The translations under genes were made by a program, and so were the position numbers. Below, in pieces: positions 1-64,000 of a stretch of 64,000 bases of DNA. Source of the DNA: Chloroflexota bacterium (lineage in GTDB: Bacteria; Chloroflexota; Anaerolineae; Anaerolineales; Villigracilaceae). The notes beneath the pieces were generated by a model that worked only from the letters and a program-made list of their open reading frames with translations, searched no databases and had not been told where the DNA came from. The stretch lies in contig JACPYX010000018.1 in assembly GCA_016195815.1 (NCBI GenBank), positions 62,001 to 126,000 of the forward strand. The letters run 5' to 3'. The first letter of the stretch is position 1; each line of letters begins with the position of its first letter.

Positions 1-1058
1 CACATATCTCCGGCGATGGCCCTTTCACCAAAAAATGTAACGCCTTGCTTGAGCGCGAACTTGGCGTTGCGAAGGCCTTGCTCACCACTTCCTGTACGCA
101 TGCACTTGATATGACCGCGCTTTTACTGGACATTGAACCCGGCCACGAAGTCATCATCCCGGACTTCACATTTGTCTCGACAGTGAATGCTTTCGTGCTG
201 AGAGGCGCGAAACCGGTCTTTCTGGACGTTCGACCGGATACCCTTAATTTAGATGAATCCAAACTGGAAGCGGCCATCACCCCGCACACGAAGGCCATCG
301 TCCCCGTGCATTATGCCGGCGTGGGCTGCGAAATGGATTCGATCATGGAAATTGCAAACCATTACAAAGTATCCGTCGTTGAAGACAATGCCCACGGACT
401 CTTTGGCAAATATAAAGGTAAATATCTCGGCACGTTCGGTTGCATGGCCGCTCAATCTTTTCACGAAACCAAGAACTTTTCCTGCGGAGAGGGCGGCGCG
501 TTGCTGATCAACGACCCTGCTTTGGCGGAGCGCGCCGAGATCATTCGCGAGAAAGGCACCAATCGCTCGCGTTTCTTCCGCGGTCAGGTGGATAAATACA
601 CCTGGGTAGATATTGGCTCATCCTACCTGCCGTCTGACATCCTCGCCGCGTTTTTATATGCCCAGTTTGAACAGCGCGAACGGATTCAATCTCATCGCAA
701 ACAAATTTGGGAAATATACTCAGTGGGCTTGAAAGACTGGGCTGCTGCACACGATGTCCAATTGCCGCACGTCCCTGAAGATTGCGAACAGGCATATCAC
801 ATGTTTTATATGTTGCTGCCAAACCTTGAACTGAGGCAGAAGTTCATCATGTATTTGCGCGAGCGCGGCATTTACAGCGTCTTTCATTATCTGCCTTTGC
901 ATCTTTCTGATATGGGACGCAGTTTCGGCGGCAGACAGGGCGATTGTCCCGTCACGGAACAGGTCAGCGGCCAACTGGTTCGCCTGCCTTTTCATAATGT
1001 TTTGACAAGCTCCGAGCAGGAGCAGGTCATCGAGGCGATTTTGGATTTTGGATTCTGA
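1..1058 (+). CDS. wecE: dTDP-4-amino-4,6-dideoxygalactose transaminase, 5'-truncated by window edge
   Basis: PLP-dependent DegT/DnrJ/EryC1/StrS aminotransferase that converts a 4-keto-6-deoxy nucleotide sugar to its 4-amino form for surface polysaccharide synthesis. The frame is open from base 3, reading HISGDGPFTKKC before the first in-frame TTG at 45. The true start therefore lies left of the window and the TTG is not a real start. The Schiff-base lysine is in SFHETKNFSCGEGGAL, and the C-terminal YHMFYML and FHYLPLH blocks match the WecE/RffA subgroup. A glycosyltransferase follows about 110 bp downstream, consistent with a glycan cluster extending to the left. The family call is firm; the exact sugar substrate is inferred from subgroup resemblance. 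Confidence 0.9.
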   Translation, partial: HISGDGPFTKKCNALLERELGVAKALLTTSCTHALDMTALLLDIEPGHEVIIPDFTFVSTVNAFVLRGAKPVFLDVRPDTLNLDESKLEAAITPHTKAIVPVHYAGVGCEMDSIMEIANHYKVSVVEDNAHGLFGKYKGKYLGTFGCMAAQSFHETKNFSCGEGGALLINDPALAERAEIIREKGTNRSRFFRGQVDKYTWVDIGSSYLPSDILAAFLYAQFEQRERIQSHRKQIWEIYSVGLKDWAAAHDVQLPHVPEDCEQAYHMFYMLLPNLELRQKFIMYLRERGIYSVFHYLPLHLSDMGRSFGGRQGDCPVTEQVSGQLVRLPFHNVLTSSEQEQVIEAILDFGF

Positions 1059-1169
1059 TCGGGGGTTGTTTATTTGAAGAGACAAATATGCCCATAACGT
1101 TTGCGGATGCCGCGCGTCCGATACGGCCATTTCCTGCGCATGGTAAAATCACTGGACGAACAGAAACCC

Positions 1170-2120
1170 ATGCCGCGCAAATTCAAACCCTCGGTTGATA
1201 TTGTTATTCCTGTTTATAACGAAGCTGGCGTCGTCGAGCAGACATTTGCCGGTTTGCGCGCGGTCGCTGATTCGCTTTCGTATGAGTTTACATTTTATTA
1301 TGTCAATGATGGTTCGCAAGATGGCACCTCTGATTCTCTTGCCGCGCTAGCGAAGACGGATCACCGTGTGCGAGCGATCGAACTGAGCCGAAACTTTGGT
1401 CACCAGGCCGCGCTGACCGCCGGGTTGGACGCCTCGAGTGGGGATATAGTCATCACTATGGACGCAGACGGACAGCATCCGCCGGAAATGATTCCGCAGT
1501 TATTGGATTTGGTCAGGCAAGGCTATGATATTGTCCAGACCCAGCGCCTGGACGACGCGCAGCCCACCTCGTTCAAAAAATGGACATCCGGCCTATTTTA
1601 CAGACTCATTAATCTGATCAGCGGCACGCACATGATTCCCGGGGCCGCCGATTTTCGCGCGCTGACCCGTCAGGCGGTGGATGCGCTCAAAGCCATGCCG
1701 GAATATCATCGCTTCTTGCGCGGCATGATTTCGTGGATCGGTTTTCGAATTGTCATACTGCCTTACCAGCCCGTAGAACGCATCAGCGGCAGGTCAAAAT
1801 ATACGCTGGGTAAAATGACCAGGCTGGCATTGGATGCGATTTTTTCCTTCTCTCTTGCCCCGCTTTATATTGGTTTGAGCATGGGGGCCGTCTTGTTATT
1901 TCTTGCGCTTCTCGAAATGATTTATGTGCTTTCATTTTGGGTCACAGGCCGTACGTCCAACCTTGCGCCCGGCTGGAGTTCGTTGATGTTCGTTATTCTT
2001 ATCGTGGGCGGAATGCTCATGGTCCTGCTCGGTTTTATCGGCGTATATGTTGGCTATATTTTTCAGGAAGTCAAACGGCGGCCGGTGTATGTCATCAAAA
2101 ACGGGGGTAAGAATGGCTGA
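1170..2120 (+). CDS. Family 2 glycosyltransferase, DPM1/GtrB-like polyprenyl-phosphate type
   Basis: Inner-membrane GT-A glycosyltransferase that probably loads a sugar onto polyprenyl phosphate. The N-terminal catalytic domain carries VDIVIPVYNEAGVV, the nucleotide-binding VNDGSQDGT, and MDADGQHPPE with the DxD-type metal site. Two C-terminal membrane segments (about residues 230-255 and 270-300) are followed by the basic EVKRRPVYVIK tail typical of GtrB/ArnC-like enzymes. The frame is open from a TTG at 1101, with ATGs at 1107, 1140 and 1170. I chose 1170 because family members begin just before the VDIVIPVYNE strand; no strong ribosome binding site separates the options. The stop overlaps the next gene by 8 bases, so the two are probably co-transcribed. 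Confidence 0.85.
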   Translation: MPRKFKPSVDIVIPVYNEAGVVEQTFAGLRAVADSLSYEFTFYYVNDGSQDGTSDSLAALAKTDHRVRAIELSRNFGHQAALTAGLDASSGDIVITMDADGQHPPEMIPQLLDLVRQGYDIVQTQRLDDAQPTSFKKWTSGLFYRLINLISGTHMIPGAADFRALTRQAVDALKAMPEYHRFLRGMISWIGFRIVILPYQPVERISGRSKYTLGKMTRLALDAIFSFSLAPLYIGLSMGAVLLFLALLEMIYVLSFWVTGRTSNLAPGWSSLMFVILIVGGMLMVLLGFIGVYVGYIFQEVKRRPVYVIKNGGKNG

Positions 2121-2733
2121 GACGAAATCCTTTGATTTCGTTTTTTTGCGCCACGGCGAATCAGTGGGCAACGCCGAGGAGCGTTTTCAGGGCCAATCCG
2201 ATTATCCGCTGACGGAGGCCGGGCGCGCCCAGGCGCAGGCTTTGGCGGAACGCTGGTTGAAGGAGCAGATGACATTCGATTTGGCGGTGACCAGCCCACT
2301 CGTCCGCGCAAAAGAGACGGCGCAAATCATCGCTGAAATGTTGAACATTCCGCTCGAGGAAGATCCGATCTGGATGGAACGCGACAACGGCGCGATGTCC
2401 GGCTTGACGCGCGATGAGGTGGTCAAACTTTTCCCCGAGCCGGATTTTAGAACGCCCTATGATTCTTTTGGCGAAAGCGGCGAAGGCGATTGGGAACTTT
2501 TTCTGCGCGCCGGAAGGGCTGTTCATCAATTGTTGAAACGACCGCCAGGAAAATATCTGATCGTCACGCACGGCGGCCTGCTCAATAAAGTGATGTATGC
2601 GATTCTCGGAATCCCTGTTCAGGCCAATTCGAACGGTCCGAGTTTTCGATTTCACAACACGGGCTTTGCTATTTTCAATTATGCGCCGTCGCGCCATCAA
2701 TGGCGGCTGGTTAGACTCGAATCCCCCGCTTGA
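2113..2733 (+). CDS. Histidine phosphatase family protein (phosphoglycerate mutase-like)
   Basis: About 206-residue member of the branch-1 histidine phosphatase superfamily. The phosphoacceptor histidine is in FLRHGESVGN near the N-terminus, with the partner TSPLVRAKETA and the second catalytic histidine in IVTHGGLLN. A GGGGG-type Shine-Dalgarno five bases upstream supports the ATG at 2113 over an upstream in-frame ATG at 2047 inside the glycosyltransferase. It overlaps that gene by 8 bases. The substrate is not predictable; members include cobalamin-pathway phosphatases, sugar-phosphate phosphatases and broad phosphatases. A role in the preceding glycan cluster is possible but rests only on adjacency. 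Confidence 0.85.
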   Translation: MAETKSFDFVFLRHGESVGNAEERFQGQSDYPLTEAGRAQAQALAERWLKEQMTFDLAVTSPLVRAKETAQIIAEMLNIPLEEDPIWMERDNGAMSGLTRDEVVKLFPEPDFRTPYDSFGESGEGDWELFLRAGRAVHQLLKRPPGKYLIVTHGGLLNKVMYAILGIPVQANSNGPSFRFHNTGFAIFNYAPSRHQWRLVRLESPA

Positions 2734-2841
2734 GGACTCAACATGGAAAAACAACATTTGCCTCAGCCGCCGCTTGCGCTTTGCTTTGCGAGTGTCCCCG
2801 GCGGCGGGGCCGCATCGAGAATATCGTTGTGAAGGATCAAC

Positions 2842-3903
2842 ATGGCTGACTTGAAAATTTTGTCTTTTGGCGCGGGAGCGATTGGCACATACATCGGCGG
2901 CTCGCTGGCCCTGGCTGGCGAACAGGTCGTGTTTGTGGAACAGCCCTCGATCGCGGATGAGTTAAGACAGCGCGGTTTGCGGCTCGACCTGACGATTGAT
3001 AAAAGACGAAAGATGAAGGAAGCATCGGTCATCAATTCGTCGGCCTTTGTTGTTGCAGGTTCGCTCGAAGAGGCTTTGCGTTACGGCCCGTTCGATATTG
3101 CCTTGTTTGCATTGAAATCTTTTGATACCCCTGCCGCGCTCGAGGGCATGAAGCCGTTTGCGGAAAAACTTCCACCCATCCTGTGCCTATCCAACGGCGT
3201 GGATAACGAACCTGCAATTGCAAATTTGCTTGGCGTGGACAAAGTCATTCCCGCCACCGTGACCAGCGCGATTGGGCGCCGCGGCGCCGGCGATATTGTT
3301 CTGGAAAAATTGCGCGGCCTAGGCATCGCCGCTTCGCATCCTCTCTCGGACAAATTGCTATCTGCCGTCAATTCGGCCTTTCTTAACGCTGAGGCCTTTT
3401 CCAACGCGGCGGCCATGAAGTGGTCGAAGATGTTGACCAATCTCGTCGCCAACCCAACATCGGCGATCCTCGACATGACTGCTGCACAGGTCTTTGCGAA
3501 TCCAAAACTTTATAAACTTGAGATTGACATGTTGCGTGAATGCGTGGCTGTGATGGCCGCGCAAGGTATCCCGGTGGTTGACCTGCCCGGCACGCCCGCC
3601 CGCGCGTTGGCGTTCGCCACGCGCCTGCCTTTGTGGCTGTCCAAGCCTTTGCTTGCGCGTGCTGCCGGCAGCGGACGCGGCGCCAAGATGCCATCCTTCC
3701 ACATTGACCTGTATTCCGGCCGCGGCAAATCGGAAGTGGAATTTCTGCACGGCGCGGTCGTTCGGGCGGGGCAGAAATTTGGTGTCCCGACGCCGGTTAA
3801 CAAAATGTTGACTGAAACGCTGATGGCTCTGACGCGGAAAGAGATTCCACTTGAAGAGTTCGCGCATCAGCCAGAGAAACTTCTCAATCGGTTAAAAAGT
3901 TAG
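2842..3903 (+). CDS. panE: 2-dehydropantoate 2-reductase (ketopantoate reductase family)
   Basis: NADPH-dependent enzyme of the ApbA/PanE family, which reduces ketopantoate to pantoate for coenzyme A synthesis. The N-terminal Rossmann motif is ILSFGAGAIGTYIGGSLA. SLEEA, FALKSFDT and the LSNGVDN block follow the PanE pattern, and the C-terminal helical domain contains KMLTNLVANPTSAILD. At 353 residues it is longer than typical PanE (about 300), as many Chloroflexota and Gram-positive homologues are. The ATG follows AAGGATCAAC. Several ApbA/PanE homologues have other 2-keto-acid substrates, so the pathway assignment is tentative. Confidence 0.8.
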   Translation: MADLKILSFGAGAIGTYIGGSLALAGEQVVFVEQPSIADELRQRGLRLDLTIDKRRKMKEASVINSSAFVVAGSLEEALRYGPFDIALFALKSFDTPAALEGMKPFAEKLPPILCLSNGVDNEPAIANLLGVDKVIPATVTSAIGRRGAGDIVLEKLRGLGIAASHPLSDKLLSAVNSAFLNAEAFSNAAAMKWSKMLTNLVANPTSAILDMTAAQVFANPKLYKLEIDMLRECVAVMAAQGIPVVDLPGTPARALAFATRLPLWLSKPLLARAAGSGRGAKMPSFHIDLYSGRGKSEVEFLHGAVVRAGQKFGVPTPVNKMLTETLMALTRKEIPLEEFAHQPEKLLNRLKS

Positions 3904-3953
3904 AAGCTTGGCAAGCTGGCATGTTTCAACTTTGGGTTTGCCACCCCTCGAAG

Positions 3954-3981
3954 CTGTCAACTTAATAAGTGGTGATACAAT
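3954..3981 (+). promoter_or_regulatory. Candidate sigma70 promoter for the nucleoside kinase gene
   Basis: CTGTCA (3954-3959) and TACAAT (3976-3981) are separated by 16 bases, 23 bp before the ATG at 4005. The -10 box is close to consensus and the -35 is weak. The call is by inspection only. Confidence 0.4.
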
Positions 3982-4004
3982 ACGCTTCCTCATAAGATAA
4001 ATCC

Positions 4005-5708
4005 ATGAACATAAAATCAAAATTTAATCTTGTTACCCCGCGCCCGGAAGTGGAGATTTATCTCCCTGACGGGCGCGTTCTATCCGGCCCGCGCGGATCA
4101 CAAGTCGGCGGCTTTCTCAATGCCGTCGAATTTTCCGTGCCTGTTGTCGCCGCCATCGTGGGCGATGAACTGCGCGAGCTGACTTTTCCCATTGACATGG
4201 ACATGCCTGTCCGGCCTGTCACCATGTCCGACCCCGATGGTTCGCTCATCTATCGGCGTTCGCTAAACTTCCTGCTCGAAATGGCCTTTGCGGACCTCTT
4301 TCCCAAAGCGCGCTTGACGATTGACCATTCGATCTCGTTCGGTGGTTATTATTGCCAGGTGAGCGGGCGCAAGCCGTTATCTGAGAAAGAATTGGCCGCC
4401 CTAAAGTCCCGCATGAACGAACTCATCGCGGCCGATCTGCCTTTCGAAAAAAAAGAAGCTCCTCTGCAGTCTGCCATTGATTACTTCAAAGCCGTCGGCT
4501 ATGAAGATAAGGTCCATTTGCTCAGTTATCGCCGCAAAGATTATCTAACGCTTTATCGTCTCGGCCAGCGCATGGACTATCATCACGGCTACATGGTTCC
4601 GTCCACCGGCTACCTGAAATGGTTCGATCTCTTTGCAACCAATGGCGGTTTCACATTGCGTTTCCCGCGCCGCCACGCCGCGACCGAATTGCAACCGGTG
4701 GCTGAATATCCCAAATTGCTGGCGGCTTTCCGACAATATGGCAACTGGCTCACGCGTCTAGGCATTGATAGCGTTGGCTTGTTGAACGATGCCATTCAGG
4801 AAGGACGCGCCAGTGAGCTTGTGCTTGTCTCTGAAGCCCTGCATGAACAGAACGTGGCCGAAATTGCCGGTCAAATTGCCAAACGTGAATCGCAGATCGT
4901 TTTAATCGCAGGCCCTTCCTCTTCAGGCAAGACCACGTTCTCGCGCCGCCTCACGGTTCAACTTCTTGCGCTCGGCATTTCGCCATATCCACTCGAACTC
5001 GATCATTATTTCCTTGACCGCGATAAAACCCCGCCCGGCCCCGATGGCCTGCCCGATTTCGAATCTCTCGAAGCCATTGACCTGCCGTTGATCGCCGACC
5101 ATCTCGAACAATTGCTGGCGGGCAAAAAGGTCCAATTGCCGCGCTATAACTTCAAGACCGGACAACGCGAAGCGGGCGCGCACCTTCAATTACGACGCGG
5201 CCAGCCTGTCATCATGGAAGGCATTCACGGACTCGATCCCCGCCTCCTGCCCTCGACTTTGGCCGGGCGCGCGTTTAAGATCTATGCCTCGGCCCTGACC
5301 CAACTCAACCTCGACCGCCACAACCGCATTTCCACCACTGACACGCGCCTTATCCGGCGCATCGTGCGCGACGCGCGCGAGCGCGGCTACTCCGCCACAC
5401 AGACCATCTCACGCTGGGAATCTGTGCGGCGCGGCGAAAAGATACACATCTTCCCATACCAGGAAAACGCCGACGTAATGTTCAACTCGGCATTGGTCTA
5501 CGAATTATCCGCGCTCAAACTGCTGGCCGAGCCTTTGCTTCGACAAGTCCCGCACGGCACACCTGAATTCATCGAAGCCAAACGCCTGCTGGCTTTTCTC
5601 GAGTGGTTCCTGCCGATTGAGGCAGAACTTATTCCTGAGAATTCCATCGTACGCGAATTCATCGGCGGTTCGGTCTTGAAAGATTTCACGGTTTGGAAGA
5701 ATAAATGA
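4005..5708 (+). CDS. Nucleoside kinase with N-terminal TGS/ThrRS-like domain and C-terminal uridine kinase domain
   Basis: Two-part protein of 567 residues. The N-terminal half has a TGS-like segment (EIYLPDGRVLSG) and a threonyl-tRNA-synthetase second-domain-like region (IDHSISFGGYYC). The C-terminal half is a uridine kinase/phosphoribulokinase-type P-loop kinase: Walker A is IAGPSSSGKTTFSRR at about residue 300, followed by LELDHYFLDRDKTP and the GIHGLDPRL lid-side motif. This fused architecture is common in Firmicutes, Thermotogae and Chloroflexota and is annotated as nucleoside kinase. It acts in pyrimidine or purine nucleoside salvage; substrate preference cannot be read from sequence. 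It is a single-gene unit with its own candidate promoter and ends against a convergent ABC transporter gene. Confidence 0.88.
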   Translation: MNIKSKFNLVTPRPEVEIYLPDGRVLSGPRGSQVGGFLNAVEFSVPVVAAIVGDELRELTFPIDMDMPVRPVTMSDPDGSLIYRRSLNFLLEMAFADLFPKARLTIDHSISFGGYYCQVSGRKPLSEKELAALKSRMNELIAADLPFEKKEAPLQSAIDYFKAVGYEDKVHLLSYRRKDYLTLYRLGQRMDYHHGYMVPSTGYLKWFDLFATNGGFTLRFPRRHAATELQPVAEYPKLLAAFRQYGNWLTRLGIDSVGLLNDAIQEGRASELVLVSEALHEQNVAEIAGQIAKRESQIVLIAGPSSSGKTTFSRRLTVQLLALGISPYPLELDHYFLDRDKTPPGPDGLPDFESLEAIDLPLIADHLEQLLAGKKVQLPRYNFKTGQREAGAHLQLRRGQPVIMEGIHGLDPRLLPSTLAGRAFKIYASALTQLNLDRHNRISTTDTRLIRRIVRDARERGYSATQTISRWESVRRGEKIHIFPYQENADVMFNSALVYELSALKLLAEPLLRQVPHGTPEFIEAKRLLAFLEWFLPIEAELIPENSIVREFIGGSVLKDFTVWKNK

Positions 5709-5753
5709 AAAAGGATTCCTTTCGGACTGCATTATTATCTGGCAGTTAAACGA

Positions 5754-7730
5754 TCAAACCTTCTCTACCCTGAACTGCGTTTCATACAATTGACTGTATA
5801 ACCCTCGCGTCGCGAGCAGTTCCTCATGCGTGCCGCGTTCGACGATCCTGCCGCGATCCATCACCAAAATCAACTCCGCCGCTAATATCGTTGATAAACG
5901 ATGAGCAATTACAATCGAAGTTCGTCCTGCCATGACGCGCTTCAGCGCTTCTTGAATCAGGGCTTCGGATTCGCTGTCGAGCGAACTTGTGGCTTCGTCC
6001 AAAACCAAAATGCGCGGGTCTTTGAGAATTACGCGCGCCAGGGCGATGCGTTGTTTTTCGCCGCCGCTCAGCCGGTAGCCGCGCTCGCCGACAATGGTAT
6101 CGTAGCCGTCGGGCAGTTCCATGATGAAGTTGTGGATATTGGCCGCTTTGGCCGCGGCTTCGATCTCGGCCTGTGTTGCGTCGGGTTTGGCATAAATCAG
6201 ATTCGTGCGAATGGTATCGTGAAAAAGATAATTCTCCTGCGTCACCATGCCGATCTGCGCCGAAAGCGAGTCGAGCGTGACGCTGCGCAGATCATGGCCG
6301 TCAATGCGAATGACTCCGCTTGTCGGATCATATAATCTTGGGATGAGATACGTCAGCGTGGTTTTGCCGGCGCCCGATGGGCCGACTAGCGCGATTAACT
6401 TTCCAGCCGCGGCTTTAAACGAGATTCCTTCCAAAGCGACCTCGCGCGCCTGGGATATTGAGTCCGCTTCGGGGGAGTCTGATGCGTTCACTTTCTGACC
6501 GTTGACGGTGGAACGTTGACCGTCTGTGGTTTGCGGCCTGAGGCCTGAATCCGTTAAAGATAAAACTGCGCCGACGTTTTCCATCTTGCCGTAACGTTTG
6601 ACATCTTTCAGCAGTTTGGTGTCGTCCACTTTGTAATTGAAAGTGACATTCTCAAAAACAAGTTCGCCTTTTGAATCGCCGAGGGTTAGGGCATCGGGTT
6701 GTTCGATAATATCCTGCGGCAGATCAATGACTTCAAAAACGCGTTCGAAGCTGACCATGCTTGTGCTGAAATCAACCGGCGCGCCTGCCAGTCCCTGAAG
6801 CGTGCCATAAAGTTGACCGAGATACGAACCAAAGGCGACGATGGTGCCGATGGTGAATGCGCCCTGAATGACGTAATATCCGCCGAGACCGTAGACGAGC
6901 GCCGTGCCCACTGCGCTGACGAGTCCCATGATGACAAAGAAGCTTGAGCCAACCACCGCGCGGCGGACTCCGATATCACGCACGGCCGCGGCGCGCTGGC
7001 GAAAGCGGGCTTCTTCTTCGCGGGTGCGTCCGAATAATTTAACGAGCAGCGCGCCGCCGATGTTGAGAGTCTCGTTCATGTGGGCATTCATCTGTGCGTT
7101 GAGTTCCATTGATTTGCGGGCAATATCGCGCAGGACGTTGCCAAGCCTGCTGGCGACGAGGATGAAGAGCGGCAGGATCAGTACGCTGACGAGAGTCAGT
7201 TTCCATTGTAAGGTGAGCATCACGGCCAGCAGGGCGATCAACTGAATGATGTTGGTGATGATGTCCACGATGGTGCTGGAGATGGCATTCTGCGCGCCGA
7301 CCACGTCGTTGTTGAGGCGGCTCATCAATTCGCCCGATTTTGTGTTGGTGAAAAATCGAAGCGACATACCCTGGAGGCGGGAGAAGAGTGCCGAGCGCAG
7401 ATCGTAAATGACGCCTTCGCCAACGGTTGAGTTGAGCCGTCGCTGAACGACGCTGATGCCGCCTTCGAGCGCGGGAATGAAAAGCAACGCCACACCCAAC
7501 CAGATGAGGCGGGTCAGGTCTTTGGCAGGGATGACCACATCTATCATGTTGCGGAAGATGAGCGGGGTCAGCAGAGACAAGACCGTACTGAGCAGAATGG
7601 TTACCAGCATTCCCGTGATTTGAGTCCAGTAAGGTTTGGCGTAGTTGAGGACGCGCAATAATAATTCTTTGGTTACCCTGGGCTTTTGATCGCCCGAACG
7701 CATAGATGAAAACCAATTGTAACCGTGCAT
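5754..7730 (-). CDS. ABC transporter, fused permease-ATPase (MsbA/lipid or drug exporter type)
   Basis: Half-transporter of about 658 residues, with an N-terminal six-helix exporter membrane domain and a C-terminal nucleotide-binding domain. The NBD has Walker A GPSGAGKTT, Q-loop VTQENYLFHDT, signature LSGGEKQR, Walker B ILVLDEATSSLD and H-loop IAHRLST. The ATG at 7730 is preceded by GGGAGG; the longer frame to 7829 lacks such a site. Members export lipids, drugs or peptides as homodimers, and the substrate is unknown here. An insertion of about 55 residues, compositionally unlike its surroundings, splits the NBD between its first strand (FENVTFNYKVD) and the strand before Walker A (EVALEGISF). 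It corresponds to roughly bases 6441-6620. Confidence 0.9.
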   Translation of the reverse strand: MHGYNWFSSMRSGDQKPRVTKELLLRVLNYAKPYWTQITGMLVTILLSTVLSLLTPLIFRNMIDVVIPAKDLTRLIWLGVALLFIPALEGGISVVQRRLNSTVGEGVIYDLRSALFSRLQGMSLRFFTNTKSGELMSRLNNDVVGAQNAISSTIVDIITNIIQLIALLAVMLTLQWKLTLVSVLILPLFILVASRLGNVLRDIARKSMELNAQMNAHMNETLNIGGALLVKLFGRTREEEARFRQRAAAVRDIGVRRAVVGSSFFVIMGLVSAVGTALVYGLGGYYVIQGAFTIGTIVAFGSYLGQLYGTLQGLAGAPVDFSTSMVSFERVFEVIDLPQDIIEQPDALTLGDSKGELVFENVTFNYKVDDTKLLKDVKRYGKMENVGAVLSLTDSGLRPQTTDGQRSTVNGQKVNASDSPEADSISQAREVALEGISFKAAAGKLIALVGPSGAGKTTLTYLIPRLYDPTSGVIRIDGHDLRSVTLDSLSAQIGMVTQENYLFHDTIRTNLIYAKPDATQAEIEAAAKAANIHNFIMELPDGYDTIVGERGYRLSGGEKQRIALARVILKDPRILVLDEATSSLDSESEALIQEALKRVMAGRTSIVIAHRLSTILAAELILVMDRGRIVERGTHEELLATRGLYSQLYETQFRVEKV

Positions 7731-7930
7731 ATATTTAGCCTCCCGGCAGATTAGAAGTTGGCAGTTGAAAGATTGGTAGTTGGGTGACCAATTTACCGAA
7801 TCACAATCTGCCATTTTCTGCGTAGTCAATTGTGCCCCCGCGTGCCCGATTCCGCAACTGGACGAGTGGGGAGGTTAATGAAAGTCTATGATGGGGGAGT
7901 GTAATGTGAAGATGAAACGGAACCTGAAAT

Positions 7931-7971
7931 GAAAAATGGCGGCCACCTTCGCAGGGGAAGCCGCCATTTTT
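7931..7971 (-). terminator. Intrinsic terminator of the secreted-repeat lipoprotein gene
   Basis: On the minus strand, AATGGCGGC pairs with GCCGCCATT around a loop of about 18 bases and ends in a T-rich stretch, directly after the lipoprotein stop codon. Confidence 0.8.
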
Positions 7972-7982
7972 GAATTGAATGA

Positions 7983-8567
7983 TTATTTGATCGGAGATCC
8001 CTTCGGCGTCAGCGTGAACCAAACGCCGCCTGCTCCCTGGCCGTTCGTGTCGCCGGGCTTGGCGTCATTTTTGTATGTATAGAGCGGATGTCCGTTGTAT
8101 GTGACTTGCGTGGCGCCATCTGCGCGCACAAGAGTTCCGAACAAGGCGGCATCCACGCCGTCTCCGGCTGTTGGCGCGCCGGTCACGGTAAGAGGTGGCC
8201 AATTACTCGCACAGCCGCCTGAACAAGTACTCGTGGCGGCAGAATCGCTGGTCAACAGGTAAAGGGTCATGCCTTGCGAATTCACCAGATAAGGGCCGAG
8301 CTCGTTATTCTGTGCGACCATGACAGTTACACCACTAGACGGATTAGATTGGCTGGCCGGCGTTTCTGACGGCGATACCGCGTTGTTGCCATAGCTATAG
8401 TTATAATCGTTTGTCGGGGCGGCTGCGGTTGCGCCGCCTTTTGAATAAGGTGCTTCGGTCGGCGCGGGCGCCGCAGTGGCTGCAGGCTCAGCCGTGGATT
8501 GAGGCGCGCAGGCGGCAAGCAAGATGGCAAGTGCCAGCAAAGCGCTCAGAGCTAACTTGTTTTTCAT
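7983..8567 (-). CDS. Lipoprotein with PF03640-type secreted repeats
   Basis: 194-residue exported lipoprotein. It has a signal peptide with lipobox LLAAC at residues 16-20, a Pro/Ala/Tyr-rich linker (about 21-70), then two copies of the 'secreted repeat of unknown function'. The first repeat reads LGPYLVNSQGMTLYLLTSD followed by CSGGCASNWPPL; the second reads YNGHPLYTYKND ending in GGVWFTLTP. Such proteins sit on the cell surface and often lie beside ECF sigma/anti-sigma genes, as here. This suggests control by the neighbouring sigma factor, though no promoter match was established. The Shine-Dalgarno is GGAGGAGAG. The biochemical role of the family is unknown. Confidence 0.88.
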   Translation of the reverse strand: MKNKLALSALLALAILLAACAPQSTAEPAATAAPAPTEAPYSKGGATAAAPTNDYNYSYGNNAVSPSETPASQSNPSSGVTVMVAQNNELGPYLVNSQGMTLYLLTSDSAATSTCSGGCASNWPPLTVTGAPTAGDGVDAALFGTLVRADGATQVTYNGHPLYTYKNDAKPGDTNGQGAGGVWFTLTPKGSPIK

Positions 8568-8670
8568 TTTTTACTCTCCTCCATAAGAGTATGTTAGGCA
8601 TATGTGCCTTCACTGTTGAATACGTTATTGATCAGATAATCGGATTTGAAATGTCCGATTATGGTGTGCG

Positions 8671-8703
8671 AAAAAAAAGCCCGTCATCTGAAAATGACAG
8701 GCC
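8671..8703 (-). terminator. Intrinsic terminator of the sigma/anti-sigma operon
   Basis: Reading the minus strand, GCCTGTCATTTTC pairs with GATGACGGGC, followed by eight T's. It lies just past the anti-sigma stop codon. Confidence 0.85.
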
Positions 8704-8722
8704 TTCACGAAAACGATCCGGG

Positions 8723-9460
8723 CTAGAAGTTGACACTCAATATCCTCGGCCCGGTTGGCTGCGGACTACCTCCCCTGGGTTCGATGGTCACTCCCATGCT
8801 GGTGAAATTGCTTAATGGTTTGGGAGAAGATAATTCAAAGATGGTGATTGGCCGTCCCGTAACTGCATTGAAGAGTCCGGCACTGATACGTTTTCCTTGC
8901 GGGTCAATCAGCCAAACTTGATAGGTTTGGTTTGGCGTAAGTAATGGGAGGTCCCAGACGAACAGCACGGCGGCATTTCGGTCGCGGTCAAGGAGCAGGG
9001 AGCCGGTGAGGCCTTCGCCGCTGACCGGCAGGGATTGCGTGCCTGCGTAAGCAAGAATCGAAAGCGCGGTCTGTTCGGTTTCCTGTTGGCGGGTCATTTC
9101 GGCTTGTTGATCTTGAAGACTTCGTACCTGGAAGAGGGAAAAAAGATTGATGCCCAGCAGGAGTACCACAGCACCGGCCATTGCAAATTGAGCAAGCGAC
9201 CATGATGTGAACCTGGCGCGGACGTTATTTGCGTTGCCCGGCAACTGCGCGGCAAGAATCCGCTTCAAAGCCGGACGGGGAGGCCGGGGTGGCAGGCCCG
9301 CCAGCAGTCCGGCGCTGACGCGTTGATACTCCGTCAGTGTGGCCTGGCACGATGCGCACGTCTTTATATGAGTCTCCAGCGCCGGTATATCGTCCGGGTC
9401 CAAAGCATTCAGGGCGTACGCGGCCAGGTTGTCCTGGAGTTGATTATGTTCGTTTATCAT
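8723..9460 (-). CDS. Anti-sigma factor, RskA-like with zinc-binding N-terminus
   Basis: 245-residue single-pass membrane anti-sigma factor. The N-terminal cytoplasmic ASD-type domain carries H(x3)C(x2)C in ETHIKTCASCQ (residues 29-39). A membrane helix follows at about residues 92-112, and the extracytoplasmic RskA domain contains ALFVWDLPLLTPNQTYQVWLID-type sequence (the last two-thirds). It is presumed to hold the adjacent ECF sigma factor inactive until released by proteolysis or a signal. It lies 46 bp downstream of the sigma gene on the same strand and ends at a strong terminator, so the two form an operon. The signal is unknown. Confidence 0.88.
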   Translation of the reverse strand: MINEHNQLQDNLAAYALNALDPDDIPALETHIKTCASCQATLTEYQRVSAGLLAGLPPRPPRPALKRILAAQLPGNANNVRARFTSWSLAQFAMAGAVVLLLGINLFSLFQVRSLQDQQAEMTRQQETEQTALSILAYAGTQSLPVSGEGLTGSLLLDRDRNAAVLFVWDLPLLTPNQTYQVWLIDPQGKRISAGLFNAVTGRPITIFELSSPKPLSNFTSMGVTIEPRGGSPQPTGPRILSVNF

Positions 9461-9506
9461 ACATTCTCTCTAATTCTAAATACGATAAAAATCCGGCTGA
9501 TGGATT

Positions 9507-10064
9507 TTATTGGTCGTCATCTCTTTTCCATTCATGGCGCAGGGATTCCAGGGCGGCGCGCATGCGGGTCTTGACTGTGCCCAGCGGCCAGCCAAGTTCC
9601 TGTGCGATCTCGCTCTGGCTCAATCCCTGATAATATGCCAGTTCAATTACTGTTTTTTGATCAGGAATTAAGGCTTGCATGGCAAAATACATGCTTCGCC
9701 AGCGAACTTCGTCTGCGTTTTGGTTTGTATCAGCAAGCATCGGCCAGAGAGAGTCGGGGTCGGTGGAATCGGAAAGCAAAGGCCGGCGGCCTTCCGCCCG
9801 CAGCCGGTCAAGCGCGGTGCGGTGTGCGATGGTTAGAAGCCAGCTTAGAAAAGGGCCGCGTTCCGCCAGATATAAACGGGCGTGGTTCCACAGTTTTAGG
9901 AATGTATCCTGTGTGACTTCCTCTGCCAGCATTGTGTCGTTGAGGATGCGCAGAGTCAAGGCATGGACGCGGGGAGCATAGCGGTCGTATAACGCCAGAA
10001 ACGCCTGCTGGTCGCCTTCTTTCACGCGTTGGATCAGGTCAAGTTCATTTGAAAGCGGTTCCAC
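9507..10064 (-). CDS. ECF RNA polymerase sigma factor
   Basis: 185-residue group 4 sigma factor. Region 2 is LIQRVKEGDQQAFLALYDRYAP with the core-binding and -10-recognition helices EEVTQDTFLKLW. Region 4 is LIPDQKTVIELAYYQGLSQSEIA with the helix-turn-helix ending GTVKTRMRAAL. The start is GTG at 10064; no clear Shine-Dalgarno is visible. It pairs with the downstream RskA-like anti-sigma gene. The next lipoprotein gene is a plausible target by analogy with sigK-type loci, but that is inference from neighbourhood only. Confidence 0.92.
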   Translation of the reverse strand: MEPLSNELDLIQRVKEGDQQAFLALYDRYAPRVHALTLRILNDTMLAEEVTQDTFLKLWNHARLYLAERGPFLSWLLTIAHRTALDRLRAEGRRPLLSDSTDPDSLWPMLADTNQNADEVRWRSMYFAMQALIPDQKTVIELAYYQGLSQSEIAQELGWPLGTVKTRMRAALESLRHEWKRDDDQ

Positions 10065-10150
10065 AAAATGATTCTACACGCTTTCAGTGAAAGGCGTTAA
10101 AGTGAAACGGCGAGAAGGCGGAATCAGCCGTGGAGCAGTAAAATAGGCTT

Positions 10151-10801
10151 ATGAATCAAAATGAAATTATTGAAAAGACTGCACGGTATATCCAGAAGGA
10201 ATTCCGGGACGATAGCTCAGGCCACGACTGGTGGCATATTTATCGGGTTTGGAAAAATGCCATGAATATTTGCGGGCATGAACAGGCCAATCGGTTTGTC
10301 GTCCAGATGGCGGCGTTGTTGCATGATCTCGATGATTGGAAATTCAATCCCGACGGGGACGAGTCACCGGCGCGTGCAAAAGCCTGGCTGGAGCAATGCG
10401 GCGTGGACGAGGCTGTGTCCAAACAGGTGGTCGAAATCATCGCACATCTTTCGTTCAAGGGCGCTGGCGTGGAAAATAAGATTGATACCATCGAAGGGAT
10501 GATTGTCCAGGATGCGGACCGGCTGGACGCTATTGGCGCGGTCGGCGTGGGGCGGGCATTTGCATATGGCGGCTATAAGGGCAGGCCGTTATACGATCCG
10601 GATTCGCCGCCACAGGCGCATCGGAGTTTTGAACAATATAAGAACAGCCGCAGTGCGACCATCAATCACTTTTATGAAAAATTGCTCCTGCTCAAAGACC
10701 GCATGAATACACCCGCGGCAAAACGGATGGCGGAAGAGCGGCACGATTTCATGCTAAAGTTTTTGGATCAGTTTATGCGCGAATGGGACGGAAAAGATTG
10801 A
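10151..10801 (+). CDS. HD domain phosphohydrolase
   Basis: 216-residue metal-dependent phosphohydrolase. The HD superfamily signature appears as GHDWWHIYRV (first H), AALLHDLDDWK (HD pair) and the later QDADRLDAIGAVGVGRAF (final D). The family hydrolyses nucleotides or phosphoesters; this YedJ/YpgQ-like subgroup has been linked to nucleotide hydrolysis, but the substrate is not determined. It stands alone, divergent from the sigma operon and convergent with the MFS gene. Confidence 0.87.
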   Translation: MNQNEIIEKTARYIQKEFRDDSSGHDWWHIYRVWKNAMNICGHEQANRFVVQMAALLHDLDDWKFNPDGDESPARAKAWLEQCGVDEAVSKQVVEIIAHLSFKGAGVENKIDTIEGMIVQDADRLDAIGAVGVGRAFAYGGYKGRPLYDPDSPPQAHRSFEQYKNSRSATINHFYEKLLLLKDRMNTPAAKRMAEERHDFMLKFLDQFMREWDGKD

Positions 10802-10830
10802 CAACAAAAGTTTAAATATGCTGCTGAATA

Positions 10831-12114
10831 TCAAGCCTGTTCGACCTGCGCTACATCCAGGCGGCTTTCCATTCTGACAAAGAAATTCCAGCTGATTGCG
10901 ATTGCCGCAAAGTATAAGATTGCGGTTGTAATAAAGAGGGGTGTAAAGCCATACCGTTCCTGCACAATTCCCGAAATATATGGCCCGACTGCCCAGCCAA
11001 TATTCCATGAAAGACTCAGGATGCTGTTCACAAAGCCTTGTTGATTCTCAGGCGTATGTTCCATGCAAAAGGCAGTGTAAAGCGGTGAAGCCATATTCAT
11101 CAGGGCCGAACGCATCAGGAAGCCGATGGACGAAAGCCACAAGAATGGCGTGAATCCCATGATCAGCAGGAAGATCAGGCTGGCGAATTGCGAAGCGACC
11201 ACGGCCTGCACCTTGCCGCCCAGCCGCGTTGCAAGACGCGGGCCCAGCAGGTTGCCGATGCCAATCAGAAGCGCGGACAGGCTGAATAAAGTCCCAAGCG
11301 TGGAATCGCTGACGGCGAAGCGGTCTTTGAAGAAGACATTCATATAGGGGATCAGGATGGCCGCGCCGAGGCCGATCAGAATCTGCGGGACGGTCATTTT
11401 GGCGGTCAATGCAACCAGCGAAGATGAAAGCTTGTTGCGCGGCGCCCCGTTTGACGGTCCGGGTCGAAGCGGGTTTGCTTCGGGCATCGAACGCGGTTCA
11501 TCCATCATCCAGATCGGAATCAAAGAGACCGTCCCCAGCAAAACGCTTGAGATCAATACCGCTTGATAGGCGGTTGCGCTGTGAGCATCGACGCGGAACA
11601 TCGTTCCGAAGATAGCCGGGAGCTGCCCGGCGAATAAACTGCCGACGGCCCCGGCGATGGTTTGCAGGCCATAATTCAAGCTAAAGAGCATCGTGCGGTT
11701 TTCGGCGTTCGAGAGTTTGACCATGAGCGGCGCCTGGCTGACGATGAAGAGCATGTTGAAAACGCCTGTCAGAAATGCGGCCGCGGCGATGATGGCCGGT
11801 TGGCGGAATGTAATTTGCGCCACCATAAAAACGCTGGCCATTGTGATACCGATCAGGATGGATGCTTTACGCCCGATGCGGTCTGAGATGCGCCCAATAA
11901 AAATACCGAAGATCAATCCGGCGGCGGAGGGCATGGAGTTGACCAGGCCGAGGAAATCGCGCGTGAAGCCGCTTTCAAGCATGTAGAAATTGAAGAACAA
12001 CTGCCAGCCGCTCAAGATCACGCCGTCGAGGATGGTCATGAGCAGGAATAGTCGCGCCGGACGATTGAAACTGCGGATGGGTTGGATGTAGTGTTGTGTG
12101 AGATTCTTGAACAT
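10831..12114 (-). CDS. MFS transporter
   Basis: 427-residue major facilitator superfamily protein with about 12 hydrophobic helices. The cytoplasmic loop between TM2 and TM3 carries the MFS signature as GRISDRIGRKASI, and a second half-signature is GPRLATRLGGKVQ. The central loop (about 205-225) is hydrophilic and Pro-rich. The substrate cannot be predicted; resemblance is to the multidrug/unknown-substrate group. It lies 72 bp downstream of the HAD phosphatase gene on the same strand and may share its transcript. Confidence 0.85.
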   Translation of the reverse strand: MFKNLTQHYIQPIRSFNRPARLFLLMTILDGVILSGWQLFFNFYMLESGFTRDFLGLVNSMPSAAGLIFGIFIGRISDRIGRKASILIGITMASVFMVAQITFRQPAIIAAAAFLTGVFNMLFIVSQAPLMVKLSNAENRTMLFSLNYGLQTIAGAVGSLFAGQLPAIFGTMFRVDAHSATAYQAVLISSVLLGTVSLIPIWMMDEPRSMPEANPLRPGPSNGAPRNKLSSSLVALTAKMTVPQILIGLGAAILIPYMNVFFKDRFAVSDSTLGTLFSLSALLIGIGNLLGPRLATRLGGKVQAVVASQFASLIFLLIMGFTPFLWLSSIGFLMRSALMNMASPLYTAFCMEHTPENQQGFVNSILSLSWNIGWAVGPYISGIVQERYGFTPLFITTAILYFAAIAISWNFFVRMESRLDVAQVEQA

Positions 12115-12186
12115 TTGAATGAAGGGGAGAAAAGCGATGCGGGGTCAGCCCTGCGCCGCTTTATTTGCCGGGATTTCCGCGTTTGC

Positions 12187-12786
12187 TTATTTCAAAAAAG
12201 ATTTTAATTCGGCGAGTGTTTCATGCGGATCATGGAACAGGATTCCGCGCATTCCGAGCGCATTGGCGGCTTCGATGTTGGCGGGCATATCGTCCACAAA
12301 AACCGCCTCGCTTGCCCGGACATTGGCCTGTTCCAGAGCAAGTTGATAGATCTTTGGCTGAGGCTTCATCACACCTATCTCTGCCGAGATCGTGATGCAG
12401 TCGAAGGCGTCATCGAATTTATGTTCGTGGATATACGCGCGCAAGTCGGGCCACGCGTTGGAAATCACGCCGGTTTTATAGCGCGGGCGGAGCGAGCGGA
12501 TAAAATCCAACAGGTTTTTGTCAATAACATCGCCGGCGAAGAATTCGTCATGGATGGCTCTGGCTTCGGAAGCGGGGCGTCCCAATGTGCGCGTGACTGC
12601 GATCCAATGCTCGTCTACGCTGATGGCGCCGAGCGAGGCCCTGCGGCTGGTGTCACTTTCGAAGACGGCCTTATACACTTCTTCATAAGTCAGATTCAGG
12701 CGCTCCGCGAGATGCTCGCGGGGCGCCTGATATTCGGTACGCAGAATGACCCCCCCAATGTCAAAGAAAACGGCTTTAACAGACAC
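12187..12786 (-). CDS. HAD-IA family hydrolase (phosphatase)
   Basis: 199-residue haloacid-dehalogenase-like phosphatase. Motif I is AVFFDIGGVILR, where the usual DxD reads DIG, so the second Asp is replaced by Gly. Motif II is TGVISNAW, motif III lysine is in GVMKPQPKIYQ, and motif IV is AVFVDDMPANI. The DIGG form of motif I is common in YihX/epoxide-hydrolase-N-like HADs. The start is GTG. The substrate is unknown. It follows the zinc-ribbon gene by 9 bp, so the two are co-transcribed. Confidence 0.87.
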   Translation of the reverse strand: MSVKAVFFDIGGVILRTEYQAPREHLAERLNLTYEEVYKAVFESDTSRRASLGAISVDEHWIAVTRTLGRPASEARAIHDEFFAGDVIDKNLLDFIRSLRPRYKTGVISNAWPDLRAYIHEHKFDDAFDCITISAEIGVMKPQPKIYQLALEQANVRASEAVFVDDMPANIEAANALGMRGILFHDPHETLAELKSFLK

Positions 12787-12795
12787 AGTGCTTAA

Positions 12796-13236
12796 TTATT
12801 TTCCCTTCGACTTTTTGACCGCGCCCTTCACTTTCTTGTTCGAGGTTTTGCTGGCCGGTTTGGATGGGGCAGGTTTCGTTTTGGAAGCCGCCGGTTTTGC
12901 GGCCTTCGGCTTGGCGGCCGCTTTCGCTTTTTTTGCCGCGGACGAATGTCTTGGCTTTGAGGGCGAAACAATCGGCGCCGGGGCGCTCTCGATTTTTGGC
13001 GTCACCGCTGCGGGAGCATCTGGCGGTGCGGATTGCGCCGGGACGGCGATAGCCTGTTGCCAGCCGGGCGTGAACATCTCCAACCGCTCGCGCGAAACGG
13101 AATTCGCGCGGCGGCAGCGCGGGCAGTACGCATCATAATGGTGCATATTTTCCGCGCGCATCTGCCGCAAGGCCCCAATTTTTTCATTCATGCTCAGGGT
13201 GAAAGGAGTTTGACAGTATAAGCAGTGCAGGTTCAT
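12796..13236 (-). CDS. Zinc-ribbon protein with lysine/alanine/proline-rich tail
   Basis: 146 residues. The N-terminal half has two CxxC knuckles (CLYCQ at residues 5-9 and CPRCRR at about 38-43), which should bind one zinc. From about residue 80 the sequence is low-complexity Lys/Ala/Pro/Ser, with repeats such as KPKAAKPAASKTKP resembling histone H1 tails, implying nucleic-acid or acidic-partner binding. No enzymatic domain is visible. A similar basic tail ends the nucleotidyltransferase at 20035-20919. It leads a probable operon with the HAD phosphatase. Confidence 0.7.
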   Translation of the reverse strand: MNLHCLYCQTPFTLSMNEKIGALRQMRAENMHHYDAYCPRCRRANSVSRERLEMFTPGWQQAIAVPAQSAPPDAPAAVTPKIESAPAPIVSPSKPRHSSAAKKAKAAAKPKAAKPAASKTKPAPSKPASKTSNKKVKGAVKKSKGK

Positions 13237-13448
13237 GGATTCTCCTTGTGTGGATTTATCTAGTATAGCCGATTTTTAATTTCGTTTCATCCCTTCATCT
13301 CAAGCAGGGTTCAGCTCAAACTGGAAGGCTTTTTGCCTAAGAAAGAAATTCATTCCCCTTCCGACACGTGCTTATAGTACTGCGGGGGCAGACCCTAATT
13401 TGTTTGCGCGGCTACTAAGTATATAGAATATAAAATAAGGATGTTGAC

Positions 13449-13880
13449 ATGACTGCCCGGATAACAGAATTTGACGCCTCTTCTTCACAAACCATTCTTG
13501 TGGTAACGGATGATGTTGAAACCGCAACGTTGTGGGTCTCACTCTTTGAACAAAAAGGATGGCTGATTGTGAGCGAATCGTCAGCACATGCTTTGCAGAC
13601 AAGCCGGTTACTGACTCCGTGGCTGGTTTTGGTGGATGTGAAAATCGCGCATGCCGAGCGATTGGCTTTGTGCCGCGGATTGAAATCCATCAACCGCGGG
13701 GTCTTGCTGATGCTTGTCCCTTTGAACCAGCAGGAGATCGCAGAGTCTTATGAGGCTGGCGTAGACGAATGTATTGTCCAACCGGTGAATGCGGCGTTTG
13801 TGCTTGTGAAAGTCATGTCATGGATGGTGCGTTTACAACTGTTGGGTTCCAATAATTTTGCACTTGAAGCGTTCATATAG
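13449..13880 (+). CDS. Stand-alone receiver-domain protein, divergent
   Basis: 143 residues and essentially one CheY-like domain. The acidic pair is TDD near residue 20 and the presumed phosphoacceptor Asp is in LVLVDVKI. The conserved Thr/Ser position reads MLVPL, and the usual KP near the end is QP (CIVQPVN), so the phosphorylation switch is probably altered. There is no output domain. It is isolated, with a shared terminator against the convergent lipoprotein gene. It could be a phosphate sink or protein-protein module; no partner kinase is adjacent. Confidence 0.7.
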   Translation: MTARITEFDASSSQTILVVTDDVETATLWVSLFEQKGWLIVSESSAHALQTSRLLTPWLVLVDVKIAHAERLALCRGLKSINRGVLLMLVPLNQQEIAESYEAGVDECIVQPVNAAFVLVKVMSWMVRLQLLGSNNFALEAFI

Positions 13881-13910
13881 ATTTATCTCTTTCATCCCCT
13901 CCTTGCGTAA

Positions 13911-13942
13911 GCAAATATCCCGCAGTTGCCTGCGGGATATTT
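13911..13942. terminator. Bidirectional hairpin between convergent genes
   Basis: ATATCCCGCAG pairs with CTGCGGGATAT around TTGC. It lies between the receiver gene (+) and the lipoprotein gene (-), with A/T-rich flanks on both sides. Confidence 0.75.
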
Positions 13943-13964
13943 GTACTAATGTTCCGAAGTGGAA

Positions 13965-14984
13965 TTATGGGGTAACGCCGGTTGATATGCGGCCTGCTTG
14001 TAGTTCGCCTAGAACTTGCTGGACAAGGCGTAACTTTCCGGGTGTGAGAATTGACGCATCAACATCGCCCAATCCGAGCGGCGCTTGGACGCTTTGCCCG
14101 CCCTGGCCTGCAATCAGACCTGGCCATGCGCTTTGAATGGCTTTGATTTCGTCGGGACGTAGTGTCACAACCCAGCCAGACGGCTTGGGGTTTGGAAGAG
14201 AGACGCCGATCACCTGCGCGCCGCTCGTCCCGATATAATCAAATAACTGCTGGGTGGCAATTTTTGAATCCGGGTAAACATACAGCGTGTAGGCTTTGCG
14301 ATCAACGACCAGATAGTTTACCCAGCCCCCGAAACGATTTGGATCTTCATCAGCTGGGATCTCTGCAAATTGTGGAAAAGTATAAGGCACATAATAAAAG
14401 GGACGGCACAGACCGCAATAAAAGGTCGTGCCATTGCTGAAAGCCGCCATGGCTTTCTGCGCATTGGGATCATCTTTTGGAACGATCATGCCGGTGCGGT
14501 AATCGTCGCTGACCAGGGCCGCGATATAGCCAGCCAGGAAAGCAGTGATATCCAGCTGAGTGGTGCTTGCCAGAATGCTTACGTTGCCTCCGGCGCTAAT
14601 TCCGGGAATGTTGATTGCCAGGAATTGCACCTGGGGTGCGGCCGCGGCCAAGGCGGCAATGCCCGGATCGGGCGGCAGGGCGATCACAACTTGCAGGCCC
14701 GGCTCCAGGTCCGCGGGTGAAAGCGAGTTGCGGACTTGAAATCGCATCCCCGCCTGTTGGGCGAGTTCATAGACTACTTTTTGGAACGCATCGGATTCTG
14801 CCTTATCCATATCGGTGGGCAGAACCAGGATTGCCAGCGGGACAACCGGAGTTGGGGTGAGAGTGGGGAGGGCGGTAGGTGTATCGGTCGGGACCGCCGT
14901 CGGTGTGCCGGTTTCTGCGGCGAGTCCACAGGCGCTAAGAAGGGAGGCAATTAGAATCAGGAAGATGAAAATTTTTGTGCGCAC
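13965..14984 (-). CDS. Lipoprotein resembling BMP-type periplasmic binding proteins
   Basis: 339 residues. The signal peptide ends in lipobox LLSAC (residues 15-19), followed by a Thr/Pro linker of TPT repeats up to about residue 48, typical of Chloroflexota surface lipoproteins. The rest has alternating beta/alpha pattern with LAILVLPTDMD, QVVIALPPDPGI, VQFLAINIPG and FLAGYIAALVSDDYRTGMI. This resembles the type I periplasmic binding fold of BMP/Med family proteins. The ligand is unknown and no permease genes are adjacent, so it may be a sensor or orphan binding protein. Confidence 0.7.
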   Translation of the reverse strand: MRTKIFIFLILIASLLSACGLAAETGTPTAVPTDTPTALPTLTPTPVVPLAILVLPTDMDKAESDAFQKVVYELAQQAGMRFQVRNSLSPADLEPGLQVVIALPPDPGIAALAAAAPQVQFLAINIPGISAGGNVSILASTTQLDITAFLAGYIAALVSDDYRTGMIVPKDDPNAQKAMAAFSNGTTFYCGLCRPFYYVPYTFPQFAEIPADEDPNRFGGWVNYLVVDRKAYTLYVYPDSKIATQQLFDYIGTSGAQVIGVSLPNPKPSGWVVTLRPDEIKAIQSAWPGLIAGQGGQSVQAPLGLGDVDASILTPGKLRLVQQVLGELQAGRISTGVTP

Positions 14985-15078
14985 TTGTTTACTCCATGAT
15001 CAGAATGCGCGAATTATACATCCCCTGATTGCATGAGAGCCTCCCAATTAGAAGGCTCTCATATTATTCGACCCTCAG

Positions 15079-15471
15079 TTATTTCGACGCGATTTTGATC
15101 GTCTTGGGCCGGGCAGATTCAGCTTTGGGCAGTCGCAGGGTTAATACCCCATCGGCGATCTTTGCCTCGACCTTGCCCGCTTCAAGCGCGGAGGGCATCC
15201 GCAGTTCGCGGTGGAAAGATCCACTGGGAAGTTCCTGCAAGAGATATTGATTCTCGTCCTGCGGGAAATCTCCTTCGATGCGGACGATATCTTCCATAAC
15301 CTGAATGTTCACATCCTCCGCTTTGAGACCGGGAACCAGCGCGGTCAAAACGAAGGCCTCATCCTCGTCGCGGATGTTGACGGCCAGGAAGCGCGTGCTC
15401 TGCGAGGGTTCGGCGGCGGCCATCCAGCGGCGAGCCATGCGATGCGGGAACGGATAAGCGTAGAAATTCAT
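15079..15471 (-). CDS. Hsp20/alpha-crystallin small heat shock protein
   Basis: 130-residue ATP-independent holdase chaperone. The alpha-crystallin domain spans about residues 30-130, with FVLTALVPGLKAEDVNIQV, FHRELRMPSALEAGKVEAKI and the closing A-DGVLTLRLPKAE (A-x-x-x-GVL motif). The C-terminal IxI-like element is TIKIASK. The ATG at 15471 follows AAGGAGAAACC; the open frame to 15531 has no such site. Monocistronic. An imperfect inverted repeat at about 15034-15060 lies past the stop but lacks a convincing T-run. Confidence 0.92.
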   Translation of the reverse strand: MNFYAYPFPHRMARRWMAAAEPSQSTRFLAVNIRDEDEAFVLTALVPGLKAEDVNIQVMEDIVRIEGDFPQDENQYLLQELPSGSFHRELRMPSALEAGKVEAKIADGVLTLRLPKAESARPKTIKIASK

Positions 15472-15565
15472 TTTGGTTTCTCCTTGTTTTTGTTGTCTTT
15501 CAATTGCGTTTATCTTATCGCCCGTCCGCAAGAAATATAAAAACGAAGAATAGATTTTTTGTAAG

Positions 15566-15600
15566 AAAAAATCCGCCGCAGATTTCCTGCGGCGGATTTT
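15566..15600 (-). terminator. Intrinsic terminator of the subtilase gene
   Basis: On the minus strand, AATCCGCCGCAG pairs with CTGCGGCGGATT and ends in TTTTTTC. It lies about 40 bp past the protease stop. Confidence 0.85.
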
Positions 15601-15641
15601 CGTGATTGAAAGATTCTTGGCGATGGATCGTTTTGCGGAGT

Positions 15642-17843
15642 CTACTTGATGAACGTATAAACTGCCGCGTGAGCGACTTCCGTTCCGTCGTTGCTGATCG
15701 TCAGTGTGGCTTGATGATCGCCTGCGGCCGCGCCTTTGATTGAAGACATGGTGATCGTGAAGACGCCGGCCTGACCCATGCCCAATGACAAACTCGATGG
15801 GCTGACCGAGTATGTGACGCTACTGTCACCCGCGCCAACCGCGACATCCAACGTGGCCGCGCCGCCGCTTAAGTTGGTGAGGGTCACGTCAAAGGTCGAG
15901 GTCTGACCGGAACCGGAGGGCACCGCGCCAAAGCTGACGCTGACCGGATCCAGCGCGACCGTTGCGTTGACCGCCGACAACAGATTCTCGCGTCCCGCGC
16001 CGATGATGTTTGCATCCTGCTCGAGCGCGGTGCTGGACGATTTCTTCAACACACCCTGATCGGCGGTGTTGACGATGGCCGAGCGGATTTGCGCGGCAGA
16101 CCAATCGGGATGCAGCCAGCGCACGACCGCGGCGGAACCGGCCAGATGCGGTGTGGCCATCGAGGTGCCCTGGAAGAAGGCAAAGCAGGGCGGGGCCGCG
16201 CAGAACTGATACGGGATGGAACTAAGCACGTTCACGCCGGGCGCAACAACGTCGGGTTTGACGCGGAAGTCCACATCTGTTGGGCCCTGGCTACTGAAGC
16301 CGGCCATGAAATCATCGTTGCCCGTGACGAGATATGCCGGAGTTGCAGATATGGTAGTTGCCTGTGTATCGTGTGTCTTTAGGATGCCTGCATCCGTCAC
16401 TGAAACCATATAGGCAAAGATGGTCGGCTGATTGGGAGTGCCATCCTGTCCCATCGCGATCGGGTCACCCGCCACACTGTTTGAAACGACCGCTGCAACT
16501 GCACCGGCATTCTGTGCGTTGCGGATCTTGGTTGAAAACGAACAAGTGCCGCGGGCGATCAGGGCGATCTGGCCATTCAAACTGTTGGCAGGCAACGCCG
16601 AGCATGCAGTATTCAAGCCATTGATTCCGGTGCCGCTGACGGCCGCCAGATTCGCCGTCAGGTCGCTGGAAACTGTTGCAAAATCTCCAGACGCGCCGGC
16701 CGCAGTGTCACTGCCGCTGGTGATCGGAGTGCCGATGAAATGCCCAACAGTTGCCGCGCCGGCCGTCAGCGCGTTTTGCGCCGAGCCGGGGGATTGAACC
16801 GTATAGTGACCGGGTCCGCTGTTGCCTGCCGCGACGGCGACCACCATGTTGGCTTCATCGAGATTGTCCACTGCGATTGTCAGCAGATCCTGAATGCCGC
16901 TGGCTCCGCCGCCCAGGCTCATGTTGGCTATATCAAAGCCATCGGCATAGGCGGCCTCGAGGGCGTTCAGAATATCTTCACTGCGGGCATTGGAAGTCTC
17001 ACCGGGGAAGATGTTGTAATTGCCAAGCAGGGCGCGAGGGGCAACGCCTGAAATTCCGTGAGATATGGCAACGCCATCCACGTTTGCGGGCGTATTGTAA
17101 TTGCAGGCGACTGTGCCAGCGACATGCGTGCCGTGTGCCTGGAGGGCTTCGGGTGTGTAACGCTGGCTGGGAGTCTTGTTATTAAAGACCTTTGCCGAAA
17201 TTACTTTATTGTTGGTAAAGCTGGGATCGCCCAATTGAGTCTGGGCAGGATAGCCGGCATCCGAAAAACACGGATGAGTGATATCAATGCCGGTATCAAC
17301 AATGGCGACTTTGACGCCCTCCCCGGCGTTCGCCGGGCCGCCGCCGACGTTCCACGCATCGAACGCGGAGATCAGGGACAGATCAGGGTCATCATTGGTG
17401 GGGTAATACAAGCCCTCATACTCAACGCGCTGAACCATCGGCGCGCTGGCAATCTTATTCAGGGATGTGCCGTTTAACTGTACAGCCACTGCATTCAGCG
17501 AAATGTCAAACTGGCCTGTAATTTTCGCTTTGGGCGCATTGGCCTGCAGCCATTTCTTGAAGTCGTTGCGCTCGGCTGAAAGTTGCGCGCGATATGATTT
17601 TACGGTGTTACTGTTCAAGTCAATCTTCTTGCCTTGCGGCGGTTTGGTCTTGACATAGGTCGCGAGCGAATCACCCTTGAGTTGCACCAGGGCGCTGGAT
17701 GTATCTACGCGCGGCCCGTTGTTGGTTGAATCTGAGTTGCCTCCCCCGGTGCCTCCCGAACCGGCCCAGGCGGGTCCAGCCAGACTTAACGTCAGCACAA
17801 GAATTGTGGCGATAACCAGGAAATTGAAAATTCTTTTGTTCAT
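15642..17843 (-). CDS. Secreted subtilisin-like serine protease (S8) with PA domain
   Basis: 733-residue exported protease. It has a Sec signal peptide ending in GPAWA (about residue 27), an I9-type propeptide (about 50-150), then the S8 catalytic domain. The triad is D183 in VDTGID, H237 in HGTHVAG and S561 in GTSMATPH. The long gap between H and S contains a protease-associated (PA) domain at about residues 385-495. The C-terminal 100 residues form an Ig/Fn3-like beta domain (VSFGAVPSGSGQTSTFDVTLTNL). The protein acts outside the cell, probably on peptides or matrix proteins. Its mRNA begins with a cyclic-di-GMP-I riboswitch and terminator (see 17927-18040), so expression should follow c-di-GMP level. 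Confidence 0.95.
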   Translation of the reverse strand: MNKRIFNFLVIATILVLTLSLAGPAWAGSGGTGGGNSDSTNNGPRVDTSSALVQLKGDSLATYVKTKPPQGKKIDLNSNTVKSYRAQLSAERNDFKKWLQANAPKAKITGQFDISLNAVAVQLNGTSLNKIASAPMVQRVEYEGLYYPTNDDPDLSLISAFDAWNVGGGPANAGEGVKVAIVDTGIDITHPCFSDAGYPAQTQLGDPSFTNNKVISAKVFNNKTPSQRYTPEALQAHGTHVAGTVACNYNTPANVDGVAISHGISGVAPRALLGNYNIFPGETSNARSEDILNALEAAYADGFDIANMSLGGGASGIQDLLTIAVDNLDEANMVVAVAAGNSGPGHYTVQSPGSAQNALTAGAATVGHFIGTPITSGSDTAAGASGDFATVSSDLTANLAAVSGTGINGLNTACSALPANSLNGQIALIARGTCSFSTKIRNAQNAGAVAAVVSNSVAGDPIAMGQDGTPNQPTIFAYMVSVTDAGILKTHDTQATTISATPAYLVTGNDDFMAGFSSQGPTDVDFRVKPDVVAPGVNVLSSIPYQFCAAPPCFAFFQGTSMATPHLAGSAAVVRWLHPDWSAAQIRSAIVNTADQGVLKKSSSTALEQDANIIGAGRENLLSAVNATVALDPVSVSFGAVPSGSGQTSTFDVTLTNLSGGAATLDVAVGAGDSSVTYSVSPSSLSLGMGQAGVFTITMSSIKGAAAGDHQATLTISNDGTEVAHAAVYTFIK

Positions 17844-17926
17844 ATCTTATCTCCTCTTTGGTTGGCCTGACGATTGGATAGTAGATGAATCTGAAACTGC
17901 GATGTATGTTTTTCTGTGCACCTCCA

Positions 17927-17962
17927 AATAAAAAACTGCCGAAGCAAAATACTTTCGGCAGT
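17927..17962 (-). terminator. Riboswitch expression-platform terminator
   Basis: On the minus strand, CTGCCGAA pairs with TTCGGCAG around a loop of about nine bases and is followed by TTTTTTATTT. The 5' arm is the 3' end of the upstream c-di-GMP aptamer, so aptamer folding and termination compete. It lies about 85 nt before the protease start codon. Confidence 0.88.
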
Positions 17963-18040
17963 CTGGCGATCTGCGTCTGTTTCACTTGCAGACCCATAAC
18001 TTTGCGCCCCCACCTCACGATGGGTTTGCCCTTTCGATTG
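17952..18040 (-). ncRNA. Cyclic-di-GMP-I (GEMM-I) riboswitch aptamer
   Basis: Reading the minus strand, the leader contains the GEMM-I core in order. AAAGGGCAAACC is followed by a CATC/GGTG stem capped by the GNRA tetraloop GTGA, then GGCGCAAAG, a second stem starting TATGGGTCT with its return strand, and the closing GCCAGACTGCCGA. These match the family's GGGCAAACC, GACGCAAAG and GGGTTGCCGA blocks. Because the closing strand is shared with the terminator's 5' arm, ligand binding should prevent termination (an ON switch); that direction is inference. The regulated gene is the secreted subtilase. Confidence 0.88.
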
Positions 18041-18067
18041 ATGAAACAGCGGCCTAAATCCATAAAC

Positions 18068-18096
18068 ATAATAGCAAGTTTCCGACATGATTTCAA
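18068..18096 (-). promoter_or_regulatory. Sigma70 promoter of the riboswitch-subtilase transcript
   Basis: On the minus strand, TTGAAA (18096-18091) and TATTAT (18073-18068) are spaced by exactly 17 bases. This predicts a start near 18060 and a leader of about 217 nt that includes the whole aptamer. Confidence 0.75.
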
Positions 18097-18225
18097 TAGC
18101 TAACGAGGCAGGGCTTTTTCCCTGGAAGGGTATAATCCTGCTCGCGGACTGAAAGCTTCTTCCTGTGGTCGAATCGAAGCGATGATTTCAACGCGAATTT
18201 CGCGAATTTGCAAATCGAGCAATCT

Positions 18226-18885
18226 ATGATAAATGATTTCGAAGGCAAAGTAATCCTCATTACCGGTGCGGGAAAAGGCAAAGGCCGCGTCCTGGCCGAA
18301 GTCTTCGCGGCGCGCGGCGCTTTTGTGGCGGCCAACGATATTTCACCGATCAATCTCGATGAACTGGTCTCTCGAAGCAGGGGAAGGATCAAAGCCTATG
18401 TTGACGATGTGGCCAAGAAAGTTGCGGCGCAGGCCATCGTTAATCAGGTCGAAGATGATTTTGGCAGGATTGATATTTTGATCAATCATGCCGCCGTCGA
18501 GCCGCGCGTCGCGTTGCTCGATATGGACGAGTGGGACTGGCATCGTGTGCTGGATGTCAATCTCACCGGCGCGTTTTTAACGATGCAATCTGCCGGGCGC
18601 GTGATGCGCGAGAAAGGCCTGGGCGTAATCATCAATTTGATAACGGCGGCCGGTCCAGATTCCAAAAATGAAGCGGCGTATGCCGCCAGCGTCACTGGCC
18701 TCATCGGCCTTACGCGCCAGGCGTCGCTTGAATTATCCGAATACAATGTCCATGTTCACGCGCTGGGAGTGGGCATTGCCGAATTTCAGCGCGCTGATGC
18801 AGGCGTCCCGAAAAAATTTGTCGAGGCGGTCATGTATCTTTGCAAGTCTTCGTCGAACGGACAGATCGTCAATGTGGAGGAATAA
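18226..18885 (+). CDS. Short-chain dehydrogenase/reductase-like protein with altered active site
   Basis: 219 residues with an SDR Rossmann fold: nucleotide-binding TGAGKGKG at about residues 14-21, then NHAA in place of the usual NNAG. The catalytic block reads INLITAAG where the Ser should lie and YAASV where YxxxK is expected. Tyr is kept but Lys is Val and Ser is Thr. The C-terminal substrate loop is short. The protein may bind NAD(P) without classical oxidoreductase activity. The ATG at 18226 is preferred over an upstream TTG at 18208. The stop overlaps the DinB-like gene start by one base (TAATG), so they are translationally coupled. Confidence 0.8.
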   Translation: MINDFEGKVILITGAGKGKGRVLAEVFAARGAFVAANDISPINLDELVSRSRGRIKAYVDDVAKKVAAQAIVNQVEDDFGRIDILINHAAVEPRVALLDMDEWDWHRVLDVNLTGAFLTMQSAGRVMREKGLGVIINLITAAGPDSKNEAAYAASVTGLIGLTRQASLELSEYNVHVHALGVGIAEFQRADAGVPKKFVEAVMYLCKSSSNGQIVNVEE

Positions 18886-19352
18886 TGATGGAACTTACCG
18901 AGTACCGAATACAACTGATCATGAATCTGGAGACATCCGCACAAGATTTTCGGAATGTATGCCTGGCGGTCAGTGATCCTTATGCGCCTATTGAACAAGG
19001 CGGTTGGAATACGCACCAGTTGGCGGCGCATACCCGTGATGTGGATAAGTTGGTCTATGGGATGCGCGCCCGCCGTACATTGGAGGAAAACAATCCTCAG
19101 TTCGATAATTTCGATGGCGATGCTTACATGGCCGAACATTACGACTCTCGGGAAGATTTACGCTCAATGTTGGATGGGTTTGCAGCGAATGTCTCTTCTT
19201 TGGCGAATATTTTACGCGGCTTGCCGGCCCAAGCCTGGGCGCGTGAATCGCGTCACCTGATCCAGGGCACCGGCATGACTTTGCAAACCTGGGTCGAGCG
19301 TGATTTGGGTCATATTAAAGAACATTTGGAAAGTGTGAAGAAAGCGAAGTAA
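18885..19352 (+). CDS. DinB/YfiT-like four-helix protein
   Basis: 155-residue DinB-family (mycothiol/bacillithiol transferase-like) helical bundle. The three metal-ligand histidine positions are plausibly represented by NTHQLAAHTRDVD near residue 40 and LGHIKEHLES near the C-terminus. Start codons at 18885 and 18888 follow GGAGGAATA directly. Family members are metal-dependent thiol transferases or stress proteins; the role here is unknown. It is coupled to the degenerate SDR gene and ends at a strong bidirectional terminator. Confidence 0.75.
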   Translation: MMELTEYRIQLIMNLETSAQDFRNVCLAVSDPYAPIEQGGWNTHQLAAHTRDVDKLVYGMRARRTLEENNPQFDNFDGDAYMAEHYDSREDLRSMLDGFAANVSSLANILRGLPAQAWARESRHLIQGTGMTLQTWVERDLGHIKEHLESVKKAK

Positions 19353-19363
19353 TCATCAAATCA

Positions 19364-19406
19364 GGAAAAACCTCCGCAATATTGGATGGACTGCGGAGGT
19401 TTTTCC
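19364..19406. terminator. Bidirectional intrinsic terminator
   Basis: AAAAACCTCCGCA pairs with TGCGGAGGTTTTT around a 13-base loop. It is shared by the convergent DinB-like and PAP2 genes. Confidence 0.88.
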
Positions 19407-19417
19407 TTTTTCTTGTC

Positions 19418-19978
19418 TTACCAAAGTGGGAATTGAATGAACGATGCAAGCCAACTCAAGAATAGCGGATAAACTTCAAGAACAACCAGCCCCATGATCA
19501 GGCCGACCACAAGTCCGGCCGCGATATCGGATACATAATGGACTCCCATTGCGACGCGTGCCAGCGCTACGAGCGGCGCCCAAACCCATAACAGCAGCGC
19601 AACCCAGCCCGGACCCAGGCCGGCCGCGGCGACCGCGATCATAAACGCCCTCGCCGCGTGTCCCGACGGGAACGAATGCGGGTCGGTGTTCCGATAGATG
19701 TTTCCCCATTCGCCCTCGGGCCGTCTGCGCCGGATGATGAATTTGAGCGTCATCACCAGCGCGGCCAGAATGGAAATGCCTGCCAGTATGATGATGGCCC
19801 ATTGTTTCCAAAAAGAATCGCCGCGCCACCAAAGGATCAAAAGTCCGAGTCCCCAGAACCATGAGTCTCCAGAGTGGGCGAAGAAAATGGAAACGTTGCG
19901 CAGCGCGCCGGGTCTTTCGGCCACGCGCAGTTTGCTGGAAAGATTTGCGTCGAATTGCAGGATGGATTTGAAATTCAT
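19418..19978 (-). CDS. PAP2 superfamily phosphatase
   Basis: 186-residue integral membrane phosphatase of the phosphatidic acid phosphatase type 2 family, with about five or six helices. The tripartite active site is complete: KFIIRRRRP, then PSGHAAR and ARVAMGVHYVSD. Likely substrates are lipid phosphates such as phosphatidate or undecaprenyl diphosphate; the sequence does not decide. The ATG at 19978 has AGGTGA six bases upstream, better than the GTG at 19984. Monocistronic. Confidence 0.9.
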   Translation of the reverse strand: MNFKSILQFDANLSSKLRVAERPGALRNVSIFFAHSGDSWFWGLGLLILWWRGDSFWKQWAIIILAGISILAALVMTLKFIIRRRRPEGEWGNIYRNTDPHSFPSGHAARAFMIAVAAAGLGPGWVALLLWVWAPLVALARVAMGVHYVSDIAAGLVVGLIMGLVVLEVYPLFLSWLASFIQFPLW

Positions 19979-19987
19979 ATTCACCTG

Positions 19988-20025
19988 AAATAAAAAACAA
20001 GAGCGGACAATTGTCCGCTCTTGTT
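19988..20025 (-). terminator. Intrinsic terminator of the nucleotidyltransferase gene
   Basis: AACAAGAGCGGACAA pairs perfectly with TTGTCCGCTCTTGTT, followed on the minus strand by TTTTTTATTT. Confidence 0.88.
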
Positions 20026-20034
20026 AGCGGGGTT

Positions 20035-20919
20035 CTATTTCCTTTTGATTTTTCCGGCAGGCTTTGCCTTTGAGGCCGCCGCCGTTTTCGCTGGTTTTGA
20101 TTTTGTAACAGGTTTCCCGATTGCGGGCTTCAATACTTTTGCGGCCTTGCGGGCGCGCTTTTGCAGATCTGCGCGCATTAGTTCAAGCTGGTGCGGCTTG
20201 TCCACATCCATGCCGACCTCCGCAAACGGGCAGACGATGGCGCGGCCTTTCAAGCCCAGTTTATCAGCCACACGCTGGATAACATTTTCAATTGTCAATT
20301 GGCGGAAAATAAATTTGAAGATAATGTCCGGGCCGATTAAGGCGGCTTGCGCGGCGGGGTTCTTGCGGGCTTCGATCAGTTTGTTCCAGAATTCCGAATT
20401 CTGATTGACAATGGAGGCGCGCACAACGTTCATATCGCCGCCGCACACTTCCAGTTCCTTGAGAGGCGTGTAGGTGCGCTTCGAGCCGGGGAAGCGCGTT
20501 TCCATATCTTCGCGGCGGACTACATTATAGTAAAGATCGTCCTTCGTCTCAGCGCAGGTATTGACCACCCAGTCCACCATCTCTCCGGTGATGCTGGGAA
20601 TATCCGAAGAAACGAACAGCACATATTTGGCTTTGGGGTTAAGCTCCATCACCTTTGCGGTTCCGGCTTTCAGGTTCTCCAGCATCTTGCCCTGATTAGA
20701 CATGTATGTGAGCGGTTTTTTGCAGGTCAGGTTTAATTTGGCGGAGAGCCCAATCACCACCACACGCTCAATGGTTTTGGCTTCGCTTAATGCATCCAGT
20801 ACCCACTGGATCATTGGCTTGCCTGCGATGTCAATTAAGGCCTTCGATCCTCCTTTGGAATATTCGTAAAGTGGTTCATTCGGCTGTGGGATTCCACCTG
20901 CGGTGACAACTGCGTCCAT
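20035..20919 (-). CDS. Nucleotidyltransferase family protein with basic C-terminal tail
   Basis: 294-residue MobA/GlmU-like NTP transferase. The N-terminal AVVTAGGI replaces the classic LAGG, followed by SKALIDIAGKPMIQWVLDAL and the metal-binding FVSSDIPSI region. The middle (EVCGGDMNVVRAS) is conserved-looking but its substrate is unknown. The last 35 residues are Lys/Ala/Pro-rich (KPAKTAAASKAKPAGKIKRK), like a histone H1 tail and like the tail of the zinc-ribbon protein at 12796-13236. It lies 42 bp after the quinate-dehydrogenase-like gene on the same strand, so the fumarase-to-nucleotidyltransferase genes may form one operon. Confidence 0.8.
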   Translation of the reverse strand: MDAVVTAGGIPQPNEPLYEYSKGGSKALIDIAGKPMIQWVLDALSEAKTIERVVVIGLSAKLNLTCKKPLTYMSNQGKMLENLKAGTAKVMELNPKAKYVLFVSSDIPSITGEMVDWVVNTCAETKDDLYYNVVRREDMETRFPGSKRTYTPLKELEVCGGDMNVVRASIVNQNSEFWNKLIEARKNPAAQAALIGPDIIFKFIFRQLTIENVIQRVADKLGLKGRAIVCPFAEVGMDVDKPHQLELMRADLQKRARKAAKVLKPAIGKPVTKSKPAKTAAASKAKPAGKIKRK

Positions 20920-20961
20920 AAATTCTCCTTCGGTTCTGTAAATGTTTCAATGCAATTGCTA

Positions 20962-21867
20962 TTAATTTAATTCCTGAAGTTGCGGCTCGAAGCCAAGCTT
21001 ATCCAACAGCTCGGTCAGTTCAGGCCAGGTCAATGGGCGGCCTTTGCCGGAGACAGCTACCAGCGCGGCTTCCATCATGTTTGTGCCGAAAGAACGGCCG
21101 TCTATGACCGGTGTGGTGGTGACAAGATATTTCACCCCGCACTTCTTGAAAAGCGCCACGTCTTCGGGCGTGGTGGTATTGGTCACGACCACTTTGCCCT
21201 GCATATCGTCCGGCATGTTGCGTTTGATGTAGAGACAGTCGCCAGCCACAACCGTTGCCCACTTGTACCATTTCTCCCATTTGGGAGTCCGCACTTCCTG
21301 TTTCTCGCCCGTTGGATAAAGCCATTCAAATGGAAAACGGGTAACGATTGGGATCATAATGGCGGCCAGCGTTTTCAACCCGCCGATACTGCGGATGGGG
21401 ATCGGCACATCCAGCGCGAACATCATGTCGCAGAAGACGGTTCCGTATCCGGCCTCGACGAAGGATTTGGAGAGGCCCCAGCGGTCCACGCCCACAGTGA
21501 CCATGACTTTGCGTCCGCGCGAGTTGATGTAATCGCCGATCTTTTTATCGAGGAAGGCCGGCGCTTTATTCTCAAGCGTGTTCTTCAAGCCGCCGCCGTC
21601 CACAAGGGGAGTATTTTTTACAAAGCGAACAATTTTTTGCACAGAATGGAACGGATAAAATTTCCCCTCGATGATTGCGCCCAAGTCGGCGCCGCCGACG
21701 CCGAAGGCGTCCACTTTGCCGTCCAGTTCCTTGTATTTTTGGGCGGCGGCTTCCATATCACCGTCGGTGCCGATGCGTTCGATGCTGACCTTTTCGCCGA
21801 GCAGTGTCACCTCTACGGCCTTGTCGCGCTTCGATGAACCAATACTAATGCTTACTGCGCGTTTCAT
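20962..21867 (-). CDS. Conserved protein of the type annotated as quinate 5-dehydrogenase
   Basis: 301 residues. I recognise the protein type (MKRAVSISIGSSKRDK start, VDAFGVGGADLG, VTVGVDRWGLSKSF) as one usually annotated quinate 5-dehydrogenase in Chloroflexota, but that functional name is weakly founded. A Rossmann-like region, VMVTVGVDRWGLSKSFVEAG, lies at about residues 115-140, and GKVVVTNTTTPEDVALFKKCGV suggests a second nucleotide-like domain. No shikimate-pathway genes are nearby. It is located between fumarase and a nucleotidyltransferase, all on the minus strand. Confidence 0.55.
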   Translation of the reverse strand: MKRAVSISIGSSKRDKAVEVTLLGEKVSIERIGTDGDMEAAAQKYKELDGKVDAFGVGGADLGAIIEGKFYPFHSVQKIVRFVKNTPLVDGGGLKNTLENKAPAFLDKKIGDYINSRGRKVMVTVGVDRWGLSKSFVEAGYGTVFCDMMFALDVPIPIRSIGGLKTLAAIMIPIVTRFPFEWLYPTGEKQEVRTPKWEKWYKWATVVAGDCLYIKRNMPDDMQGKVVVTNTTTPEDVALFKKCGVKYLVTTTPVIDGRSFGTNMMEAALVAVSGKGRPLTWPELTELLDKLGFEPQLQELN

Positions 21868-21993
21868 TAAGTCTTCCTCCTTGCGAATGGGTTGGAGCGA
21901 GTATACACCGAAGTCAAAGGCGTGAGAATGACCCTTCGACAGGCCCAGGTTTGGGGGTCGGTTGGAAGCGTGAAGTAAAAAGCCGGGCCTTTG

Positions 21994-22620
21994 CTAATAC
22001 GGCCTCGCCAGCAGATCGTCCAGCACTTTCTTCGAACTCTCATCAATCACCGCGTGCTGACTGCCTCCGTGCGAATCCATCGTGACCACGACCGGAAAAT
22101 CATTTACTTCGATCACCCACAGCGCTTCCGGCACGCCGAATTCCATTTTGTAAACACCCAGCACTTTCGTCACGCGTTGAGCGATGAACGAAGCCGCGCC
22201 GCCGATGGCGTGCAAGTAAACGCCCGGCGTTTCCTCGCATCCCTTCAATGTCTTCGGCCCCATGCCGCCTTTGCCGATCACGCCTTTGACGTTGAAGTGT
22301 TTCATCACATCGGCTTGATACGGCTCCTCGCGAATGGAGGTGGTCGGGCCGGCCGCGACGAATTTGTATTCCTTCGTGTCCAGCCCCGAAACGACCGGCC
22401 CGCAGTGATAGATCGCCGAGCCGTTCAATAATTTCTTCAATTCATCATACACTTTCAAATCATCGCCCTGCGGCTGGCGTGTTTTCTTTATGAAGGTTTC
22501 GATCAGCCATTTGTGCGCCGCGTCGCGCCCGGTGACCATCACGCCGCTCAACGTCACCGGCTCACCGACTTCCAGACTGCGGATCACATCATCGCTGATG
22601 GGTAATTTAATTTCGTGCAT
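21994..22620 (-). CDS. Class I fumarate hydratase, beta (C-terminal) subunit
   Basis: 208 residues covering the C-terminal domain of iron-sulfur class I fumarases (FumA-C/TtdB-like). The typical run VTLSGVMVTGRDAAHKWL opens the protein, with SAIYHCGPV, AAGPTTSIREEPYQ and GKGGMG downstream. It works with the adjacent alpha subunit to hydrate fumarate to malate in the TCA cycle. L-tartrate dehydratase is the main alternative for two-subunit members. It starts 51 bp after the alpha-subunit stop. Confidence 0.9.
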   Translation of the reverse strand: MHEIKLPISDDVIRSLEVGEPVTLSGVMVTGRDAAHKWLIETFIKKTRQPQGDDLKVYDELKKLLNGSAIYHCGPVVSGLDTKEYKFVAAGPTTSIREEPYQADVMKHFNVKGVIGKGGMGPKTLKGCEETPGVYLHAIGGAASFIAQRVTKVLGVYKMEFGVPEALWVIEVNDFPVVVTMDSHGGSQHAVIDESSKKVLDDLLARPY

Positions 22621-22671
22621 GGTTTCCTCCGAAAACGATCGTGGACAATGGGTGATTGACCATGTCCATCA

Positions 22672-23550
22672 TCATTCGTAAATTACTTCCTCGCCCTTCA
22701 CCGTCATCCTGCGGCGGCGATAGGCCCAGCACATGTACGAGACCGAAACATAATATGAGGCGGGCAAACGATGCAGGCCAATGATCTTGGTATCCAGCAC
22801 GGTCGTCTTGCCGCCGAAGCCCATCGGGCCGATGCCCAGCTCGTTGGCTTCGCTCGTCAGGCGCTCTTCCAGTGCGGCCAGTTTTGTATCTTCGTTTCGC
22901 GCGCCCATTTCGCTGAACAACACTTCTTTTGATTTTGCGTATGATGCACCGCGGTCGCCGCCGATTGCGACTCCCAGAATGCCCGGCGCGCAACCCTGAC
23001 CTTGCGCCTTTTGCACCGCGTCCAAAACAACTTTTCGCACCCCGGCCAGGTCGCGCCCCGCGCCGAGCGTGTTATCGGGCATTGAGTATTGCCGCCCGAC
23101 GTTTTCGCATCCGCCGCCCTTGAGCATCAACTCGACGACCAGCGGCTGGTCGGAATCTACTTCATCAAAGTGGATGGACGGGAAATCTTCGCCGCCCAGA
23201 TTGTTGCCGGTATTTTTATCGTAGACGGCATCCACCGCGTTCGGCCGCATGTAGGACCGTTTGGTGGCTTCCGCCAGCGCGGACCGAATCTGCTCCTTGA
23301 GTTTTCGCGTGGACCAACCTTCGGGATAGTGGACGTAAAAAATCGGCGTGCCGGTGTCCTGGCAGATAGGCGTGGAATTGGCGCGCGATAATTCCACGTT
23401 CTTCAAAATCGTTTCCAACGCGCCGCGCGCCGCCGAGCCAGGCTCTTCTTTTTCAATCGACTCACGCAAACGCTTCTCCACATCCGGCGGCAGGCTGCTG
23501 GACGTGCGGCGGATAAGTTCGAGGATTTTTTCAGTTAGATCAGGTTGCAT
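22672..23550 (-). CDS. Class I fumarate hydratase, alpha (N-terminal) subunit
   Basis: 292 residues carrying the [4Fe-4S] half of class I fumarase. Cluster cysteines are in STPICQDTGTP, GGGCENVG and GCAPGILGVAIGGDRG. It pairs with the beta subunit 51 bp downstream to form the TCA-cycle fumarase; the oxygen-sensitive cluster fits an anaerobic or facultative lifestyle. It is divergent from the LuxR-type regulator. Tartrate dehydratase alpha is the alternative reading. Confidence 0.9.
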   Translation of the reverse strand: MQPDLTEKILELIRRTSSSLPPDVEKRLRESIEKEEPGSAARGALETILKNVELSRANSTPICQDTGTPIFYVHYPEGWSTRKLKEQIRSALAEATKRSYMRPNAVDAVYDKNTGNNLGGEDFPSIHFDEVDSDQPLVVELMLKGGGCENVGRQYSMPDNTLGAGRDLAGVRKVVLDAVQKAQGQGCAPGILGVAIGGDRGASYAKSKEVLFSEMGARNEDTKLAALEERLTSEANELGIGPMGFGGKTTVLDTKIIGLHRLPASYYVSVSYMCWAYRRRRMTVKGEEVIYE

Positions 23551-23709
23551 GGTGCCTCCATAACAGCGTTTATGATAATCCCAAACTTGAAAAATGCCAT
23601 TAAGAAATTCCGGCCTACGGTTCGCCCGCGATTCCCCTACGGCAGTAAATTTTCTTGGCCTCCAAAAATAACTGTGTTAGCATACCACTATGAGCAAGGA
23701 GGAATCAAA

Positions 23710-24375
23710 ATGCCGATCTCTCCTCAAAAACCCATCACTATACTTTTGGTTAACGATCATTCTGTATTTTGCACGGGAATTCTCGCTGTGCTTGCCCGGG
23801 CAGGCGATATGACAGTTGTCGGCGAGGCGCAAGATGGCTTCGAGACGCAAAAGCTGGCTGCGAAGCTTCGTCCGCAAATCCTGTTGCTTGGGATGGAAAC
23901 GCCGGGGCCACACCCTATTGAACTCCAGGAATGGGTGCGTAAACATTCTCCCAAAACCATTACACTGGTGTTGAGTGCCTATGATCGCGATGATTCTCTG
24001 GCGGCGATGATGGAAGCCGGTGTCGCGGGCTACTTGTGCGAAAACGAACCTCCCGAACAACTGGTGAATGCAATCCGGCGCGCGGCGCAGGGCGAAATCC
24101 TTTTCGATCAGGCTCAATTGGCAAGGGCGAGGCAATGGCAGGAAGAAGTAGAGAGCAGGCTAAAGCAATTGAGCCACCGCGAGCGTCAGATTCTTGGATT
24201 GCTTGGCAAAGGATACGATAACAAGATGATTGCAGGCGAATTGGCAATCGCTATCAAGACAGTCATGTATCACATCACGAACTTGTTGAGAAAACTGGGA
24301 CTCAAGAATCGCCAGGAAGCCGCCCTTTGGGTCTTGAAACATTTGTCTGACGACCTCGATAAATACCCAGGGTAA
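23710..24375 (+). CDS. NarL/LuxR-type response regulator lacking the phosphoacceptor aspartate
   Basis: 221 residues. The N-terminal receiver-like domain (about 8-125) starts ILLVNDHSVF, so the acidic pocket is ND. At the phosphorylation site LLLGMETPGP shows Gly where Asp is expected, so the domain is probably not phosphorylated. The C-terminal LuxR HTH (about 150-215) reads LSHRERQILGLLGKGYDNKMIAGELAIAIKTV and is intact. The ATG follows AAGGAGGAATCAAA. The last 80 codons plus 55 bp of 3' flank lie within the 299-bp direct repeat whose second copy starts at 26755. It may regulate the exported-protein genes that follow. Confidence 0.85.
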   Translation: MPISPQKPITILLVNDHSVFCTGILAVLARAGDMTVVGEAQDGFETQKLAAKLRPQILLLGMETPGPHPIELQEWVRKHSPKTITLVLSAYDRDDSLAAMMEAGVAGYLCENEPPEQLVNAIRRAAQGEILFDQAQLARARQWQEEVESRLKQLSHRERQILGLLGKGYDNKMIAGELAIAIKTVMYHITNLLRKLGLKNRQEAALWVLKHLSDDLDKYPG

Positions 24376-24430
24376 TACCTCGATATTTCCCCAGTGTCAA
24401 AAGAAGGAAACGGGCATAGGATTCTCCTTG
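24132..24430 (+). repeat. 299-bp direct repeat, copy 1 (LuxR HTH end plus 3' flank)
   Basis: The segment from GCAATGGCAGGAAG to ATTCTCCTTG recurs at 26755-27053 with only scattered substitutions and the same length. It spans the HTH-coding end of the regulator and its downstream sequence. Confidence 0.88.
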
Positions 24431-24486
24431 TAATGTACGCCTCTTTCTAAAAAATGCTGTTGGCCAACCCAAAAGGAGAAACTCAT

Positions 24487-25509
24487 ATGAATAAGCAAAC
24501 CGCCTATACCCAAAAATTGGTGTCCATATTGGCAATAGCTCTGTTGCTATCAGCCACTTTTGCCAATGTAGTCTATGCCGATGATAAAACGCCGCCTCAG
24601 TCGACGCCGGCCCCTGGAACCATTGAGGCAGTTAAGGCCTTCGTCGGAAACAATGTTGCGATAACGTATTACGGAAAGGGCATTTCGTCTTATGCTCCGG
24701 CAATTGCCACAGACGTATATTACGTGGGGACAGACCAGTACGAGGTTGGCATAAGCCCTGTTCGGGTCATCCAATTTGGCCCTAGGCCCTTATTGACCAC
24801 TGAACAACCAAGAGAATACGATACGACTGATCGCTACACATCAGGCGAACTCGAGGCGATGGCAATCTCGTTTATCTCAACACATGCTCCGGGTGTTGAC
24901 ATAAAGGCTCTTATTCCAGCATATGGCAACAAGGAAGAGGTGAACTACTTTTTCCGATGGGAAGATGTCTCAGGGAAGACCCTGGTAGGGATGCGCCCAT
25001 TTATCCAAGTAGGATTTTCACGAGGAGGTGACTTATTGAGCTATACTAACACACTTGGATTACCAGCCCTAGCACCAACCATTACTGGTGATATCGTATA
25101 TTCAAATGGCGGCAATTATTGGCGCCAATATGGGCCGTCCCAATATTGGTATTATGTAAACGGTCAAGGCTGGTGCGGCAAGTATTCCACGTGTACCCCA
25201 GCTTATATGCAATACACATGGGCAGGGAGCACTAAAAGTAACTATGCAAGATGGGATAATATCGATTATGCCCAGTACGCAACTCTAAAGGCTTTTATAC
25301 CCATAGTTAATTCAACCAGCACCCGTGCGCCATACTATGTGCGTGCAAATGGTACGACTTACGGGCCTTACCTCTTAAATCAATTCAATTATAATGATCA
25401 ATGGGTCCCCATTGTTACCCTCAATAACATTCAATGGGTTGAACTCGATGATAATACAGGTGAAACCAATAAACAGATCGGTTTCGACGAAATAGATTTG
25501 ATATATTGA
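24487..25509 (+). CDS. Exported protein of unknown function, tyrosine-rich C-terminus
   Basis: 340 residues. A Sec signal peptide of about 30 residues ends in NVVYADD. The middle region is unremarkable (VDIKALIPAYGNKEEVNYFFRWEDVSGK). The C-terminal 120 residues are rich in Tyr, Trp and Asn; ANGTTYGPYLLNQFNYNDQWVPI resembles the golvesin/XLY carbohydrate-binding-like fold, but that is a weak resemblance. The ATG at 24487 follows AAAAGGAGAAACTCAT. Codon use looks more AT-rich than in neighbouring core genes. It is the first of three exported proteins bracketed by the regulator repeat. Confidence 0.65.
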   Translation: MNKQTAYTQKLVSILAIALLLSATFANVVYADDKTPPQSTPAPGTIEAVKAFVGNNVAITYYGKGISSYAPAIATDVYYVGTDQYEVGISPVRVIQFGPRPLLTTEQPREYDTTDRYTSGELEAMAISFISTHAPGVDIKALIPAYGNKEEVNYFFRWEDVSGKTLVGMRPFIQVGFSRGGDLLSYTNTLGLPALAPTITGDIVYSNGGNYWRQYGPSQYWYYVNGQGWCGKYSTCTPAYMQYTWAGSTKSNYARWDNIDYAQYATLKAFIPIVNSTSTRAPYYVRANGTTYGPYLLNQFNYNDQWVPIVTLNNIQWVELDDNTGETNKQIGFDEIDLIY

Positions 25510-25528
25510 TGTATCCTCAGTAAACCTG

Positions 25529-25571
25529 CCTGCTGAGAGGCGAAAGAATAGGAATAGAACCTCTCAGCAGG
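25529..25571 (+). terminator. Strong inverted repeat after the first exported-protein gene
   Basis: CCTGCTGAGAGG pairs perfectly with CCTCTCAGCAGG around a 19-base loop. The downstream flank (AACAATTTCTTTT) is only moderately T-rich, so termination is probable rather than certain. Confidence 0.6.
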
Positions 25572-25632
25572 GAACAATTTCTTTTGCAAAGCCTGCAAGA
25601 GTATAATGGTTTTCTCAGGAAAGGAGTCTTTC

Positions 25633-26634
25633 ATGCGGCGTTATATTATTTTGATAATTGTATCCATTGCAGTTTTGGCTATTACTGGCCTTGTCTCCGC
25701 AGGTCAGTCCACAGCGTCTATCCGATCTTTGCCAGTCCACGCAATCAGCCAAACCAAAACTGGACCCGTTGCGTCACCCGTATCCACTCCAACGATACCT
25801 CCGAGTCCTACAGCAACCAATCCATCCTGTCTGCTACATTCTGGCGTTCAATTGTGCATCAAGAGCGTCTCGACGGATAATAAAGGAACTCATGTTTTGC
25901 TAGAAACTCAGGTGAAGGAGCAGGGTGTTCGGCTCGTGCCTCGCTCACATCTTCCGGATGAAGCTCAAGAGAAGCCTTTCTTCTTAGTTGACGATCAAGG
26001 GCGAACTTTCCAGATGGTTCAGCGACCGGACAACTCATTGCCGTTCGACATGCTTGGCGAGGGCGAGACGGGAACATTACTGCAAACTTTGGATTTTGCT
26101 CCTGTTCCTCCAGACGTGAAATCAGTGACACTGCATGTGCCAGCGATCGCGGTTCAGATTCCTCTCTCGCAGAGCGTGAGGGCTAATATAGGGTCTGATC
26201 CTAAAAGCGGAGACAGATTCCAAATAAACAGTCAGATCCAAGTCGGCGGGCAAATGATTGATTTTGTGCAAGCCGAGATTTCTGCTCCGCCTCTTAGCGT
26301 AGGGACAGCTGTGGCCCAAGGTGATGCAGCGGGCGGGCAAACTTACATTGACGCGAACCAAATCAATCAGTATACTGCCCCATCTTTACGGCTGAAGATA
26401 CTTAGCGCACCGGTCACTGCTCAGAATCAACCGCAAATTATGACTTTGCTGGTGAATGGAGAAGGCTTTCCCGTAAGCGGCGCAGGTTTCAATCCGAGCA
26501 CTGGCCAGTTCGCAGTGGAAGTGGAACTGCTTAGTCCCAAAGGCGAATTAATAAAGACAGGCGCGATTGATGTGCCGATAATTGGCGCACATCTGTTGTG
26601 GCAAGATGTCCAACTTTCGTGGGAGATGCGGTAG
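25633..26634 (+). CDS. Exported or membrane-anchored protein of unknown function
   Basis: 333 residues. A signal peptide or anchor (IILIIVSIAVLAITGLVSAG) is followed by a Thr/Pro/Ser linker (PVSTPTIPPSPTATNP). The rest has beta-rich pattern (VQLCIKSVSTDNKGTHVLLETQV, VTLHVPAIAVQIPL), similar in style to immunoglobulin-like DUF4179/DUF4352 exported domains. No catalytic motif is visible. The ATG at 25633 follows GGAAAGGAGTC. It sits between the two copies of the 299-bp repeat. Confidence 0.6.
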   Translation: MRRYIILIIVSIAVLAITGLVSAGQSTASIRSLPVHAISQTKTGPVASPVSTPTIPPSPTATNPSCLLHSGVQLCIKSVSTDNKGTHVLLETQVKEQGVRLVPRSHLPDEAQEKPFFLVDDQGRTFQMVQRPDNSLPFDMLGEGETGTLLQTLDFAPVPPDVKSVTLHVPAIAVQIPLSQSVRANIGSDPKSGDRFQINSQIQVGGQMIDFVQAEISAPPLSVGTAVAQGDAAGGQTYIDANQINQYTAPSLRLKILSAPVTAQNQPQIMTLLVNGEGFPVSGAGFNPSTGQFAVEVELLSPKGELIKTGAIDVPIIGAHLLWQDVQLSWEMR

Positions 26635-26712
26635 TATAACGAAAGTTGCGTAAAAAGTTAGAGGGAGTCTTGGTATCCTTGTAGGTAGCCATACCTAAAC
26701 AAGGAGAAGGCC

Positions 26713-26998
26713 ATGACTCCCATGCCGAATCATAAGCGGCTTGAAGAAGGTCAAGCAATGGCAGGAAGAAGTAGAGAGCAGGCTAAAGCAATTGACCCAC
26801 CGCGAGCGTCAGATTCTTGGATTGCTTGGCAAAGGATACGATAACAAGATGGTTGCAGGCGAATTGGCAATCGCTATTAAAACAGTCATGTATCACACCA
26901 CGAACTTGTTGAGAAAACTGGGACTCAAGAATCGCCAGGAAGCCGCCATTTGGGCCTTGAAACATTTGTCTGACGACCTCGATAAATACCCAGGTTAA
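26713..26998 (+). pseudogene. Truncated duplicate of the LuxR-type regulator (HTH end only)
   Basis: AAGGAGAAGGCC and an ATG at 26713 begin a different short coding start (MTPMPNHKRLEEGQ). This joins, out of frame, to the duplicated 3' end of the regulator at 26755. In the HTH frame only a TTG at 26741 is available. The encoded HTH (LTHRERQILGLLGKGYDNKMVAGELAI) is otherwise intact and ends with the same DDLDKYPG. The receiver domain is missing, so it looks like a recombination product; a free HTH peptide is possible if translation reaches the right frame. Confidence 0.75.
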
Positions 26999-27053
26999 AA
27001 CCTCGATATTTCCCCAGTGTCAAAGGAAGGAAACGGGCATAGAATTCTCTTTG
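26755..27053 (+). repeat. 299-bp direct repeat, copy 2
   Basis: Second copy of the segment at 24132-24430, 2,623 bp away in the same orientation. Recombination between the copies would delete both exported-protein genes between them. Confidence 0.88.
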
Positions 27054-27084
27054 CATGATATCCCTATTTTACAAGGAGAAAAAA

Positions 27085-27945
27085 ATGAAAGTAGGCAAAA
27101 AAGTCACGTTTCTAGTTGTTGCGATTGTAGCAATCGCGGTAGTTCTATTCAGCCAGGGTTCCATGCGAATAGCAGCAGCTCAAGCGAGCAAGTTAAAAGA
27201 TATATTAAATCTTGATCCAAATGCTCAGCAGGCAAAAGCAGAAGTGCAAACTGACCTCAGCAACTCAAAAAAGATTGAACAAAAACAAGCCGACAAGAAT
27301 GTTGATGCAATCGCCAAAGTTAAACAACTGATTAGTAAAGCCGAAAAAGAATACTTAACTGAAGGCTGGTTGCACATGTCGTCAAGCACCAAAGCATTCT
27401 CTACCGCACAACAGACTTTTCCAGATGGTTCACCAATCCCGACCGAGTGGACAACTGAGACTTGGATATTGTTGGATAAACATGGTGACGCGATTAAAGC
27501 TGTTACCATCCAGGATACAGGCGACCCAAGACTTATGCAGATCAGCGTTTACGAAAATGGGGCTTGGACAAACACATCGCTGGGAATGACCAACGAACCG
27601 GAAAAATATCATCCAACATTGGATGGCGGCCTCCTAGACACTGCAAGCACTTACAAAGACATCGTGAAATTTTCAACTGAAGCCAGTGTAGTAAATGGGC
27701 AAAACACGTTTGTTTTCACAACTGAGGAGAATCTAAACACGCCAGTGAGTCAAGGGAACAATAAGCAAATTTACGGGAATGCTGTTAAATACTATTTTGC
27801 AGAATCTTCGGGTTTGCTTGTACAAATAGAAAATTACAACATTAACAGCGAAGGCGCCCTTGAAATTTCGCAGCGTATTTTAATGAATGTTACGGAGAAA
27901 GTAACTGAGCCGCCCGCCGATATTTTAGCTTATTTCACAAAGTAG
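27085..27945 (+). CDS. Exported protein of unknown function, LolA/outer-lipoprotein-like size
   Basis: 286 residues. The signal peptide is VTFLVVAIVAIAVVLFSQG with likely cleavage near AAAQA. A Lys/Gln-rich helical stretch follows (about 35-90), then a beta-rich domain with WTTETWILLDKHGDAIKAVTIQD and NTFVFTTEENLN. The pattern resembles MucB/LolA-like sheets only loosely. The start is supported by AAGGAGAAAAAA. Like its two upstream neighbours it follows a copy of the regulator HTH. An incomplete gene begins 10 bp downstream. Confidence 0.6.
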   Translation: MKVGKKVTFLVVAIVAIAVVLFSQGSMRIAAAQASKLKDILNLDPNAQQAKAEVQTDLSNSKKIEQKQADKNVDAIAKVKQLISKAEKEYLTEGWLHMSSSTKAFSTAQQTFPDGSPIPTEWTTETWILLDKHGDAIKAVTIQDTGDPRLMQISVYENGAWTNTSLGMTNEPEKYHPTLDGGLLDTASTYKDIVKFSTEASVVNGQNTFVFTTEENLNTPVSQGNNKQIYGNAVKYYFAESSGLLVQIENYNINSEGALEISQRILMNVTEKVTEPPADILAYFTK

Positions 27946-27954
27946 GAGAAAATC

Positions 27955-28104
27955 ATGAACAAGAAACTAATCTACGCCTTGGCTTTGAGCGCGGCGGCGA
28001 TATTGCCGACAAACGCATTGCGCCTATTTTTCGATTTATGCACCAAAACCGCATCTACTCGTAACAACTCATTCTACATGCTGCGGCATAGTTCGGCCCA
28101 ATAG
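27955..28104 (+). pseudogene. Remnant of a fourth exported-protein gene
   Basis: GGAGAAAATC and an ATG at 27955 start a perfect signal peptide (MNKKLIYALALSAAAIL). After about 17 codons the reading becomes non-protein-like and stops at 28104. The gene seems truncated by a rearrangement at about 28005. Confidence 0.6.
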
Positions 28105-28273
28105 ACTCGAATAACGTGCCGCCGAATGTCTGACACAAGACTGCGGCTGTCTTACGCTTAACAGCGTTACCTCATGCAGGCCGGCAGACTTCAGGTCTGG
28201 CAGGCAAGCCAAAACTACATCGGAGCAGGCGGAATGATCGGTCCGGGAAAAGGACGCGGGCGAACATGCTCCG
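28105..28273. other. Intergenic junction, no gene recognised
   Basis: Between the truncated exported gene and acr3. It contains an inverted repeat (about 28181-28206, GCCGGCAGAC with GTCTGGCAGGC) but no ORF, RNA or IS end that I can name. It probably marks the edge of the rearranged exported-protein island. Confidence 0.5.
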
Positions 28274-29407
28274 TTACTTTTTGTTCAAAGCTTTCGCAGG
28301 CTGGGATACTTCCTGTGCCGCCGCGACCCGTTGCGGGTGGGACGAGACCACCCCACTGAACATGCGCTTCTGAAGCGCGAGCGCCACATTCACCAACCCG
28401 ATCATCACCGGCACTTCGATCAGCGGACCGATCACCGCCGCGAAAGCCGCGCCTGAGTTGATTCCAAACACGGCCACTGTCACCGCGATGGCCAGCTCGA
28501 AGTTATTACTGGCGGCTGTAAAAGCCAGTGTTGTCGTCTTTGAATAGTCCGCGCCGATGGCTTTTCCCATCCAGAACGAAACCAGGAACATCACCACGAA
28601 ATAAATGATAAGCGGAACAGCAATACGCAGCGCGTCGAGCGGGATGCTTACGATAAGATTTCCCTTGAGAGAGAACATCACCACAATCGTGAAGAGCAAG
28701 GCTGCCAGTGTCAACGGGCTGATCTTGGGCATAAAAACTTTGGTATACCATTCATTGCCCTTTATACGGCGCAGGATCAGGCGCGTGAGGAAACCTGCAA
28801 TAAATGGAATGCCCAGATAGATGAATACGCTTTTGGCAATTTCACCAACTGTCACCTCCACCATACTGCCCTTCATCCCAAACAGCGGCGGAAGGACCGT
28901 GATGAACACGTAGGCATACACGCTGTAGAAAAAGACCTGAAACAGGCTGTTGAACGCCACCAATCCCGCCGCATATTCGCGGTCACCTTTTGCGAGTGTG
29001 TTCCAGACGATCACCATTGCGATACAGCGCGCCAGCCCGATCATGATCAGCCCGGCCATGTAGTCCGGGTAGCCGCGCAGGAAAATGATTGCGAGCGTAA
29101 ACATCAAGACAGGACCAATCACCCAGTTCTGGATGAGCGACAAGCCGAGAATTTTCCAGTTGCGGAACACATCCCCCAGTTCCTCATAATGCACCCTTGC
29201 CAGCGGCGGATACATCATCAGGATCAAGCCTATCGCAATTGGGATGTTGGTCGTGCCAATCGTCACCGAAGCGTTGAAGGATTTAACCGTCACAGGAAAG
29301 AGATAGCCCAGCCCGACGCCCACTGCCATTGCAAGAAAAATCCATAGTGTCAGATAGCGATCAAGGGTGGAAAGTTTTTTTGTAGTGTTGGCGTCTTTTG
29401 TCATCAT
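28274..29407 (-). CDS. acr3: Arsenite efflux permease ACR3
   Basis: 377-residue, roughly ten-helix carrier of the BASS/ACR3 superfamily that extrudes As(III) using the proton motive force. Family blocks include [44 protein letters not shown] with the conserved functional cysteine (RC), and [23 protein letters not shown]. It is transcribed downstream of arsR, with a degraded arsC fragment between them. Control by the As(III)-responsive ArsR is expected. Confidence 0.93.
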
Positions 29408-29416
29408 GTCTCCGGA

Positions 29417-29552
29417 TTAATATTGTGAAAGTAATTTGATCATTTCGCGTTCAATATCATCGCGCACTTTGCGAAAATCATTCATATCATCCATCAATGC
29501 CAGGTCGGGAAAACTGTGGTGTGCGCGTTTTCCTTTTCCAAGCCATCTAAAG
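29417..29552 (-). pseudogene. arsC: C-terminal remnant of arsenate reductase (LMW-phosphatase type)
   Basis: In a frame different from arsR, the minus strand reads RAHHSFPDLALMDDM followed by FRKVRDDIEREMIKLL and a stop at 29417. This is the C-terminal end of thioredoxin-coupled ArsC-type proteins (FPDP...FRxVRDEIxxxI). No start codon or catalytic N-terminus remains; the homology begins at the very end of arsR. A deletion has fused arsR to the tail of arsC. The product is non-functional. Confidence 0.65.
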
Positions 29553-29942
29553 AGAACTGGCAGGAATTAGAACAGGCGCACACTGCGGGCATTCGCACGA
29601 GGGATTGTTGCGGGTGTTGATGAGCGCGGAAACGGTTTCAGCGGGGAGTCCGCTCAGGCGGGCGGAGGCAGCGATCAGGTCCAGGAGAGAGGCGTCTTTT
29701 AGTCGGTAGAAAATATAACGGCCTTCGCGCCGGTCCTGCAAAATATCTGCTTTGCGAAGAGCCATCAAGTGCTGTGAGATATATGCCTGCCGCCAGCCAA
29801 GCGCGACTTCAAGATGGCAGACACAGGTTTCACCGATCCCAATGGCAAGCAAGATGGCAATGCGCTGCGCCGAAGCGATAGCTTCGAGCGGGGCGGTGAT
29901 CTGTTCGGCAATTTGAACAAGGGACTGTTTCTTCATATTCAT
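29547..29942 (-). CDS. arsR: ArsR/SmtB-family metalloregulator
   Basis: 131-residue winged-helix repressor. The As(III)-binding site is the CVCHL motif at about residues 39-43 in the alpha-3 region, followed by the recognition helix WRQAYISQHLMALRKADIL and the wing DRREGRYIFYRL. The C-terminal tail carries a further CECPQC cluster that could add a metal ligand. Binding As(III)/Sb(III) should release it from the operator at 29948-29972. It is transcribed towards acr3. Confidence 0.92.
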   Translation of the reverse strand: MNMKKQSLVQIAEQITAPLEAIASAQRIAILLAIGIGETCVCHLEVALGWRQAYISQHLMALRKADILQDRREGRYIFYRLKDASLLDLIAASARLSGLPAETVSALINTRNNPSCECPQCAPVLIPASSL

Positions 29943-29947
29943 AAACC

Positions 29948-29972
29948 TGAATATATAGTAACGACATATTCA
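29948..29972. promoter_or_regulatory. Candidate ArsR operator
   Basis: TGAATAT and ATATTCA form an inverted repeat spaced by 11 bases, just upstream of the arsR start and within an A/T-rich promoter-like stretch. Assigned by position and symmetry only. Confidence 0.5.
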
Positions 29973-30029
29973 ATTTTCTGAATGTAACAATCGTCATGTT
30001 TTGCCGCGATGAATGTCGTTGCTATGTAG

Positions 30030-30126
30030 GGGTTTCCCCGACAATTTTTGGAAAACTATCCAACTTTTCCTGCTATGCGGACAAAAGTGAATCCGATAAA
30101 GTAAGGCCAAGGAAACTGTCGGATTC
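30030..30126 (+). promoter_or_regulatory. Upstream region of the ttrBCA-like operon with several inverted repeats
   Basis: Visible symmetric elements are GGGG-TTT-CCCC (30029-30039), GGAAAA paired with TTTTCC (about 30050-30070) and GAATCCGA paired with TCGGATTC (30089-30096 with 30119-30126). They lie between arsR and ttrB and could be regulator sites or a structured leader. No T-run follows the last stem, so it is not a typical terminator. Confidence 0.4.
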
Positions 30127-30158
30127 TTCCGCAACTCAATCTCATAAGGAGAAGAATA

Positions 30159-31034
30159 ATGTCCAATCCGAACGAAGCATCTTTGCCCCCTACGGGGATG
30201 ATACTGGATAAGTATGCTTCCGAGGCGTTCGCCGGGCTGGTCGCTCCCGCGCTGGATGGCGTGAATATTTCCGCCGCCCCTGCCAATGGCCCGCTGGCGA
30301 AAGAGGATACCCTGGTGCGTATGCAGAAAGATATGAAACGCGCACTGGAAAAACCCGTCTCGGAGCGCCGCTGGGTCATGGTAATTGACCTGCGGAAGTG
30401 TGTGGGCTGCGCGGCTTGCACAATTGCCTGCGTTGCCGAAAACAAACTGCCGCCGGGAGTGGTCTATCGCCCGGTGGTGAATCAGGAAGTGGGAACGTAT
30501 CCCAACGTGACGATGAAATTCCTGCCGCGCCCGTGTATGCAATGCGATGTGCCGCCCTGTGTGCCGGTCTGCCCGGTGAGCGCCACGTACAAAGACGAGA
30601 ATGGCATCGTCGTCATTGATTACGAGCAGTGTATCGGCTGCCGCGCCTGCATAGTGGCCTGTCCTTACGGCGCGCGCACGTTCGACTTCGGGTATACCTA
30701 TACTGAGACAACGCCTGTCGCAGAAGGCCTGGTCATCGGGCGTACTGGCGCGGAAAGTTATGAACGCGCCGCATCCTTCGAATATAGCGAAGAGTGGCCG
30801 CGCACAGACCTGAGGGCTTCGCCCGTTGGCAATGCGCGCAAATGCCATTTCTGCCTGCATCGTCTCAATGAAGGCATGCTGCCGGCCTGTGTCACGACCT
30901 GCATTGGCCGCGCCACCTATTTTGGCGATGCCAACGATCCCGATTCGCTGGTGTCCGAACTGATTGCCAGGCCGAATGTTATACGGCTCAAGGAAGAACT
31001 TGGCACTCAACCGCGCGTCTATTATGTTGTGTAG
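30159..31034 (+). CDS. ttrB: Tetrathionate/polysulfide reductase-type iron-sulfur subunit
   Basis: 291-residue electron-transfer subunit predicted to hold four [4Fe-4S] clusters. The cysteine groups are [40 protein letters not shown] and CHFCLHR...CVTTC. It shuttles electrons between the NrfD-type membrane subunit and the molybdoenzyme. There is no TAT signal of its own; the first 70 residues form an unusual extension. Gene order B-C-A matches ttrBCA of tetrathionate reductase and srdBCA of selenate reductase. Start ATG 30159 follows AAGGAGAAGAATA. Confidence 0.88.
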
Positions 31035-31043
31035 GAGGACAAC

Positions 31044-32243
31044 ATGACAAAGAAAACTTCAACCAGTTTGTTTGACTTCAAAACCATGAACAATGCGACC
31101 CGCATCACTTTGCTGATGGGTGTGGTGGCGTTTATTTTTGGCATCTCCGGACTTTACACCCGCTTGTTTATCGGCGAGCGTGAAGTAGGATACGGCTCCT
31201 ATGTTGTGTGGGGATTATGGGTGGCCATGTATCTTTTTCTGGCAGGTATTGCCACTGGCTCATATATGCTTGCCACACTGGAATACATCTTCAACGTCTC
31301 GATATTCAAGGGAACCGGTAAAGCCGCATTGTGGGCTGGCCTGGTGACCATGCCTGCTGCGCTCGCGACAATTGGTATGGACCTCGGACGCATGGAACGC
31401 ATCATCAAGGTTTATCTGCGGCCAAACTTCTCCTCGCTGCTTGCGCAAATGGTTTGGGGATACACTTTATTCCTGCTCATTGTCGTTGTAACGCTCTGGC
31501 TTGCGTTCAAACATAAAGAAGGTCAACCCACGAACGCGTTCTTCAAGCTCATACTTTGGATTGGCTTCTTCATGTCCATTTTCCTGAGCGGAGGTGTGGG
31601 CGCTTTGCTCGGTGTCAACGCCAGCCGTCCGTACTGGACCGTCGGACTGCTTTCGGTGCAATTCCCGATCTTCGCTTTTGCATCGGGCGTTTCCCTGATG
31701 CTGATCATCATCGGGTGGTTCATGCACTTCAAGGATGAAGAGCAGCGCTATCACCTGTTCCGCTGGCTGGGGTGGGTGGCAATTGCGCTCTCCCTGTCGA
31801 AAATCTATATTCTGTGGGCGTATCTTTCGCAAGCCTGGTACACCCAGATTCCCGATGTGATGACGGCGTTGAATGAAATCCTCTTTGGCAGATATTGGTT
31901 TTCCTTCTGGGTTATTCAGATTGCCATCGGCACGATCATTCCGCTTGTCCTGCACATGATCCCCAAGCTGGCTCACAATGGAACCTGGGCTGGTTTGATT
32001 GGCTTGATGGTACTGGTCGGTTTTGCGGCGGCGCGCACCAATATTGTTTTCCCCGCCATGACGGTGGAAATGCTCGATGGGCTGCCAACCGCATTCTTTG
32101 GGCCACATCTGGACATTAACTATACTCCCAGTAATCTGGAATGGTCTGTAACTTCGGGCGTGATTGGCGCAGCAATTCTGGCTTTTGTGCTGGGCGCTGA
32201 AATTCTGGCCGTCTTCAACAAGCCCAAGATGGAGGTAAAGTAA
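31044..32243 (+). CDS. ttrC: NrfD/PsrC-type membrane subunit
   Basis: 399-residue integral membrane quinol-oxidising subunit with about nine or ten hydrophobic helices. The NrfD-family features are visible: FLAGIATGSYMLAT near the first helices and VGALLGVNASRPYWT midway. It passes electrons from the quinol pool to the iron-sulfur subunit. It starts 9 bp after ttrB with GTAGGAGGACAAC, and its stop overlaps the catalytic subunit start (TAATG), so the three genes are one transcript. Confidence 0.9.
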   Translation: MTKKTSTSLFDFKTMNNATRITLLMGVVAFIFGISGLYTRLFIGEREVGYGSYVVWGLWVAMYLFLAGIATGSYMLATLEYIFNVSIFKGTGKAALWAGLVTMPAALATIGMDLGRMERIIKVYLRPNFSSLLAQMVWGYTLFLLIVVVTLWLAFKHKEGQPTNAFFKLILWIGFFMSIFLSGGVGALLGVNASRPYWTVGLLSVQFPIFAFASGVSLMLIIIGWFMHFKDEEQRYHLFRWLGWVAIALSLSKIYILWAYLSQAWYTQIPDVMTALNEILFGRYWFSFWVIQIAIGTIIPLVLHMIPKLAHNGTWAGLIGLMVLVGFAAARTNIVFPAMTVEMLDGLPTAFFGPHLDINYTPSNLEWSVTSGVIGAAILAFVLGAEILAVFNKPKMEVK

Positions 32244-35200
32244 TGAATACCAAACAACCTGAAAACTGTCAGATCTCGCGCCGCGATTTTCTGAAAATCT
32301 CCGGCGCAGTGGGCGCAGGCGCGGCTTTTCTGGGCGCGCTGCCCAAAGCGCAACGTGCTCTGGCTCAAAATGCGTCACCCACAAGTTATCCCTTCTCGAA
32401 GCCCGAGAACATCATCTACAGCGCGTGCCTGCAATGCAACACGCAATGCGCGCTCAAAGCCAAGATCCAGGATGGCATCCTCGTCAAGGCGGATGGTAAT
32501 CCCTATAGCCCGAACACAATGCTGCCGCCCATCTCTTACGACACACCCCTTACCGATGCGGTCTTTTTGGATGGCAAATTTTGTCCCAAGGGACAAGCGA
32601 ACATCCAGATGCAGTATGATCCCTACCGCATCGTCAAGGTGCTCAAACGCGCCGGTGCGCGCGGCTCGAACAAGTGGCAGGTGATCCCCTTCGAGCAGGC
32701 GATCAACGAAATCGTCAACGGCGGCAAGTTGTTCGCCGACTTGGGCGAAGACAGAGTGGTGCCCGGTTTCAAGGACGTGGCTGTCACCACCGACGCCAAA
32801 GTGATCTCAGCCATCGCGGCAGACGCCGCGGCAGTTGCAGGCGGCAAGCTGAAATTGGACGAGTTCAAATCCAAACATTCCGACCACCTCGACCTGCTGA
32901 TTGATCCGGATCACCCCGACCTCGGTGTCAAAAACAACCAGTTCGTTTTCCTGGCCGGGCGCATCGAACCGGGACGCAACGATTTTGCCAAGCGCTTCAC
33001 GCTCAACTCCCTCGGTTCTGTCAACTGGTACGATCACACCGCCATCTGTGAACTGTCGCATCACATTGCTTATACCTACACCACCGCGCAGTACAGCGGC
33101 GGCAAGTGGGCTACCGGTCCCAACCACATGAAGCCGGACACGCTTAACGCCGAGTTTGTGATCTTCTGGGGCACCAGTCCCTTCGAGGCCAACTTCGGCC
33201 CGACAATCATGACCGAAGCCGTCACCAAGTCAATGGTGGAGCGCAACTTCAAGTTTGCTGTGGTAGACCCCCGTCTATCGAAGACAGCGGCAAAAGGCTG
33301 GTGGATTCCGATGCTGCCGGGCGGCGATCTGCCGTTGGCGCTCGGCATGTTGCGCTGGATGCTGGATAATCAACGCTACGACGCCAAATTCCTTGCCAAC
33401 GCCAATAAAGGCGCAGCCGTCGCTGCGGGTGAGAAAAGCTGGACGAACTCGACCTGGCTGGTCAAGGTGGACGATAAGGGTCACGCTGGCGCTCTCTTGC
33501 GCGGCACCGATCTGAAACTGGTCGAGAAAGTGGATACGACCGATGCGGCCACGAATAAGACCACCAGCAGTTGGAACACGCCGGACGGCCAGTCGTTCAC
33601 TCTCGACCCGTTCATCGCCCTGGTGGGCGGCGCGCCCACACTTGTGGATCCGACCAATGATAAAACTTCCGTCATCGGTGACTTGTTTGTGGATACCGCG
33701 CTGGATACTTTCAAGGTCAAGAGCGGTCTGCAAATTCTTCTTGATGAAGTCTCGGCTCAGACCGTTGAAGAGTGGGCGCAGACAGCCGGAGTGGATGTAC
33801 AGACCCTGACGGCGCTTGCTCAAGAATTCACCTCGCATGGCAAGAAAGCGGCCATAGAGTTTTATCGCGGCGCGGTGCAACATACGAACGGATATTACAC
33901 CGCCCAGGCCATCATTGCCCTTAATCTGCTCGTCGGCAACATGGACTGGAAGGGCGGCCTCAGCGCCGGAGGCGGCGCGTGGAATGGCATTGGCAACAAG
34001 GACAAACCTTTCGACTTGAGTGCAGATCATCCCGGAAAGATCGGCGCCTATGGAATCAAACTCACGCGCGAAGGCTCGACCTACGAGAAGACCACGCTGT
34101 TCCAGGCTTATCCCGCCCCGCGGCCGTTCTATCCGTACACCTCGAACATCTACCAGGAAGTCATCCCAGCCGCCTACGCCGAGTATCCGTATCCGATCAA
34201 AATTCTCTGGCTCCACAAAGGCACGCCGGCCCTGGCAACTCCCGCCGGAACCGAACAGATCAAAATGCTGATGGACACAGACAAGTTCCCGTTGTTCATC
34301 GCCGACGATATTGTGATTGCTGAAACCTCGATGTACGCAGACTATCTCTTCCCGGACGTGACCTCGGTCGAACGCTGGGCGTTCATCGGCTCGCCGCCTC
34401 CTGAACCCACGAAAACCATCCGCGTGCGCCAGCCGGTTGTTGCCCCGTTGACCGAAATCGTCACAGTGGACGGCGCAGAAATGCCCATCTCAATGGAAGC
34501 CATCATGCTGGCAGTTGGCAAGGCGCTCGCCTTGCCGGGCATCGGCAAAGGCGGATTCGACAAACACGGCGACTTCAACCGCCCCGAAGATTACTATCTG
34601 CGCGCGGTCGCTAACATTGCATTCGGCGATGCCAAAGACGGCGCGGACGCGGCCCCTGAAGCGGACGACGCCGAACTCGAACTCTTCCGCCAGGCGCGGC
34701 GGCATCTGCCTGCGGTTGTCTTTGATGAAGCCAGGTGGCAGGCCGCGGTCGGCGACGAGATATGGCGCAAGACGGTCTATGTGTTGAATCGCGGCGGCCG
34801 CTTCGAGGATTCCAGCAAAGCCTATTCAGGGAATTTTGTCGGGCATCCGTATGCGCGCCAACTCAACTTGTACATCGAGCCTGTGGCGACCGGCAAAGAC
34901 AGCATCACCGGCCAGTCGTTCGTCGGCGTCGCGCACTACGAACCCATTCGCAACAGCACTGGCACGCCGGTGGACGATAAGGATTATCCCGTCTATCTCA
35001 TCACCTACAAGGAAGTCGTCGGCACGCAGACTCGCACCATCAGCAATTACTGGACGCAGGGCGGCATGGGCGTTCTGCCGGTGAATTCTGTACTGATGAA
35101 TCCGAAAGACGGCGAAGCCCTTGGCCTCGGCGAGGGCGAACTCGTGAAGTTTGCCTCGCGCACCAACCCGAATGGAACCTATGATCTCGGTAATGGACAG

Positions 35201-35470
35201 GTTGAAACCGTGCAGGGCAAAGTGAAATTTACCCAGGGTGTGCGCCCCGGTGTAGCCCTCGTCTCGTTCCACTTCGGCCACTGGGCCTATGGCGCCCGCG
35301 ATGTGATTGTGGATGGAACGCTGATCAAAGGCGATCCTCGCCGGGCTGGCGGTCTCTGCTCGAATCCACTGATGCTGCTCGATGAAGGAACGAAGACCAC
35401 TTGTCTGACCGATCCCATCGGCGGCTCCGCCTCATTCTATGACACGAAAGTGAAAGTAGAGAAAGTGTAA
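32243..35470 (+). CDS. ttrA: TAT-exported molybdopterin oxidoreductase catalytic subunit (TtrA/PsrA group)
   Basis: 1075 residues. A twin-arginine signal, SRRDFLKISG (residues 12-21), is followed by the N-terminal cluster site CLQCNTQCALK with the fourth Cys in KFCPKGQ. Cys269 (HTAICELSHH) stands where PSR-type enzymes place the molybdenum ligand; this alignment is my inference. Length, B-C-A gene order and NrfD partner fit tetrathionate reductase, with selenate reductase (SrdA) or respiratory arsenate enzymes as alternatives. The adjacent arsenic genes keep those open. The enzyme acts outside the cytoplasmic membrane in anaerobic respiration. A tatA-like gene follows. Confidence 0.88.
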   Translation: MNTKQPENCQISRRDFLKISGAVGAGAAFLGALPKAQRALAQNASPTSYPFSKPENIIYSACLQCNTQCALKAKIQDGILVKADGNPYSPNTMLPPISYDTPLTDAVFLDGKFCPKGQANIQMQYDPYRIVKVLKRAGARGSNKWQVIPFEQAINEIVNGGKLFADLGEDRVVPGFKDVAVTTDAKVISAIAADAAAVAGGKLKLDEFKSKHSDHLDLLIDPDHPDLGVKNNQFVFLAGRIEPGRNDFAKRFTLNSLGSVNWYDHTAICELSHHIAYTYTTAQYSGGKWATGPNHMKPDTLNAEFVIFWGTSPFEANFGPTIMTEAVTKSMVERNFKFAVVDPRLSKTAAKGWWIPMLPGGDLPLALGMLRWMLDNQRYDAKFLANANKGAAVAAGEKSWTNSTWLVKVDDKGHAGALLRGTDLKLVEKVDTTDAATNKTTSSWNTPDGQSFTLDPFIALVGGAPTLVDPTNDKTSVIGDLFVDTALDTFKVKSGLQILLDEVSAQTVEEWAQTAGVDVQTLTALAQEFTSHGKKAAIEFYRGAVQHTNGYYTAQAIIALNLLVGNMDWKGGLSAGGGAWNGIGNKDKPFDLSADHPGKIGAYGIKLTREGSTYEKTTLFQAYPAPRPFYPYTSNIYQEVIPAAYAEYPYPIKILWLHKGTPALATPAGTEQIKMLMDTDKFPLFIADDIVIAETSMYADYLFPDVTSVERWAFIGSPPPEPTKTIRVRQPVVAPLTEIVTVDGAEMPISMEAIMLAVGKALALPGIGKGGFDKHGDFNRPEDYYLRAVANIAFGDAKDGADAAPEADDAELELFRQARRHLPAVVFDEARWQAAVGDEIWRKTVYVLNRGGRFEDSSKAYSGNFVGHPYARQLNLYIEPVATGKDSITGQSFVGVAHYEPIRNSTGTPVDDKDYPVYLITYKEVVGTQTRTISNYWTQGGMGVLPVNSVLMNPKDGEALGLGEGELVKFASRTNPNGTYDLGNGQVETVQGKVKFTQGVRPGVALVSFHFGHWAYGARDVIVDGTLIKGDPRRAGGLCSNPLMLLDEGTKTTCLTDPIGGSASFYDTKVKVEKV

Positions 35471-35479
35471 GCTTTTCTT

Positions 35480-35524
35480 CTCACCTCAACCCCTCTCCTA
35501 ATGGGAGAGGGGCAAGGGGTGAGG
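35480..35524. repeat. Palindromic intergenic repeat, possible terminator
   Basis: CTCACC...CCCCTCTCC-TAAT-GGGAGAGGGG...GGGGTGAG forms a long two-part hairpin between ttrA and tatA. Similar text (CCCCTCTCCTGAC with GTCAGGAGAGAGG) is found in the 3' end of the histidine kinase gene near 41145-41255, so it looks like a dispersed element. Confidence 0.65.
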
Positions 35525-35537
35525 GATTGGAGTAAAC

Positions 35538-35699
35538 ATGTTTCGACTTGGCCCTACAGAACTCACCATCATTCTCGTGATAGTTCTCCTGCTCTTCGGC
35601 GTCGGGCGGATCGGCAAAATCGCGAGCGAACTCGGCTCCGGCTTGCGCGCCTTCAAATCCAGCCTCAACGGCGAATCCGAAGAAAAAAAGCAAGACTGA
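35538..35699 (+). CDS. tatA: Small TatA/TatE-type protein translocase subunit
   Basis: 53 residues and easily missed because of size. A single N-terminal helix, ELTIILVIVLLLFGVGRIG, is followed by the amphipathic helix IASELGSGLRAFKSSL and a charged end (EESEEKK-like), the TatA plan with the FG hinge. It starts with ATG 35538 after GGATTGGAGTAAAC. Placement directly behind the TAT-dependent molybdoenzyme suggests it is dedicated to exporting that enzyme. No tatC is in the window, so it must use one encoded elsewhere. Confidence 0.85.
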   Translation: MFRLGPTELTIILVIVLLLFGVGRIGKIASELGSGLRAFKSSLNGESEEKKQD

Positions 35700-35730
35700 C
35701 TGATCACTGAACACAGACAACTGAATACTA

Positions 35731-35858
35731 AAACTCCGAAGCCTGCCTGCCTAAACATCCCTGCATGGCAACAGGCCGATCACAACCGTGATCCACGGAT
35801 AAAGCGGAAACGCTCTATCTCCCCGCATTTGGAAAGGAGACCAATCGCATGTTTTGTG
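35731..35858 (+). ncRNA. Candidate molybdenum/tungsten-cofactor riboswitch
   Basis: Structured leader before the FmdE-moaD-tauE-moaA genes. Visible parts: CTCCGAAGCC, GCATGGCAACAGGC, a perfect GATCAC-AACC-GTGATC hairpin, a GATA/AGCG stem capped by the GNRA loop GAAA, TCTCC pairing with GGAGA, and CCAATCGCATG. These order-preserved blocks fit what I recall of the Moco RNA motif (Rfam RF01055), and the downstream genes are Moco biosynthesis genes. An intrinsic terminator follows directly. My recall of the consensus is partial, so class assignment is tentative; presence of a structured regulatory leader is firmer. Confidence 0.55.
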
Positions 35859-35859
35859 A

Positions 35860-35890
35860 GGCTGTCTCTTTTCCATGAGACAGCCTTTTT
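35860..35890 (+). terminator. Terminator following the putative Moco riboswitch
   Basis: GGCTGTCTC pairs with GAGACAGCC around TTTTCCAT and is followed by TTTTT. It lies about 100 nt before the FmdE-like start codon, so it either attenuates the operon or ends the upstream transcript. Confidence 0.85.
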
Positions 35891-35892
35891 GT

Positions 35893-35976
35893 ATGTCATT
35901 GCGAGACGGCGTTCTTCCGTCGAAGCAATTTCCTTTTGTGCGAGGAGTCTGCTTCGCCATAGGCTCGCAGTGACAT
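35893..35976. repeat. Palindrome-ended repeat element (about 84 bp)
   Basis: Ends ATGTCATTGCGAG and CTCGCAGTGACAT are inverted copies with one mismatch. The interior is GC-rich with partial symmetry. This type of 'TGTCATTGCGAG' element is a common dispersed repeat in environmental bacterial genomes; only one copy was seen in this window. Confidence 0.6.
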
Positions 35977-35992
35977 GTGAGGAAAATCGCCC

Positions 35993-36610
35993 ATGAACAT
36001 CCAACCTCTCCTTGAAAAATCCTCCCGCGGCCACTCCCATCTCTGCCCGCGACAAATCCTCGGCGTCCGCATCGGACTCGCTGGGGCCTGCTCACTAAAC
36101 CTTGAGCCGAATCGCGCCGACAAGCGCCTGCTCATCGTCTCCGAAACAGACGGCTGCTTCGCGGACGGTCTCTCCGCCGCGACAGGCTGCGCGGTCGGTC
36201 ATCGCACCCTGCGCGTGGAAGATTACGGCAAAGTCGCCGCAACGTTCGTTGATGTGAAAACAGCCCGCGCCGTTCGCGTCGCGCCCGTTTTGGATATTCG
36301 ACAACGCGCTTATGCCTATGCTCCCAATGAATCGCGTCACTATTTCGCGCAAATGCAAGCCTATCAGATCATGCCCGCTGACGAAATGTTCTCCATCAGC
36401 GAAGTGCAGCTTGCCGCGCCCATCGAAGCCATCGTCTCGCGTCCCGGCCTGCGCGTGGACTGCGATGTGTGCGGCGAGGAGATCATGAACGAACGCGAAG
36501 TCCATCAAAACGGACTGACCCTCTGCCGCGCCTGCGCGCTCGGCGGCTATTATCATGTGGGACAAAACGCCATTTTGTCCTGCGCCATCCAACAGGAAGC
36601 CGCGCTATGA
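35993..36610 (+). CDS. FmdE/FwdE-like protein with C-terminal zinc ribbon
   Basis: 205 residues. The N-terminal FmdE domain (formylmethanofuran dehydrogenase subunit E family) has GHSHLCPRQILGVRIGLAG and FADGLSAATGCAVGHRT. The C-terminal ribbon has CDVCGEEI and CRACALG. In bacteria these proteins accompany molybdo- or tungsto-enzyme genes and are thought to help metal or cofactor handling; the exact role is unknown. The ATG follows GAGGAAAATC. The stop overlaps the moaD start by four bases. Confidence 0.85.
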   Translation: MNIQPLLEKSSRGHSHLCPRQILGVRIGLAGACSLNLEPNRADKRLLIVSETDGCFADGLSAATGCAVGHRTLRVEDYGKVAATFVDVKTARAVRVAPVLDIRQRAYAYAPNESRHYFAQMQAYQIMPADEMFSISEVQLAAPIEAIVSRPGLRVDCDVCGEEIMNEREVHQNGLTLCRACALGGYYHVGQNAILSCAIQQEAAL

Positions 36611-36855
36611 ACCTCGATGTCAAACTCTTCGCCACCCTCAAAGACAGGGCGCAGGCCAGTCGCCTCGCGCTCGAACTCAAACAGGAACAACCCCGCGTAC
36701 AAGATCTGCTCGCCGAAATCGTCGTGCAAAAACCTGTTCTCGAATCGTCCATGAAATCGGTGCTGGTCGCGGTCAACAAGGAATTTGCCTTCCCCGAACA
36801 AATCCTTGCGCCGGATGATGATATTGCCCTCTTCCCACCCGTGAGCGGAGGCTAA
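36607..36855 (+). CDS. moaD: Molybdopterin synthase sulfur carrier subunit MoaD-like
   Basis: 82-residue ubiquitin-fold sulfur carrier ending in the obligatory Gly-Gly (FPPVSGG). After adenylation and sulfuration of the C-terminus it donates sulfur to cyclic pyranopterin in Moco synthesis. MNLDVKLFATLKDRAQ is the usual start. The frame is open farther upstream to 36469, but the ATG at 36607 overlaps the FmdE-like stop and gives the family length. It is translationally coupled to the gene before. Confidence 0.9.
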   Translation: MNLDVKLFATLKDRAQASRLALELKQEQPRVQDLLAEIVVQKPVLESSMKSVLVAVNKEFAFPEQILAPDDDIALFPPVSGG

Positions 36856-36862
36856 TTTCCGC

Positions 36863-37675
36863 ATGTCGCTTTTATTCGTACTTGTTCCCCTCATCGCCTT
36901 TCTCTATGCCAGCGTCGGCTTTGGCGGTGCGACCGGCTACCTGGCTGCCATGAGTTTTTTCGGCATCCAGCCGCAGGTCATGGTAAGCACCGCGCTTCTG
37001 CTCAATATTCTCGTGGCGGGCATTTCGTTTGCGTCCTTTTACCGCGCGGGACACCTGCGTCGCGCTCTGTTATTTCCATTCATCCTCGCCTCCGTCCCCG
37101 CCGCGTTCATCGGCGGCTCCTTCAAACTCAGCGACCAGGCGTATTCCATCATTCTCTACACCGTGCTGACCTTCGTCGCCATCCGCCTGCTGTTTTTTTC
37201 CAAAACCATCGAAACGCAAAACGGAACACGGGGCTCGATACCCGAAGAACGCTACTCGACCACCAAACACGCAACACGCAACACGGAACTCGCAGCACAC
37301 AACGCACCCCATTTTTCTCTCGCGCTCCTCATCGGCTTCCTCATCGGCCTGCTCTCCGGCGTGGTCGGCATCGGCGGCGGGATCTTCCTCTCGCCCGTCA
37401 TCATCTTTGCGCGTTGGGGAACACCCAAACAAGCCGCGGCTGTCTCTGCCGCGTTCATTGTGCTAAATTCGTTCAGCGGTTTGATAGGACGCTTGGCTGG
37501 CGGAACCTTCCAACTGGACACCTTCAGCCTGGCGCTAATTCCGTTCGGCTTGCTCGGCGCGCTGATGGGCAGTTGGTTCGGCGCGCGGCAATTGAGCAGT
37601 CTCAACCTGCGCCGCGCGCTGGGCGTCGTCATGTCGTTCGCCGTCACAAATTTCTGGTGGACGCTTTTCAAATAA
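36863..37675 (+). CDS. TauE/SafE-family membrane permease
   Basis: 270-residue sulfite/sulfonate/organic-anion exporter-like permease with eight expected helices in two repeats. Repeat signatures are GFGGATGYLAAMSFFGI and VVGIGGGIFLSPVIIF. It lies 7 bp after moaD and 1 bp before moaA, so it may export sulfite or another oxyanion linked to the neighbouring molybdoenzyme. The central cytoplasmic loop (residues about 115-148) is low-complexity (TKHATRNTELAAHN) and encoded by a CACGCAACACG-type repeat, unlike the rest. Confidence 0.85.
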   Translation: MSLLFVLVPLIAFLYASVGFGGATGYLAAMSFFGIQPQVMVSTALLLNILVAGISFASFYRAGHLRRALLFPFILASVPAAFIGGSFKLSDQAYSIILYTVLTFVAIRLLFFSKTIETQNGTRGSIPEERYSTTKHATRNTELAAHNAPHFSLALLIGFLIGLLSGVVGIGGGIFLSPVIIFARWGTPKQAAAVSAAFIVLNSFSGLIGRLAGGTFQLDTFSLALIPFGLLGALMGSWFGARQLSSLNLRRALGVVMSFAVTNFWWTLFK

Positions 37676-37676
37676 C

Positions 37677-38666
37677 ATGTTCATTGATCCTTTTGGCCGC
37701 GCCGTCACCTATCTTCGCATCTCGCTCACCGATCGCTGTAACCTGCGCTGCGTCTATTGCATGCCGAAGGAAGGCTTGCAATGGCAGCCGCGCGCCGATC
37801 AACTGTCAGTGGAGGAAATCGCTCGTGTCGTGGAAACAGCCGCACAGGGCGGAGTGAAGCGTATTCGTCTAACGGGTGGTGAACCGTTGGTGCATCCGCA
37901 TATTGTTGAAATTGTGCGCCGCATCGCATCCATCCAAAATATCGAAGAAGTGAGTCTGACAACGAATGCGATGTTGTTGGAACGACTCGCCCAACCGCTT
38001 GCGAGCGCGGGACTCAAACGCGTCAACATCAGTCTCGATTCTCTGGATCGCGACAAATTCAGACGCATCACGCGTGGGGGAGAAATTGACCGCGTCTGGC
38101 GCGGGATCGCCGCCGCCGAACGAGCGCATCTCGCGCCGCTCAAGCTGAATACCGTTATCGTGCGCGGCCTCAACGCGGACGAATTGCCTGCGCTGACGCG
38201 TCTGACCATTGAAAATGACTGGCACGTACGCTTCATCGAACTCATGCCGATCGGCAACGCGCAGGATTGGGGCGAAGGCTTCCCCGCGCCTGATGAAAGG
38301 TATGTGCCCGTGCAGGAAATGCGCTCTCAACTTTCAATGTTCAACCTTCAACCCGAAAATGCCCCAATTGGTAATGGCCCCGCGCGGACATTCCGCATCC
38401 CCGGCGCGCCTGGCACAGTTGGCTTCATCTCGCCGCTTGGCGAACATTTCTGCCAGAATTGCAATCGTCTGCGCCTGACCTCCGACGGGAAATTGCGCTC
38501 GTGTCTGGTTGTCCCAAATGAAGTTTCCCTGCGTGGCGCGCTGCAAAGCGGAAAACCGCTCGAAGAATTTTTCCGGCAAGCCATCACGCAAAAACCCGAA
38601 CATCACAACATGCTCGCCGCGACGCCTGCCGATTCACAGCGCGGCATGAGTCAGATCGGTGGATGA
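37677..38666 (+). CDS. moaA: GTP 3',8-cyclase
   Basis: 329-residue radical-SAM enzyme that converts GTP to 3',8-cyclo-GTP, the first step of Moco synthesis. The radical-SAM cluster motif is SLTDRCNLRCVYCMP (CxxxCxxC), followed by RLTGGEPLV. The C-terminal substrate cluster cysteines are FCQNCNRLRLTSDGKLRSCL. The gene ends normally but lacks the usual terminal Gly-Gly; the tail is RGMSQIGG, so a GG is in fact present. It is the last gene of the FmdE-moaD-tauE-moaA unit. Confidence 0.95.
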   Translation: MFIDPFGRAVTYLRISLTDRCNLRCVYCMPKEGLQWQPRADQLSVEEIARVVETAAQGGVKRIRLTGGEPLVHPHIVEIVRRIASIQNIEEVSLTTNAMLLERLAQPLASAGLKRVNISLDSLDRDKFRRITRGGEIDRVWRGIAAAERAHLAPLKLNTVIVRGLNADELPALTRLTIENDWHVRFIELMPIGNAQDWGEGFPAPDERYVPVQEMRSQLSMFNLQPENAPIGNGPARTFRIPGAPGTVGFISPLGEHFCQNCNRLRLTSDGKLRSCLVVPNEVSLRGALQSGKPLEEFFRQAITQKPEHHNMLAATPADSQRGMSQIGG

Positions 38667-38819
38667 TGATCAGTGATTGGTGGTCGTCTTCAGTTTGGTA
38701 ATCAAGCGGCGAGTGATGCACGTTCCCTGGCTGCATGTCCACCTGTGTACTTTTCCATGATATTCATCACTGGACATTCATTATCCAATTTGCTACATTC
38801 ACTGAGGAAAAGGATTGCC

Positions 38820-39740
38820 ATGAAGAAAATCATTCTTCTGTTAACCACCGTTCTACTTGCCGCGTGTTCTGTTGTTCCCGAATCCAAAGTGGCAGGCAAG
38901 GTTGACCTGGACAACCTCCAGCCCCTGCCCACGCCCGAAAGATATGATGCCGTCCCCTTGCGCGTGGCGGTCGCCGCGGTGATCTCACCCAAAGGCACGG
39001 TCGAATCCTACGCCCCATTTCTAAAATATCTCGAACGCAAACTCAACCGCCCCATTGAACTTGTCCAACGCCGCACCTATCTTGAAATCAACGATCTGAT
39101 CGAACATGGCGAAGTGGACCTCGCCTTCGTCTGCACCAGCGCCTACGTGCAGGGACAGGCCGCCTTCGGCATGGAATTGCTCGTCGCTCCGCAGGTGAAT
39201 GGCCGCACAACGTACAATTCCGTGCTGATCGTGCCGGCCGATAGCAAAGCCCAAAGCATGGCAGACTTGCGCGGAAAAAATTTCGCGTTCACCGATCCGA
39301 TCTCGTTGACGGGGCGTGTCTATCCCACCTACCTGGTTGAGCAACTCGGTTCCACGCCCGAACAATTCTTCGCACGCGCCTTCTTCACCTACGGCCACGA
39401 CGAAGCCATCCGCGCGGTGGCAAACAAACTGGCAGATGGAGCCGCAGTTGACTCGCTCGTGTACGAATATGCCGTGGAGCGCGATCCATCGCTTGTGGAG
39501 AAAATCAAAATCATCCACAGCTCACCTGATTTCGGCATCCCGCCCGTCGTTGTTAGTCCGTACATCCGCCCGCAGGTCAAAGAGGAATTGCGGGCGCTGT
39601 TCCTGGGCATGGGAGACGATCCGGCCGCGCAGGCAGCGTTGTCTACCATTGGGGTTGACCGCTTCGTGCTGATCGACGATGGCGCGTACGACAGCGCACG
39701 CGCCCTGGTGGACAATACCCACATGCCTCAAACGCCATGA
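38820..39740 (+). CDS. PhnD-like substrate-binding lipoprotein (AioX/TtrS-sensor type)
   Basis: 306-residue exported lipoprotein with lipobox LLAAC (residues 12-16). A type II periplasmic binding domain of the PhnD family follows: LRVAVAAVISPKGTVESYAPFLKYLE, VDLAFVCTSAYVQG, LRGKNFAFTDPISLTG, and FFTYGHDEAIRAV. No permease or ATPase accompanies it. The next two genes are a kinase and regulator overlapping by four bases each, so it acts as a sensor, as AioX does for arsenite and the TtrS periplasmic domain for tetrathionate. ATG at 38820 follows GAGGAAAAGGATTGCC; upstream frame is not coding-like. Confidence 0.88.
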   Translation: MKKIILLLTTVLLAACSVVPESKVAGKVDLDNLQPLPTPERYDAVPLRVAVAAVISPKGTVESYAPFLKYLERKLNRPIELVQRRTYLEINDLIEHGEVDLAFVCTSAYVQGQAAFGMELLVAPQVNGRTTYNSVLIVPADSKAQSMADLRGKNFAFTDPISLTGRVYPTYLVEQLGSTPEQFFARAFFTYGHDEAIRAVANKLADGAAVDSLVYEYAVERDPSLVEKIKIIHSSPDFGIPPVVVSPYIRPQVKEELRALFLGMGDDPAAQAALSTIGVDRFVLIDDGAYDSARALVDNTHMPQTP

Positions 39741-41263
39741 CACTTCAAACATGGATTCGCCGCTTTTGGGATTTCGCAGGCGCGGTCAGCGTTCGCACCA
39801 AAATCCTCGGCATCGTGTTGGGATTCATCATCCTGCTTGGCGTAGGCGTCACGGTTCAAGCGCGCTATGCCCTGGCTGCCACCATGACCGCGCAGTTGGA
39901 GGAACAAAGCGTTTCGGTCTCGCGGGACCTCGCAGCGCGCGCCACCGATCCGATCCTGCTCAACGACCTCCTGCGTCTGCAGGATCTCTTGAACGAAACA
40001 CTCACCAACGATCCCAATGTACGTTATGCCTTTCTCGTTGACCCGCGCAACCAGGTAATTGCCAGCACCTTCGAAGGCGGCTTTCCGCTCGATCTCCTCT
40101 CACTCAACCCCGCCCAGCCAAACAAACATCATCGAACGGTTTTGATCCAGACCGATGAAGGTCTGGTGTGGGACACGGCCGTGCCAATCCTCGATGGAAA
40201 AATCGGTTCGGCGCGTATCGGACTTTCAGATACCTCCATGCAAGCGGCTTTATCCACGCTGACGGCGCAGCTGTTTCTCACCATCCTGCTTGTCTCGGCA
40301 ACCGGAATTTTGGTCGCAGTGTTTCTCACCTGGGTTCTCACCCGCCCGATCCTCGCGCTGGTCAACGCGACGAAATCGGTCGCCAAAGGGGACTTCACAC
40401 CGCGCGTCCCGCGCTGGGCAAACGATGAGATCGGTGACCTTGCCGATGCGTTCAATATGATGACCGAAGAATTGGCGCGTACCGATGAACTGCGCCGCGA
40501 GCGTGAAGCTTTGCGACGCCAACTGCTTGAAAAAGTGATCTCGACCCAGGAAGATGAACGCCGTCGCATCGCGCGAGAACTGCACGACTCTACATCTCAG
40601 AATCTCACTTCCTTGATCGTCGGCTTGCGGATCATGGAAACTTATTGTGCTCACTGCGAGGCGCAGGGCAATGCAACTGATTTGCGCAAGGTTGCCTCAA
40701 CAACCCTGGATGAAGTCCACGACCTGTCCATGCGCCTGCGTCCGCGCGTCCTCGACGATCTCGGTCTTGCTGCCGCGCTGGAACGCCTGGCGCATGAATG
40801 GCAGGCGCGTTTCAAGATCCCTGTTGATATTGCGATTCAACTGAATGAACGATTGCCAGGCGATGTGGAAACTGCAATCTATCGCATTGTGCAAGAAACC
40901 TTGACCAATGTTGCCCGCCACGCACAGGCGAAATCTGCCAGTATTTTCGTCGAGCGGCGCGGCGATATCGTCCGCGCGATTGTGGAAGATGATGGTATCG
41001 GTTTTGATGTGAACACGAACCACGGCGAACGACATCTTGGTTTGCTGGGTATGTGCGAACGCGCCGAGTTGTTGAATGGGACTCTAACTATAGAGTCCGC
41101 GCCTGAACATGGCACGAGCGTGCTCATTGAAATCCCGCTCCATTCCCCTCTCCTGACTATCGGGACTACCCTGGCATCGCCCGTCAAGGCAGGTGTAGTG
41201 AGCGGAGCGACTGCAAGGAGCAAAGTCGAAGGGTCAGGAGAGAGGCCGGGGGTGAAGTCATGA
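39737..41263 (+). CDS. NarX/LiaS-type sensor histidine kinase
   Basis: 508 residues. TM1 at about 28-48, an extracytoplasmic sensor region to about 175, TM2 about 177-200, HAMP (ALVNATKSVAKGDF) to about 250, then HisKA_3 with phosphoacceptor His in RIARELHDSTSQN and HATPase motifs YRIVQETLTNVARHA (N box) and VEDDGIGFD (G1). It is paired with the PhnD-like lipoprotein and NarL-type regulator in an overlapping operon. The last 40 residues, after LIEIPL, are encoded by a repeat-like sequence (CCCCTCTCCTGAC ... GTCAGGAGAGAGG) and are probably an accidental tail. Confidence 0.92.
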   Translation: MTLQTWIRRFWDFAGAVSVRTKILGIVLGFIILLGVGVTVQARYALAATMTAQLEEQSVSVSRDLAARATDPILLNDLLRLQDLLNETLTNDPNVRYAFLVDPRNQVIASTFEGGFPLDLLSLNPAQPNKHHRTVLIQTDEGLVWDTAVPILDGKIGSARIGLSDTSMQAALSTLTAQLFLTILLVSATGILVAVFLTWVLTRPILALVNATKSVAKGDFTPRVPRWANDEIGDLADAFNMMTEELARTDELRREREALRRQLLEKVISTQEDERRRIARELHDSTSQNLTSLIVGLRIMETYCAHCEAQGNATDLRKVASTTLDEVHDLSMRLRPRVLDDLGLAAALERLAHEWQARFKIPVDIAIQLNERLPGDVETAIYRIVQETLTNVARHAQAKSASIFVERRGDIVRAIVEDDGIGFDVNTNHGERHLGLLGMCERAELLNGTLTIESAPEHGTSVLIEIPLHSPLLTIGTTLASPVKAGVVSGATARSKVEGSGERPGVKS

Positions 41264-41913
41264 CTACCAGCGTCCTCCTGGCCGATGATCATGCTGTCTT
41301 GCGTTCTGGTTTGCGACTCCTGCTTACCAGTCAGAGCGAATACGAAGTTATCGGCGAAGCCTCCAGCGGAACAGAAACCCTCTCTCTCGCTGAGAAACTG
41401 CAACCTGACTTGATACTACTTGATCTAAGCATGCCCGCACTGAGTGGCTTGGATGCCCTTCCCACTTTGCGGAAACTGGTTCCATCCGCGCGCATCCTCA
41501 TCCTCACCATGCACGACGATCCGCAATATTTGCGTCAGGCGCTCAAGTACGGAGCAAGCGGATACGTGCTCAAGAAAGCCGCTGATGCTGAACTCCTCTC
41601 AGCCATGCGCGCCGTCTTGCGCGGCGAAGTGTACGTCCACCCTTCGATGACGCGCATCCTGCTGGAAGACCTGCTTCCGGAATCGCAATCTGCTGAGAAA
41701 GAAGATACTTGGGACAGTTTAAGTGAACGTGAAAAAGAGGTGCTCAAAATGGTGGCGCTTGGTCACACCAGTGCCGAGATTGCAGATCAGCTTAGCTTAA
41801 GTGCGAAGACGATTGAGACTTATCGAGCACGCGGTTTGGAAAAACTGGGTTTGCGAACGCGCGCGGCATTGGTGAAGTTTGCATTACAAGAGGGCCTGAT
41901 TAAGAGGGATTAA
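41260..41913 (+). CDS. NarL/LiaR-type response regulator
   Basis: 217 residues. The receiver domain is complete: acidic ADDHAVLR, phosphoacceptor Asp in LILLDLSMPA, Thr in LILTMHD and Lys in YVLKKAA. The LuxR-type HTH is LSEREKEVLKMVALGHTSAEIADQLSLSAKTIETYRARG. It overlaps the kinase by four bases (ATGA). Likely targets are the ttrBCA-like and Moco genes upstream; the inverted repeats before ttrB are candidate binding sites. That link is inference. Confidence 0.93.
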   Translation: MTTSVLLADDHAVLRSGLRLLLTSQSEYEVIGEASSGTETLSLAEKLQPDLILLDLSMPALSGLDALPTLRKLVPSARILILTMHDDPQYLRQALKYGASGYVLKKAADAELLSAMRAVLRGEVYVHPSMTRILLEDLLPESQSAEKEDTWDSLSEREKEVLKMVALGHTSAEIADQLSLSAKTIETYRARGLEKLGLRTRAALVKFALQEGLIKRD

Positions 41914-41929
41914 GGTTTGCAAATCGTAA

Positions 41930-42092
41930 CAAGGCTCGCAAGTCATGGACCATATTCTCGAACACGCCTGCTGTAATCCAACCTTGGATTGTTGACACAC
42001 GGTGTACCATGGTGGCAGATCGTTTGGCATCATCCACCATTGTGCGCCTGTGCAGATAATCCAACGCAGACCATTGAACACCGCTCGGGTAT
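41930..42092 (-). pseudogene. IS5-family-like transposase fragment with frameshift
   Basis: The minus strand reads VFNGLRWIICTGAQWWMMPNDLPPW in one frame and, after a frameshift, GVFENMVHDLRALLRFA in another. This is the conserved N-terminal block of IS5/IS4-like transposases ('FNGLRWI.RTGA.WRMMPNDLPPW...GVFE.MVHDLR.LLR'). Both ends are missing and no terminal inverted repeats were seen. Confidence 0.75.
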
Positions 42093-42129
42093 GGTTTTCT
42101 GCCTAACCATGAAATCAATACAAAACTTG

Positions 42130-42345
42130 GGAATTTTCGCCACCGCTGGCTTGACTTGCTCAACCAGTTCAATTAATTGCTCATGCGAAATCGGCTGGCC
42201 ATTGACACGAATCCGCTCGGTGTAATCCAGCAAATGCGGCGAAGTGTACAGGCCAACTTTTAAACCTGCGACCTTCAAAGCGGAGGCGCATAGGGCGCTG
42301 ACCGAACCTTTGCCCTTTGTCCCGGCTATGATTTTAGTCTAACAG
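42130..42345 (-). pseudogene. folC: folC (folylpolyglutamate synthase) N-terminal fragment
   Basis: The minus strand encodes IAGTKGKGSVSALCASALK, the Mur-ligase-type P-loop of FolC, then GLYTSPHLLDYTERIRVNG and ISHEQLIELVE, all typical of FolC. The reading degenerates after AKIPKF at about 42135, where the transposase-derived sequence begins. Upstream residues are also missing, so only about 70 codons survive. Confidence 0.8.
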
Positions 42346-42397
42346 GTCTAGTAGTCGGGTCTTCAAGAAAAATTCTTCATCAAAAGGATAATGACAA

Positions 42398-42913
42398 ATG
42401 GATTTCACAGCTTTAATCATCGGCCTTTTTGTGGGTTTAGTGCTTGGAGCATTAGGCCTTATTATTATTTACTTCATCATGCAAAAACAAATGTCCGATT
42501 TAAAATCAAAACATCAAAACGAAGTAGAAGCAGCACGGAAACAAAGTGTTGATCAAAGTCGTAATACTCTTAAAGGGAAAATGGCCGAACAAATGGCGCC
42601 TCTTCTTCCTGGATTTAAATTTCTTCCCGCAGACGCGAGATTTTTAGGAGACCCGGTTGATTATGTTGTGTTTCATGGATACACAGCCGCAAGAGACGAT
42701 GGAAAAGACCCAGATGCAATGGAAGTTGTAATTCTTGACATAAAACAAGGCGGCGCAACTCTTTCAAGATCTCAACGGGCAATTGCAAAAGCCATAGAAG
42801 ACGGCAGGATTCGATTTGATGTTGTGAGGATTTTTGACGATGGCGAAATAAAATCTCACACTTGGCATTCAAAGCAGAAAACGAACGTTCTCAGAAATAC
42901 AAATATAGAATAA
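42398..42913 (+). CDS. Membrane-anchored Holliday-junction-resolvase-like endonuclease (Endonuc_Holl)
   Basis: 171 residues. The N-terminal membrane helix (about 5-29, LIIGLFVGLVLGALGLIIIYFIM) is followed by a short helical linker and an Endonuc_Holl domain: LKGKMAEQMAPLLPGF, ADARFLGDPVDYVVFHGY and VVILDIKQGGATLSRSQR. The usual E-x-K of the PD-(D/E)XK core reads D-I-K, still compatible with metal binding. Function has not been shown for this family as far as I know. Its stop overlaps the DUF503 start by one base (TAATG). Confidence 0.82.
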   Translation: MDFTALIIGLFVGLVLGALGLIIIYFIMQKQMSDLKSKHQNEVEAARKQSVDQSRNTLKGKMAEQMAPLLPGFKFLPADARFLGDPVDYVVFHGYTAARDDGKDPDAMEVVILDIKQGGATLSRSQRAIAKAIEDGRIRFDVVRIFDDGEIKSHTWHSKQKTNVLRNTNIE

Positions 42914-43194
42914 TGCTCGCCACTCTGACCATTCACCTCCATCTCCCCGCCTGCGCCTCGCTCAAGGAAAAGCGCGGGCGGATCAAGCCGCTCATCTCGC
43001 GCCTGCACCGGGAGTTCAACATCTCAGTAGCGGAGATGGGTTTGCAGGACAAATGGCAGGAGGCGGTCATTGCTTGCGCGATGGTCAACAGCGACAAAGC
43101 GCACCTTGCGCGCTCCCTGCAGGCGGTGGCCAGGTGGGTGGAAGCCAACTGGCCGGACGGAATGGTCGCGGACGAAAAAATCGAATTCCTGTGA
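42913..43194 (+). CDS. DUF503 (YlxP-like) protein
   Basis: 93 residues, full length for DUF503. Conserved start LTIHLHLPACASLKEKRG and AEMGLQDKWQEAVIACAMVNSD are clear. YlxP sits in the nusA-infB-rbfA region of many bacteria and is suspected in ribosome maturation, but here it is coupled to the endonuclease-like gene instead. Function unknown. Confidence 0.88.
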   Translation: MLATLTIHLHLPACASLKEKRGRIKPLISRLHREFNISVAEMGLQDKWQEAVIACAMVNSDKAHLARSLQAVARWVEANWPDGMVADEKIEFL

Positions 43195-43212
43195 TTCCCG
43201 TTAAATCACCTA

Positions 43213-43240
43213 TTGACATTTCCCTTTCTAGTAATACAAT
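43213..43240 (+). promoter_or_regulatory. Strong sigma70 promoter upstream of the CstA-locus leader
   Basis: Perfect TTGACA (43213-43218) and TACAAT (43235-43240) with a 16-base spacer; transcription should begin near 43247, giving a leader of about 210 nt. Confidence 0.75.
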
Positions 43241-43246
43241 AAATGC

Positions 43247-43407
43247 AATCCATACTTACAGATCGGAGATCGAAAAACGGAGCGTTAACGGGTATTTTGT
43301 AGTAAAAGCCCCTCAGCCATGATTCTGCAATTGACTGGCTACCTTCCAATAGCAATCATATTCACGACCTGGCGAATTTGGATCGCCCTGCCGACAGGAT
43401 AGTATTA
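43247..43407 (+). ncRNA. Structured 5' leader of unknown class (candidate riboswitch or attenuator)
   Basis: Between the promoter and a terminator lies about 160 nt with clear foldable elements. GATC-GGA-GATC opens the leader, then ACGGAGCGTTAACGG appears. A long stem pairs ATGATTCTGCAATTG with CAATAGCAATCAT around a 13-base loop. GGCGA-ATTTGGA-TCGCC is nested between CCTG and CAGG. I compared it by memory with c-di-AMP, c-di-GMP, cobalamin, TPP, SAM, guanidine, Mg2+ and THF classes and found no convincing match. Genes controlled are a thioredoxin-like protein and CstA. Confidence 0.5.
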
Positions 43408-43446
43408 CGCCAATGAGCATTCTTTGCTCATTGGCGCTTTTGTTTT
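43408..43446 (+). terminator. Intrinsic terminator inside the CstA-locus leader
   Basis: CGCCAATGAGCA pairs perfectly with TGCTCATTGGCG around TTCTT, followed by CTTTTGTTTT. It ends only about 12 bases before the start codon, next to the Shine-Dalgarno TAGGAG, so it must be overridden for expression of the downstream gene. Confidence 0.9.
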
Positions 43447-43457
43447 AGGAGTAGAAA

Positions 43458-43850
43458 ATGACTGAACCTCTGCTGGTAGAGATCATCGCTTATGCGCCCA
43501 CAGCCTTTTATCACTGCACGCACTGCGAAGTGGCCTGGCGCGAAATGGGCGCGACCAATCGCATCCACGAAGAACAGATGGAGAGCAGTTTACCTAAAGA
43601 CCTCATCGCCGAATATCAGGTCGTATCTGATTGGGTGCAGAAAGCCTTTCGAGTCCACTGTGACCGGATCACCGTCAAAGTAATTGGTGCGGCCTCCCTT
43701 GAGGGCTTTTACAAATCACTTAAATATAATGCTCGCCGCTATCCTGCGATCATCGTTGACCAAAAAGCACGCTTCGTGGGAAGCCAAAGGTTGCAAGCTG
43801 CGTCCGATGAAATTGCCCGCCTGCTGGCCGGCCAAGTTGTGCCAGCATAA
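43458..43850 (+). CDS. Small protein of unknown function with thioredoxin-like pattern
   Basis: 130 residues. The beta-alpha order, a CTHC pair at about residues 20-23 (FYHCTHCEVAW) and YPAIIVDQKARFVG with a likely cis-proline suggest a thioredoxin-like fold, but I cannot name the family. The protein is cytoplasmic (no signal). It is the first gene after the terminator-controlled leader and precedes cstA by 119 bp, so the two probably share regulation. A redox or metal-binding role through CxxC is inference. Confidence 0.6.
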   Translation: MTEPLLVEIIAYAPTAFYHCTHCEVAWREMGATNRIHEEQMESSLPKDLIAEYQVVSDWVQKAFRVHCDRITVKVIGAASLEGFYKSLKYNARRYPAIIVDQKARFVGSQRLQAASDEIARLLAGQVVPA

Positions 43851-43969
43851 CCAGTGTCTCAATTGGAAAGGAGGCGCCCTGCCCGCGAATAATTTTTCTC
43901 GCACTGAACATAAATTGCCATTGAAACTGATCTGTTCTTCATTAATTCCTGCTAAAGGAGGAACCAATT

Positions 43970-45880
43970 ATGAACACTCTCTGGGTCGTGATCATCGCAG
44001 CGGTCATCATCTATCTGATTTACAACTTCTATGCCAAGCCGATTGACCGCGAAGTCATTCAGGCAGACGTCAAGAAAGCGACGCCCGCCAAAATGTATAT
44101 GGACGGTGTGGACTTCATGCCCACCAACCGCAACGTGCTGTTTGGTTATCACTTCAAGTCCATCGCCGCAGCCGGACCAATAGTCGGCGTGATCACTGCC
44201 GCGAATCTGTGGGGCTGGCTGCCGGCCTTATTATGGCTGATGATCGGCGTGTCTTTCATCGGCTGGGCCAGCGACTACAGCGCCATTGTCGTGGCGGTCC
44301 GTAACGATGGCAACAGCCTGAGCGCCATCAGCCATAGACTGATTGCGCCGCGCACTCGAAGCATCATGTTCATATTTATTTTCTTCTACTTGCTGCTTAT
44401 CGCCGGTGCGTTTATGGGCATTATGGCATCTCTGCTGGCCGCTCGCCCTGATGTGCCATTCGGCATTATCATACTGGCCATCATGGGTTTCCTGGCTGGT
44501 CAAATGCTCTATCGTTGGAAAATGGATTTAATTCTGGTGACGGCGATTGTAGTGATCGTGACTTTGGCCGCCATGATCTTTGGTCCAATCGGAGCGACAC
44601 CGAAACTGGACACCAGCGGTAAACCCACAGGCGCAATAAGTTGGGTTGGCCCGATTAACAGCGCCATGGTGGCTTTCAATGGCGCCATTGATAAAATCAG
44701 CGGTGGAAACGCGTTGTTGACCGTCACTGATCCAACGGCAGCCGACCCGCGCGTTCCCGCTCCGGGCGCAGACGGCAAACGCGTAAGCACATCAGTCTAT
44801 GACGCCGCCACTGGCACAATCAAAACGCTTCCATCCTACCTGTTCTGGGTTTTGTTTCTGCTGGTTTTCGCCTACCTTTCAGCAACTTTACCGATCTGGC
44901 GATTCGCGCAGCCTGTCAACTACATCGGCTTCTGGATCACATTGTTGACAATTGGCTTTAGTGCGATTGGCGCTGTGTTGGCGCCCTTCATCAAACCGGC
45001 GATTGGCGCTTTCGCGCTCGACGCAGTCAAGCCGCTCACTTGGGTACCGGTAGCAAGTAAAGCCTGGCAACCGCTGTGGCCAATGCTGTTCGTAACCATC
45101 GCTTGCGGCGCAATCTCCGGCTGGCATGCTCTGTTCGGCTCGATTGGCACAGCCCGCCAGTTGGAATACGAAACTGATGCCTTGCCAGTTGGTGGCGGTG
45201 CGATGTTCACTGAGAATACACTGGCCCTGCTTTCACTGGTGGCCGTCTCCATCGCCGGAACAGGCGGTGGCGCAGGCCGCTTCGCAGCAGGCGTAGGAAG
45301 TTTGCTGACGGTGGTCTTCGGCGACGGTTTCAAGTTGTTGGGCACAGCGCTCGGCTTTGGCGCCTTCATGGTCATCGTATTGACAGTAACCCAACTGATT
45401 TTCCGAGTCATGCGCGTGACTTTGTCTGAGTGGGTCGGCGATGCACTCCCGGCGCTCAAAAACATGCACGTCTCCACTATTGTTTCAATGGTGCTGACTG
45501 TAGCCCTGGTATTGACCGGTACATGGGTCTACTTGTGGCAGATGTTCGGCGCAGCAAATCAGTTAATGGCAGCGCTTAGCCTGCTGATCGTCACGGTTTG
45601 GTTGAAGCAGCAGAAACGTAATCCGGCCTTTGTATTATGGCCGATGATCTTCATGTATATCACCACACTCGCGGCTACACTAATCACAGCTCGAAACCTT
45701 TATGTCACTATTGTCCCGCTGGGCGGCGTAGAGGCAGCCGGAGCTTGGGCGATGGTGATTATTTCCGCCCTGCTCTTTGTGGCCGCCATTCTGATTGGTT
45801 GGGATGGATATCAAGCTTATCAAGGTTTCGCCAAAGGCGGCGGAAAGGCCAAGAAAGCCGCCCCAGCCGCGGCAGATTAA
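43970..45880 (+). CDS. cstA: CstA-family carbon starvation/pyruvate or peptide transporter
   Basis: 636-residue membrane carrier with about 16 hydrophobic segments. CstA-family marks include YGYHFKSIAAAGPIVG-like FGYHFKSIAAAGPIVG near residue 60, ALLWLMIGVSFIGWASDYSAI, and CGAISGWHALFGSIGTARQLE. The N-terminal half is interrupted by a hydrophilic loop (about residues 210-275). Family members take up pyruvate or peptides under carbon limitation. The Shine-Dalgarno is AAAGGAGGAACC. It lies downstream of the thioredoxin-like gene and the riboswitch-like leader. Confidence 0.9.
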   Translation: MNTLWVVIIAAVIIYLIYNFYAKPIDREVIQADVKKATPAKMYMDGVDFMPTNRNVLFGYHFKSIAAAGPIVGVITAANLWGWLPALLWLMIGVSFIGWASDYSAIVVAVRNDGNSLSAISHRLIAPRTRSIMFIFIFFYLLLIAGAFMGIMASLLAARPDVPFGIIILAIMGFLAGQMLYRWKMDLILVTAIVVIVTLAAMIFGPIGATPKLDTSGKPTGAISWVGPINSAMVAFNGAIDKISGGNALLTVTDPTAADPRVPAPGADGKRVSTSVYDAATGTIKTLPSYLFWVLFLLVFAYLSATLPIWRFAQPVNYIGFWITLLTIGFSAIGAVLAPFIKPAIGAFALDAVKPLTWVPVASKAWQPLWPMLFVTIACGAISGWHALFGSIGTARQLEYETDALPVGGGAMFTENTLALLSLVAVSIAGTGGGAGRFAAGVGSLLTVVFGDGFKLLGTALGFGAFMVIVLTVTQLIFRVMRVTLSEWVGDALPALKNMHVSTIVSMVLTVALVLTGTWVYLWQMFGAANQLMAALSLLIVTVWLKQQKRNPAFVLWPMIFMYITTLAATLITARNLYVTIVPLGGVEAAGAWAMVIISALLFVAAILIGWDGYQAYQGFAKGGGKAKKAAPAAAD

Positions 45881-45898
45881 CGCGTTACGTATTTTTAA

Positions 45899-45937
45899 AC
45901 AAAAGAGGAGAGGCACGGAGTTTGTGTCTCCCCTCTT
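45899..45937 (-). terminator. Terminator-like hairpin between convergent genes
   Basis: AAGAGGAGAGGCAC pairs imperfectly with GTGTCTCCCCTCTT. On the minus strand TTTTGTTT follows, serving the 45953-46603 gene. Confidence 0.65.
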
Positions 45938-45952
45938 GCTGAAACCCGATAA

Positions 45953-46603
45953 TCAGTTTTGCTCGCCAACGGCGCGGGCAAGATTGCGTAATGCTCCGAA
46001 ATACTGTACCGCATCTGTATTATGAGTGTCTGGGAAGGGAATGTGAATTTCGAGGTTGGGCAGATTCTTGCGCAGGCTCAATCGAAAGTAGCGCGGGGAG
46101 AGTTTCTGCATGGGTATGGAAAGTCGGTCAAGTGTTGTGGTTGCCACATCCATAAATCCCTTCGGAGCCATTAATTGCAAGCCGTGATAAGGTTTACTTT
46201 CCCAGCCGCGCGCTGCAACCTGACTGAGGGCAGCGCGTCCGCTCCAGGATTTTGGGTTGGCCAGTTCAAGGTCAAGGAACGGAGGCGAACTGAGGACAGC
46301 GCGAAAGATCAAAGTGTCGCGTCGGCCTTGGAAGGCAGAAACAATCATCATCCAGAAGACGTCACGAGGAGCCAATACCAGCAAAGTTTCAAGACGGCGG
46401 AACGGATTCTTCGCTTTGGCGATTGCCAATTCAGCCACTGAAGTCCCAAGCCAGCGAAATGTGGTGCGCGGACCAATATCTGGAAGGCCGGTTTGCATCC
46501 ACTTGAGAACAGCGTCGCCTCGGCGCAAATTATAAATCAAGCCAATGGCAAACCAACCCATGACAACTATGACGACAATGACCAGAATATATTGTGGATT
46601 CAC
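45953..46603 (-). CDS. Membrane-anchored protein of unknown function
   Basis: About 216 residues. One N-terminal membrane helix (YILVIVVIVVMGWFAIGLIY) is followed by a cytoplasmic-looking domain with the block GPRTTFRWLGTSVAELAI and repeated basic/aromatic motifs. No family recognised. The frame extends to an ATG at 46666, but that would overlap the divergent small gene; a GTG at 46603 with ACGAGGCGC upstream is preferred. Divergent placement next to the ArsA-like cassette suggests a possible functional link, unproven. Confidence 0.65.
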   Translation of the reverse strand: MNPQYILVIVVIVVMGWFAIGLIYNLRRGDAVLKWMQTGLPDIGPRTTFRWLGTSVAELAIAKAKNPFRRLETLLVLAPRDVFWMMIVSAFQGRRDTLIFRAVLSSPPFLDLELANPKSWSGRAALSQVAARGWESKPYHGLQLMAPKGFMDVATTTLDRLSIPMQKLSPRYFRLSLRKNLPNLEIHIPFPDTHNTDAVQYFGALRNLARAVGEQN

Positions 46604-46645
46604 GCTGCGCCTCGTTAATCGTCCAATGTTAACGGTGAGTATAAT

Positions 46646-46945
46646 ATGAAACACGATGAAGTTCAATCAAGAGAAAAGCCAAACCGCTGGCAGGCCATTC
46701 GGGATTTTATGTATGGAATGTTTGGAATGGAAATCGCCAGTCATGCCATCGAAATGCGCGCGAGCATGGAGAGTTTGTTCATGTTAACAACGGTCGGAGA
46801 TATGATCGGGATTCCTGTTTTACCCCCCTACTACAGTTTGCGTTTGTTGCCTTTTGTATTACCCCAGATCGCAACCTGGAAACGCCGCGTTCTGCGTGAA
46901 CGCGAATTTACCGATGAGCACGATTATCACCTGGACGGACTTTAG
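46646..46945 (+). CDS. Small membrane-type protein 1 of the ArsA-like cassette
   Basis: 99 residues. It shares with the genes at 46991 and 49251 the pattern: FMYGMF...ASMESLF, then the hydrophobic run MLTTVGDMIGIPVLPPYYSLRLLPFVLPQI, then the basic end WKRRVLRERE. The hydrophobic region with two prolines may form a membrane hairpin or peripheral anchor, followed by a positively charged tail. No known domain. It heads a same-strand run of five genes including two ArsA/GET3-type ATPases, and is the most divergent copy (longest tail). Confidence 0.8.
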   Translation: MKHDEVQSREKPNRWQAIRDFMYGMFGMEIASHAIEMRASMESLFMLTTVGDMIGIPVLPPYYSLRLLPFVLPQIATWKRRVLREREFTDEHDYHLDGL

Positions 46946-46990
46946 ATATCATTCAAAGAAATTCAAATCCATTACCGAAAGGATTATCCG

Positions 46991-47263
46991 ATGAGTCAAG
47001 AAACCCCTGAGAAAAAAAGTTTCTGGCAGAACGCGAAGGAAGTGCTCTACGGCATGGCTTCACACGATATGAGCCGCTATGCCCTGCGGACGCGCGCCAG
47101 CATGGAGCACCTTTTCATTTTGATCACGATGGGCGACATGATCGGAGTTCCGATCCTGCCGCCATATTACAGCCTGCGTCTGCTGCCCTATGTGGTTCCG
47201 CAAATCTCGACCTGGAAGCGGCGCCTGCTTCGCGAGAAAGACGTATCCGACGCCATGTTTTAG
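46991..47263 (+). CDS. Small membrane-type protein 2 of the ArsA-like cassette
   Basis: 90 residues, paralogue of the 46646 and 49251 products. An N-terminal amphipathic part, FWQNAKEVLYGMASHDMSR, is followed by SMEHLFILITMGDMIGVPI, LPPYYSLRLLPYVVPQI and WKRRLLREKDVSDAMF. It ends 9 bp before the first ATPase gene with AGGAGATTCC between, so the two are co-translated. The C-terminal hydrophobic-plus-basic plan is what GET3-type ATPases recognise in clients, which makes it a candidate client or effector (inference). Confidence 0.82.
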   Translation: MSQETPEKKSFWQNAKEVLYGMASHDMSRYALRTRASMEHLFILITMGDMIGVPILPPYYSLRLLPYVVPQISTWKRRLLREKDVSDAMF

Positions 47264-47272
47264 GAGATTCCA

Positions 47273-48247
47273 ATGTCGCTAAAACAAATCTTTGAAGAAC
47301 ATCCCGAGCGCCGCTACATTATGTTCGGCGGAAAGGGCGGGCTGGGCAAGACTACATTTTCAGCGGCCACCGCTTACTGGCTCGCCAAACAGGGCAAGAA
47401 AGTGCTGGTGTTTTCCGTTGACCCGCAAGCAAGTCTTTCGGATATTTTCCAGAAAGATATCTTTGGAAAAGGCCCAGTCAAGATCATGGATAATTTGTGG
47501 GCGCAGGAGATTGACGCCGACTCGCACATCAAGAATTATCAGAATGAAATCCGCAAGAAGATTTTGGATATGTACGGTTTCGAGCAGGTGCCTGAAGAAA
47601 TCGAGCAGTACATCCAGGCCGCTTCCGCCGAACCCGCTATGGAAGAGAGTGCCATCTTCGACGCAGTGGTGGATATCGTGATCGGCGGCGAATATGATTA
47701 CTACATTTACGATCTCGTCCCGCTCGGCCATGCGCTTTATTATTTGAGTATGGCAAAAGTGTACGACGAGTGGATCAACAAGATCACCAAATTGCGCGAA
47801 GAGATGCGCGAGTACGAGGAGATGGTCTCACGACTTAAGCGTCAGAAGGAAACGGAGGAAGACCAGATACTCACAGAACTTCAGTACATCCGCACGCGCA
47901 TTAACGCTTCGTCGAGTATCCTGACCGACAAGGAAAAGACCGGCTTTTTCTTTGTCGTCATCCCCGAAGAAATGATCCTGATTGACACCAGCAAGGCGGC
48001 GGAATTGTTCGCCAAGTTTGACGTGCCAATTATGGGCTACGTGGTTAATCGCGTTGTGCCGCGCGAACTGCTCAAGGAAAACATCCCATCCTACTTGAAG
48101 AACCGCATCGGTATGCAAGACAAATACCTGGCTCAGATTAATACCATGTTTGGTCAACAGGTGGCGGCGCATGTCCCTGAATTGGAACGCGATGTGACCG
48201 GCTTGGATATGATCAAGCAACTTGCAGAAATCATGTACGGGAAGTAG
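47273..48247 (+). CDS. ArsA/GET3-like ATPase A, with altered DTAPTGH motif
   Basis: 324-residue SIMIBI-class ATPase of the ArsA/TRC40 family. The deviant Walker A is FGGKGGLGKTTFSA (K21 signature lysine, K26). Switch I is SVDPQASLSD, with the catalytic-type Asp50 conserved. The switch II/ligand motif, normally DTAPTGHTLR, is YDLVPLGHALYYL, so T-A-P is lost but GH is retained. A coiled, charged insertion (residues 166-205) lies in the client-binding region. It is not an arsenite pump subunit: no arsB partner is beside it. It is immediately followed by a second, complementary ATPase. Confidence 0.88.
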   Translation: MSLKQIFEEHPERRYIMFGGKGGLGKTTFSAATAYWLAKQGKKVLVFSVDPQASLSDIFQKDIFGKGPVKIMDNLWAQEIDADSHIKNYQNEIRKKILDMYGFEQVPEEIEQYIQAASAEPAMEESAIFDAVVDIVIGGEYDYYIYDLVPLGHALYYLSMAKVYDEWINKITKLREEMREYEEMVSRLKRQKETEEDQILTELQYIRTRINASSSILTDKEKTGFFFVVIPEEMILIDTSKAAELFAKFDVPIMGYVVNRVVPRELLKENIPSYLKNRIGMQDKYLAQINTMFGQQVAAHVPELERDVTGLDMIKQLAEIMYGK

Positions 48248-48256
48248 GAGGACGCC

Positions 48257-49240
48257 GTGACAACCTCAATTGAAACCTCCATGAAAAAATATGTCAGCGA
48301 TCACCAGCGCTTGAAGTACCTGTTCTTCGGCGGCAAGGGCGGTGTGGGTAAGACCACGCTGGCAGGCGCGACAGCCATCTGGCTGGCGAAGCAGGGCATG
48401 CGCGTCATGCTGGCATCCACTAATCCCGTCCACAGCCTGAGCGGATTGTTGGGACAAAACGTCTTCGGCCAGCCGACAGCGGTTAACGGCGTCCCAAATC
48501 TATGGGCATATGAAATTGATACAAAAGAGACCATCGAACGTTCCAAGCAGGAAATCCGTGACAAGATTCAATGGTTCTTAAAGTTTGCGGATATTTCCAC
48601 CAAAGCCGAAGAGTTCGTCGAATCAGCCACAATGAATCCGGCCTTCGAGGAATCGGCCATGTTCGAAAACATGGTGGACTTGATGATAGGCGGCGAATAT
48701 GACGTGTATGTTTTCGACACCGCCCCGACCGCTAATGCCCGCCGTCTGTTAGGTATGTCTCAAGTCTATTCGTTGTGGGTCAACAAGATGCTCAAGAGCC
48801 GCGATGAAGCCCGCTCCCTGCGCGAATTGCTGTCTTTCACCAAGAAGAAGGAAAAAGATCCGCTCCTGGATTACCTGGTCGCCTTCCGCGACCGCATGGG
48901 TAAGGCGCGCGAAATGCTGACCGATCCCGCTCAGACCGCCTTCTTCTTTGTCACCCTGCCCGAGGCTCTGCCGATTGCGGTCATCACCCGCTTCATCGGC
49001 TGGTTCCACGACTTTGGCATTCCCGTCGGCGGCGTGATCGTTAACATGATCATTGATAAAAAACAGGTCAACAACAAATCGCCCGACTTCGTCAAGAACC
49101 GCGTCGCCATGCAGGACCGCTACATGACCGAGGTCTGGGAGAAGTTCGACGGCATGGTGCGCGCCAACCTGCCGCTCTACGAAACGGAAGTACGCGGCCT
49201 GGAAACACTCAACACTATGGCAAACAACCTGTTTGTCTGA
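48257..49240 (+). CDS. ArsA/GET3-like ATPase B, with switch-I Asp replaced by Asn
   Basis: 327 residues, GTG start after GGAGGACGCC, 9 bp from ATPase A. The deviant Walker A is FGGKGGVGKTTLAG (K27, K32). Switch I is STNPVHSLSG: Asn56 stands where GET3 has the catalytic Asp (yeast Asp57, whose Asn mutant binds but does not hydrolyse ATP). The switch II motif is FDTAPTANARRLL, so DTAPT is intact but GH is not. ATPases A and B have therefore lost opposite elements, pointing to a heterodimer with one competent site. Likely cytosolic with membrane-protein clients. Confidence 0.88.
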   Translation: MTTSIETSMKKYVSDHQRLKYLFFGGKGGVGKTTLAGATAIWLAKQGMRVMLASTNPVHSLSGLLGQNVFGQPTAVNGVPNLWAYEIDTKETIERSKQEIRDKIQWFLKFADISTKAEEFVESATMNPAFEESAMFENMVDLMIGGEYDVYVFDTAPTANARRLLGMSQVYSLWVNKMLKSRDEARSLRELLSFTKKKEKDPLLDYLVAFRDRMGKAREMLTDPAQTAFFFVTLPEALPIAVITRFIGWFHDFGIPVGGVIVNMIIDKKQVNNKSPDFVKNRVAMQDRYMTEVWEKFDGMVRANLPLYETEVRGLETLNTMANNLFV

Positions 49241-49250
49241 TACGCGCGGC

Positions 49251-49514
49251 ATGAAAAACGAATCATCGCATCCCGTCCGCGCTTTCAGAGAAATTATGTA
49301 TGGCATGGCGATCCACGATCAGGTGCGGACCTTAGCGCGACAGCGCGGCAGTCTGGAGCATCTCTTCGTATTGATCAGCTTTGGCGACCTGCTCGGCGTG
49401 CCCATCCTGCCGCCGTATTACAGTATGCGCTTGTTGCCGTTCGTTGTTCCACTCATCAACAACTGGAAGCGGCGCATGTTGCGGGAACGGGATTTGATGG
49501 ACGCGATTTTCTAA
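49251..49514 (+). CDS. Small membrane-type protein 3 of the ArsA-like cassette
   Basis: 87 residues, paralogous to 46646 and 46991: FREIMYGMAIHDQ, GSLEHLFVLISFGDLLGVPI, LPPYYSMRLLPFVVPLI and WKRRMLRERDLMDAIF. The ATG at 49251 is preferred; a TTG at 49233 would overlap ATPase B. No strong Shine-Dalgarno is seen, so translation may be coupled to ATPase B. It closes the symmetrical small-ATPase-ATPase-small arrangement. Confidence 0.8.
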   Translation: MKNESSHPVRAFREIMYGMAIHDQVRTLARQRGSLEHLFVLISFGDLLGVPILPPYYSMRLLPFVVPLINNWKRRMLRERDLMDAIF

Positions 49515-49526
49515 ACGGAGATAAAC

Positions 49527-50495
49527 ATGAAAGTTGTGCGTGTGCACCAATACGGCGGTCTCGAAGCATTGAAGTACGAGGATGTTTCCCTGCCCGAACC
49601 CGGCGCGGGCGAAGCGCGCATAAAGATCGAGGCAAGCGGAGTCAACTTCATTGACATCTATCATCGCCTCGGACGTTATCAAGGCCCGCTGCCGCTTACG
49701 CTTGGACAGGAGGCGGCGGGAACAGTCGACGCGATTGGTTCAAATGTGACCGATGTAAAGCCGGGCGAGCGCGTGGCTTTTGCCAGCGTTCAGGGCACAT
49801 ACGCCGAGTATGTAATCGCTCCGGTATGGAGGCTCGTTCCGATTCCTGCGGAGGCGAAGGCTCAACAAGCGGCAGCGGTGATGCTCCAGGGGATGACCGC
49901 GCATTATTTGACTCAAGACACCTATCCGATCAAGAAAGGTAATACGGCTCTGATCCATGCGGCGGGCGGCGGTACCGGGCAACTGTTGGTACAGATTGCG
50001 AAACTGCGCGGCGCGCGCGTCATTGGCACAGTTTCCACAGAAGAAAAAATTGCTCTCGCGCGCGAGGCTGGCGCGGATGAAGTTATCAATTACACTCAAA
50101 AGGATTTTGAAGTCGAAGTCAAAAAGTTGACGAACAATGCAGGCGTAGATGTAGTTTACGATTCGGTTGGCAAGGATACGTTTGACAAGAGTCTGAATTG
50201 CCTGCGGCGGCGCGGCTACATGGTTCTCTTCGGCCAGTCGTCCGGCTCCGTTCCGCCGATTGATCCACAAATTCTGAACGCGAAAGGCTCGCTCTTTTTG
50301 ACGCGTCCTTTCCTCGCGCACTATACCGCCGACCGCGCCGAGATATTGAGCAGAGCAAATGACCTGTTCAAATGGATCGCGGCTGGACAACTGAAAGTCC
50401 GGATTGACAAAACCTTCCCCCTGGCAGAAGCTGCCGAAGCGCAGCGCTACCTCGAAAACAGACAATCGAAGGGCAAGATCGTTTTGATTCCATGA
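49527..50495 (+). CDS. Zeta-crystallin-type NADPH:quinone oxidoreductase
   Basis: 322-residue zinc-free MDR-superfamily enzyme. The N-terminal GroES-like domain has [15 protein letters not shown], and the NADPH-binding domain has [30 protein letters not shown]. It likely reduces quinones by one or two electrons in the cytosol. Start ATG 49527 follows CGGAGATAAAC, 12 bp after small protein 3, so it may be in the same operon. No link to the ATPases is evident from sequence. Confidence 0.9.
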
Positions 50496-50614
50496 CCTGG
50501 CGGCAGATTGCCAACGCGGCGGCCTTCCTGCTTTCGCCTGCCGCATCATACCTTACCGGCGTGATGCTGACCGTTGACGGCGGACAATATAAATCCACGT
50601 TGCTGATCTTTTGA
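50492..50614 (+). pseudogene. C-terminal fragment of a short-chain dehydrogenase
   Basis: ATGA overlap with the quinone reductase opens a 40-codon frame. It begins [21 protein letters not shown] and continues to [14 protein letters not shown], the usual C-terminal end of an SDR enzyme (EIANAVLFLASDAASYITG...VDGG). The catalytic domain is absent. It is a gene remnant although it could be translated. Confidence 0.75.
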
Positions 50615-50670
50615 TGAACTCTAAACTAAGTGTTTGAAAATAAATACAATTAGAAAAAAGTGAAAAATAG

Positions 50671-50696
50671 ACCCGGCTTAGAATCCGGGTTTATTT
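50671..50696 (+). terminator. Intrinsic terminator of the ArsA-like cassette/quinone reductase transcript
   Basis: ACCCGG pairs with CCGGGT around CTTAGAAT, followed by TTATTTG. It lies upstream of murJ. Confidence 0.65.
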
Positions 50697-50713
50697 GTGG
50701 TTAAATATCGTCC

Positions 50714-52213
50714 ATGAAGAAATTATCATTTCTCACTCGGATTTCGCTCCTGCTCGGATTCTTTTTCACGTTGGACAAAGTGCTGGCCTTTGCGCGCTCG
50801 ATCATCATCGCGCGCACATTCAGTCTTTCATTTGAACTCGACGCCTTCAACGTCGCAAATAATTTGCCCGACCTTTTGTTCGCGCTGATCTCCGGCGGCG
50901 CGCTGGCGATGGCTTTCATTCCGGTATTGAGTTCGACTCTCACATTGCAAGGCCGCGCCGCCGCCTGGGATTTATTTTCGCGCGTGGCAAATCTGGCCTT
51001 CATTGTCACGGCATCGGCGGCGGTCGTTATCGCGGTTTTTTCCGGGCAGATCGTCAAAGCGCAGATCGGCATCGCGCCCGGCTTCGACCCGGAACAACAG
51101 CGCCTCATCGCGGACTTGATGCGGCTCAACCTGATCGCAACCGTCATCTTCTCGATCAGCGGACTCGTCATGGCCGGCCTGCAAGCCAATCAGCATTTTC
51201 TTTTCCCCGCCCTCGCGCCGACTCTTTATAACGTCGGTCAGATCTTCGGCGCGCTGATTCTTGCGCCGCGTTTCGGTGTACAAGGCCTCGTCTATGGTGT
51301 GATCATCGGCGCGCTCCTGCATCTCGGCATTCAAATCCCGGCGCTCATCAAATATCAATTTCGCTGGACACCTTCGCTTAAAATTGATCCGGCTGTGATC
51401 GAGGCGCTCAAAATTGTCGGGCCGCGCCTGCTGACCATGTTCATGATCCAGGCCATGTTCATCCTGCGCGATAACTTTGCCTCGCGGCTGGATCAAGTCG
51501 GCGCGATCTCATCGCTAACCTATGGATGGATGATCATGCAAGTGCCTGAAACTTTGCTCGGGACCGCGATTGCCACCGCGCTTCTGCCGACTCTTTCCGA
51601 ACTCGCGGCGCGCGGCGACTGGGCCGGCTTCCGTCAAACGATCGAGAAAGCCATCCGAATTTTGGTCGCGTTAACCCTGCCGGCCGCGGCGGTCATCGCG
51701 GCGGGAATCCAGCCGCTGGCGCGCGCCGCGTTCGGGTTCGATGAAGCCGGCACGAATCTCCTGACGTGGACCACCCGCGTTTATCTGCTGACGTTATGCG
51801 GTTATGCCATTCAGGAAATCGCGGCGCGTTCGTTCTACGCGCGCAAAGAAGCCTGGATTCCGTTCTTCGGCGCCACAATCCGCATAGCAATTTATATTCC
51901 CATTGCATTGACCGCGCTGGCCGCTTTCCGTTCCATCGGCGCGCCCGCCATCGCATTCGCGGAATTGTCGCTCACAGTTGAGGCCGCTTTGATGTTTTTC
52001 TGGTTGGGCAAAAAAATGCGCGAGCCGTTGAAAGTTGACGGAGCCATGCTCAAAGGGCTGGCCGCGGCCCTGTTTGGCGGAGGCACGGCTTACGTCCTGG
52101 CGGTGATCGTGCCTGGCTCCGCAGTGTTGACCGCCATCTTTGGCATGGTCGTCGGCGCGGGCATCGCGCTCGCCATCGTCTGGAAGGAAGCACGTCTGCT
52201 TTTCAATCTCTAA
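50714..52213 (+). CDS. murJ: Lipid II flippase MurJ
   Basis: 499-residue MATE-like MOP-superfamily flippase with about 14 membrane helices that exports the peptidoglycan precursor lipid II. Recognisable are ARSIIIARTFSLSFELDAFNVANNLPDLLFALISGGALAMAFIPV near the N-terminus and FMIQAMFILRDNFASRL / AIATALLPTLSELAA later. In Chloroflexota the wall is atypical but MurJ is usually present. It is followed 20 bp later by the TPR protein gene. Confidence 0.92.
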   Translation: MKKLSFLTRISLLLGFFFTLDKVLAFARSIIIARTFSLSFELDAFNVANNLPDLLFALISGGALAMAFIPVLSSTLTLQGRAAAWDLFSRVANLAFIVTASAAVVIAVFSGQIVKAQIGIAPGFDPEQQRLIADLMRLNLIATVIFSISGLVMAGLQANQHFLFPALAPTLYNVGQIFGALILAPRFGVQGLVYGVIIGALLHLGIQIPALIKYQFRWTPSLKIDPAVIEALKIVGPRLLTMFMIQAMFILRDNFASRLDQVGAISSLTYGWMIMQVPETLLGTAIATALLPTLSELAARGDWAGFRQTIEKAIRILVALTLPAAAVIAAGIQPLARAAFGFDEAGTNLLTWTTRVYLLTLCGYAIQEIAARSFYARKEAWIPFFGATIRIAIYIPIALTALAAFRSIGAPAIAFAELSLTVEAALMFFWLGKKMREPLKVDGAMLKGLAAALFGGGTAYVLAVIVPGSAVLTAIFGMVVGAGIALAIVWKEARLLFNL

Positions 52214-52233
52214 GTCACGGTATAATTGCAATC

Positions 52234-53253
52234 ATGTCTGAAGAATCTGAGACCACGCAAGAAATCCAGCCCATCAAAGAAGATGATACCCAGCCACTCA
52301 AGCCGGTTAAACCGGCTCCGCGTTGGCGTTCCGTTTTATACACCGTACTGGGCGTCATCATTCTGCTGGCGCTCGGCCTGTTGGGCGGTTACAAAAGCGG
52401 CATTGGCGACCGGACAAACGCAGCATCGCAAGTGATTAGCAAGCAACTAACGGAGCAATATCAACTGGCGCTGGTGGATGAGCAATTTGGCCGCTACGAG
52501 GCCGCCAAACAGCGGCTTGAGTTTATCATTCAAAACGATCCGGGTTTTCCCGGCGCGCAGAACGAGCTGGCAAAAGTGCTGGTCTTTTTAACCGTCCCGA
52601 CCGCCACGCCGACACTGGCCCCCACGCCAACAGCTGACATCCGCGGCGTCCAGGCTTTATTCTCCACCGCCCAACAATTGATCACAGCCGGAGATTGGCC
52701 GAACGCGCTGGCCGCCCTGGATCAACTCCGCAAGCAAGACCCGGCTTTTAATACTTCGCAAGTGGACGGGATGTATTACTTCGCCCTGCGCAACTACGGC
52801 GTGAATCTAATTCTCCAGCAGGGTAACCTGGAAGGCGGCATTTACGAGTTGACTCTGGCCGAACGTTTTGCGCCTCTCGACCGCGACGCCGACGGTCTGC
52901 GCGAAGGCGCGCGGGCTTACATTCAGGCGTCCAGCTTCTATGGTGTTGACTGGAAACAATCGGCCGCCTTCTTTGCAGATGTCGCCGCAGGCTGGCCTTC
53001 CCTGTGGGACGGAACCATGACTGCCGCCCAGCGTTATCAGGTCGCGCTCATGCGCTACGGCGACCAATTATTCGGACAGAAGAGTTATTGCGACGCAGTC
53101 GTGCAATATCAGGCCGCGCAAAATATCGGCAACTTAGACCAGCAGGCATCCAAGAATTTCAACCAGGCCTACCAGACCTGTTACCCGCCGACGGAAGTCC
53201 CAACTGATACGCCGGCCGCTCCTCCAACTGATACACCCGTCCCGACTCCATAA
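52234..53253 (+). CDS. Membrane-anchored TPR-like protein
   Basis: 339 residues. A cytosolic Pro-rich N-terminus, one membrane helix at about 38-60 (VLYTVLGVIILLALGLLGGY), then degenerate tetratricopeptide-like helices: EQYQLALVDEQFGRYEAAKQRLEFIIQNDPGFPGAQNELAKVL and WPNALAALDQLRKQDPAFN. A Thr/Pro linker sits at about 115-130, and the C-terminus is Pro/Thr-rich (TPAAPPTDTPVPTP). No enzymatic motif. It probably scaffolds an envelope complex, perhaps with MurJ upstream. Confidence 0.75.
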   Translation: MSEESETTQEIQPIKEDDTQPLKPVKPAPRWRSVLYTVLGVIILLALGLLGGYKSGIGDRTNAASQVISKQLTEQYQLALVDEQFGRYEAAKQRLEFIIQNDPGFPGAQNELAKVLVFLTVPTATPTLAPTPTADIRGVQALFSTAQQLITAGDWPNALAALDQLRKQDPAFNTSQVDGMYYFALRNYGVNLILQQGNLEGGIYELTLAERFAPLDRDADGLREGARAYIQASSFYGVDWKQSAAFFADVAAGWPSLWDGTMTAAQRYQVALMRYGDQLFGQKSYCDAVVQYQAAQNIGNLDQQASKNFNQAYQTCYPPTEVPTDTPAAPPTDTPVPTP

Positions 53254-53258
53254 CCCCA

Positions 53259-53762
53259 ATGCCAACCATTCCATCCTGGGTACTGGCGCTGATCTTCTGG
53301 CTCCATTTGCTCGCAACTGTGACCTGGGTTGGGAGTCTGGTCGCGATCTCAGTGCTGGTCCTGCCCGCCGCGCGGACACTCCAACCGGTTGACCATTTAG
53401 CCTTTATCGAAGCCATGCAACGCCGCCTGGAACCAATCGCATGGTTCAGTCTGAGTCTCTTAATTGTGACCGGGTTGTTCCAGATGAGCGTCAATCCCCA
53501 CTATGACGGCTTTCTTTCGACCAGCACGCAATGGTCATTATCCATATTGATCAAGCAAGTACTGGTGGTGATCATGGTGGCGGTCAGCGCGGTACAAACC
53601 TGGGAAGTGCTGCCTGCCATCCGCCGCACGCTGATGAGGAAGAATAAATCCAGCCAGGAGCAACTGCTGAAATTACAACGCCGGGAGACCTTGCTGTTGC
53701 GGGCGAATTTAACGCTCGCGATCCTGATCTTACTGGCGACGGCATTTGCAAGAGCAGCATGA
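53259..53762 (+). CDS. CopD-like four-helix membrane protein
   Basis: 167 residues with four predicted membrane helices, like CopD/DUF4149 proteins. Helix 1 has HLLATVTWVGSLVAISVLVLPAA (with conserved His and Trp-x-Gly), helix 2 WFSLSLLIVTGLFQMSVNPHY, and helix 3 IKQVLVVIMVAVSAVQ. Copper import or haem-linked roles are suggested for relatives; no metal genes are adjacent. It starts 5 bp after the TPR gene. Confidence 0.72.
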   Translation: MPTIPSWVLALIFWLHLLATVTWVGSLVAISVLVLPAARTLQPVDHLAFIEAMQRRLEPIAWFSLSLLIVTGLFQMSVNPHYDGFLSTSTQWSLSILIKQVLVVIMVAVSAVQTWEVLPAIRRTLMRKNKSSQEQLLKLQRRETLLLRANLTLAILILLATAFARAA

Positions 53763-53771
53763 AATACAAAC

Positions 53772-53793
53772 CAACAGGGACCCGTCCCTGTTG
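53772..53793. terminator. Hairpin between convergent CopD-like and GT39 genes
   Basis: CAACAGGGAC pairs perfectly with GTCCCTGTTG across two bases. Short T-rich flank on the minus strand (GTTTGTATTT). Confidence 0.65.
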
Positions 53794-53795
53794 TA

Positions 53796-55304
53796 CTATC
53801 GGGGCGATTTGAAGAATTGATCCGGCTGGTCAGTATAATAATGGATCACGCGGCGGTTGGGATAATCCCGCGCCAGGGCCTCATCTGCGCCGGGGCCAAG
53901 TGAAAGCGCAAAGACAAAGGGCGAAGATAAGTCTGCATTTTGTAATTCCAACAAACCACCATATTCCGTCCACGTTTTTCGAAAATGCACAATGACCAGC
54001 GCAGGCGTCAACTCTCTGGCCTTTGCCGTTTCAAAAGGCGCCAGCATGGCGCGGTTGATTCCGTATAAATTGGTCATTTCATTCAAACGTTTCGGCAGAT
54101 AAACGATCAAGTTATAACCAATCAGAAAGATGCCCAGCAAAATTGTCGCGGCCTGTATCCACCTGCGCGCGCGGCCTTCGCTCACTGCGCGTTCCGCCAG
54201 CCAGAACATACCCGCCGCGCTGACCAGCGTCAGGCCGAAGAAACCTTCATAATAATAACGCGGGCCGTATAAATTCGAGCCGATCCAATAGGTTGTATAT
54301 AACAAAACAATCGCGGGGAAGACAGATGCGACCAGCCAGGCGCGCGCGTTCCGCCCCAGCGCCCAAACCCCAAAAGGCAGAAATAACCATGAGACATTCC
54401 CCCATCCAAAGAAATCGCTCCAGCCCGATTTAAAACTGATCTTCAGATTCACCCACGCCCAATAGAGACTGTGTCCGCCCGCCTGCCGCCCGAAGCCTTC
54501 GCCAAAACCGATCTTGTCGTATTTCCACCATAGCGTGTACGGATTTAACATTAGATCGCCTGCGACGGCAAACTGCCAAAGCGGAACCAAAGCCGCGGTG
54601 AAAGCCGCCAGCAGGCCAATCGTCAGGATTTTGATGCGGATGGATTGGTCACCGCGCATGAGCAGGATCAAACCATGGATAAAGAAAGGCAGCCCGACAC
54701 CGATAGCTGTCAATGGGCGCGTCAGGGCCAGGACTCCGAGGCTGAGTCCCGCGACTGAAACTGTCAGCCACGCTGGAAGTTTTTGCGCCGCGTCGAAAGT
54801 ATCCAGCCACGCCAGCGCGAAGGCCAGACTCAAAAACAGCGACCACGGATGCGAAAGCAGCGAGCCTGAATTGATCAGAAAGAAGGGCGATGTAATCGTG
54901 AGCAGTGCGGCCAATAAAGCCACGCGTTCATCGAAAATTTTTTTGCCGAGCAAATACGTCAACCAAATTCCCAGCCCTGACAAAATGGGATTAACCCAGG
55001 CGCGTGCGCTCAGCAAAACACCCAGCGATAACATCAGCGGCCAGCCGAGCGGGTACTTGCCGAAACGCTGGCCGTTGTAATCCACCACAAATGGAACCAT
55101 GATGCTTTTCGGGTCAGCCGGAGATGGCAGCGCGACCTTGCCCTGCGCCAAAACCTGCGCTTGCCAGGCGTAAGCCATTTCATCTTCGATGTGAGGGATT
55201 TGTTCGTAGACGCGCGCAGAGACGAGATAAGCCGCGGCAATTGCAACGAGGCTGAGGCAGAGGGCCATGCGGTCAATGCGGGACATGTTGAAATTACGCA
55301 TCAC
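53796..55304 (-). CDS. GT39/PMT-type glycosyltransferase
   Basis: 502-residue multi-spanning GT-C glycosyltransferase of the dolichyl/polyprenyl-phosphate-mannose type. The first extracytoplasmic loop has the catalytic acidic pair PHIEDEMAYAWQAQVLAQG (ED), followed by YNGQRFGKYPLGWPLML. About 11 helices. It transfers a lipid-linked sugar to protein or lipid outside the membrane. It overlaps rimO by four bases (ATGA), so it is translated from the same mRNA. Confidence 0.85.
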   Translation of the reverse strand: MMRNFNMSRIDRMALCLSLVAIAAAYLVSARVYEQIPHIEDEMAYAWQAQVLAQGKVALPSPADPKSIMVPFVVDYNGQRFGKYPLGWPLMLSLGVLLSARAWVNPILSGLGIWLTYLLGKKIFDERVALLAALLTITSPFFLINSGSLLSHPWSLFLSLAFALAWLDTFDAAQKLPAWLTVSVAGLSLGVLALTRPLTAIGVGLPFFIHGLILLMRGDQSIRIKILTIGLLAAFTAALVPLWQFAVAGDLMLNPYTLWWKYDKIGFGEGFGRQAGGHSLYWAWVNLKISFKSGWSDFFGWGNVSWLFLPFGVWALGRNARAWLVASVFPAIVLLYTTYWIGSNLYGPRYYYEGFFGLTLVSAAGMFWLAERAVSEGRARRWIQAATILLGIFLIGYNLIVYLPKRLNEMTNLYGINRAMLAPFETAKARELTPALVIVHFRKTWTEYGGLLELQNADLSSPFVFALSLGPGADEALARDYPNRRVIHYYTDQPDQFFKSPR

Positions 55305-56656
55305 ATAACGCGTAATATGTTTTGAGTGACAGGTGCGCCTGTCAGATCGTACGCCATTGCGCCGGTAATTTTTACCGGCACAATTTCTCCGATCTCCGTC
55401 CTGCCTTCAACAAAGACCATGCCGTCAATTTCCGGCGCGTCTCGGTAGGAACGGCCAATCGAAATTTCCTTATCGCGGCCTTCGATCAAGACATCCAGCG
55501 TCCTGCCGACATACGATTGGTTGATCTGAAGCGAAATGTTTTGTTGAAGTTCCATCAACCGTTCATAGCGTTCCTGCTTGACCTCAGCCGGGATCGGATC
55601 GCCGAGCGGTTCGGAGGTTGTGCCCGGCTCGAACGAGAATTGAAATGTCCCGACGCGGTCGAAACGGATCTCGTTTACAAAATCGAACAGCGATTGGAAT
55701 TCCGCCTCCGTCTCGCCTGGATAGCCGACGATGAACGTGGTGCGGATGGAAAGATTCGGAATTGTCGAACGCATCTTGCCGAGAGTCTTGTAAACCCAAT
55801 CAATATTGGAGGGCCGTTTCATGCGATATAGTGTTTTCGGGGCGGCATGTTGGAGGGGCATGTCAAGATACGGCAAAACCTGTTTGCGCGTTGCCATCAC
55901 TTCAATGAGCCGGTCGGTCACATAACCCGGATAGGCGTACATGATGCGAATCCAATCCATGTCTGGCACGGCGTCGGTTATTTGTTCGAGTAAGATGGCC
56001 AGCCCGTCTTTGAGTCCAAGATCGTGGCCGTAATCGGTCGTATCTTGCGCGATCAGCACCAGCTCGCGCACGCCGCTATCGCGCAATTGACGCGCTTCGC
56101 TGAGTATCGCCTGAATGGGGCGGCTGATCGCCGTGCCTTTGATCAGTGGGATGGCACAGAAGGCGCAGGGACGGCGGCAGCCGTCGGCGATCTTGAGATA
56201 GGCCGAAGCGCCCGCCACACTCGCTCGAACGGTGTCCGCCTCATCGGTCCCGACGGTGGCGGCTTCTGTCGGCAGATGATAAATCGGTTCGGGGTGAGGT
56301 CCTTTGCGAAGTTCGCGCACGACTTGCACAATGTCCATCCAGCGGCGGGTGCCGAGGATGCCGTCAATACCCGGCACTTGTTGGGCGACTTCCGCGCCGT
56401 ATCGTTGAGTTAAACATCCGGCTGCGATCAAGAGCTGGTCATTTCGCTTGCCTTCGGAAAGTTCTCGCAAAACATCAATCGACTCTTGTTTGGCGGGGCC
56501 GATAAATCCGCAAGTGTTGACGATCAGGATATTTGCTTTGGCGGGGTTTTCGACGGCGCGATAACCATCGCGCATCAATAATTGCGCCATCGAATCTGAG
56601 TCAACAGTATTCTTGGCGCAGCCAAGTGAAACAAGGTGGAATGTATTGGAAGCCAA
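55301..56656 (-). CDS. rimO: Ribosomal protein S12 methylthiotransferase RimO
   Basis: 451-residue radical-SAM methylthiotransferase. The N-terminal UPF0004 domain has VSLGCAKNTVDSD and NTCGFIGPAKQES with auxiliary cluster cysteines. The radical-SAM motif is CRRPCAFCAIP (CxxxCxxC), and the C-terminal TRAM domain follows GRTLDVLIEGRD. GCAKNTVDSD identifies RimO rather than MiaB. It modifies the conserved Asp of S12. It lies between the RodZ-like gene and GT39, with 2 bp and -4 bp spacing. Confidence 0.95.
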   Translation of the reverse strand: MASNTFHLVSLGCAKNTVDSDSMAQLLMRDGYRAVENPAKANILIVNTCGFIGPAKQESIDVLRELSEGKRNDQLLIAAGCLTQRYGAEVAQQVPGIDGILGTRRWMDIVQVVRELRKGPHPEPIYHLPTEAATVGTDEADTVRASVAGASAYLKIADGCRRPCAFCAIPLIKGTAISRPIQAILSEARQLRDSGVRELVLIAQDTTDYGHDLGLKDGLAILLEQITDAVPDMDWIRIMYAYPGYVTDRLIEVMATRKQVLPYLDMPLQHAAPKTLYRMKRPSNIDWVYKTLGKMRSTIPNLSIRTTFIVGYPGETEAEFQSLFDFVNEIRFDRVGTFQFSFEPGTTSEPLGDPIPAEVKQERYERLMELQQNISLQINQSYVGRTLDVLIEGRDKEISIGRSYRDAPEIDGMVFVEGRTEIGEIVPVKITGAMAYDLTGAPVTQNILRVM

Positions 56657-56658
56657 AA

Positions 56659-57846
56659 TTATCCTCCGGCTTTCGGGGTGGGGGTCACAGGCGGCGTGCG
56701 CGTTCGCGAGGGCGTAGCCGTAACAGTCGGCGACGGGGTGAGTGTGATGTTCGGCGTGGCGGTGGCCGTCGGCGGTTGAGTTCCGGTCGGCGTTGCGATA
56801 CCCTGCGCCGAATAAACGCGGTCAATCACTTCGCCGAAGTTGCCCATCAGGCCAAGATCGCGCCCATTATATGTAACTTTAAGAGCGGCGGCATTCCCGA
56901 CCAGAACTTCGATTTGACTTTCCGCGTCAAACGGATACGCGGAGCCTGGTTCGACGCGTCCATCGAATTTTACTTTCCCATCAACCGTCACACGCAGATA
57001 TGTGCGCGCGGTCGCAACCAGATTGATCTGAACGGTGATACTGGACCCCAGCGTAGGCGCTTCAGCAGTCGCCAGAATTTCCTGGGTGGCGGCGATGAGC
57101 GTATCCTGCGCTGGAATAAGAGTCACTTCCTGCAACGCGGTCGGTGTTCCGGCTACGAGAATTTCAGATATGGAAGGCGCGGTCGCTTTAGGGCGTGGCG
57201 CGGATTGGGCCAAGATTACAAAGCCAATTCCCCAGATGGCAAAAAGCGCCAGCAAGATCGCCACGCTGCCGCCGAATAACAAATCAGTGCTAATAAAGGC
57301 ACGCCACGGCGGGAGCACAGTGCTGACCGTCATCGGCGCGCGCTTCCGAACCGGCCTTTGTGCGCGCCGCTCACGATGCCGCGCCTGCAGTCCATCCGCA
57401 AAACGCAACAAAATGGTATCCACATCCAGATCCAGAAAGACGGCATAATTGGCAAGGATGCCGCGTGTCTGCACCGGTGAGGGCAGGCTTTCCAAAGCGC
57501 CATCTTCGAGAGCCTTCAAGAAGATAGCCCGCACGCGCGTATTACGTTCAATCTCATCGTACGTCAGGCTCAACATTTCGCGCCGCTTGCGCAACTGTTG
57601 TCCGATCTCGACGAAAATCTCTTCGGAAGAAAGAGCCGGCTTATTTACTTCAGCAGGCAGCGGAAAGTCCGCTGTTCTTTGAGGGTCGAAATCCAGGACA
57701 TTGGATTCCGGTTCGAAGCTGGATTCAAATTCCGCTGCCTGCCGCGTCTCTTCGGCTTCGCTCTGGGCGGGCTTTCGCCGGTTGGCCGTTATCGTGAATT
57801 TCGCGGCAACTGAATCCAACCAGGCGCGCCAGACAGGCGCGCGCAT
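56659..57846 (-). CDS. RodZ-like protein, C-terminal part (second HTH, membrane helix, DUF4115)
   Basis: As an independent frame it starts at ATG 57846, but the same frame is open upstream to the A10 run at 58044-58053. The whole is best read as the downstream half of the gene starting at 58679, reached by a -1 frameshift. The visible domains are a HTH_25-type helix-turn-helix (EEIFVEIGQQLRKRREMLSLTYDEIE), a membrane helix (SVAILLALFAIWGIGFVILA), a DUF4115 beta domain (YLRVTVDGKVKFDGRVEPG) and a Thr/Pro tail. RodZ links MreB to the cell wall; the role in Chloroflexota is unclear. Confidence 0.8.
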   Translation of the reverse strand: MRAPVWRAWLDSVAAKFTITANRRKPAQSEAEETRQAAEFESSFEPESNVLDFDPQRTADFPLPAEVNKPALSSEEIFVEIGQQLRKRREMLSLTYDEIERNTRVRAIFLKALEDGALESLPSPVQTRGILANYAVFLDLDVDTILLRFADGLQARHRERRAQRPVRKRAPMTVSTVLPPWRAFISTDLLFGGSVAILLALFAIWGIGFVILAQSAPRPKATAPSISEILVAGTPTALQEVTLIPAQDTLIAATQEILATAEAPTLGSSITVQINLVATARTYLRVTVDGKVKFDGRVEPGSAYPFDAESQIEVLVGNAAALKVTYNGRDLGLMGNFGEVIDRVYSAQGIATPTGTQPPTATATPNITLTPSPTVTATPSRTRTPPVTPTPKAGG

Positions 57847-57911
57847 ACGCGCCTCAACAGGCGTTTCTTCAGATACAGATTCGGTTTGAGGGCTTTCCTG
57901 CGGAGTTGAAT

Positions 57912-58679
57912 CTAAACGCGGTTCTTCGGCTTGCGACTCTGCGTCTTCTTTGAAACGCGGCGCGTTGGGGGTGAATTCGGCTTGCGCAACGATAATCCGC
58001 GCTTCGTGTGAGATTTCGATGTCTTCGGGAGTAAGTTCGTTACTTTTTTTTTTACAACCGATTTCCTGCCGGGTTTTTCCCTTGAAATTTTGGCCGTCTT
58101 GGATGCGGGCTTTTTATTATTAGTTGAAGCCGTCTTTTTAGCAGGCGAACGTTTTTTCGTGATCGGCTCTACAACCGGGATGGATTCTTCAAGAGCAACA
58201 GGCGCGGGCCTGGCAGGTAATTCTTCGGTATAGCGCGCAGGCTCAAATTCTGGTTCAGGGGCAGGCTGCTCGGGTTCGGCGGATGCAACCGGGACAATCG
58301 TCTCTGAAGCCGAGCGGCGCGTGAAGCGTTCACGCAGATTTGTCAGCAGGTTGGGACGCGCAGGCGCAGGCTTGGAAACGGACTCTTGAACGGGGGCTGC
58401 CGGAAGGTCTGTGCTGGGCGGTATCGAAACATCCGGCGAAGAGACGATTGGTTGAGAGTTAGATTGGCGCGGCATCGGGGTTGCGTTCAAACCGAGAAAG
58501 TCGGCATAGATTCGCAAAAATCCGCGCGCCTGTGCAGCGGACGGAATAGCAGAGAGATCATCGCGCTCAAGGGCTTCGAGATAATGCGGACGAATACGCG
58601 TCGCCGCCGAGACTTGCTCGATACTGAGGCGTTTTTGTTGGCGGGCTTGCCCGAGTTTTTGACCAATGGTTTCAGACAT
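57912..58679 (-). CDS. RodZ-like HTH protein, N-terminal part (short frame)
   Basis: 255 residues if translated without frameshifting. An HTH_25 domain opens the protein (IGQKLGQARQQKRLSIEQVSAATRIRPHYLEALERDD). A long Pro/Ser/Glu linker follows, then a lysine-rich stretch (KKRSPAKKTASTNNKKPASK). The A10 tract codes KKKV; after it the zero-frame tail is RSK-rich, whereas the -1 frame gives an acidic, Pro-poor sequence that joins the second RodZ-like half. Start ATG 58679 is preceded by an A/T-rich region. Zero-frame end at 57912. Confidence 0.75.
   Translation of the reverse strand: MSETIGQKLGQARQQKRLSIEQVSAATRIRPHYLEALERDDLSAIPSAAQARGFLRIYADFLGLNATPMPRQSNSQPIVSSPDVSIPPSTDLPAAPVQESVSKPAPARPNLLTNLRERFTRRSASETIVPVASAEPEQPAPEPEFEPARYTEELPARPAPVALEESIPVVEPITKKRSPAKKTASTNNKKPASKTAKISREKPGRKSVVKKKVTNLLPKTSKSHTKRGLSLRKPNSPPTRRVSKKTQSRKPKNRV
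58044..58053 (-). other. A10 slippery tract, candidate -1 frameshift or transcriptional slippage site
   Basis: The coding strand has ten consecutive A's (reading GTA AAA AAA AAA GTA in the zero frame). Slipping back one base changes the next codons to AGT AAC GAA, which stays open without stop into the 56659-57846 frame. A sequencing indel is the alternative. Confidence 0.6.
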
Positions 58680-58745
58680 AATTCGATATTTATTTTAACA
58701 CAACATCACCGGCCTCTTTGAGCCGGTGATGAATAGAAGACTTTA

Positions 58746-59294
58746 TTATTCGGCTTTGGCTTCCTCAGCAGGAGCTTCTTCCTTTTTCTTGCCGCCGCGT
58801 GGCTTCCTTACTTTTTCTTCCGGCTCGGCAGCTGCTGCATCGGCAGATTCGCCTTCGCGATGGACGATGATTTTAACTTCAGGAACCAGGTCAATCGTCA
58901 GGCGCACGTGGGCTTTGAACTCGCCCAACTCACGGATCGGCTGCATATCTATCTGCTGGCGCTTGACTTCGTACTTGGTCTGTTCCATGATGGCCTCAGC
59001 CACATCTTGTGTGGTGATCGAGCCATACAACTTTCCGGTTTCACCGGCTTTGGCGGCAAAAGTCAATGTGACGCCGTTAACGTGATCGGCCAGGTCCTTG
59101 AGTTCGCTGTTGAGCTTGGCGCGCTGCACCTCGCCTTGCGAGCGAATCTTCTCGGAGGTCTTCATTGCTCCGGGTGTGGCCAGCACGGCCAGTTTCTGCG
59201 GGAGCAGGAAGTTGCGGCCAAATCCATCGGCAACCTTTTTCACATCGCCGGCGCGGCCTAATTTGTAAACGTCCTTGATCAGCAATACTTTCAT
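58746..59294 (-). CDS. rplI: 50S ribosomal protein L9
   Basis: 182 residues. The L9 signature is MKVLLIKDVYKLGRAGDVKKVADGFGRNFLLPQKLA, then the long helix and C-terminal domain (GKLYGSITTQDVAEAI). The last 30 residues form an extra acidic/basic tail (EPEEKVRKPRGGKKKEEAPAEEAKAE) beyond the usual length of about 150. The ATG at 59294 is preferred to a TTG at 59303. The L9 tail sits at the L1 side of the ribosome; the extension's role is unknown. Confidence 0.95.
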   Translation of the reverse strand: MKVLLIKDVYKLGRAGDVKKVADGFGRNFLLPQKLAVLATPGAMKTSEKIRSQGEVQRAKLNSELKDLADHVNGVTLTFAAKAGETGKLYGSITTQDVAEAIMEQTKYEVKRQQIDMQPIRELGEFKAHVRLTIDLVPEVKIIVHREGESADAAAAEPEEKVRKPRGGKKKEEAPAEEAKAE

Positions 59295-59432
59295 TTCGTT
59301 CAAGCCCTTTCTGGCTGAATATGGTATGCCGCACCGTTCTGCGCTTTGTGCAGGAAAAACGCGGCACTTCGACCATCGCCGTGCAATGGTCTCAGAGCGA
59401 AGGGTACTACGCTCAACGGGCGGAGATTGTAC

Positions 59433-59466
59433 CAGATGCTGCGGTTCTTGCCAACCGCGGCATCTG
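59433..59466. other. Long perfect hairpin between divergent rplI and FtsB-like genes
   Basis: CAGATGC-TGCGGTT pairs with AACCGC-GCATCTG (14-bp stem with one G-T) around CTTGCC. No T-run. It lies 17 bp upstream of the FtsB-like start and may be a regulatory hairpin or an inverted-repeat binding site. Confidence 0.55.
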
Positions 59467-59482
59467 CGGGTAAGATAAAGAC

Positions 59483-59866
59483 ATGGATCGCTGGCCGATT
59501 AATCCCCGCCGAATATTTATCTTTGTTGGTATTCTCCTGCTCGTTCTAATGGTCATGGATTTCAATGCGCGTCTCGAAGAACTTAACCGCCTCAAGAAAC
59601 AATCCAGGCTCATCGGCGCTCAGGCAACACAGGCAATACAAACCCAGGTTGCATTACAAACACAAGTTGCATACGCCGGCTCCGATCAGGCTGTGCAGGA
59701 TTGGGCATACAGCGAAGGTCACTACATAAAGCCCGGCGACCAGCCCGTAGCCCCGGTTGGACAGCCCGGTACGCCTGCCATCGAATCGATTGAGCCAACG
59801 CCCAGTCCCACGCCGATGCAAAACTGGCAGGTTTGGTGGGATCTGTTCTTTGGCGACCAACAATGA
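59483..59866 (+). CDS. FtsB/DivIC-like septum initiator protein
   Basis: 127 residues. A basic N-terminus, one membrane helix (IFIFVGILLLVLMVMDF), a predicted coiled coil (RLEELNRLKKQSRLIGAQATQAIQTQVALQTQVAYA) and the conserved tail WAYSEGHYIKPGDQPV typical of FtsB/DivIC-like proteins. The C-terminus has a Pro/Thr linker and an unusual Trp-rich end (MQNWQVWWDLFFGDQQ). Likely part of the division complex. Confidence 0.8.
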   Translation: MDRWPINPRRIFIFVGILLLVLMVMDFNARLEELNRLKKQSRLIGAQATQAIQTQVALQTQVAYAGSDQAVQDWAYSEGHYIKPGDQPVAPVGQPGTPAIESIEPTPSPTPMQNWQVWWDLFFGDQQ

Positions 59867-59876
59867 ATTCCCATTT

Positions 59877-61181
59877 TTGATTTCAGACCGACTGGCACTT
59901 TTCCCCGATTCAACCCGCGTTCATAACGGCAGACTGTCCATAGCCGGACACGATATCGCCTCGCTCGCGGACTTATACGGGACACCGTTATATTTATACG
60001 ACCGCGCCACCCTCGACTCTTCCGCCGCCAAATACAAAAGCGCGTTAAAAGAATTTTATCCCGCCGCATTTGGCATCACCTATGCAGGCAAGGCCTTTCT
60101 CTGTAAAGCCATCGCCAAATGGACACAGGCGCACAACCTGGATGTGGACTGCACCGGCGAAGGCGAGATCGGTATCGCGCTGGCGGGCAATGTAGCGCGC
60201 GAAAAAATATTGGTTCACGGGGTAAATAAATCCATGGCAGATTTGAAATCCGCAATACAAAATGCAGGAATTATCGTCGTTGACAATCTCACAGAACTAA
60301 ATCGAATCGCGAATCTTTTTACCGATTCCCAATTTTCCAACCTGCCAAATTTATGGCTTCGCCTGCAGCCAGGAATCGCCGTCCGCACACATCACGCGCA
60401 CACACAGACGGGCCAGCATGACAGCAAATTTGGGATGACGCCCGATGAAATTCTTCGTGCGGTTGAGCTTTGCAAATTAAACGACCTGCCATTACATGGC
60501 ATCCACTTTCATCAAGGCTCCAACTTCCGCGACCCTGAGCCGTTGATCCCGGCCATTGACATGGCATTGGACCTGGTCAAACAAATTAACCTTGCAAGCG
60601 ACTGGCATTTTTGTCCCGGCGGCGGCTGGGGCGTGGCTTATCACGAAGATGAATTGCCAAACCCACCCGTTGAAAGTTATGTGCGCGGCATTGCCGAGGC
60701 CGTGATCGAAGGCTGTCAACGGCGCGGACTCGATTGGCCTCACCTGCATCTTGAGCCAGGCCGAAGCCTGGTGGCGCGCGCGGGAATTGCTGTTTATCGC
60801 GTCGGCGCGATCAAGCGGCGCGGCCAGCGGACCTGGCTGCTGATTGACGGCGGCATGGCGGATAATCCGCGGCATGCGCTCTACGGCGCAAAATATTCCT
60901 GTTTAACGGTGGCCGGCTTGGGCCGGGAAATGAGCGAGCGCGTCCACATCGCTGGGCCTTATTGTGAATCGGGCGATGTCGTCATTGAAGATTTGCCGAT
61001 GCCAAAAGTCGAAGAGGGCGAGTTGATCGCAATCCCGGTCAGCGGCGCGTATCATTTGAGCATGTCGAGCAACTACAACGGCGCGCGTCGTCCGGCGGTG
61101 GTGTGGCTGGAAGAAAGCCGCGCCCGGCTGATCGTCGGAAGAGAAGCGGTGGATGATTTGACTCGGCGCGACCTGACTTAA
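59877..61181 (+). CDS. lysA: Diaminopimelate decarboxylase-like PLP decarboxylase
   Basis: About 434 residues of alanine-racemase-fold decarboxylase. The PLP lysine is in ITYAGKAFLCKAIAKW; substrate/PLP residues are HFHQGSNFRDPEP, EPGRSLVARAG and the partner-subunit cysteine motif YCESGDVVIED. It makes L-lysine from meso-diaminopimelate; ornithine/arginine decarboxylase relatives are less likely given ESGD. The frame is open from 59757, and the FtsB-like gene occupies the upstream part. A TTG at 59877 gives the expected N-terminus (LISDRLALFPDSTRV); start is uncertain. Confidence 0.8.
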   Translation: MISDRLALFPDSTRVHNGRLSIAGHDIASLADLYGTPLYLYDRATLDSSAAKYKSALKEFYPAAFGITYAGKAFLCKAIAKWTQAHNLDVDCTGEGEIGIALAGNVAREKILVHGVNKSMADLKSAIQNAGIIVVDNLTELNRIANLFTDSQFSNLPNLWLRLQPGIAVRTHHAHTQTGQHDSKFGMTPDEILRAVELCKLNDLPLHGIHFHQGSNFRDPEPLIPAIDMALDLVKQINLASDWHFCPGGGWGVAYHEDELPNPPVESYVRGIAEAVIEGCQRRGLDWPHLHLEPGRSLVARAGIAVYRVGAIKRRGQRTWLLIDGGMADNPRHALYGAKYSCLTVAGLGREMSERVHIAGPYCESGDVVIEDLPMPKVEEGELIAIPVSGAYHLSMSSNYNGARRPAVVWLEESRARLIVGREAVDDLTRRDLT

Positions 61182-61213
61182 TCACAACTCAAATCGTCCA
61201 TGAGATGTTTCTT

Positions 61214-61262
61214 ATTCCGGCCTCATCTTTTGCATCGAGGGCCGGAACGGCTCTTTTTATTT
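61214..61262 (+). terminator. Intrinsic terminator after the lysA-like gene
   Basis: TTCCGGCC pairs with GGCCGGAA around a 17-base loop, then CGGCTCTTTTTATTTT. Probable. Confidence 0.6.
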
Positions 61263-61365
61263 TCCGGTTACGAGTTCGATTTTGGTGTCGGTGGTTCGGT
61301 GGTATTGACGATTGTGTTGAATGTGATCGTAAGGCTGCTCAAAAAAAATAGAAAATTTTAAAGTT

Positions 61366-62097
61366 TTACTTCTTTCCTGAATTGAATCGAACCAATTTAT
61401 CCCAATCGATTCGCCCATTTACACAAAAGTCATCCATGAACTCTTGAGTAAAGAGATTTAAGATTCGAGAATATTCTGCAAAGAATTCTTCGTTTCGTTC
61501 TTTTGCTCTAAAGCCTAGCGGTTCTACAATATCCACAAATAAGCGGTCGTTACCAGAAATAAATTCCCAGAATTCTTGACCGCAAAGTTTTAAGTAATCA
61601 CCTTTATCAGGCTGATTTTCCTGTCCGTAACAGCAACCATTTACTGCCTGTGTATTTGCTTTATTGTTACCTGTTCGTAGAATGCGTTTCGCCTGTTTGA
61701 AATTATCGACCATACGTTTGATTTGACTGCTGTTTCCCCAGTTCGGCCCAGATTTCACCGAGACAATATAAAGAATATTATCTCGCTTAAATTCCAAATC
61801 AATCCCTTCGGCGGATGATTTTCTGCCACCAAACACTTTTTCGCAAACAAATATTGCAAGTTTTTCCAGGAACTCTCCAAAAACGGTTTCCTCCTGAGAT
61901 GACAAATGAGCGTCAAGAATTAGTTTAATCAAATCATGAGCGTCGTTTATATTTTTAGCCTTGAAAAGGTATGGGTTTTTCCTTTTCAATACCTGAGTCA
62001 ATTTCAAGTTTTGAAGACTACCCGCACGTCTCTTGTGGAACTCTCCAATGTTTCCTTCAACAAAGTTGACAACGTCATTTAGATTTACCGGCCTCAT
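61366..62097 (-). CDS. PmeII-family type II restriction endonuclease
   Basis: 243 residues. I recognise the PmeII-type plan: VNFVEGNIGEFHKRRAGSLQNLKL, LKRKNPYLFKAKNI, LDAHLSSQEETVFGEFLEKLAIFVCEKVFGGRKS. A PD-(D/E)XK-like core appears as GIDLEFKRDNILYIVSVKSG (D-x(n)-S-V-K). ATG 62097 follows GGAAGGGAAAAT and lies inside the methyltransferase gene, which ends at 62075. The frame is open to 62148, but that start lacks a ribosome site. It cleaves DNA unprotected by the partner methylase. Confidence 0.85.
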   Translation of the reverse strand: MRPVNLNDVVNFVEGNIGEFHKRRAGSLQNLKLTQVLKRKNPYLFKAKNINDAHDLIKLILDAHLSSQEETVFGEFLEKLAIFVCEKVFGGRKSSAEGIDLEFKRDNILYIVSVKSGPNWGNSSQIKRMVDNFKQAKRILRTGNNKANTQAVNGCCYGQENQPDKGDYLKLCGQEFWEFISGNDRLFVDIVEPLGFRAKERNEEFFAEYSRILNLFTQEFMDDFCVNGRIDWDKLVRFNSGKK

Positions 62098-62956
62098 ATT
62101 TTCCCTTCCTTTCAAGCAATGCAAGTTGTGCGGGACGTGCTTCAACAACAGGCTTTACATTTTGCTGCGCCGCTTTGAAATACTCAGGCAGGAGTTCAAT
62201 TCCTACTACATTTCGTTCCATACGTTGAGCGACAAAAATAGTAGTGCCCGAACCCATAAATGGGTCTAAAACAAGATCACCTTTTTTTGTAAACAACTTG
62301 ATAAACCATTCTGGCAAGTCTTCTGGGAAGACAGCACTGTGGTTTCTGTTTTTTGTTTCTGTTGCCATATGTAACACATTGGTGGGAAATGCCTTTTCTC
62401 GACCTACCCAGTTTGAAATTTTTTTTCCAAAACCACTGCCAACGCGAGAAGGGTCCCGAACCTTATCTGTTTCACTTAAGTTTCTAAGCCGCCTGTTTGC
62501 CCAATCTCCCATTGGAACCATAACTTCTTCTTGATACATATGAAATTGTCGATCTTTATTAAACTGCAATAACCTTTCCCATGAATCTCGAAAACGATTC
62601 GGCCATTTGCCAGGATAGGAATTTTTCTTGTGCCAAATAAACTCTTCTGTCCAAAGCCATCCTTGTTTACGCATTTCCAATATAAGCTCAATTACGTATG
62701 TATGACGCTCTCCATTTACAACCTTTTCTTTTATATTCAAGACAAAGGTCCCGGTTGGCTTTACGACACGCAACAACTCTGCAGAAATGGGAAGAAACCA
62801 TTCCACATACTTATCTGGGCGCACTCCACCATATGTATGCGAACGGCTATCTGCATATGGTGGTGATGTAAATATCAAATCAACCGAGTTATCTTCCAGT
62901 TTTTTGAGTTCTTTACGGCAATCGCCAAGTAATAAACGGGCTTCAACTTGTTTCAT
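62075..62956 (-). CDS. Type II DNA methyltransferase (beta-class, TSPPY)
   Basis: 293-residue DNA methyltransferase. The catalytic motif IV is TSPPYADSR (the SPPY form, most often N4-cytosine), and the SAM site motif I is DPFMGSGTT late in the chain, giving beta-class order. LLLGDCRKEL and ELLPEYF flank them. It modifies the recognition site of the coupled PmeII-like endonuclease, whose start lies within its 3' end. The recognition sequence cannot be inferred. The gene is more AT-rich than neighbours. Confidence 0.93.
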   Translation of the reverse strand: MKQVEARLLLGDCRKELKKLEDNSVDLIFTSPPYADSRSHTYGGVRPDKYVEWFLPISAELLRVVKPTGTFVLNIKEKVVNGERHTYVIELILEMRKQGWLWTEEFIWHKKNSYPGKWPNRFRDSWERLLQFNKDRQFHMYQEEVMVPMGDWANRRLRNLSETDKVRDPSRVGSGFGKKISNWVGREKAFPTNVLHMATETKNRNHSAVFPEDLPEWFIKLFTKKGDLVLDPFMGSGTTIFVAQRMERNVVGIELLPEYFKAAQQNVKPVVEARPAQLALLERKGKYEAGKSK

Positions 62957-62990
62957 AATTCTAAATTATACTCGTTGCAATGCTGAATAT

Positions 62991-64000
62991 ATGAAAACCT
63001 CCGACTTCGATTACCACCTCCCCGAATCTTCCATCGCGCAGACTCCCGTCGAGCCGCGCGATTCTTCGCGCCTTTTGATTCTCCATCGCGATTCGGGGCA
63101 GATCGAACACCGCATCTTTCGGGACCTCGGCCTTTATCTGCGCCCGAACGATCTCCTCGTCTTGAATCAGACGCGCGTCATTCCGGCGCGCATCTTCGCC
63201 CGCAAGCCCACGGGCGGACGAATCGAATTGCTTTTGCTCCGCCGCCGCGACGCGTTAACGTGGGAGGCTTTGGTGGGCGGGAAAGGTTTGAAAACGGCCA
63301 GCAGGTTCAAGGTCGAGGAAGGACCCGAAGCCGAAGTCGTGGAAATCCTTGCAGGCTCACAGCGGCTGATCAGATTCTCTGATCCGATCGAGTCATATTT
63401 TTCCAAAGTGGGGAACGTCCCGCTTCCACCATACATCCACGAAAAATTGAGCGACCCGGAGCGCTATCAAACTGTCTATGCCCACGAGCCGGGTTCCGCG
63501 GCCGCGCCGACGGCTGGCTTGCATTTCACGCCGCGTTTGCTGGATGAGTTGAAGTCGAACGGAGTGAAGATTGCTTACGTCACGCTCCATGTTGGGCTGG
63601 ATACCTTTGCGCCCGTCACCGAAGAGAATCCTGAAGAACATAAAATTCACACCGAGTGGTGTGAATTGAGTCAGGAAACAGCAGAGGCGATTAATCAAAC
63701 AAAAAAATCGGGCGGCAGAGTCATTGCGGTTGGAACCACATCAGTGCGAACGTTGGAGTCGGCTATGGTAGGGCGGGATGCTATCTTGCCCTACATTGAA
63801 TCAACTTCTTTGTTCATTTTGCCAGGCTATCAATTCAAGATCGTGGATGCGGTAATCACGAATTTTCATCTACCCAAGTCCACGCTGATTATGCTGGTCA
63901 GCGCCTTCGCGGGGCGTGAGCGGATTTTGCAGGCGTATGAGGTTGCGAAGAGCGAAGGCTATCGCTTTTTTTCGTTTGGGGATGCAATGCTGATCCTCTA
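62991..64000 (+). CDS. queA: tRNA preQ1 ribosyltransferase-isomerase QueA, 3'-truncated by window edge
   Basis: At least 336 residues; the frame runs off the right edge without a stop. QueA features: MKTSDFDYHLPESSIAQTPVEPRDSSRLL, LYLRPNDLLVLNQTRVIPARI, the AAPTAGLHFTPRLLDEL block and TNFHLPKSTLIMLVSAF. It transfers the SAM ribosyl group to preQ1 in tRNA, giving epoxyqueuosine. It is divergent from the restriction-modification genes, with a 34-bp gap. Confidence 0.95.
   Translation, partial: MKTSDFDYHLPESSIAQTPVEPRDSSRLLILHRDSGQIEHRIFRDLGLYLRPNDLLVLNQTRVIPARIFARKPTGGRIELLLLRRRDALTWEALVGGKGLKTASRFKVEEGPEAEVVEILAGSQRLIRFSDPIESYFSKVGNVPLPPYIHEKLSDPERYQTVYAHEPGSAAAPTAGLHFTPRLLDELKSNGVKIAYVTLHVGLDTFAPVTEENPEEHKIHTEWCELSQETAEAINQTKKSGGRVIAVGTTSVRTLESAMVGRDAILPYIESTSLFILPGYQFKIVDAVITNFHLPKSTLIMLVSAFAGRERILQAYEVAKSEGYRFFSFGDAMLIL

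Follow-up and report, generated by a model that had tools for sequence, protein, structure and literature searches.

A terminator-bearing leader with a short open reading frame upstream of a thioredoxin-like gene and cstA in Anaerolineales, plausibly an attenuator that reads translation

Introduction

Transcription attenuators of the trp/his type combine a short leader ORF, a hairpin within it and an intrinsic terminator before the operon, and systems with TnaC-type arrest peptides use Rho, in place of which the locus described here has an intrinsic terminator. To our knowledge, attenuators have been little studied in Chloroflexota. A related layout is known from vmlR-type antibiotic-resistance attenuators, in which, according to the passages of PMC9226507 considered here, an upstream ORF (uORF) is coupled to premature termination before the gene. 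Gene clusters of CstA, the ~90-aa single-span CstX and ArsA have been reported in PMC2963123, the considered passages of which treat genes and phylogeny, not a leader. Among the titles and abstract beginnings considered in the open literature, none describes a cstA leader of the present kind, and those found by pairing Chloroflexota with leader peptides or RNA motifs likewise contain no description of such an element.

The present study concerns a leader and the trx-cstA operon behind it on the + strand of a 64-kb stretch of DNA (the window) from contig C3 of a 3.16-Mb genome. The leader has the leader ORF, internal hairpin and intrinsic terminator in common with trp/his-type attenuators; however, neither a regulatory codon run nor an alternative antiterminator was found, and a ribosome at the stop codon would here keep the terminator from forming, the reverse of what happens in trp. 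With TnaC-type arrest peptides it shares, in several members, a Trp located about 10 codons ahead of the leader ORF's stop, but this Trp and its neighbours are not conserved in all members and the peptide evolves freely. The vmlR-type systems, as presented in the passages of PMC9226507, have uORF and premature termination in common with it, but belong to another operon in another phylum; the likeness seen is one of layout, with no relation of sequence apparent.

Results

The first gene of the operon (43458..43850, +) encodes a protein of 130 aa without any family above the cut-off; it is named thioredoxin-like because of its CTHC motif and a weak fold match, since the predicted model (pLDDT 76.6) finds thioredoxins as top PDB matches at an E value of 2.9e-3. 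It is followed by cstA (43970..45880, +; Pfam CstA, E 4.4e-101), which codes for a carrier of the carbon starvation/pyruvate type. Further downstream on the same strand, two adjacent related-looking proteins of 99 and 90 aa (46646-46945 and 46991-47263), both without Pfam match, precede an ArsA ATPase (47273-48247). With cstA, two 90-99-aa proteins and ArsA in this order, the locus resembles the clusters treated in the passages of PMC2963123, and size and place make the two small proteins CstX candidates. The upstream neighbour, a DUF503 gene (42913..43194, +), is situated outside the element.

The leader begins with a sigma-70-type promoter (43213..43240, +) of the form TTGACA-16 nt-TACAAT, which matches the consensus at 11 of 12 positions and is the best of nine promoter-like sites on 4.5 kb (3.9 +/- 1.8 in shuffles), in agreement with the near-consensus promoter noticed in the sequence-only reading. 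By eye, a promoter is present at similar distance in relatives. The transcript would start about 7 nt past the -10 hexamer and extend over 43247..43446 (+), as judged from promoter and terminator. The intrinsic terminator (43408..43446, +) is composed of a perfect 12-bp stem (43408-43436) with a 5-nt loop, followed by the U-tract CTTTTGTTTT. The Shine-Dalgarno sequence AGGAG of the downstream gene (43447-43451) directly adjoins the U-tract and the gene starts at 43458, so that no space is left for a second promoter. In a stricter scan, which demanded a perfect stem of >= 11 bp and >= 6 T in 8, this was the only stem passing on the + strand of the window, one stem passed on the - strand (20025) and none did so in 15 dinucleotide shuffles. 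Hence, the terminator exceeds chance, and its description as a perfect 12-bp stem right before the Shine-Dalgarno sequence was correct. The terminator is conserved in relatives and covaries; double changes were found in 8 of 10 pairs among 17 aligned terminators.

Further elements were noticed in the window. The stem at 20025 (-) is its sole other perfect 12-bp terminator-like stem. A molybdenum/tungsten cofactor riboswitch (35722-35855, +; 55.1 bits) has a perfect 10-bp stem with U-tract directly behind it (35859), and a c-di-GMP-I-GGC riboswitch aptamer is located at 17953-18039 (-; 63.7 bits).

Inside the leader lies a short ORF that was absent from its earlier description. It spans 27 codons from ATG to TAG (MILQLTGYLPIAIIFTTWRIWIALPTG; 43319..43402, +), its frame and start position are conserved in relatives, and 5 nt separate the end of its stop from the terminator stem. 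Its Shine-Dalgarno sequence in the window is weak or absent. The g17 relatives L016-L020 have a Shine-Dalgarno sequence (GAGGT), an ATG, 27-28 codons and a stop at the terminator base, which is variously TAA, TAG or TGA at one fixed place. In 18 leaders we counted ORFs of >= 20 codons whose stop is no more than 15 nt away from the terminator arm; the 19th locus, L021, was too short and left out. Such an ORF with Shine-Dalgarno sequence occurs in 7 of the 18 leaders, compared with 0.77 in shuffles (P 3e-6), and in 11 of 18, compared with 4.46 (P 8e-4), if no Shine-Dalgarno sequence is demanded, whereby the P values overstate independence because of the relatives' kinship. In the 11 leaders, the stop codon falls in the stretch from 6 nt ahead of the stem foot to 10 nt past it.

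The frame was also followed relative to a small hairpin inside the ORF, P1 (43370..43388, +), in which GGCGA (43371-43375) pairs with TCGCC (43383-43387). Anchored on P1, this frame runs for 24 codons without a stop in 15 of 16 leaders, compared with 3/16 and 9/16 for the other two. An ATG 14-17 codons upstream of P1, open to P1, is found in 14 of 17 leaders with 0.67 expected, and in neither other frame does any of the 17 have one at this distance. The mean BLOSUM62 score of the P1 block (17 leaders) is 0.275 in the ORF frame versus about -0.24 in the others. Five of the 16 leaders (L002, L003, L006, L008, L035) have a frame that closes only deep within the terminator or past it.

The encoded peptide behaves differently from its frame. 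Differences between seven pairs of relatives numbered 67, 47 and 59 by codon position, thus no third-position excess was found, and most were non-synonymous; therefore, the leader ORF is not conserved as a protein. Judged from these comparisons, frame, start and length of the leader ORF are kept and the peptide appears largely free, which would fit a role of the act of translation and not of its product.

Covariation of P1 is modest. Double changes affect three of its seven pairs, in six distinct sequences and above every slid control, in a count based on 7 of 17 leaders picked for one shared loop length. On its own, P1 folds better than shuffles (p < 0.05) in 10 of 23 copies; the window's copy does not (p = 0.165). 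The P1 anchors were first picked by eye. An unanchored MAFFT local alignment assigned P1 to a single column in all but one of the 16 leaders, the exception being shifted by 6 bases (two codons), and two other MAFFT modes agreed on P1 in 9/16 only. An alignment of 22 elements, in which several P1 hairpins were misaligned, was kept out of model building. A GGA in the P1 loop was considered as a CsrA site and rejected, as by eye it occurs in some relatives only; CsrA acts on cstA in E. coli.

Of the 152 family genomes, 16 encode a homologue of the thioredoxin-like protein (E <= 1e-20), and by eye all 16 have a terminator-type hairpin upstream of the gene. These hairpins were aligned and, except for L021, whose leader is cut by a contig end, also folded. 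In 15 of the 16 full leaders, 50-78 nt separate the terminator arm from the start of the next gene; the raw distances for L017 and L019 are longer because the homologue match begins after the real start, and in L022 the distance is 161 nt. The claim of a cis-acting leader with a terminator to be bypassed is thus upheld by its presence in all family genomes with the gene and by terminator covariation. Beyond the family, the leader recurs in L035, L037 and L038 show a hairpin that lacks a good U-tract, and the other homologues examined (Thermoflexus and others) have by eye no such leader. When 400 genomes of the order were searched, 16 came up, of which only G643 (L035) lies outside the family.

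A model built from 14 leaders (R1) found the element once in the genome of the window, where it also picked up the antisense strand of this copy's terminator. In the family it detected the element near a cstA in 19 of 152 genomes, with four weak matches (G130, G091, G087, G036; E 0.03-0.06) left out as chance because they are not near cstA. At E 0.1 it missed G031, G025 and G135, which are not in the model, though terminator and ORF are visible there. In G170, a similar element precedes cstA without the thioredoxin-like gene in between, and in the two g15 genomes G019 and G063 the element was not found.

Discussion

The locus has a promoter and an intrinsic terminator before the first gene and a short ORF upstream of or overlapping this terminator, as attenuators do. 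On balance, we favour the view that the leader is a transcription attenuator that reads the translation of the short leader ORF upstream of trx-cstA. RNA polymerase would start at the leader's own promoter and transcribe the ~27-codon ORF, whose stop lies at the terminator base and which in some relatives extends into the terminator or all the way through it. The hairpin P1 within this ORF may serve to pause polymerase or to set the pace of the ribosome. A ribosome at the ORF end would cover the 5' arm of the terminator, no terminator would form and polymerase would read into trx-cstA. If the leader were untranslated, or the ribosome stopped early or were gone, the terminator would form and the operon would be off. 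With stops from 6 nt before to 10 nt after the stem foot in the 11 leaders whose ORF ends there, the footprint of a ribosome at the stop would cover much of the 5' arm. Hence, ribosome occlusion of the terminator is the simplest model. Partition-function folding found no upstream partner for the 5' arm common to the leaders, an absence that as a folding result is weak evidence and that is compatible with this reading because occlusion needs no partner.

We infer that the leader ORF is translated, that translation and not a ligand decides on termination, and that the effect has the direction given above. Because no residue runs were seen, the switching input would be the overall state of translation and not a particular amino acid. 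If this is right, a carbon-starvation carrier would be tied to translation itself, with neither a metabolite sensor nor a classical codon run. More tentatively, and rather doubtful as a whole, one may think of a leader class of Anaerolineales in which ribosome occupancy alone opens the terminator, with no antiterminator and no fixed peptide, in which a ~27-codon ORF at near-fixed spacing gauges translation for a starvation transporter, and the cassette of which also stands alone by a distant cstA. What the attenuator reading mainly leaves unaccounted for are such stand-alone copies and the freely varying peptide.

The copies in question bear on a different explanation, namely that the element is a small independent transcription unit, giving a small RNA, perhaps together with a small protein, that acts in trans, with trx-cstA located behind it and fed by partial read-through. 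In G062, G061, G088, G008, G016 and G113, all new to the R1 model, and weakly in G100, the element lies ahead of a TPR-like gene in convergent orientation, a divergent cstA follows ~900 nt further on, and no same-strand gene is directly behind. These six to seven relatives make a role in trans possible. Moreover, L133, L136 and L137 among the stand-alone copies carry a W-Q motif in frame with a start; in the other three of six (L134, L135, L142) the start codon, though similarly spaced, belongs to another frame. G073 contains, behind the thioredoxin-like gene, a second copy comprising ORF, P1 and terminator that lacks a gene of its own (L021, 1345-1130, -); it follows an apparent panE fragment, and its start codon is again 16 codons before P1. 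However, the peptide sequence is not conserved, the next gene is kept at 50-78 nt in nearly all full leaders, and the element is missing from the two g15 genomes. We thus regard a unit acting in trans as rather unlikely.

An undescribed class of metabolite-binding riboswitch, with a leader aptamer controlling the terminator, is unlikely too and ranks below the attenuator. Promoter, leader and terminator at the Shine-Dalgarno sequence would fit its anatomy, the leader is conserved across genera and P1 covaries somewhat. The leader matched no Rfam family at the gathering threshold, and a permissive search gave Qrr as best hit with 19.4 bits against a cut-off of 50. A known riboswitch class was therefore rejected and the leader remains unclassified, as first stated, which would leave space for a new class. 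However, once the terminator is removed the leader shows no more folding than shuffles do (z = +1.06, with 170 of the 200 shuffles equalling or exceeding it), at variance with its earlier characterization as foldable; with terminator z is -1.75. Of 33 well-occupied columns before the ORF, only five are conserved in an alignment of 16 leaders, compared with 20 of 36 in the terminator. The expected conservation and covariation among homologous leaders held for the terminator and modestly for P1, but not for the part upstream of the ORF. A conserved structured aptamer-like core before the terminator was not found in the aligned leaders, nor was a common antiterminator. Furthermore, a riboswitch leaves the open frame and the start spacing unexplained. 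In six g17/g7 leaders, a possible helix around the ORF start was equalled in pairing by 52 of 500 shuffles. Instead of a ligand-sensing aptamer, the leaders conserve an open reading frame whose spacing is fixed, along with a small hairpin and the terminator; the central-metabolite ligand was a guess. Of the sequence-only reading, the unclassified cis leader with terminator is supported and the structured ligand-sensing aptamer is not; a leader that has a terminator but matches no known class is not necessarily a riboswitch.

The same general anatomy would suit a site for a protein-dependent antiterminator or classical amino-acid attenuation with codon runs, and a W is present in the motif of many leaders. 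However, this W is missing there in L004, L016-L020 and L022, and 12 leader peptides contain no run of a single amino acid, the enrichment being weak (W 1.8x, S 1.7x, I 1.4x); with a peptide that is not conserved, neither a regulatory codon run nor an arrest motif emerged. For a binding protein, no conserved hairpin overlapping the terminator is available as a site, and by eye the P1 loops share no motif. Both variants seem improbable to us. A plain leaky, unregulated terminator, belonging to the DUF503 or panE transcript or to spurious RNA, is very improbable, since despite its location behind DUF503/panE genes a strong promoter lies between the upstream gene and the terminator, and ORF, P1 and spacing are conserved.

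Finally, a different feature was seen by eye at other cstA loci. Upstream of the divergent cstA in L106, L107, L109, L110, L111, L113 and L117, a long AAAGGAGGTGAT-like Shine-Dalgarno sequence is located roughly 100-130 nt ahead of cstA, and no gene is evident there. A short ORF comes after it in L110 and L111, and the end of this ORF overlaps the cstA start.

Follow-up and report, generated by a model that had tools for sequence, protein, structure and literature searches.

Two neighboring genes in the 64,000-nt stretch of Chloroflexota DNA that we analyzed as a whole (hereafter the window) encode ATPases of the ArsA/Get3 family, designated here ATPase A and ATPase B, whose catalytic signatures differ from each other in a fashion that is conserved among their relatives. 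The overall best explanation for this arrangement, and one that we regard as probable, is that A and B form an obligate asymmetric dimer that arose from a duplicated, canonical single-gene ATPase linked to the transporter CstA. The two genes are part of a cluster with the order thioredoxin-like gene, cstA, a divergently oriented gene for a 237-amino-acid protein, c1, c2, ATPase A, ATPase B and c3, whose positions in the window are as follows:

43458..43850, plus strand: thioredoxin-like protein, 130 amino acids, CTHC motif; weak Pfam matches to DUF1525 and Thioredoxin_3, below cut-off
43970..45880, plus strand: CstA, putative carbon-starvation transporter (PF02554, E 4e-101)
45953..46666, minus strand: 237-amino-acid protein with one N-terminal membrane helix and a cytosolic domain; predicted CCDC47-like fold
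46646..46945, plus strand: c1, paralogue of c2 (NF041419, E 3.7e-7, below cut-off)
46991..47263, plus strand: c2, CC-star-like, 90 amino acids, the most conserved small partner (NF041419, E 1.8e-8, below cut-off)
47273..48247, plus strand: ATPase A, 324 amino acids, ArsA/Get3 family, Asp50, DLVPLGH; predicted hydrolyzing site
48257..49240, plus strand: ATPase B, 327 amino acids, Asn56, DTAPTAN; predicted ATP-binding, hydrolysis-poor site
49251..49514 (approximate), plus strand: c3, paralogue of c2 (NF041419, E 2.8e-8, below cut-off)

The open reading frame of c3 extends from a TTG codon at 49233, the ATG at 49251 being the likelier start. The thioredoxin-like gene adjoins cstA, was found in 36-37 loci, and stays next to cstA even in genomes where the ATPase pair lies elsewhere. 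Just upstream of the cluster, a gene for a nuclease related to Holliday-junction resolvases (PF10107; 42398-42913, plus strand) overlaps a DUF503 gene (42862-43194, plus strand).

Both ATPases are clear members of the TRC40/GET3/ArsA family (TIGR00345; 235.7 bits for A and 232.7 bits for B at a cut-off of 135), and they are the only full-length PF02374-type proteins of the source genome, in which four further PF02374 matches are short and weak. Neither sequence contains a single cysteine, and the CxxC zinc motif found at the dimer interface of Get3 is consequently missing from both. The region corresponding to the client insert of Get3 is 64% charged in A and 58% charged in B, as compared with 36-38% in two archaeal Get3 proteins; A and B hence lack the hydrophobic client insert of TRC40. 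Three more specific assignments were considered and rejected. The profile for fused ArsA (TIGR04291) gave 113 and 125 bits against a cut-off of 650, and the ArsA cysteines C113, C172, and C422 are missing; BagA and BagB scored at most about 50 bits against NCBIfam equivalog cut-offs of 400 and 521, respectively; and the profile for Get3d/NosAFP (NF050088) gave 53 and 81 bits against 325, with both A and B ending with the ATPase domain and hence without the C-terminal alpha-crystallin domain.

To assess the catalytic signatures, we gathered relatives of A and B in 301 Chloroflexota genomes and at the best 80 loci of a scan over 84,980 species genomes; after removal of duplicates, 99 sequences of A and 98 of B, representing about 98 distinct tandem pairs, were used to tally residues. 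Most of the best 80 loci stem from Chloroflexota, while other records are labelled Acidobacteria, Gemmatimonadetes, Actinobacteria, Deltaproteobacteria, and others, labels that may be wrong since many of these records are metagenome bins. As an earlier, sequence-only reading of this DNA had stated, A carries SVDPQ with Asp50 and DLVPLGH (beginning at Asp147), and B carries STNP with Asn56 and DTAPT, here the start of DTAPTAN (beginning at Asp154). Asp50 of A and Asn56 of B both align with the switch-I aspartate of Get3 and ArsA (STDPAHSL in relatives; TTDPA in ArsA). This aspartate is kept in 97/97 A sequences, and Asn is present in 96/97 B sequences, the lone exception being a His (a single row, taken as aligned). 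Conservation to this extent rules out that Asn56 is a local variant, and the Asp in relatives of B that would have spoken against the sequence-only reading was not encountered.

The switch-II sequences are equally constant. All 99 A sequences follow the pattern D-L/M-V/P-P-L/F-G-H (DLVPLGH in 95, DMPPFGH in 4). Asp147 and His153 are each present in 99/99 sequences; A thus keeps Asp147, Pro150, Gly152, and His153, and differs at three non-acidic positions. In B, D-T-A and A-N were found in 96/96 sequences (DTAPTAN in 92, DTAAVAN in 4), the switch-II Gly-His being replaced by A159 and N160. The second P-loop Thr has become Val or Ala in 93/97 B sequences, although B of the window itself keeps Thr. 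A retains both P-loop lysines and both threonines; B retains the Mg-site Asp154, both lysines, and Thr33.

The consequences of an Asn at the switch-I position, which the sequence-only reading had called a hydrolysis-dead form, are known from Get3 and TRC40: the yeast Get3 D57N variant binds ATP without hydrolyzing it and serves to trap the ATP-bound state (PMC12506534), and TRC40 D74N behaves alike (PMC6633398). By homology, B should therefore be hydrolysis-poor, while A, in which the aspartates of both switches, the Pro, Gly, and His of switch II, and the P-loop Lys and Thr residues are intact, should be hydrolysis-competent. Since B has in addition exchanged GH for AN and usually the P-loop Thr for Val or Ala, the degeneracy lies mainly in B; judged by these residues, B is the degenerate partner, and not both subunits. 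The idea that the two proteins have suffered complementary catalytic losses consequently did not hold, because A keeps both the catalytic and the Mg-site Asp. Its altered switch-II residues might nevertheless impair A as well, a point that counts against our preferred explanation.

In a maximum-likelihood tree, A and B are each monophyletic and form sister clades (support 100/97). Their nearest sampled neighbors, joined with a support of only 87/80, are single ATPases of Paracoccus, Pseudochrobactrum, and Cytobacillus, whose genes immediately follow cstA and a CC-star gene; owing to long branches, the exact position of these single ATPases is less sure than the sisterhood of A and B. The single CstA-linked ATPases are canonical (STDPAHNL and DTAPTGHT), which places the split of the signature after the duplication. 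It would thus appear from the sequences that a canonical, presumably symmetric ancestor was duplicated and that the copies then divided its signature. Single-ATPase CstA loci were recovered in a search of plasmids, on which no c2 homologues were found.

A precedes B, and is adjacent to it, in nearly every locus in which both genes are complete, with a median gap of about 18 bases (the start of B being estimated at a fixed length). In two loci (L117 and L141), the genes stand apart owing to an insert without relation to them, about 0.9 kb long; the one in L117 (about 4973-5861) contains an open reading frame resembling a nucleotidyltransferase, possibly of a MntA/HepT-type pair. Pairwise distances of A and B are correlated (0.87; 46 loci), in part a reflection of shared species history. 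In the window, A and B lie in one frame, a single TAG and three codons apart, and we modelled them with AlphaFold2 as one joined protein in which the TAG was read as Gln (15 paired rows; mean pLDDT 71, pTM 0.57). Superposed on ArsA, the joined model matched 518 residues of the E. coli protein (rmsd 3.3, Z 27.6) and 539 of the L. ferriphilum protein. It agrees, with moderate confidence, with a face-to-face A-B dimer, although AlphaFold2 may echo known ArsA structures. Taken together, the tandem pairing, the sister clades, and the canonical single ATPases make asymmetric pairing the best explanation; a heterodimer of A and B appears quite likely to us, and that it possesses one competent site, fairly probable. 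The proposal of the sequence-only reading, an obligate asymmetric heterodimer with a single active site, is supported in part: it is kept as the probable reading, but not by way of complementary losses.

Together with CstA and CC-star-like proteins, the ATPase pair makes up a more extensive module, part of which has been described before. CstA is encoded upstream on the same strand in 48/59 loci with enough flanking sequence. Among the 301 Chloroflexota genomes, 36 contain the pair, 37 contain CstA, and 34 contain both (hypergeometric p 5e-39, with genomes treated as unrelated). The two genomes with the pair only are incomplete assemblies; among those with CstA only, a contig end after cstA cuts the cassette in one (G171), and in two others (G124 and G204) CstA is less similar to that of the window and no cassette is nearby. 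The c family occurs in 36/301 genomes, all of them carriers of the pair if G171 with its cut contig is counted. The order c-c-A-B prevails in most of the best 80 loci, and c3 is found mainly in close relatives.

With 30-34 bits against the cory-CC-star profile NF041419 (E 4e-7 to 2e-8; cut-off 80), the c proteins appear to be distant relatives of cory-CC-star, a name that we found in no publication. Operons of CstA, CstX, and ArsA whose products co-evolve were described earlier (Castillo and Saier, 2010; PMC2963123), the only study we found that treats both CstX and CstA. It describes CstX as a protein of about 90 amino acids with a single membrane segment, records two instances in which a CstA operon holds a pair of adjacent ArsA genes, notes Asp-to-Asn exchanges at the SXD motif in single-domain ArsA homologues, and proposes that these ArsA homologues, suggested to be homodimers, energize CstA (PMC2963123). 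The c proteins have a moderately hydrophobic segment, and their size and position fit CstX; matched in this way by description only, c2 is probably CstX. In a haloarchaeal locus (L179, 5806-6437), the two genes after arsA are annotated as halo-CC-star (HcsL and HcsS), an annotation suggesting that CC-star proteins accompany ArsA-type ATPases in arsenic operons too.

The AlphaFold2 model of the divergently encoded 237-amino-acid protein (pLDDT 92, pTM 0.84) found its top structural match in chain 4 of the multipass translocon 7tm3 (Z 16.1, rmsd 3.1, 212 residues including the membrane helix), followed by 9i78 chain 4 (Z 13.9), 6w6l chain 7 (Z 10.3), and mycobacterial TtfA (Z 9.9), with all others below 8. 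We take 7tm3 chain 4 and 6w6l chain 7 to be CCDC47. In the case of TtfA, a related fold likewise accompanies a bacterial transporter. The matched stretch of 9i78 chain 4 comprises residues 76-367, in agreement with the CCDC47 residues 76-370 reported by the authors of that structure (PMC12572126), which supports the identity of the chain. In its predicted structure, the 237-amino-acid protein displays both features by which we recognize the CCDC47 fold, a membrane helix and a cytosolic globular domain. Only one of 61 family members matches the Pfam CCDC47 profile (PF07946; E 0.14), and a search of solved structures with the sequence profile of the family gave no match. Since prokaryotes have been stated to be without components of the PAT complex, to which CCDC47 belongs (Nature, 2022; PMC9630114), this protein may possibly be the first prokaryotic relative of CCDC47; a common fold is no proof of a common function.

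The gene family of this protein is present in 31/301 genomes, 30 of which also carry the ATPase pair, in some of them unlinked (p 3e-34, with genomes treated as unrelated), and it was absent from the single-ATPase CstA loci that we saw. By description only, the gene fits archaeal CstY, which has one membrane segment (PMC2963123), in size and position. A homologue at 5015-5830 of L190, in a genome (G319) without the ATPase pair, CstA, and the small proteins, adjoins a membrane-protein-like gene and a prenyltransferase-like gene.

Of the mechanisms considered, we favor one in which the site of A, together with the signature lysine contributed in trans by B, would hydrolyze ATP, while the site of B would keep ATP bound and hydrolyze it poorly, acting as a holding or timing site comparable to that of degenerate-site ABC exporters. 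The pair would dock on the small CC-star/CstX-like, membrane-type adaptors, and through them would drive or gate CstA as ArsA does ArsB. That driving or gating transport is the purpose of the pair is a tentative proposal that invites slightly more doubt than belief. CstA-type transporters of E. coli are known without such an ATPase, which counts against it, and the CCDC47-like neighbor points to membrane-protein assembly rather than to transport.

The main rival explanation builds on that neighbor. The cluster could be a biogenesis machine for CstA, in which the Get3-like pair and the CCDC47-like and CC-star-like proteins help to insert or fold this many-helix protein, with release timed by the asymmetric ATPase. 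Membership of A and B in the Get3 family, the match to CCDC47 including its membrane helix, and the near restriction of the CCDC47-like gene to carriers of the pair, even where unlinked, all favor it; the charged client-insert regions, the missing CxxC, the absence of the gene from single-ATPase CstA loci, and the lone Pfam match weigh against it, and we consider it rather unlikely. That A and B could be an arsenite-pump ATPase divided into two genes was rejected, despite the ArsA profile matches and the ArsA-like fold of the joined model: without cysteines there is no arsenite site, which contradicts such a pump, and near the locus no arsB, acr3, or arsR was seen, with CstA there instead.

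Two further alternatives concern the ATPases themselves, and we judge both to be improbable. A and B could form separate homodimers, A as a slow ATPase and B as an ATP-binding regulator, given that each has a full Get3 fold with both P-loop lysines and that Get3 proteins are normally homodimeric; their tandem co-occurrence and parallel divergence, and the joined model, predicted to fold as an A-B pseudo-dimer, argue otherwise, although homodimers could possibly exist alongside the heterodimer. Both sites could also hydrolyze ATP, if Asn56 were compensated in B or if the motif shift only tuned the rate. B keeps Asp154, both lysines, and Thr33, and NosGet3d, with Glu at the switch-I position, still has ATPase activity, albeit lower (PMC10248533); the trapping of Get3 D57N in the ATP state and the further changes in B, GH to AN and Thr to Val, speak against this.

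A natural, family-wide ArsA/Get3 dimer in which one of the two sites is apparently inactive, as the asymmetric pairing of A and B implies, renders it directly testable whether this ATPase family needs one or two hydrolysis events per cycle. The cluster also suggests that CstA-type transporters have an ATPase partner, and it yields a first candidate CCDC47-like protein from bacteria, although prokaryotes have none according to the literature. A far-reaching and, in our estimate, doubtful extension is that the cluster constitutes a dedicated ATP-driven bacterial module for assembling or running a single transporter with many helices, made up of a Get3-like heterodimer that is obligate and asymmetric, a genuine relative of CCDC47, and small hydrophobic partners; it would then be a prokaryotic counterpart, and possibly an ancestor, of the eukaryotic GET/PAT machinery.

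The contrast that the sequence-only reading had drawn with symmetric ArsA/GET3 dimers is overstated, since ArsA itself is a two-domain pseudo-dimer, BagA and BagB are paired, and adjacent ArsA pairs are known (PMC2963123). The CstA-CstX-ArsA systems likewise unite CstA, a small protein of about 90 amino acids, and a single-domain ArsA homologue in one operon, but homodimers were suggested for them, and their description did not assign the Asn to a particular partner (PMC2963123). What is added here, over about 100 pairs, is the division of both switch motifs between the partners (Asp versus Asn in switch I, and the differing switch II), together with several small proteins and the CCDC47-like gene. 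Mycobacterial BagA/BagB (Rv3679-Rv3680; PDB 6bs3) are also encoded by two adjacent Get3-like genes and form a solved protein complex, whereas A and B stay far under the cut-offs of the BagA and BagB profiles; we know of no link between BagA/BagB and CstA. ArsA of E. coli and L. ferriphilum, to which the joined model matches over its full length, has two unlike ATPase halves that act as a pseudo-dimer on a transporter, but it is one fused gene product with DTAPTGH in both halves and three metal-binding cysteines. Get3/TRC40 and Get3d share with A and B the single-domain fold and the P-loop with its signature lysine, and differ in being homodimers with the canonical Asp in both subunits and a hydrophobic client insert; neither the CxxC of Get3 nor the C-terminal alpha-crystallin domain of Get3d is present in A and B. 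Degenerate-site ABC exporters (PMC7756269), although their ATPase family is unrelated, combine one hydrolyzing with one ATP-holding site and conserve this degeneracy, and they serve as our working analogy for the A-B pair.
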